Of a stretch of 22,724 bases of DNA, positions 1-22,724 are shown one piece after another (position 1 is the stretch's first letter; each line of letters opens with the position of its first letter). The DNA comes from Chrysochromulina tobinii. Lineage: Eukaryota > Haptophyta > Prymnesiales > Chrysochromulinaceae. Made by a program: the position numbers and the translations under genes. The notes beneath the pieces were generated by a model. That model was not told the DNA's origin. It did not search any database and saw only the letters and a list, made by a program, of their open reading frames with translations. The stretch spans positions 1 through 22,724 of the forward strand of contig JWZX01002685.1 in NCBI GenBank assembly GCA_001275005.1, given 5' to 3'.

Positions 1-700
1 GGCATTCTGCCCGACCGCCAAGACGCCCGTAGGGATCAATGGCTCCGGGCTCATACCGTTCACCAACGCAGGGTCAGACACTGTGCAGCTGTTGCAGCGC
101 CAAGCCGGCCACCTGAACCACAGCAAAGCCGCTAGCCGGTGCGTGATCAGGAAGAACAAGGCCGTCCAGAACAAGCCGTTGAATATCTTGCGCTCTCCGC
201 CGCTGCCTCAACGTCTCCACGTCTCCACGACAGTGCTGGTCATCGGTGCGCTGCACTTGCCGTCGCTGCACTTGACGTCGCTGCTTGCGCGCCAGCGAGG
301 CGGCAGCGCGCCGAGCATCTTGCTCCGCTGCAGCCCCTGCTTGCCTCGCACGGCGTTGCCTCTCAGCAGCCGTCATCGGAGCACTGCCGAGCATCCGTGC
401 TGCGCTGCAGACCACTGGGCGGCCGCCACACGCTGTAAATACGTCACATCTGGTGCCTGCATGGAGGCGTCATCGTCATAGGCTGCTGGCTCGCGCGGTG
501 GGCGGACGCTCGCCATGCGATGGTACGCAAAAAGCGGACCGCTCCAGGCTTCGCAGACAACGCGAGAGAGTGTGCGTCCTGTCGCGTGTCGGACAAAAAC
601 CGACGAAATTCGACGACCCTCCGTCTTTATAATGTGAAGCCCATTCGAGTGGGGGCTCCTCCTCGTGGACCTCCACGACTCCCTCGAGCACGTCGCAGCA
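1..700. other. Left-edge region without a supported gene
   Basis: Several ORFs of 100-130 codons overlap here on both strands, but none shows a recognisable motif and their amino-acid composition (Arg/Ala/Ser/Gln/His-rich) is what GC-rich non-coding DNA gives. A minus-strand frame (415-74) is rich in Gln, Arg and Ala and could be a repeat-derived fragment; this is not supported further. The last ~150 bases contain an AT-richer patch (CTTTATAATGTG around 622-636) lying 65-80 bases upstream of the lipase ATG, so it could be a TATA-like promoter element. Confidence 0.4.
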
Positions 701-2161
701 ATGCCGTTCACGCCATTCGTTAGCGTGGACAGCGGTAAGCCCAAGGTTCGCGTGGACTACACGCACGCGCAACTGCCAAGTGTTCCCGAGATCCACGCTG
801 CCTTCCATCTTGGAGCCGTACTACATCACAAGCAAGATGCTGGCGCCAAGCAACCCTTGGCCGATGCTACACTGCTTGTCGACGTGTGCATGCGTTTCAC
901 ATGCCTCGCCTACCGGCGCAACTTGGCTCACGGCAAGCGCCGGGCGGCGGTAACGTGCGAGTCATGCGACGGCGGCGTGGAAGTGCAAGTGAACGCCAAG
1001 AATGGGGCGCACGCGTGCGTCTATCTATTTCGCATCCCCACCGAGCGCGTAGTCGCAGTGGTCGCCTTCAAAGGCTCGACTGCCAATCACCAGGACTGGC
1101 TCGCCAACTTCGCGCTCACAGTGTCTGCGAGCAAGCCCATCGACGCCAACGCCTCCTCCACGGCCTTTGTGCACCCTGGTTGGCTTCGGTTCCTCGACGC
1201 GCTCGTGGACGGGCTCGACCAGTTTGAGCTGCGCCACATGCCCGCGGCGGCGCGCGCGGCGCTTGCGCTCCCCGCCGCCTCGGACGACCTCTCTCTCTGG
1301 CGGTTGCTCTCTTCCGCCCATTTGGAGCGCGTGTTGCTTGTGGGCCATTCGCTCGGCGGGGCCCTCGCCTGCCTTGCCGCGACACGGCTTGGTGTGATGG
1401 CGCGGGCGCAAGCGGCGCAGGCGCAAGCGACGCAGGCTCCGGGAGCAGTATCAGCAGCGGCGTTAGTGCCAGCGACGTCGGCGCAGCCGCCATCGGCTGA
1501 GTCCGGCTGCCCAAGCAGCGGTGGGGGCGATGCCCCGTCGCACGAGGCGCAGTTGCTCGACGCGACTCTGGGGGAGGCGCAGGATCTGCTCGTAATGGAG
1601 GCCGAGGCACCGGCGCAGCCGCCGGCGTACAAGAGCGTCGCATGCAGCATCCATGCGGTGGACGAGAGCATGCATGCAGCATCCATCCATGCGGTGGACG
1701 AGAGCGTCGCAAACAGCTCCACTTCGTCCGCGATGGCGGCACCCTTACTAGTCACCTTTGGATGCCCAATCGTAGGCAATGCTTCCTTCGTCGCGCTGCA
1801 GAATGCTGTGGTGGCGCCTGCAGGCGGCCTTCGCATTTTCAACCGTGTGGACCCTGTGGCATCAGTGGGCTCCGGGTTCTTCAGTGGGCTCCGAAAGGTT
1901 CCGCACGCGGGCTTGCCCATTGAACTCTCGAACCATTTCCTTCTCCGAGCCAACCCGCTCCTGAACCACCTCACGTACGTGATCGACAGCTTCGGAAGCA
2001 TCCTCGACGCCCCGTGCTCTCGCGCGTGCTATGTGCTGCCCGGCCTGAACTACTCGCCTGATCGGCACGCAACCGAACGCAGCCACCAGACCCATCAAGC
2101 ACTCGGAACCGAACATCAGGCTGAGGTTGAGGCGGCCTCCCCGGCGAGACGCCACGTTTGA
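701..2161 (+). CDS. Class 3 (fungal-type) lipase, triacylglycerol lipase-like
   Basis: Predicted alpha/beta-hydrolase of the class 3 lipase family, which hydrolyses ester bonds in glycerolipids. The frame is open from a GTG at 665, but the first ATG is 701, giving 486 aa. Visible family landmarks are VVAFKGST followed by NHQDWLANF (the oxyanion-strand region), the nucleophile elbow VGHSLGGA with Ser217, the strand VTFGCPIVGN, NRVDPVAS with candidate Asp384, and NHLTY with candidate His423, giving an ordered Ser-Asp-His triad. Between the elbow and VTFGCP, about 110 residues of Ala/Gln/Ser-rich low complexity interrupt the fold; they contain a duplicated SIHAVDES unit encoded by a ~30-bp tandem duplication (1638-1706). 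There is no clear signal peptide or membrane segment. The gene is followed by the mobile element ~200 bases downstream. The family call is confident; substrate and location are unknown. Confidence 0.85.
   Translation: MPFTPFVSVDSGKPKVRVDYTHAQLPSVPEIHAAFHLGAVLHHKQDAGAKQPLADATLLVDVCMRFTCLAYRRNLAHGKRRAAVTCESCDGGVEVQVNAKNGAHACVYLFRIPTERVVAVVAFKGSTANHQDWLANFALTVSASKPIDANASSTAFVHPGWLRFLDALVDGLDQFELRHMPAAARAALALPAASDDLSLWRLLSSAHLERVLLVGHSLGGALACLAATRLGVMARAQAAQAQATQAPGAVSAAALVPATSAQPPSAESGCPSSGGGDAPSHEAQLLDATLGEAQDLLVMEAEAPAQPPAYKSVACSIHAVDESMHAASIHAVDESVANSSTSSAMAAPLLVTFGCPIVGNASFVALQNAVVAPAGGLRIFNRVDPVASVGSGFFSGLRKVPHAGLPIELSNHFLLRANPLLNHLTYVIDSFGSILDAPCSRACYVLPGLNYSPDRHATERSHQTHQALGTEHQAEVEAASPARRHV
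1638..1706 (+). repeat. Short in-frame tandem duplication within lipase
   Basis: Two near-identical ~30-bp units containing CATCCATGCGGTGGACGAGA lie in tandem and encode SIHAVDES twice. The duplication keeps the frame and lies in the low-complexity insertion, so it probably leaves the hydrolase core intact. Confidence 0.75.
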
Positions 2162-2363
2162 GCGCCGTACCGAGACGAGACGACGCCTGCGACACCGCTG
2201 CCGCCGCAGTCTCCACCGCAATAGTCGCGCTATGAAATCGTTAATCATGAATTTATATCTTGATTAGATACTGTCAGCAGCAAGAAGTGTGAGAAGATGC
2301 ATGCACGCTTCTGAAAAATATCGCCCGGCACGCGGATTCTAAATCGTTCGTTCACACTCACAC
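2162..2363. other. Intergenic DNA between lipase and mobile element
   Basis: About 200 bases of 3' flank of the lipase, with an AT-rich patch (2235-2270) that may hold the transcript end. No gene is seen. The bases just outside the element's left terminus (about 2353-2363, CACACTCACAC) do not match the bases just outside the right terminus, so no target-site duplication is visible. Confidence 0.4.
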
Positions 2364-2373
2364 CTTTTGAGAA

Positions 2374-2457
2374 GAGAATACTTCGTTTGTGAGACGATTA
2401 GTTCCTCGACTTTTAGTTGTGAGACGATGGAACTCATGGTTTCGGTTGTGAGACGAT
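2374..2457 (+). repeat. Left terminal inverted repeat (84 bp)
   Basis: Base-by-base comparison with the reverse complement of 15264-15347 gives identity over all 84 positions. It includes three copies of the TTGTGAGACGAT unit separated by unique sequence such as AGTTCCTCGACTTTTAG. Perfect identity of the two ends implies a recent insertion or ongoing homogenisation. Confidence 0.93.
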
Positions 2458-2820
2458 AGTTCTTCGGTTGCGTTTGTGAGACGATGTAAGTCGCGTTTGT
2501 GAGACGATTTCGGTCTCCGGTCGTTCGAGTTGCGTTCGTGAGACGAATGACTTTTTTTACTTCTCACGTCGGAGACTATTTTTGGTGCTGGATGTTGGAC
2601 TCCGCCTGAAGACGATGTTTAACTTTCGTTTGTGAGACGATTTTGGGCGCTGTGTAAGTTCGACTTGTGTTTGTGAGACGATTTTGGTCGCCGGTCCTTC
2701 GACTTTCGTTTGTGAGACCATGTTGTTCGATGCTTAACTTTCGTATGTGAGACGATTTTGGGCGCCGTGTAAGTTCAACTTGCGTTTGTGAGACGAATTA
2801 GTTTCGTTTGTGAGACGATT
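2381..2820 (+). repeat. Left subterminal repeat array (GTTTGTGAGACGAT units)
   Basis: About twelve copies of a TTGTGAGACGAT-like unit, all in the same orientation, spaced irregularly at roughly 20-90 bases. Some are embedded in a longer repeat of the form ACTTTCGTWTGTGAGACGAT followed by TTTGGGCGC, GTGTAAGTTC and a further unit (about 2622-2680 and 2735-2795). A few copies are degenerate (GAGACCAT at 2714, GAGACGAA at 2540 and 2789). Repeats near transposon ends commonly serve as transposase-binding sites; that role is inferred here. Confidence 0.85.
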
Positions 2821-2882
2821 TTCGGCGCCAAGTTGGCATAGGACGCCGTTGGATCTCGACGACGGGTTTGCGCATCAACACC

Positions 2883-4443
2883 ATGCGGCGATCCAAGGTC
2901 ATCCGCTCCACTGCCCCTGAGATCAGCTCAGCTACGGAGACATGCGGTCCAGTGTCGGACAGCGAGCATTACCCGCCAAGTTCTTCCACGTCTCTGTCAT
3001 CTGTACATGCGGAAGCAGTGCTCTCAGGCTTCCGCGCGCATTCGGGCGGCCTGGTGCTCTTTGTGGGCGATTCAATTGCCGAGGAGCTCGCGAAGTATCT
3101 GCGCGACCAGTTGGGGATGAAGGAGGTCCTCTGGTGCACGAAGCCCGGCGCATCGCCCGCGGACATCATGTCGCACCTTCGCTATTTGCTGACGGTGCCA
3201 GACAATGTCGTTCTGTTCAACAAGGCGGTGTTGCTCATCGTGTGTGCCGGTACGAATCTTGCACGATCTACGCCGTCGCTCATCGCCGAGGAGGTGCATC
3301 AACGTCTGATCATACCGCTCAATTCCCTTCTGGCGTGCCGCAAGATCATCATCGGCCCGATCACGCGTGAGCACTTTGAGTCTGTTGTCGTTGACACTGG
3401 CATTCAAGGCGTACCTAGCAGCGGGACCACCAGGGGTGATCGACGTGGTGGCGCATCTCCTTCGATGCTGCATCAAGCCAACCTCGAGCTCGAGCGCCGC
3501 TCGCTCGATAGCGGCTGCACTTTCGTCAACCTCTTCAATGGGCATCTATCGGCCACAGACTTTCGTGACAATCTGCACCTCAACGCCGCAGGATACCTCA
3601 AAATGTTGAGAACCGTGCTCGAGGTCATGGGGGGCGAGCTGCACGACGCGTCCAGCACATCAATTGAGTCGTCACTAGGCAGCCACGCCCCATCGGTGGC
3701 TTCTGCCGACGCGCACTCGGCTGTGCCGCCTACGCTCTTTGTCGCTCCTGTCAAACGTAAGCGTGCTCAACATAATCGGCTTGCCCATGCGGCATCTCCA
3801 TCTCCGTTCAAGCAACCTGGCCAGTTGGACCATGCACATGTAAGCTCAACACCATGTGATCTTCCTCCTCTCTCGCTCGAAGCCCTCATGTCCCAGAGAC
3901 AGAAAAGGATTCAACAGCAACGTATCGAAGAAGAATCCATTGAGGCCGATCTCTCCAAGCGAATGGCTACAGGGGTGAACCCTAACCCGCTTCTTCGGAA
4001 ACTGTACTTAGGCAGCGGTGGTGGCACCGGAAACTCAAGTGGCATCGGAAACTCAAGTGGCATCGGTGACTCAAGCAGCAGAAGCGCAGTTGACAGCGCA
4101 TGTCACGGTGACAGCAACAGCAGTGACGGGAACAGCAGTGACGGTCTTCGAGGCGAAGGTGACAGCCATGGTGGTCTCCGTGGCGACGGTGGCGACGGCG
4201 TTAGCAGCAGCACAAGAGGCGGTGGCAGGAGCTCAGGGACAAGCGCCGAAGGCAGGAGCTGCGAAGACGCAGATATTGCTGGCGCAGGCAAACGGAGGAG
4301 GACGGAGTCTGCATCAGCAGCAGCACCTTCTGACCCGGCTAACTCGCAGGTCCTGAATACCGTGGATGATGTGGCCGACGCAATCAGGGTCGAAGGGTGC
4401 AGCATTCAACATAGATCGCCGCCGCCGCAGCCAACGCAGCCGC

Positions 4444-4478
<35 letters not shown>

Positions 4479-7400
4479 CCACCGCCGCCGCCGCTGCTGC
4501 TGCCGACTATGTCCACGGAGCCGCAGCCGCAGCCACAGCAGACTACGGCAACGCAGCCGCAGGTGCAGCCGCAGGCGCGTGCGTCGCCGCAGGCGCTGCT
4601 GCAGGCGCTGCCGCAGGCGCTGCCGCAGGCGCTGCCACAGGCGCTGCCACAGCTGCGGCCACGGCCGCAGCTGCCACACCTCCATCCGCAGCCGCAGGCA
4701 CAGCAGGATTCCGATGACGGCGGCGGCTATGAGAGCGTCTGCAATGGCGCCCGTGGTAGCCCCAGCGCCAACGGCCACAACCATGGAGGTACCCAAAGGG
4801 AAAGCACTGGTGTTCGTGGCTTCTCTCTCGGCCAATCTGTGGCGGTGTCTTCCCCGTTCCTAGCAGGATTCCGGTCTGGGCAAGGAGGCTCATCTCGACT
4901 TCCAGATTACGCTTCCTTCGCGTCGAAGATCTTTGAAGCCCCTGCTGTTTCTGCTGCTCCGGCAGCCTTGCCGATCCGTACTTCAGGTACATTATGTGCT
5001 ACTTCAAGTGGCCCGGGAAGCGCTGCAGCCCCAAAGCAGCGTGGAAAAATCGTTTCGGTTGGCGCGAAAACTTGGGCCCTGTTCCCTATCTCCAATAATG
5101 CTGCGCACTCGACGCTCAACCTCAACCTTCAAGAACATACTGATCCTCAGGAAGCTGATGGCGACAGTGACGAAGAGACGAGCGAAGCATTCGACGCCGT
5201 CACGCGCGCAATGGTCGAATCGTCACTGAACACTTCGCACGAAGTCTTTAAATGCACTATCAAGGGTATGCTCGACACAGCGCAGAAGTCCCTCGAACGT
5301 GAGCTACCCAACGCCCCGGCAAAAGTTGTGTCGAACTTGCCGCCGAAGATACGCGTACTCGTCGAACAGATGCAGAAAGATCTTGAAGAGGAGGTAGCTT
5401 CCAAGGCATCAGTGCCCCAACTAGATAACCTTCAGCGCGAAGCTGATCGACTTGAAGCCCAAGGAGCTGAGCACGATACCTTGCGGCAGTCTCTCAGTCA
5501 GGGATTGCATCGGGATCTGCACTACGGTGATCTATGGTCATCCATACAAGAGGCGGATGCTTACGTGCGCTCACGTCCTGGCGCTCCACTGAGAGTCTTC
5601 ACGGGTCCATCGGACAACTGCAAAGCCTATGTCTGCACCACAAGATCACGTGATGACCGCAAAGATCGTGTCCAACGGTTCTTCGATGATGATGGTTGCA
5701 AATGCATCGTCGTCCTTCAACGGGTCACAATGAAAAACCTGAGAAGTGGTACATATTATCCAAGTGCTTGGACAAAACATGTTGTTCGTCAGCAAGGCAT
5801 CCCGACTCCTACTCTCGAGGGGCTTCGACCAGATCTTGCGCCAGATGAGAAAGTATGGGCGTGCGTTCTCACCGGTCGGCATACATGCATGGCGCTTAAT
5901 CCACCTGTGGTCCTAAGGCCTGCTGATGGTTCTTCAGAAACCGGACAGCTATCGTGTGGGGCGTCCAATGCTCAAAGTACGTCAACAGTGCCCAGTTCCG
6001 CCTCCGCTATGCTCGCCACGGGTAAGTCACAAAGGAAGATGAAAGCGTCGACACACTTTGGTCTTCTCAAGGGTGCATTCGATGCTAGAGGTGCAAAGTG
6101 GAAGATGCAGGACGTGCTCAAAGAGATGAAGCTATACGACAGTTCGGCGTCGACGACGTTAGCCTTCACAGTGCTGAGACTTCTACGGACCCCGAGCCTC
6201 CTCACTCCGGAGTTCAACGTCAGCTTGCTGTTTGGTCTCGCACGCAACCTAAGCGATCAAGGACTCGGAGTTGTCTTCCATGTCGTCAACTCCCAGACAG
6301 TGGCAAAGATGATTACAGACATCGCGGAAAGACAATACAAAGGTTATCAAAAGAAAAATCCGTCCGCCAAGTCTGTCAAGTTCGATATCAACAACATCAT
6401 GCCTTCGATCGAGAAGTACGTCAAGGAAGGGGAGACTGACAACAAGTACGTTATAGGCTGGACTCTAGTTCCCGCGAATATGATGTACAACTCACTCTCG
6501 CACTTTATTCCAGTCGATGCCATCGACGGTGCTTCCATGCGACAAACAGCCCAGGGAACCATGTTCATCAGAGGCACAAAAGATGCAGACGATCATTATC
6601 ATCCCATCTCCATCAGTGTCATGTTGGCTTCTGAGTGCAACCTAGCTGTTGGTGCCATGATGGACGGCGAAGATCTACTTCTCAAGCAAGTTCGTGGATC
6701 GGAAACACAACGTCTCTCGAATTCGCCATTGGACATGTCCGGACGCGTCACCATCACTGACGGTGGCCTGTCACTCATGAGTCAGCAGAAAGGAAAGCAT
6801 TCGAATACGTACCAATGGCGCTGTGAAAGGCACCTCAAGGCAGAGCTCCAAAAACAAAAAGAGAAGAAAAGCTTGGAAGTCTACGAACAGCTCCTGCAAA
6901 TCCCCTATGGACGGAGGCACCGGGCGGATGCACTCTATGCTCAACTGCCGGCTAGCAGCCCTCTTCATCGAATTCCTAAGGAACAAGTCTGCCAGGCGTA
7001 CCTAGAGACCTCCCTGTATGGGAACAAAACGAACAACTTCGCTGAGGTGCTCAACCACATGTTCGAGCCAGCTAGAACTCAAAGGGAGCTGTCCAGGTCT
7101 CTTCTCGCAGTAGTCTCCATTCTGAAGCTCAGGCACGACGCTCTACTGGCCAATGTCCGAAGGTGCAAAGCAAATGCACTGCAGAGACAGTCTGTTGCAC
7201 ATCTCCTACCGACGGACAAGTGGCCAGATTTCGCGACAACGGAGTCTATCTTGAAGGAATACAGTGAGTTGCATGACGCTGCTCGTGACGTCCTGGAAGT
7301 AACGCACATTCAGAATCGACAATTTCACGTCAAGCATTCGGCAGAAACAACGCATGTCGTTGACCTGGATGCATTGCAGCCTGGCCAGTATCACAGAGTA

Positions 7401-10400
7401 TGCACTTGTGGAAGGGTCGGGATGAGGAAGCTCTGGTGCAAAGATGTTCAGGCAGTATTTCGTCACACGGACACTTGCTGGCAATCTTGGGTAGCACATC
7501 ACGCTAAGGCCGCGACCTGGGAGACTCAAGTGGGTCCGGACTTCATCGTTCCAGGTGGAGAAGCCATCATCGATAGCCTGCAGTCCTGCCACGAGTCTGG
7601 TGAATTCAAGCAGCTCATCCAACCAGAACTTCGCCCGACGCCGAAGGGTCGACCGGTGAGTTTGAAGCCAACAGCTGAAGATCAACGGCGCGCCAAAGGC
7701 ATTCTTGAGGACAAACAATCGGCCCAACGAGCTCAAACGGAATTTGCGAAAGTAGCAACCGGAGCCAAGTCTTTCAATCCTGGCGGTAAGGGGATTGGGA
7801 AGACATGCAGCTTTTGCAAAGACCCAAGTCACAGGCGTCCAAATTGCCCCAAAGCCAAATTGCTGCTCGGAGATCCCCTTTCCAAGTCTACTTTGTCAAA
7901 CATTGACACACGTGAAGAAGATCCGCGCATGGAAGACGAAATTGATGAAGAGGCAGACAACGAGGACGAGGTGGACCAGGAGGAGACGCGGGGACAAGCA
8001 GAGGATCCAGCTCAAATCGGCCTGCATGACTTGCGTGCTCACATGGAACTCGATCCCGTCGAACAAAGTGAATTCGGTGTTGATCCAAAGCACAAGTCAA
8101 GAAACTTTCAACACGCAGCGTCGACATGTACGGTTTCTACTGCACGTGCTTCTCACAGTGTTCTTAATGACCATACAGAAGCTGTGGCAGGGCCATCAGT
8201 GACGGCTGCCCAGGCCGACGCCGATGGCAGCGGCAAGGGTAAAGATGACTTACAGTTGGGCGGTGGCGTCGGGGGTAACTTCGGTAACGAGGAGGACGAG
8301 GATCCAGTACCTTCCTCTGCAGAGAGTGGCTTCCGAGACAGCTTCGACACCGACTTTGGGCAACCGATCGCTCTGGCGCCCGCACCGGCGGCTCCATCCC
8401 CTAGCCCCGCCATGCCAGGTGACGAGGCGACGTTACCTAAGGGATGGAAGTCTACGATGGTGCCTGATGGTCGGGTGTACTACTTCCATGCTGTCACCAA
8501 GATGACTTCGTGGACGCGTCCCGTGGTGAAGTCCTCGCCTCACGCCCCAGCCCTCGACATGCAGTCTTCTGCACCGTCCTTTGCCGAGGGCGGCTTCGGC
8601 GGCGGCGGCGGCTTCGGGCAGGCGCCAGCTCTAGCGCCTTCCTCTGGGGAGGGCAGCTTCGGTGGCGGTGGTGGCTTCAGTGGCGGCTTGGACGCAGGCT
8701 TCGGGCAGGCGACCACACCAGTACCCGCTCCAGCGGGTGGTTTCGCCACCAGCGGCTTGGACGGTGGTGCGGGCTTCGAGGGTAATGGCGGATTCGGGAT
8801 GGGCGACGGCTTGGGCGGAGACATGCCAGGTCAGATGGGCAGCGGTATGGGCGGCTATGGTGCAGCTCCAGCCATGCCGTTCTCGCGACCGCCTACAGCC
8901 CCGGATGCTTTCTCGAGCTTCGGGGGCGGCATGGGCGGCGGAACGGGCGGCGACAGGGATGGCCAGTTTGTTGCTCCAATGCCCGTGTCAGCACCGGCAC
9001 CTGCACTGGCACCCACGCTTGCAGCTCCAGACACTTTCTCGATCTTCGGTGGCGTCATGGGCGGAGGCATGGGCGGCGGCATGCCAGGTGAGGTGGTCTG
9101 CGGTTTGGGTGGCTTCGTACTTGGCAATGATGCAACAAAATCCCCGCCTGTCAAGGAACCGCCTGCAATTCATCATTCAGTCTCAAGCATCAGCGGTGGT
9201 GGCTTCGGTACCGGCGTTGACACTAGCTTCGGGCTGGCGACAGCACCAGCAACGACTTCTACAGCACCAGCACCGGCTTCGTCTGTTGATGCCAAAAGAT
9301 GTGCCGAACTGGCGGTGGCTTTGGAAATTGAGAAGCAGCGTGATCATAGCAAGCTCAAGGGATGGTCACGAGATGAAATCCGAGGCGCAAAATTTCTCCT
9401 GGAGGAACAGAGCTTTACGATATGCAATGTGAAGGGCGACGGCGCGTGTTTCTTTCGATGCTTAGCTATCGCGTTGGACAACAACGAACGTGAGCACAAG
9501 ACGTACAGACAAGCTGTGACGAAGCACTTGATCTCTGTCATCGACGCAGTGGGTGAGTCGGAAATCGAGCAAGGGGCACATCCTCTGTATCAAATGATGT
9601 CGACGTCTCTGCCAGTCGAAGGTGATCTTAGCACGCGTGAGGTCATTGATCAATACGTGACGTACTTATCTTTGAATGATGAGCAAGTGGACCATTTGGG
9701 CATCCAACTTTCTTCCATGGTTCTTGAGATTGACATTCATGTTCACCAAGTTGACGGTCAAGTCTATGTCCATCGAAGTTCCGACGCCGTACTTCCGAAT
9801 AATCTCGAGGTACACGTCTTCTACGATGGAAGCCACTATCAGTATTTGCGACGCTCCGAGCTAGGACCAAGACCCAAACGCCCAGAGCGCTCTTTTTTCG
9901 GGTCGGACCTGAGATGTAATAAGATTCAGCAACAGTTCGACAATGCCCTTCGAAGGTGGAGCGTAGCCATTGACATGTTTGACAAGGCCTTCTACTCTTT
10001 AAAGTCTTGGGAAGGATCTCAAAGCGTGCGTGTGAGCACAAGATCTACTCCCAGCACTAACATTCCAAGTGTTCAACCACGTCTGCCAACTGATCCTCCC
10101 GTGACGCGTTCGGGAACTGGGATTCAAGATCAACTCGGTAGCAGAGCAGCGCAAGCTTCCCAGTCCACTGCTGAGTCCTCTGCATTACAGGCGTTGTTAC
10201 AAGCACCACCGAAGCCTACGTGGGACATGACTCTCTCTTGCTCTTCGTCGCAAGCCCAACCAAAGAGTGGGAACCACGTGAAGATCTACAAACCCAGGCA
10301 AGCAGGGGAGCGTTTGAGCTCCATCTATCGGAAGCCATACGAATACTATTTACGTCAGACGGTAGACGGAACGGAAAAGGTGTGCCTGCAATGGTCAGGC

Positions 10401-10454
10401 GCGCAAGAGCTACACGGAGATACCCCGCTTGAGTTGTTGCGAAGCTCTGAGTGA
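2883..10454 (+). CDS. Giant MULE transposase protein: SGNH hydrolase - DDE transposase - zinc knuckle - WW - OTU
   Basis: First ATG is 2883 (the frame is open from a TTG at 2868), giving about 2,523 aa. Domain order: (1) SGNH/GDSL hydrolase, residues ~50-250, with FVGDSI (Ser64), CAGTN (Asn125) and DNLH (Asp229, His232). (2) Gly/Ser, poly-Pro (18 prolines) and Pro-Gln low complexity, ~370-640. (3) Helical and Cys-containing region, ~740-970. (4) MULE-type catalytic core: VDAIDG (Asp1212 or 1215), TITDGG (Asp1293), CERH (Cys1314, His1317), NNFAE (Glu1388). (5) Atypical SWIM-like CTCG...C...H (1507-1528). (6) CCHC zinc knuckle, Cys1642-Cys1645-His1650-Cys1655. (7) Acidic stretch. (8) WW domain, Trp1855, Trp1877, Pro1880. 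(9) Phe-Gly-rich low complexity, ~1890-2140. (10) OTU cysteine protease, GDGACFFR (Asp2186, Cys2189) and SHYQYL (His2318). It would excise and reinsert the element. The ORF stops at a UGA inside the +1-frame ORF2. Confidence 0.85.
4438..4700 (+). repeat. Poly-proline and Pro-Gln/Leu-Pro-Gln coding repeats
   Basis: Runs of CCG/CCA codons encode an 18-residue proline tract, followed by repeated CCGCAG and GCGCTGCCGCAG units encoding PQPQ and ALPQALPQ. This is simple coding repeat sequence inside the transposase gene, in a linker after the hydrolase domain, and is likely length-polymorphic. Confidence 0.9.
10366..10454 (+). other. ORF1/ORF2 overlap, candidate +1 frameshift window
   Basis: The ORF2 frame is open from 10366 (preceded by an in-frame TAG at 10363) to beyond the ORF1 stop, an 89-base overlap. 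Moving from the ORF1 to the ORF2 frame needs +1 (or -2). Two places resemble known +1 sites: CTT-GAG at 10428-10433, where a leucine tRNA could slip from CUU to UUG, and the terminal GAG-UGA, where skipping one base at the stop gives GAG-GAG-GAU, in the manner of antizyme. ORF2 has no ATG until 10588, inside its first domain, which favours fusion over independent initiation. An assembly indel or an unseen intron are alternatives. Confidence 0.45.
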
Positions 10455-11682
10455 GGAGGATGCGTTCGCTAAACGTTCGTCACTGACCAACTTTTGGCAT
10501 CTATTGGGACGGCCGCTTGAGAAGCATCACTTTTACTTTGTGCGTAAGTGCCAAGATGAGTGCGACGGAGTTGTACTGCTGCGGAGCATGACTCGTCAAC
10601 GTCAGCAACATGGACGAGGAGCTCCGCGTCTCACGCTAGAAGTGGCGCACGTTTGTGCGAGCGGACCAAGGGGAAGTGGTGCTCTCCTAATCTCGGCGTT
10701 GTGCACGGTGCTATTGGAGTTGGAGCCGAACACTGTTCTGCGAGTGAACCTACCGGGTCACATGGCGACATCGAAAGGTTTTTGGTCCAAGCTAGGATTC
10801 AACGAGGATGGCGGCTGTTCAACGACAATGAGAATGCATCTCAAGGACCAGGCATGGGTTGCTTACATGAAGTCTGCTTTTCCAGAGCAACTGGCCGTCG
10901 ACGACATGGTGGTCCCATCCACAGATATCGTTCCCAGTCTACTCGAAGAAATCTGGTCAGCAGAGCACATGAAGACCTGGCAAGAAAAGGATCCTGAGTA
11001 CCGGATGTTATTGGCAGACCCGAACGCCGGTGCCACGACGGCGTCATCCACACGAGCGGATAATATCAAGGAATCTGTGTCATTGATCTCCAAGTTGGAT
11101 TACCTCGGAGAGCGCGTAACTGTCAAGGGGAATGGAAGCTGCTGGTTATACGCTGTCCTTGCAGGTGTGGGCCTCATGGAACACGCGAGGAAGTGCAAGA
11201 TTACTTCAAAATCCCAAGGCGAGCTTTCCCCAACTTCCCGAGACTTCAAAGTATCAGCTAAGGTGATTCAAAAGATGAAAGTCTATGCGACAACAACGAA
11301 GTGGGACATGACGGTGATGGCCAAGGATGTGCTCATTCAAGAAATCTCAAGCCTAGAAGCCGCCTCTGCCTCACGGAGTGGTACCTGGGGGGGCGGAGTG
11401 GACACCTATGGTGTGCTGTCGAACATGCTTGGAATTCAAATCGTCTGGCTGAATTTGACCACGCCGAAGAGCTTCATCTTGTTCCCTGGGGGTTTGAAAG
11501 GCAACCAGAAGAGAGTATCCATGAATGCCCTGAAGACGACTATTGATGGTTTGGATGCGGCAAACCTCAAGTTCGTTGTCGTGGAATATGATGGGAATGG
11601 ACACTTCGCAGGATACTTGCCACGACGCCCCATGCGTTTGAGCCTCGACGTTATGAACTTCCTCGGATTTTTCGATTCCTGA
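10429..11682 (+). CDS. Element ORF2: GNAT-like acetyltransferase plus second OTU-like cysteine protease
   Basis: About 417 codons from a TTG; the frame is open from 10366 and the first ATG (10588) falls inside the first domain, so this is probably translated as a C-terminal extension of ORF1. The N-terminal ~150 residues look like a GNAT acetyltransferase: HVCASGPRGSGALLISAL resembles the acetyl-CoA-binding R/Q-x-x-G-x-G/A loop, and ATSKGFWSKLGF resembles the family's terminal A...FY..LGF motif. Residues ~215-405 resemble an OTU-type papain-like protease: VKGNGSCWLYAVLAG with the candidate nucleophile Cys at 11140-11142 and EYDGNGHFAGYL with the candidate His at 11602-11604. The residue two before the Ser-Cys pair is Asn instead of the Asp seen in the ORF1 OTU. 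OTU proteases cut ubiquitin or process polyproteins; the substrate here is unknown. The frame ends at a UGA directly followed in frame by ORF3. Confidence 0.7.
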   Translation: MSCCEALSEEDAFAKRSSLTNFWHLLGRPLEKHHFYFVRKCQDECDGVVLLRSMTRQRQQHGRGAPRLTLEVAHVCASGPRGSGALLISALCTVLLELEPNTVLRVNLPGHMATSKGFWSKLGFNEDGGCSTTMRMHLKDQAWVAYMKSAFPEQLAVDDMVVPSTDIVPSLLEEIWSAEHMKTWQEKDPEYRMLLADPNAGATTASSTRADNIKESVSLISKLDYLGERVTVKGNGSCWLYAVLAGVGLMEHARKCKITSKSQGELSPTSRDFKVSAKVIQKMKVYATTTKWDMTVMAKDVLIQEISSLEAASASRSGTWGGGVDTYGVLSNMLGIQIVWLNLTTPKSFILFPGGLKGNQKRVSMNALKTTIDGLDAANLKFVVVEYDGNGHFAGYLPRRPMRLSLDVMNFLGFFDS

Positions 11683-11685
11683 CTA
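11680..11685 (+). promoter_or_regulatory. Candidate stop-codon readthrough site (UGA-CUA)
   Basis: ORF2 ends in UCC-UGA-CUA-UCG. The downstream codons stay open in the same frame into ORF3, so one stop codon separates two long frames. UGA followed by CUA is the best known readthrough-promoting context in eukaryotic and viral mRNAs. If it is used, ORF2 and ORF3 form one protein. It could also be a simple inactivating mutation or sequencing error. Confidence 0.5.
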
Positions 11686-13476
11686 TCGGCCCCATCACGT
11701 GGTGCTGGTTGCTCTGTAACTGTGAGCGTCAAGGATCACGTGATCAGTAGTGAGGGCGTTCAGCTACATGCAAGCGGCAGTCTGCAATTGGATGGTCAAG
11801 TGATTGAGTGGCTTAGTCATCATCCGCATCCTGGTCACGCGTCGGCAGGTTCGATTGGGAACCCGATTCTGAGGCACACGCAAAGCGAACTCGTCTTAGA
11901 CGAGCTGAGTTTACCTGTGTTGAGTGACGACGTGATGCATGGCGTAAACGTAACTTCAAAAGAAGGTGTGACTGTGGCACGAGTGGCATGGATGCTACCC
12001 ACCACAGTTGACAAGTTGAGCAACCTTCCCGAAGGGTCGACTCGGAAGTTAGTGGAGGAGCTGCGTGCGTGGGCGATGGAGCAAGAGGTTGATAAGAATA
12101 CTACCACAATCCAGCCAGCCGCTGGCCACTACATCAGCCTTGGACACGGGATACTGCCCGGAAGACGACGTGAGTCCGTAATGCTGGACGGAGCTTCTAC
12201 CAACATCCCATTTACACGAGCTCCGGCTGGAAGAAGCGATGACGTCGAACCTACTCTGAGATCATTGAATGGACATGTTGCCAAGTGCATGGTGTCGGTA
12301 TTCCCGGACATGAAGCCCTGGTGTGTTACCAACGGAGCGAAGAGCGACCAAGAGTTCTGGACGCAGGTATGCCAATACCCGTCTGCACCTCCGGGCGGAT
12401 TTACGTTTCCCTCACAGCAGGTGGTGGTGAGGGGACACTGTTCGGACGACCTCCCGGAGGCCTCAGCGGCCGATCTACACATTGATAAAATGGACGGTGG
12501 CGGACTCTATGGCGGCACCATCATGTTCCTCGGTGGGCACGAGTCTCACCCCGGTCAATGGCGCAATTTTGCAATTTTCGAAGGCGCCAAGGGAGGGCGC
12601 GGTGTTTCGATTCCGGTGATGCTCAGTGACTGTATCTGCGTGCTAAGTTGCCAGTATCAGAGGCATTTGCACGGCACGGTCCTAGTGGAACAGCTCGAAG
12701 GTGACGCGCTGACCAAGGCGGCGCCATGTCGAAGGGTTGAAGGCTTGCATGTGGTCTCCTACAACCTGCGCATGATCGAAGGATTCGTGAATCGCATGTC
12801 TAGGGAAAGTGCCGAGAGACAGGCCAAGGTCGTATCAAAATACCTGGACGAACGCTTACGAGCTCGCGCTAGTGCGTGGATGAGGCGCCGGAACGTAGCC
12901 GAAGAGGAAAACCATGAAGTGCCCTCACTGCTGCCCACACCGCCGGCGTTGAACTCTGGAGAAGCGGCTTCTTCGTCGAGTGACGCTGTGCCGGCTTCCG
13001 TGATAGGCACGCAAAGTCGGGGCAGGGCAGTTGCGTACTGGCTGATGAGATGCGCTTCGTGCAGGTCGAACAATGAGGTTGGCGTCCCACTGAGCGAGGA
13101 GTTGCACGAGTTTGCAGTGCGCTGCCACGCGTGCCGGGCGCTCAATAAGGTCTCCTTGGATGCGGGTGGCGAGCCTCTGCTCGTCGCTGAAGGACTCTCG
13201 GAATGGGCAGACCCTTCCGAACGGTCGCCGACGCCACCTGTGCCCAAGCCCCCGCCCCAACCCCCGTCACTGCGTGTCCCTTCTTTTTATCTCAAGAACT
13301 CGTCAACCCCTGCTGATGGTGACCCGCAACAATACGCGGACTTGGCGCGCAAGACTGTCCTGGCTGCAATGCCCGTGGTCGAGAAGCTCAAGAGGATACG
13401 AGAGGCCGTGGAAGCACGTGAGGCGAGGGCGGCGAAACGCAACACAGGGGCAAGAGGTCCTGCGGAACGTCGATAA
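11683..13476 (+). CDS. Element ORF3: candidate 2-oxoglutarate/Fe(II) dioxygenase with C-terminal zinc ribbon
   Basis: The frame continues directly from ORF2 after a single UGA and runs 598 codons; the first ATG is at 11935. The central part suggests a double-stranded beta-helix dioxygenase. DLHIDKMDGGGLYGGTIM supplies an H-x-D pair (His 12478, Asp 12484), followed ~60 residues later by QRHLHGT (candidate His at 12664 or 12670) and an Arg in YNLRMI. The spacing and the GVSIPVMLSDCICVLS stretch before the distal His are reminiscent of TET/JBP-type oxygenases, which oxidise methylated bases and are known to travel with some transposon families, but the match is by eye and could be another oxygenase subfamily. 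Near the C-terminus two CxxC pairs (13051 and 13123) form a zinc ribbon: RCASC...RCHAC. A Pro-rich tail follows, then a basic end. A role in acting on DNA or chromatin modification is inferred. Confidence 0.55.
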   Translation, partial: LSAPSRGAGCSVTVSVKDHVISSEGVQLHASGSLQLDGQVIEWLSHHPHPGHASAGSIGNPILRHTQSELVLDELSLPVLSDDVMHGVNVTSKEGVTVARVAWMLPTTVDKLSNLPEGSTRKLVEELRAWAMEQEVDKNTTTIQPAAGHYISLGHGILPGRRRESVMLDGASTNIPFTRAPAGRSDDVEPTLRSLNGHVAKCMVSVFPDMKPWCVTNGAKSDQEFWTQVCQYPSAPPGGFTFPSQQVVVRGHCSDDLPEASAADLHIDKMDGGGLYGGTIMFLGGHESHPGQWRNFAIFEGAKGGRGVSIPVMLSDCICVLSCQYQRHLHGTVLVEQLEGDALTKAAPCRRVEGLHVVSYNLRMIEGFVNRMSRESAERQAKVVSKYLDERLRARASAWMRRRNVAEEENHEVPSLLPTPPALNSGEAASSSSDAVPASVIGTQSRGRAVAYWLMRCASCRSNNEVGVPLSEELHEFAVRCHACRALNKVSLDAGGEPLLVAEGLSEWADPSERSPTPPVPKPPPQPPSLRVPSFYLKNSSTPADGDPQQYADLARKTVLAAMPVVEKLKRIREAVEAREARAAKRNTGARGPAERR

Positions 13477-14683
13477 TGCAGGTGTGAGGGGTTACTCAGG
13501 AGACGGGTCTGCCTACCCTCACCGAGCTCGAACCGGAGGTCATGAGGGGGGGGTACTTCCCCAGGTCCAGCCCGCCTCGGCTCTTGGCCTGAAGCGAGCC
13601 TCCACGGTGGTCCCATGGTGGTCGCGGTCGGGCCAAGGGCTACCACCTCGGTAGGTGGACGAACTGACCTGGGTCACCCCTCACCCAACAGGAAGGAGAG
13701 GCCAGAACCATGTGATGAAACGCTGCCGAAACTATGTGATGAGACGCTGCCGAACTGGATCTGAGAGCGGGATCTGAAGGTGAGCACTATGAAGATGTGA
13801 AACGTGCATGACACTCTTCAGACCCACTGCACACATCCTGCGGGTGTTGACGCCGGACGCGGCCTCATGACAACACCCACATGATGCCTGCAGAAAATGA
13901 CCAGCATGCGTGTCGCCTTCGCTTGCCCTTTCCGGGCCATGTCGAGTTAGTACTCCCCTCCCAGTATGGGCCGCAGGGGAGGGAATGGTGATGAAGCGCG
14001 GACCTGCGGAGTCTGCACGATGGATCAGATCCTACTGCGAAGACGTGACAAGCACACCTCACGGTTGTCAGCGGAACGTATCCCGTCTCCATCTCCGATG
14101 CCTGTGCTGAAAGCCTGCAACAACACGTGTGCCTCCTCCCTCCCCCCTGCGCAGGCAGAAGCTGAAACCGAAAGATTCCCATCAAGATACTGACGAGAGA
14201 GGGGGGGAAGGGGGCAAAGGCCCGTCGTCCGATGGACTCTGAAGCGACTACTCCGCGTGAGGCATCACACATGTTTCTGGCCTCTCGTGTCACCCTCTTT
14301 AGCTGCATCGGAGAGCCGCCAGGGAGTCGGTCCATCCCATCCGTCATTGAGCGAGTCATCTTCGGATGGCAAGGCTCCCTTGCACGAAAGTGCAAGAGTG
14401 GGTCGACTGTGCTCAGGGGGGGCAGTGGCCTATGTACTCCCGGAAAGGCGGCTCGCTTGATGTGGTGTGCTCCTCTGAGCGAAAGAAGAGCGGTTCAACA
14501 TTGAGGCCACAACACAGTGCGTTGTCCGTGGAGGACCTTCGGAGAAAGTCGGACGACGTGACCACGGCCCCTGGACAGCTGGATGGGAGCCGCTGGAGAC
14601 CAAATGGGCGCCGCTGGAAGGCCGCTGGAAATGGCCGAATTGGCGCCCTCGGCGTCCAGAAGGCGCGCACGGACGAAGAACTA
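13477..14683. other. Non-coding right interior of the mobile element
   Basis: About 1.2 kb with no ORF that looks real. Seen in it: a 24-bp near-perfect tandem duplication (13706-13752, ATGTGATGARACGCTGCCGAA), a small hairpin CCACCT-CGGT-AGGTGG (13643-13658), and purine- or pyrimidine-rich runs near 14130-14215. The duplicated unit has a loose resemblance to the GTGAGACGAT repeat and may be a diverged member. It presumably holds the 3' UTR and transcript end of the coding region. Confidence 0.5.
13706..13752 (+). repeat. 24-bp tandem duplication
   Basis: Two adjacent units, GAACCATGTGATGAAACGCTGCC and a copy with one extra base and two changes. They lie in the non-coding right interior of the element, 230 bases past the ORF3 stop. 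Confidence 0.8.
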
Positions 14684-15185
14684 GCGTCTGTGAGACGATG
14701 CAGTTCGGATGAACTAGCGTCTGTGAGACGATGCAGTTCGACGAACTAGCGTTTGTGAGACGATGAACTTTCGTTTGTGAGACGATGAACTTGCATTTGT
14801 GAGACGACGAACTGCCGGTTGTGAGACGATGTTGAGAGACGATTCAGTTGCGTATGTGAGACGATTCAGTTGCGTTTGTGAGACGATTTAGTTGCATTTG
14901 TGAGACGATGGAGTTCGACGGTCTGCGGTTGTGAGACGATGTTGAGAGACGATTTAGTTGCGTATGTGAGACGATTCAGTTGCGTTTGTGAGACGATTTA
15001 GTTGCATTTGTGAGACGATGGAGTTCGACGAACTGCCGGTTGTGAGACGATGTTGAGAGACGATTTAGTTGCGTATGTGAGACGATTCAGTTGCGTATGT
15101 GAGACGATTTAGTTGCATTTGTGAGACGATGGAGTTCGACGAACTGCCGGTTGTGAGACGATGTTGTGAGAGGTGTGAGACGATG
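14684..15185 (+). repeat. Right subterminal repeat array, plus-oriented GAGACGAT units
   Basis: About 22 copies of a TTGTGAGACGAT-like unit, all in the same orientation as the left array. From 14831 they are organised into a ~111-bp higher-order repeat beginning GTTGAGAGACGAT (starts 14831, 14941, 15052, partial at 15163), each holding five units joined by spacers such as TCAGTTGCGTATG and GGAGTTCGACGAACTGCCG. Units 2 and 3 differ from the first by only a few bases. Orientation flips just after this array. Confidence 0.9.
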
Positions 15186-15206
15186 CGGCTCGACTTGTAA
15201 CAGTAA

Positions 15207-15347
15207 GCATGAAAACGTCTCACAAACGCAACCGACCAACTATCGTCTCTCAAACGCAACTAAATCGTCTCACAACCGAAACCATGAGTTCCATCGTCTC
15301 ACAACTAAAAGTCGAGGAACTAATCGTCTCACAAACGAAGTATTCTC
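15207..15347 (-). repeat. Right terminal block of inverted repeat units, containing the right TIR
   Basis: Five units of ATCGTCTCACAAAC type run opposite to the adjacent array. Bases 15264-15347 are the exact reverse complement of 2374-2457. The repeat orientation therefore switches at about 15190-15205, separating an outer TIR block from the inner direct array. Confidence 0.92.
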
Positions 15348-15434
15348 CGAACAAAAGCCCGCGCGCGGGGAAGCTTTTATGACGCGCGCGTGAGTGATCG
15401 ATCGGACCGTCGCGACCTCACGCCCTGCACAATC

Positions 15435-16514
15435 ATGCTCGCACCACCCTGGGCGTTCCTCACTATGGCGGTGAGCAGCACTCGGCAAGGACCTCGCGCA
15501 GCTACGCTCTTACGCGGCCGTCATGCTTATGGCTGCGGCGCATCGACGGTTTACATGCACTCCGCTGCGGCATCCACCCCTGCGACCGACTCAGCTACGA
15601 ATGTGGCCGATTTGTGCTTGATTGATGGCCACGCGCTCGCGTACCGGATGCACTTTGCGCTGATGCGCACTGGCATGACCACAGTGGCTGGCGAGCATTC
15701 GCACGCCATCCACGGCTTTCTGAGCAAGATCCTTGATGTGCACGGGCTCTATCCGCAACATCGTGTGGCGGTTGCGTTCGACCTGCCTGGGGCAACGTTC
15801 CGCACGATCGACCAGCCCTCATACAAGTCGAAGCGCCCTTCGATGCCCACTCCGCTGCGCCCCCAGATTGAGGGGATGAAGGAAGCTTGCGCGCACTTTG
15901 GCCTGTCGGTCCTTACGGCTGAGGGGTTTGAGGCAGACGACGTGATCGCCACATGCGTGGCGAATGCGCGCGAGGCGGGTGTCGGCTCTGTGGTGATCGT
16001 CGGATGCGACAAGGACTTGATGCAGCTGGTGAGCGAGGAGGGCGCGCCGACCCGCGTCATCATGTGGAATGACCAGAAGAAGATCGTCGTCGACGCGGCG
16101 GCGGTTTCGGCACAGTTTGGCGTCCGTCCGGCGCAGCTGGGTGATCTTCTCGCTTTGATGGGCGACGCGAGCGACAACGTGCCAGGCGTGCCGGGCGTGG
16201 GGCCCAAGGGCGCAGCAAAGCTCCTCGCCGACTACGCCGATCTTGAGAGTGTGCTCCAGGCCGCTGCAAGTATGAAACCCTCGAAGCGCACGACGGCGCT
16301 TCTCGAGTTTGCCGAGACAGCGCGGCGCGCGAGGGCGCTCGTCACGCTGCGGACGGATGTGCCACTGGACGGGGCGGCCGCGCGCGGCGGCTGCTTCGAC
16401 TTCGCCAACGAGGAGCTCCTGAAGTTCCTGCGGCGCTGGGAGCTCAAGTCTGTCGAATCCAAGGTGCACAAGCTTCGCAGGATGGAAATGCAGAGGCAAG
16501 GTGGTACTGTGTGA
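15435..16514 (+). CDS. PolI-like 5'-3' exonuclease / flap nuclease (stand-alone), probably organellar
   Basis: 359 aa from the ATG at 15435; a short upstream ATG ORF (15379-15393) ends before it. The protein matches the 5'-3' exonuclease domain of DNA polymerase I/FEN superfamily: CLIDGHALAYR (Asp64), VAFDLPG, YKSKRPSMP (helical clamp), EADDVI (Glu166, Asp168, Asp169), VGCDKDLM (Asp192, Asp194), and LMGDASDNVPGVPGVGPKGAAKLL, which combines the last acidic cluster with the helix-hairpin-helix DNA-binding motif. These acids bind the two catalytic metals. No polymerase domain follows. The ~58-residue N-terminus is Ala/Ser/Arg-rich without acidic residues until Asp52, consistent with a mitochondrial or plastid transit peptide. 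A role in RNA-primer or flap removal in organelle DNA replication is inferred. The mobile element ends only ~78 bases before its ATG. Confidence 0.9.
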   Translation: MLAPPWAFLTMAVSSTRQGPRAATLLRGRHAYGCGASTVYMHSAAASTPATDSATNVADLCLIDGHALAYRMHFALMRTGMTTVAGEHSHAIHGFLSKILDVHGLYPQHRVAVAFDLPGATFRTIDQPSYKSKRPSMPTPLRPQIEGMKEACAHFGLSVLTAEGFEADDVIATCVANAREAGVGSVVIVGCDKDLMQLVSEEGAPTRVIMWNDQKKIVVDAAAVSAQFGVRPAQLGDLLALMGDASDNVPGVPGVGPKGAAKLLADYADLESVLQAAASMKPSKRTTALLEFAETARRARALVTLRTDVPLDGAAARGGCFDFANEELLKFLRRWELKSVESKVHKLRRMEMQRQGGTV

Positions 16515-16658
16515 GGTGTCTTGTCCCAAAGAAGAGTGTTTTTAAAACAAGCGGTCCTGGAAGCCACGTGGCAGCTCCGCGCGTGCTTCCTTTGTCCTTT
16601 TTTGACCCGCGTGAAGACCGTGAACTCGCGTTTGCGCGCGCACATCGTTCGCTGGTTC

Positions 16659-17291
16659 ATGCAGGGGGGAGTCAAGCACCGTGCGCCCGCAAGAAATTCG
16701 CAGCAGCCAACGTACGGTTACAGGTCACGCACCGAAGTCAAGCGCAAGGGCAGCAGTTGGTGTGGGTCGTGCTGGTGCGCAGCCATCGGAGTCACACTGC
16801 TGCTTGCGATCCTGGTTGGCGCTATCGCTGCACATCGCTACCGCTATCCATCGAAGCAGAGATGCCCGCCAGAAGGTGATCGGTTCTTCGATCATTGTCA
16901 GGAAGGCCGAACACATTACCGCCTCAAGCTCGATTGGGATTGCCTTGGCCCACGCAAGTCGGAGATCATGCGTGCTGCTCTGAGCCTGGACACGGAAGGC
17001 AAACCGCTCATCGGAGTGGGTGACTTGCCGTCGTGGCTCACGGATAAGAATGCGGAGGCGCTTCGCGGCGCGCCCTGCATTCGTGCCGTCGAGGAGGACA
17101 AAGCCTGCTGGTACTGCAAGCCAACGCCAAAGGCGAGTGGCGAGAGCAATGCTGCGCTGAAGGCGGCGGCCGAAAAGGTGCTAAAGGCAGCAGCCGAAAA
17201 GGGTGCTGTGAAGGCTGACGCAGTAGCAGAAACGGGGAGTGCAGCAGCTGATGCCTCGACGGAAGCCACAGGTTCAGACTCGGCGCCGTGA
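16659..17291 (+). CDS. Hypothetical single-pass membrane protein
   Basis: 210 aa from the first ATG (16659); the frame is open further upstream to a TTG at 16521. Not recognised as a known family. It has a basic N-terminus, a Cys cluster (SWCGSCWC, ~33-40) directly followed by one hydrophobic segment (~41-59, AAIGVTLLLAILVGAIAAH), then a ~100-residue domain with several Cys (RCPP, DHC, DWDC, APC, ACWYC) that could form disulfides if lumenal or extracellular. The C-terminal tail is Ala/Lys/Glu-rich with KAAAEKVLKAAAEKG helical repeats. The spacing of aromatic and Cys residues argues for a genuine protein. It is co-directional with the exonuclease 145 bases upstream. Function unknown. Confidence 0.55.
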   Translation: MQGGVKHRAPARNSQQPTYGYRSRTEVKRKGSSWCGSCWCAAIGVTLLLAILVGAIAAHRYRYPSKQRCPPEGDRFFDHCQEGRTHYRLKLDWDCLGPRKSEIMRAALSLDTEGKPLIGVGDLPSWLTDKNAEALRGAPCIRAVEEDKACWYCKPTPKASGESNAALKAAAEKVLKAAAEKGAVKADAVAETGSAAADASTEATGSDSAP

Positions 17292-17632
17292 TGGTGCACT
17301 CCAGCACCGGCGCCGTCTGGCTGTGGCTCTCTGCTCGTATTCTAGTCGTGTCAGCGCGCGGGGTGGCTTAGGGCCCCTGTGTGGTAATGCCGCGTGTCGA
17401 CGAAGGCCGTTCGTTTTCTCGATTCGTGGCTGAGGAGGATTTCTCGGACTGACTGTCTATAACGCCGCGGACACGGCGGACGCTCGCCATGTCGCGAGTC
17501 TCCCGAGGACCGCGCTGTAGGGGCAGTGCCGCCCCAAAAAGCTGGCGATAGCATGCAGCGCGCCAGAAGACCAGTTCCGATCGATACCTATACGGCACTC
17601 CGGACCAGCGACCACGCCACAGCCGAGCTACC
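17292..17632. other. Convergent 3' intergenic region
   Basis: About 340 bases between two genes whose 3' ends face each other. No gene is seen. It contains GGCGGACGCTCGCCATG (17475-17491), also present at 501-517; otherwise unremarkable. Confidence 0.4.
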
Positions 17633-18394
17633 TCAGGATTCGGGGACGAGGAGAATCTGCTTGAGGCGGGCATACGCCACCTCTAAGTCGTCGTTGACGA
17701 TCACCGCATCGTAGAAGCCCGAGATCTCCAGAGACGCCATCTCCTTTTGGGCATTCTCGAGGCGCACGGCGATCTCCTTCTCCGACTCGGTGCCCCGCCC
17801 GCGCAGACGGGCTTCGAGCACGTTCAATGCGGGCGGCGAGATGAAGATGAAACGCGCGTTCAGATTCGTCTTCTTCACCAACGCAGCGCCTTGCACGTCG
17901 ATGTCGAGTAGGCAAGTCTTCCCTGTGTCTGCGACGGCCCGCACGCCGGCGATGGAGGTGCCGTATATTTTGTTGTGCACGCGTGCATACTCGAGGAACT
18001 CGCCGCGAGCGATCATCGCCTCCATCTCCGAGATGTCCACAAAGTAGTAGTGGACGCCGTTCTCCTCACCCTTCCGAGGTGCGCGTGTCGTGTGGCTCAC
18101 CGAGAAGCCAAATTGGTCGGGATAGTCTTTGAGCAGCCGGCCGAGGAGCGTGCCCTTGCCCACACCGCTCGGGCCGCACACGACCACCGGCCGCTTGCGA
18201 TGCAGCTCCTCGAGTGCTGAGACGCGCTGCTCCAGGGACCTCAGCTCGCCCGTCGGCCCTGGCGACGCGATGGCAGCGTGGGCCGTCGGTCGCGTGTCCG
18301 TGGCGAATGAGCGTGCGGCGGCGCTCGCCACCAGCCCAGATCCGAGCGTGATTACCGAGTAGCGCCGCAAGCACGCTAGCGCGGTGAGGACCAT
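17633..18394 (-). CDS. Guanylate kinase, with N-terminal extension (probably organellar)
   Basis: 253 aa, ATG at 18394. Catalyses ATP + GMP to ADP + GDP. Landmarks: P-loop CGPSGVGKGT (~73-82), SVSHTTRAPRKGEENGVHYY (GMP-binding region), FVDISEMEAMIARGEFLEYA, the YGTS segment, LLDIDVQGA, and the lid IFISPP...RLRGRGTE with VRLENAQKEM. All the expected guanylate kinase motifs are intact. The first ~65 residues precede the catalytic core and are rich in Ala, Ser, Arg and hydroxylated residues (ACLRRYSVITLGSGLVASAA), consistent with a mitochondrial or plastid targeting peptide. The gene lies 95 bases downstream of the Ppx/GppA gene on the same strand. A TACCGGTACT motif sits 44-53 bases upstream of its ATG. 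Confidence 0.95.
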   Translation of the reverse strand: MVLTALACLRRYSVITLGSGLVASAAARSFATDTRPTAHAAIASPGPTGELRSLEQRVSALEELHRKRPVVVCGPSGVGKGTLLGRLLKDYPDQFGFSVSHTTRAPRKGEENGVHYYFVDISEMEAMIARGEFLEYARVHNKIYGTSIAGVRAVADTGKTCLLDIDVQGAALVKKTNLNARFIFISPPALNVLEARLRGRGTESEKEIAVRLENAQKEMASLEISGFYDAVIVNDDLEVAYARLKQILLVPES

Positions 18395-18437
18395 GATGTC
18401 CTTTCACAGGGCCGCACGATCCACGTGTGTCAAGTCA

Positions 18438-18447
18438 AGTACCGGTA
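18438..18447 (-). promoter_or_regulatory. TACCGGTACT motif before guanylate kinase ATG
   Basis: Same 10-mer and orientation as at 21167-21176 before the methyltransferase gene, here 44-53 bases upstream of the start codon and followed by TGACTTGAC, itself a fragment of the GTCAA repeat seen near 21450. Two occurrences are few; chance is not excluded. Confidence 0.3.
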
Positions 18448-18489
18448 GGATCTCTATGCGTTCACACCAAACAACACGACGCGAAAAAT

Positions 18490-19683
18490 CTACGGAAGAC
18501 TGTGCGACATTTCCTTGAACTCGCCAAGCGCGAACAGCCCCGCGCAGCCCCCCGTGGCCGTGCGGAACACGATGCGATCGAGCCCGAGGTGGGAACCGAC
18601 CGCTACCAGCAGCGCCACCTTTCCGACGACGAGATTGGGCCCCTCCGCATCCGCGCTCGTGCCGGCAATGGGCAGGAGCTGCTCGTCCGTCGCGCCCACG
18701 ACGGCGTCGAGCGCGCGGCGAGCATCGTCCATCGTGAACGCGCCGCCCTTACCGCCTGCGCCCTCGTCGCCCTCGCTATGGCCCTCGCCCGCCGCGCCAA
18801 TGTCAAAACCAGGCAGCCGCTGGCGTAGCGTGCGGAGCGTCACAGCAAAGATGCAGTTCCAGCCGCCGATGGCGACCACTGTGCCGTGGCGAAGCCACTT
18901 GGGCGCCGGGCCGAGCTCGGAGGCGAGCACAGCGACGAGGCGAGCTGCCTGCTCGGAAGTCACCGGATTGGGGGTCGACTTCAGATCAAAGGGCCTCGAC
19001 TGCACTTGCACCAGAAGACGCTCCAGGGATGGAGTCGTGCCGAGCTTGCCAGTAAAGCAGCGGAGCGGCACGGAGGCGATCGGCGCAGTTCTTGAAGGGA
19101 TACCCTCCTGGCGGGCGCAGATCTGGAACGAGCCGCCTCCCGAATCCCAGACAGCGTCATATGACAGCGCTGTGCCGATGAGCGCCTCGGCCGTTGCCAG
19201 ACCCAAGCGCGCCTCATGCTCTTGTGAGAGAATGGTGATGGCGATCCCCGTCTTGGCAGATATCTGGTCGAGGAATGCGCGTCCGTTTGGCGCGGTGCGG
19301 AAAACCTCGGTGGCTATGCCGCTCGCCTCAGTCGCGCCAAGCTCGCGTGCCTTGGCCACGAGCGCCTGGACAAGCTCCAGCCCTCTCCCTTGGATGCCCT
19401 CGGACAGCGACCCGCCGTGAGCCTGCGCATCGGCCTTGTATGCCATGGGCTTCTCGGCCTCGTAGAGTGGCGAGCCTACGATGACGCCTAGGGAGTCCAC
19501 CTCGGCAACAAGCACCTTGGTCGCACCGCTGCCGATATCGAAAGCGGCCAAGGTGCGTAGCGCCTGTCGTGGCGTCGTGCGTGCAAAGAGCGTGCTCAGC
19601 ACGCCTAGCAGCAGGCCGAGGACGAGCGTGCCCGATATGAGAGCCGCGCCCGAGACGAAGAGGTCGAGAAATGTGGCGAGCAT
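18490..19683 (-). CDS. Ppx/GppA-family phosphatase with N-terminal membrane anchor
   Basis: 397 aa from the ATG at 19683. The frame is open upstream to 19944, but that part is repeat DNA with His/Thr-rich translation, so the internal ATG is preferred. Family of exopolyphosphatases and guanosine pentaphosphate phosphohydrolases (ASKHA fold). Motifs: phosphate-1 loop AFDIGSGATK (~47-56), GIATEVFRTAPNG, LSQEHEARLGL (equivalent of the family SGxEEA motif), phosphate-2 loop WDSGGGSFQI (~179-188), SVPLRCF, and the adenosine-like motif VVAIGGWNC. Residues ~5-33 (FLDLFVSGAALISGTLVLGLLLGVLSTLF) form one long hydrophobic segment, suggesting a signal anchor, which bacterial Ppx/GppA lack. It is about the size of the bacterial two-domain forms without the HD-like C-terminal part. 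Polyphosphate or (p)ppGpp turnover is possible; which one cannot be read from the sequence. Confidence 0.85.
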   Translation of the reverse strand: MLATFLDLFVSGAALISGTLVLGLLLGVLSTLFARTTPRQALRTLAAFDIGSGATKVLVAEVDSLGVIVGSPLYEAEKPMAYKADAQAHGGSLSEGIQGRGLELVQALVAKARELGATEASGIATEVFRTAPNGRAFLDQISAKTGIAITILSQEHEARLGLATAEALIGTALSYDAVWDSGGGSFQICARQEGIPSRTAPIASVPLRCFTGKLGTTPSLERLLVQVQSRPFDLKSTPNPVTSEQAARLVAVLASELGPAPKWLRHGTVVAIGGWNCIFAVTLRTLRQRLPGFDIGAAGEGHSEGDEGAGGKGGAFTMDDARRALDAVVGATDEQLLPIAGTSADAEGPNLVVGKVALLVAVGSHLGLDRIVFRTATGGCAGLFALGEFKEMSHSLP

Positions 19684-20215
19684 CGCAATGGCTGTCCAAC
19701 CCGGTACCGGGTTAGGTTCGGTCGGCTCCGTGGTTGGGGCTCGTGTTGAGTCGGCCGCGTGTATTCGTCGGTCAACGCGTGTGGAGCGCGTTCGCGCGTG
19801 TTGCGTTGTGTGGGTGTGAACGTTAACACGACAGACGCGTGTGGTGTGGTGTGGGTGTGGGATTTTGTGAGTTTTCGTCTCTGTGAACGTTAACACGACA
19901 AACGCGAAAACCGTGATCCGCGTGCCCGTGTATAACGTTAACACGACAGACGCGACAACCGGTGCTACAGGAACGGCACTGTTACTGCCCGTGTGTGCCG
20001 CGTGTGTCCCGTGTTTGTCCCGGCTCCCCCCGGTGTTTTGGGTTCAGAACACACACACGCCCGGGTAGAACCGTATACCGGCGGTACCAGCCGAGTTTAC
20101 TAAAGTTTACCGGAATTCGGAATAGTGATTCCGCGGGCGCGCTATCCATCCCCCTTCAACTGGGGTTGGACCGTGGTGTGAATGCGTGTGTGATTGTGAG
20201 GATTTCTACACAATC
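19684..20215. other. Intergenic region with three copies of a GTTAACACGACAGACGCG motif
   Basis: Upstream of the Ppx/GppA gene. It holds three direct copies of AACGTTAACACGACARACGCG at 19818-19839, 19885-19906 and 19934-19954, interspersed with GT-rich sequence. Read in the sense of the Ppx gene these are CTGTCGTGTTAACGTTCAC-type elements lying 133-271 bases before its ATG. The third copy has flanking sequence (ACAACCGGTG and ACTGTTACTGCCCG) also found, inverted, near 21641-21668. No ORF of interest. Confidence 0.6.
19816..19954 (-). promoter_or_regulatory. Triplicated CTGTCGTGTTAACGTTCAC element upstream of Ppx/GppA gene
   Basis: Three copies in the sense orientation of the minus-strand gene. 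The same element, in the sense orientation of the Nudix gene, lies 13 bases before that gene's ATG. Recurrence in matching orientation upstream of two unrelated genes suggests a promoter or 5' leader element; a dispersed repeat is equally possible. Confidence 0.4.
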
Positions 20216-21148
20216 TTATTTCAATCGCCTCCTCGCGGCGAAAAATTGCGCGGTCTCCCAGACACCACGTGTGAGCAGCCAGCCCTCCTGCTCGCATAGG
20301 ACTTCGAAGCCCGCGCGCTCTCCTAGCGTCCGGCCCAGCTCGCCGCGCTGCAACCGGCGCGACGGCCGAAAGGGTGGCGCACGCGGTAAGCCCTCCGCCG
20401 GCTCAACAAAGGTGGACCAGATCACAAGCCCGCCGGGGGCCACGAGCGACGGCAGACGCTCGAGCAGGCCGCGGTCGAGGAAACGGCAGCCGTGAACGAA
20501 CCGGATGGGCCGGTCGGTCAGCTCGTCGAGTGGACGCTTGCGTACGTCAAAGCTCGCGAAGGATGCGTGCGAACCCTCCGAGGCCGCGAGCGCACGCGCA
20601 CGCTCGAGAGCGCCCACGTGGTTATCGCACCCGATCACCTGCCACTCTTTGCCCAGGGCGCCGGCCATGTAGACAGCATCTCGGCCGCTACCGCAGCCAA
20701 CGTCGATCGCAGCGCCGCCGCTCTCTGGCAGCTCCAGCTCTTCGAGCACGGCCGCCAGAAAGGCGTTCGGCCGCAGGCACGAAGCAGACTGGAGCCCGGC
20801 CTCGTGGGCTTGAGTCCAGCCATCTCCTTCTGCGATCAGCGTTTCAGTAGCACTCCAGCCCTTTGAGTATAGCAGTTCCCTCGCTGTTGCAAGGTCGGCG
20901 GCGCTGCCGACGAGCGTGAGTGGCCACTCGCCCGGAGGCGGGAGCTCAAACATACGCTCACGTAGGGAGCTTACTGGGAGGCTCGTGCTGCCTGCCAGGT
21001 GACCGTTTGCAAAGGCGGCGTTGGGTCGCAGGTCGATGACCACATTCGGCATCGCACGCGCACTCACGAATGAGCGCCCGTCTGCACACAGTGGCAGCAG
21101 TGTCGCGGCACTGCTCGCCGGCAAAAGTGCGAGGAGCCATCTCGCCAT
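20216..21148 (-). CDS. Rhodanese-like / SAM-dependent methyltransferase fusion protein
   Basis: 310 aa from the ATG at 21148; the frame is open upstream to a TTG at 21268 but no earlier ATG exists. Residues ~35-115 resemble a rhodanese domain: VVIDLRPNAAFANGHLAGST (the D-R...F..GH..GA strand-helix signature), PLTLVG, and a LIAEGDGW ending like the family L.GG..AW. The catalytic-loop Cys is absent (VGSAADLA in its place), so it is probably not a sulfurtransferase. Residues ~145-245 are a class I methyltransferase core: AIDVGCGSGRDAVYMAG (SAM-binding motif I), VIGCDNHVGALERA (motif II with the acidic ribose ligand Asp175), FVHGCRFLDR and LPSLVAPGGLVIWSTF. An N-terminal hydrophobic stretch (RWLLALLPASSAATLLPLC) could be a signal or transit peptide. 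The substrate is unknown. Confidence 0.8.
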   Translation of the reverse strand: MARWLLALLPASSAATLLPLCADGRSFVSARAMPNVVIDLRPNAAFANGHLAGSTSLPVSSLRERMFELPPPGEWPLTLVGSAADLATARELLYSKGWSATETLIAEGDGWTQAHEAGLQSASCLRPNAFLAAVLEELELPESGGAAIDVGCGSGRDAVYMAGALGKEWQVIGCDNHVGALERARALAASEGSHASFASFDVRKRPLDELTDRPIRFVHGCRFLDRGLLERLPSLVAPGGLVIWSTFVEPAEGLPRAPPFRPSRRLQRGELGRTLGERAGFEVLCEQEGWLLTRGVWETAQFFAARRRLK

Positions 21149-21166
21149 CACGAGAGTACCGGGTAC

Positions 21167-21176
21167 AGTACCGGTA
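21167..21176 (-). promoter_or_regulatory. TACCGGTACT motif before methyltransferase ATG
   Basis: The 10-mer TACCGGTACT in the sense of the minus-strand gene lies 19-28 bases before its ATG, and is followed by the related CCCGGTACT. The same 10-mer lies at 18438-18447 in the sense of guanylate kinase, 44-53 bases before its ATG. A shared promoter or leader element is possible. Confidence 0.3.
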
Positions 21177-21668
21177 TTTCTCGTGTGAATTGGCGCAGCG
21201 GCTGCGCAGGTGGGCGACGCGAAGGGTATCCGGAAGAAGATCACCGAGATGAAGATGCGCCTTATCAAGGACGCGCTTAAGGCAACCGGGCGGGGCTAAG
21301 CGTTCAGCGGCCCGGCCCGGCGGCTGATCGAGTATGGCTGTGATAATAGGGGGTCCAGGGGTCCCCGAGCTAGTGTTAACCGCATCCGTATGTACGCCGG
21401 TCCGGTGTCTTGGGTGTCGAATTCTAAACATTGGCTGTGAATTGGCTGTTCAAGTCAAGTCAAGTCAAAATAAATCTCCTCCGCCAACTCCATCGACTCC
21501 CGTCCTCCCCTGTTGGCTTCCGGAGCACATTCGAAAGGGTTTATACATTGTCACAGTAGTCAAAAGTCTGTAACATGTATCACGAATCTGAGTCACGGCG
21601 GGTGAGAGAGTCGCGCGGGAATACTTTCCGTGTATTCTGAGCGGGCAGTAACAATGCCCACCGGTGTT

Positions 21669-21692
21669 CGTGTCTGTCGTGTTAACGTTCAC
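21669..21692 (+). promoter_or_regulatory. CTGTCGTGTTAACGTTCAC element just upstream of Nudix gene
   Basis: A 24-bp match to the three copies upstream of the Ppx/GppA gene, here in the opposite absolute orientation but the same orientation relative to its gene. It ends 13 bases before the ATG at 21706, which places it in the leader or core promoter. Confidence 0.4.
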
Positions 21693-21705
21693 ACCTCCTT
21701 CGTAA

Positions 21706-22431
21706 ATGTGGCGTCGCACGCTGGCAGCCGCCGCCTCCGCGACGACATGCGCTGCGATTGTAGGTGCCGGCGAAAATTCATCGGGGTCGGACGGCAGCTC
21801 TCAACTCGCACGCGTAGTTGAGCGCAAGGAGATCGCAAAGACCCGCTTCATCAGTCTGCAATCGCTCTCATACCTTGATGCGACAGGATGCGAGCGCAAG
21901 TGGGACATGGCCTCGCGCACCACGAAAAAAGACGGCGAACCCGATGGAGTCGCCATCCTTGCATTGCTGCGAAGCCGCGCCGCCGCTGATGTCGAGATGC
22001 TGCTGGTGCAGCAGTTTCGGCCTCCCGTCAACGCTCTCACAATAGAGCTACCAGCGGGGCTCATCGACCCGGGAGAGTCAGCAGAGACCGCCGCGGTACG
22101 CGAGCTCAAGGAAGAGACTGGATACGAGGGCACCGTGGTGCTCACGTCGCAGGTGCTCGCAATGAGCCCGGGGATGTGCGACGAGATGATCAGGCTATGC
22201 GTGGTCGATGTTGACTTGGACGCACCTCCAAATCGCACTCCACGGCAGCAGCTCGAGGAGTCAGAGTTCATCAAGGTGCATCGCGTGCCCATAAAGCAGC
22301 TGCTGACGAGACTCAAGGCAATGGAAGGCGACGGCCTGATGCCAATCGGCGGCTTATTTTTGCTCGCAACGGGCCTGGCTATCGGGCAGGCAGCCGGCTC
22401 AGGAAGCCAGAATTTGCATGCTAATTTGTGA
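21706..22431 (+). CDS. ADP-sugar pyrophosphatase, Nudix hydrolase (NUDT5-like)
   Basis: 241 aa, ATG at 21706. Hydrolyses ADP-ribose or related nucleoside diphosphate sugars to AMP plus sugar phosphate, judging by similarity to NUDT5-type enzymes. The Nudix box is complete: Gly118, Glu124, then RELKEETGY (132-140), within ELPAGLIDPGESAETAAVRE, the arrangement typical of the ADP-ribose pyrophosphatase subfamily. Upstream, VEMLLVQQFRPPVNALTIE is the usual substrate-binding strand, and AMSPGMCDEMIRLCVVDV matches the family SPG...E..... segment after the box. The first ~35 residues (MWRRTLAAAASATTCAAIVG) look like a signal or transit peptide. It is divergent from the methyltransferase gene. The ADP-sugar class is confident; the exact substrate is inferred. 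Confidence 0.93.
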   Translation: MWRRTLAAAASATTCAAIVGAGENSSGSDGSSQLARVVERKEIAKTRFISLQSLSYLDATGCERKWDMASRTTKKDGEPDGVAILALLRSRAAADVEMLLVQQFRPPVNALTIELPAGLIDPGESAETAAVRELKEETGYEGTVVLTSQVLAMSPGMCDEMIRLCVVDVDLDAPPNRTPRQQLEESEFIKVHRVPIKQLLTRLKAMEGDGLMPIGGLFLLATGLAIGQAAGSGSQNLHANL

Positions 22432-22724
22432 ATCTTTGACTTTGTCATGGATGCTGTGCCGCAACTTCAGAATCAGACCGTGCAGACGGAGCGATTCATT
22501 TACTGAGTTTGTGGCACGCGGTATGCAAAGTAAGTCAGCGTAGGGTACTTTCCGTTCGGTGTCTGCGGTGATGTTATCGGAATTCCTATCGTATCCGGAC
22601 CCGGGCGTGTGCGGCGCGGTGATCTGGCGAGCCGATGAGTGAAGCTGAGATCAGGTGGCGCACCCGAACCGCGAGGAAGGAAGTGTGGGAATTTTAACTT
22701 CGTGACCGAAACAGCGCGTGCGCC
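22432..22724. other. Right-edge intergenic DNA
   Basis: Three hundred bases after the Nudix stop codon. Only very short ORFs are present and no motif, RNA gene or repeat was recognised. Confidence 0.4.

Follow-up and report, generated by a model that had tools for sequence, protein, structure and literature searches.

Fungal DNA transposons that carry TET/JBP genes belong to KDZ, Plavaka, hAT, Harbinger, IS3EU, EnSpm, ESTA and Helitron; the 11 fungal transposon lineages with TET include no MULE/MuDR (PMC12730594). Among Mutator-type elements (MULEs), the available portion of PMC6446971 describes OTU in Hydra MuDR-6_HM, SET in Phytophthora and PMD in plants as accessory domains, and one group with unspecified, potentially host-derived inserts. 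Ginger1 elements, according to the accessible text of PMC2836005, carry a protease, OTU or ULP1, on the C-terminal side of the transposase. The Chlamydomonas TET homologue CMD1 is a described algal enzyme that uses vitamin C (PMC7854593, available portion).

The window analysed here, 22,724 nucleotides of contig JWZX01002685.1 from Chrysochromulina tobinii, contains an element that resembles each of these systems in part. Like the fungal elements, it is a DNA transposon with a putative TET-family dioxygenase, an enzyme thought there to counter methylation (PMC12730594), but its oxygenase has no Pfam Tet_JBP match and travels with OTU, GNAT and OTU modules. It shares with accessory-domain MULEs a DDE transposase, terminal inverted repeats (TIRs) and a chromatin or protease domain, and it may share their zinc fingers and their 8–11 bp target-site duplication (TSD), the last of which the window copy itself lacks; TET, GNAT, SGNH and a double OTU are absent from the available portion of Table 1 of PMC6446971. 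A protease C-terminal to the transposase is common to this element and Ginger1, which differs in its integrase-type transposase, its size of 2.6–7.1 kb and its single protease per element (PMC2836005, accessible text). The likeness to CMD1 lies in the fold, the HxD...H motif and the Asp at H+5, the two being compared by fold at 11–13% identity.

We describe the anatomy of this element, the predicted folds of its GNAT, OTU2 and TET modules, and a core cassette that recurs in three elements within a single genome. We read it as a large cut-and-paste MULE transposon that probably combines a transposase with selected mark-removing and mark-adding enzymes for anti-silencing. Judged by titles and abstract openings, none of the related papers listed reports a MULE with TET. 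The combination of a MULE-like transposase, TET, two OTU domains and GNAT is new, whereas TET transposons and OTU or SET MULEs have already been published.

Element termini and reading frames

The element spans 2374–15347 (12,974 bp) and is adjoined on both sides by host-type genes. Its TIRs, at 2374–2457 and 15264–15347, are identical at 84 of 84 positions, as an earlier sequence-only reading had claimed. That reading had placed the ends at 2364 and 15357, to which a repeat finder stretches the TIRs (94 nt at 96%). The element it proposed is real, but its ends had to be corrected, since TIR matches on contigs C1970, C136, C1752 and C1682 start at base 11 of a query that begins at 2364, that is, at 2374. 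One C1682 end matches from query base 10, and C422 from base 28. These contigs, all from the same genome, provide the further copies with matching TIRs that had been anticipated. The TIRs of the sister element on C449, described below, align over 562 columns at 83%.

No TSD of 8–11 bp with 0–1 mismatch is found within 12 bp of the ends of the window copy. No empty site was found either, the left flank (2000–2373) matching itself alone in the genome. The C449 element is bordered by a 10-bp TSD-like repeat (9/10 identical), and a 479-bp element on C1682 by one that is identical at 10/10 positions, with its right side offset by 3 bp.

CpG-rich subterminal repeats with a TGTGAGAC core occupy 2458–2822 (plus strand; CpG o/e 1.89 for 2374–2870), and tandem repeats with a TGTGAGAC core and 22-, 33- and 111-bp periods occupy 14674–15171 (plus strand) on the right. 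The motif TGTGAGAC occurs 11 times in the first 1000 bp of the element and 0 times in its middle. The host flanks have CpG o/e values of 1.14 and 1.18, without depletion, so the sequence gives no hint that CpG sites are heavily methylated. A noncoding block (14223–14514) that lies downstream of the TET ORF matches C1432 at 90% and C449 at 82%. A search of 13400–15360 against Rfam returned three chance-level matches, all below the gathering score, with none of significance in the block; its identification as a known RNA is therefore rejected.

Three ORFs longer than 400 aa lie inside the element, all on the plus strand, in agreement with the single coding strand proposed earlier; the longest minus-strand ORF has 208 aa. 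ORF1 (2868–10454, 2528 aa, first ATG at 2883) encodes, in order, the SGNH, low-complexity, transposase, CCHC, WW and OTU1 regions. ORF2 (10429–11682, 417 aa), in a different reading frame, encodes GNAT and OTU2, and ORF3 (11722–13476, 584 aa) encodes the TET-like dioxygenase, a zinc ribbon and a helical tail. With its modules divided among three ORFs in two reading frames, the window copy does not encode the single fused polyprotein previously suggested.

Two breaks separate the ORFs: the reading frame changes near 10,440, and a stop codon lies at 11680–11682. On C449, a single frame of 2197 aa runs from the transposase through OTU1 and GNAT to OTU2, and homology to it switches frame within a few codons at the ORF1/ORF2 overlap, with no inserted length. 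This rules out an intron at the overlap and points to a frameshift, which would have arisen by mutation, by assembly error or as a programmed event. The TET domain comes after the stop codon 3' of OTU2 in the window and in C449 alike, and an intron may surround the stop at 11680. Given the missing TSD and the frameshift near 10,440, the window copy may be unable to produce the complete protein.

OTU, GNAT and TET-like modules

All modules described here and below lie on the plus strand. OTU1 (9432–9845) contains the C...H motifs GDGACFF and YDGSHY; its Pfam OTU match (E 0.02) is below the cut-off, and its dN/dS between the sister elements introduced below is 0.36. The GNAT acetyltransferase-like domain (10528–10839) was identified from an AF2 model with a best Foldseek E of 4.3e-5, and the 20 Foldseek matches at E ≤ 0.001 are nearly all titled acetyltransferases or GNAT toxins. 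OTU2 (11041–11622) adopts an OTU fold in its AlphaFold model, with Cys at 11140–11142 and His at 11602–11604. The models thus support a predicted GNAT fold for the former and a predicted OTU fold with Cys–His for the latter. A PDB profile search with the GNAT–OTU2 alignment gave nothing significant, the best match being an N-acetyltransferase at E 0.11. The start of P0025 was considered as an OTU2 tail fused to TET and dropped, the similarity being weak: against P0002 it extends over 36 residues at 25% (E 0.039), and P0035 shows none.

OTU enzymes in known cases cut ubiquitin linkages, which tells against a reading in which the OTU domains mainly serve the products of the element, by maturing a polyprotein, a role raised in the earlier reading and unsupported here, or by shielding the transposase from ubiquitin-dependent destruction, with a secondary role in DNA marks. 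The shared 2197-aa frame on C449 fits such a reading, as does the recurrence of OTU/ULP1 proteases in unrelated transposons (PMC2836005, accessible text); we consider it rather unlikely.

The TET-like DSBH dioxygenase (11722–12843) has its HxD and Asp within 12472–12501 and a distal LHGTV at 12667–12681. Its AlphaFold model shows a TET fold, and the best PDB matches are TET2, NgTET1, CMD1 and CcTet. The HxD is kept in 22/22 alignment rows covering the motif (2 of the 24 rows start later), the distal His in 24/24 and D258, the Asp at H+5, also in 24/24; the loop 258–260, beside the HxD, has a pLDDT below 50 in the model. In TET enzymes, Asp or Asn at H+5 contacts cytosine N4 (PMC7854593, available portion). 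Pfam PF12851 (Tet_JBP) has no match in the window or its relatives, a further search was blank along with its control, and a PDB profile search with the TET alignment gave nothing significant. By its TET-like fold, the predicted oxygenase strengthens the earlier idea that the cargo may rewrite chromatin or DNA marks.

The Arg for the 2OG C5-carboxylate is expected six residues before the base-stacking aromatic. Mapped by motif spacing alone, the position of TET2 Arg1896 is taken by Gly341 (Met in P0025) and by Arg in 0/24 rows, which places the co-substrate in doubt. The aligned Arg of CMD1 points away (PMC7854593, available portion), so the absent Arg bears on the co-substrate more than on the family. 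The enzyme could conceivably hypermodify rather than erase: with an altered co-substrate pocket it would attach a new group to methylcytosine and so mark the DNA of the element, in the manner of algal CMD1 and vitamin C. This is a minority possibility in our view, as TET2 and NgTET1 have equal or higher scores, the residues were mapped by spacing without coordinate superposition, and another Arg or His (H343) could fill the role.

Transposase and sister elements

The transposase (5400–7850) contains a DDE triad with a C(2)H motif between the second D and the E: D at 6525–6527, D at 6759–6761, CERH at 6822–6833 and E at 7044–7046, the last within a TNNFAE motif (7029–7046). A D...D...CxxH...NNxxE layout is MULE-like, and C(2)H motifs also occur outside MULEs. 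D376, D454, R474, H478 and E549 are invariant in an alignment of five sequences, and position 475 is Cys in three of them (window, C449, C1432) and Asp in the remaining two. A CCHC-type zinc knuckle (7806–7847) was recognised by motif, its Pfam zf-C2H2_10 match (E 0.0024) being below the cut-off.

Profile searches assigned the core to no non-transposase family, as expected from the earlier reading, and they gave the MULE profile no match either: PF10551 has 0 matches in the genome (its control matched 3/14) and none in eight relatives. We attribute this absence to limited sensitivity, as a PF10551 match does not define a MULE. NCBIfam yielded no match to the transposase, and a PDB profile search with its alignment gave nothing significant. 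The absent Pfam MULE match, together with the missing TSD of the window copy and the non-exclusive C(2)H motif, leaves a small chance that the enzyme should be placed in a different DDE superfamily, whether hAT, KDZ or a novel one. The MULE-like layout, the long, repeat-rich TIRs, the 10-bp TSD-like repeat on C449 and a weak SWIM match (E 0.009, one of eight relatives) argue against that assignment. KDZ or hAT identity is without profile support; KDZ is absent among the Pfam matches of the eight relatives, where a missing weak match proves little. We therefore retain a provisional filing as MULE, and the earlier description of a MULE-like DNA transposon with TIRs, SGNH-like, two OTU-type, GNAT and oxygenase modules is supported.

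Protein-level sisters on C449 and C1432 of the same genome, 51–52% identical in the transposase, keep the order transposase–OTU–GNAT–OTU–TET; C1432 is broken in OTU2 and again in the TET region. Between these two sisters, a single pair, dN/dS is 0.13–0.36 for every enzyme module, unlike most linkers, and each enzyme module is thus under purifying selection in this pair.

The expected domain order recurs for the core, whereas SGNH, WW and the zinc ribbon are not found in either sister and are probably lineage-specific parts. The SGNH/GDSL-hydrolase-like domain (3060–3596) has GDS, GTN and DNLH motifs and a Pfam Lipase_GDSL_2 match (E 0.012) below the cut-off. The N-terminus of P0029 is 67% identical to this region, and in a database relative SGNH is also joined to the N-terminal part of the transposase. 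The WW domain (8433–8522; PF00397, E 3.1e-7) is above the Pfam cut-off. The zinc ribbon (CASC ... CHAC, 13030–13158) was assigned by its CxxC...CxxC motif; relatives gave a handful of weak Pfam hits to zinc-ribbon-type families (E 0.17–0.35). The module list drawn up earlier thus stands on mixed grounds: WW by profile, SGNH and OTU1 by motifs with sub-threshold matches, GNAT, OTU2 and oxygenase by fold, and the zinc ribbon by motif. Pack-MULE-type capture of host exons without function would suit the parts absent from the sisters, the zinc ribbon region being 83% identical in DNA over 286 bp to a separate ORF on C1532 and SGNH having a relative in an ORF of C1912, whose first 9000 bases have no element-end match, but it is disfavoured for the core modules and improbable overall, as purifying selection acts on these and their order is the same in elements whose transposases share about 50% identity.

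Proposed function and meaning

Anti-silencing delivered by the transposase would be the likeliest function of the cassette. The transposase part may bind the CpG-bearing TGTGAGAC arrays at both ends and, being one polypeptide with the OTU and GNAT domains in the intact sister frame, would bring their activities to the element ends in cis. The TET protein would be produced from the same transcript and would oxidise methylcytosine at these ends, while the OTU domains may strip ubiquitin from the transposase or chromatin and GNAT may acetylate histones or the transposase. As a result, the element would remain expressed and transposable. A bolder version, in which ubiquitin removal, acetylation and 5mC conversion, fused to or co-expressed with an end-recognising protein, form a transposase-guided epigenetic reset and a TET with an altered co-substrate makes an undescribed base modification, seems doubtful.

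A retrotransposon-like frame in the same genome encodes a C5 DNA methylase, so that mobile elements of one genome may carry both a writer of this mark and its putative eraser. If anti-silencing by a MULE-type element is correct, such an element would be added to the known TET-bearing transposon lineages, with TET accompanied by an acetyltransferase and two folds of deubiquitinase type in a cassette kept by selection. The idea that transposons carry targeted erasers would then become testable on one element.

Organization of the element and its copies

The element occupies positions 2374-15347 (12,974 bp) of contig C1528, in an assembly of 53 Mb, and is bounded by TIRs that are identical at 84 of 84 positions. 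A class-3 lipase ORF lies on one side and a 5'-3' exonuclease ORF on the other, and a genome search located the left flank only once. Direct and inverted repeats around AACGTTAACACGACAGACGCG are observed in the host flank (window 19813-19964 and 21659-21695).

The TIR recurs on contigs C1970 (99 of 100 bp), C136 (98.8% over 84) and C1752 (94% over 84), with different flanking DNA each time. Inward of the TIRs these copies diverge, with 92% over 429 bp on C1970 and 81% over 892 columns on C136. As all three contigs stop about 1 kb or less from the element end, the assembly has no complete second copy of the exact family. Both ends are also present in an element of 479 bp on contig C1682, at ~79% identity.

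Arrays of a TGTGAGAC core are found at the left and right ends. Counted on both strands, the core occurs 11 times in the first 1000 bp, 23 times in the last 1000 bp and nowhere between; in the related element on contig C449, the counts are 16, 27 and 2, respectively. CpG o/e reaches 1.89 and 1.74 at the two ends of the window element, versus 0.99 over its entire length. The C449 element measures 13,441 bp, and its TIRs align across 562 columns at 83%. It is flanked by the 10-mers TAACATAAAA/TAACATGAAA, a match that, at a single fixed position, was equalled by none of 2000 random pairs from the same contig. No comparable duplication is found within 12 bp of either end of the window copy. Immediately outside its TIRs, at the place of a TSD, we observe a six-base inverted match, CTTTTG/CAAAAG (2364-2369 and 15352-15357).

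ORF1 (2868-10454) encodes an SGNH-like domain, low-complexity stretches, the transposase, a CCHC motif, a WW domain and OTU1. The second ORF (10429-11682), in a different frame, comprises GNAT and OTU2, while the third (11722-13476) continues in the frame of the second past a stop and contributes the TET-like domain, a zinc ribbon and a helical tail. At 10366-10454 two open frames overlap and the homology changes frame; this is a frameshift in the window copy. In C449, the transposase-through-OTU2 counterpart is a single frame of 2197 aa; after a stop, a TET frame of 601 aa follows without a change of phase. The anatomy of the window element is solid, as are the GNAT, OTU2 and TET folds as predicted structures. 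A supposed OTU2-TET fusion in P0025 was not borne out.

Transposase and superfamily assignment

Alignment of five transposase sequences from this genome reveals D376, D454 and E549, together with R474 and H478, in all of them. Cys475 completes a CxxH motif in the window element and its two sisters, C449 and C1432, and is Asp in the remaining two sequences. The window transposase is 51-52% identical to those of the sisters and 28-29% to remoter relatives on C1351, C1155 and C935; that on C1155 (L035, 1-4038, minus strand) forms an in-frame fusion with a Macro domain (E 4e-14). Among 7,991 database candidates scored, at least four are relatives. In one of these, P0029 (from a 5.5-kb contig in ENA), a single frame encodes an SGNH domain, 67% identical to that of the window, together with the transposase part's N-terminal third, which is 66% identical. 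P0029 stops short of the catalytic core, and thus documents the SGNH fusion beyond the window contig and no complete transposase. The profile search gave no match to the MULE profile, so that the filing depends on the layout, the TIRs and the TSD-like repeat of C449; the transposase likely belongs to the MULE superfamily.

Possible module exchange and selection

C1432 has a layout similar to C449, with OTU2 and TET broken. SGNH is not found in either sister element. In C449, a DEK_C-like stretch (E 2.3e-5, slightly short of the cut-off) takes the place of the WW domain and glycine-rich sequence. Where the window element has its zinc ribbon, both sisters carry a different C-terminal module that, judged by eye, may be a second oxygenase fold. 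The zinc-ribbon stretch (12945-13230) shares 83% DNA identity over 286 bp with part of an ORF on C1532 (35110-35395), which may be a sign of capture or exchange. An ORF on C1912 carries an SGNH relative at 63% identity; the element's ends have no match within the first 9000 bases of this contig. Besides this SGNH domain, which resembles the element's, the ORF (L045:1422-3434, plus strand) includes a weak match of the MSL3-chromo type (E 0.014).

A noncoding block 3' of the TET ORF (14223-14514) is much better conserved between elements than coding DNA, with 90% identity in C1432 and 82% in C449; by contrast, the aligned protein parts range from 28% (OTU1 region) to 62% (TET). Weaker copies of the block are present on C1717, C530 and C1573 (72-76%). 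This disparity suggests inter-element exchange or a constraint of some kind.

Selection was estimated from one element pair, C449 versus C1432, with bootstrap intervals; in ORF1 and ORF2 the window element has diverged too far from the sisters to give a measurable dS. Between the two sisters, nine of 11 stretches have dS values of 0.14-0.27, whereas the acidic linker reaches 0.59 and the TET core stands at 0.05. All enzyme modules have dN/dS intervals below 1, with estimates of 0.13 for GNAT, 0.25-0.29 for TET, 0.28 for the transposase, 0.36 for OTU1, 0.35 for OTU2 (over its initial 125 codons) and 0.25 for the extra C-terminal module. Linker 1041-1330 yields 0.50 (0.35-0.75); for the three remaining stretches, which are linkers or SAP-like (SAP as judged by eye), the interval includes 1.

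DNA methylases and a possible role for the cargo

C5-cytosine methylase matches are found on nine contigs of the genome (12 match rows). On C2140 (L056:4821-9998, plus strand), a single open frame combines such a methylase with a gag-type aspartic protease, reverse transcriptase and RNase H. This frame is retrotransposon-like and carries a DNA methyltransferase, and it resembles the retrotransposons described in the available part of PMC5890265.

The accessible portions of published work report OTU, SET, PMD, FAR1, DUF and unspecified inserts as extras on MULEs (PMC6446971); OTU or ULP1 in Ginger, ULP1 in Mutator and OTU in Helitrons (PMC2836005); and giant transposons of other superfamilies in a brown alga (PMC12477816). 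For fungi, 11 TET-carrying lineages are described, and the part available mentions MuDR only for other accessory genes (PMC12730594). Our literature search, with most subscription papers outside its reach, found no MULE with TET among the papers listed. Putative anti-silencing is the best-supported use of the element's enzymes.
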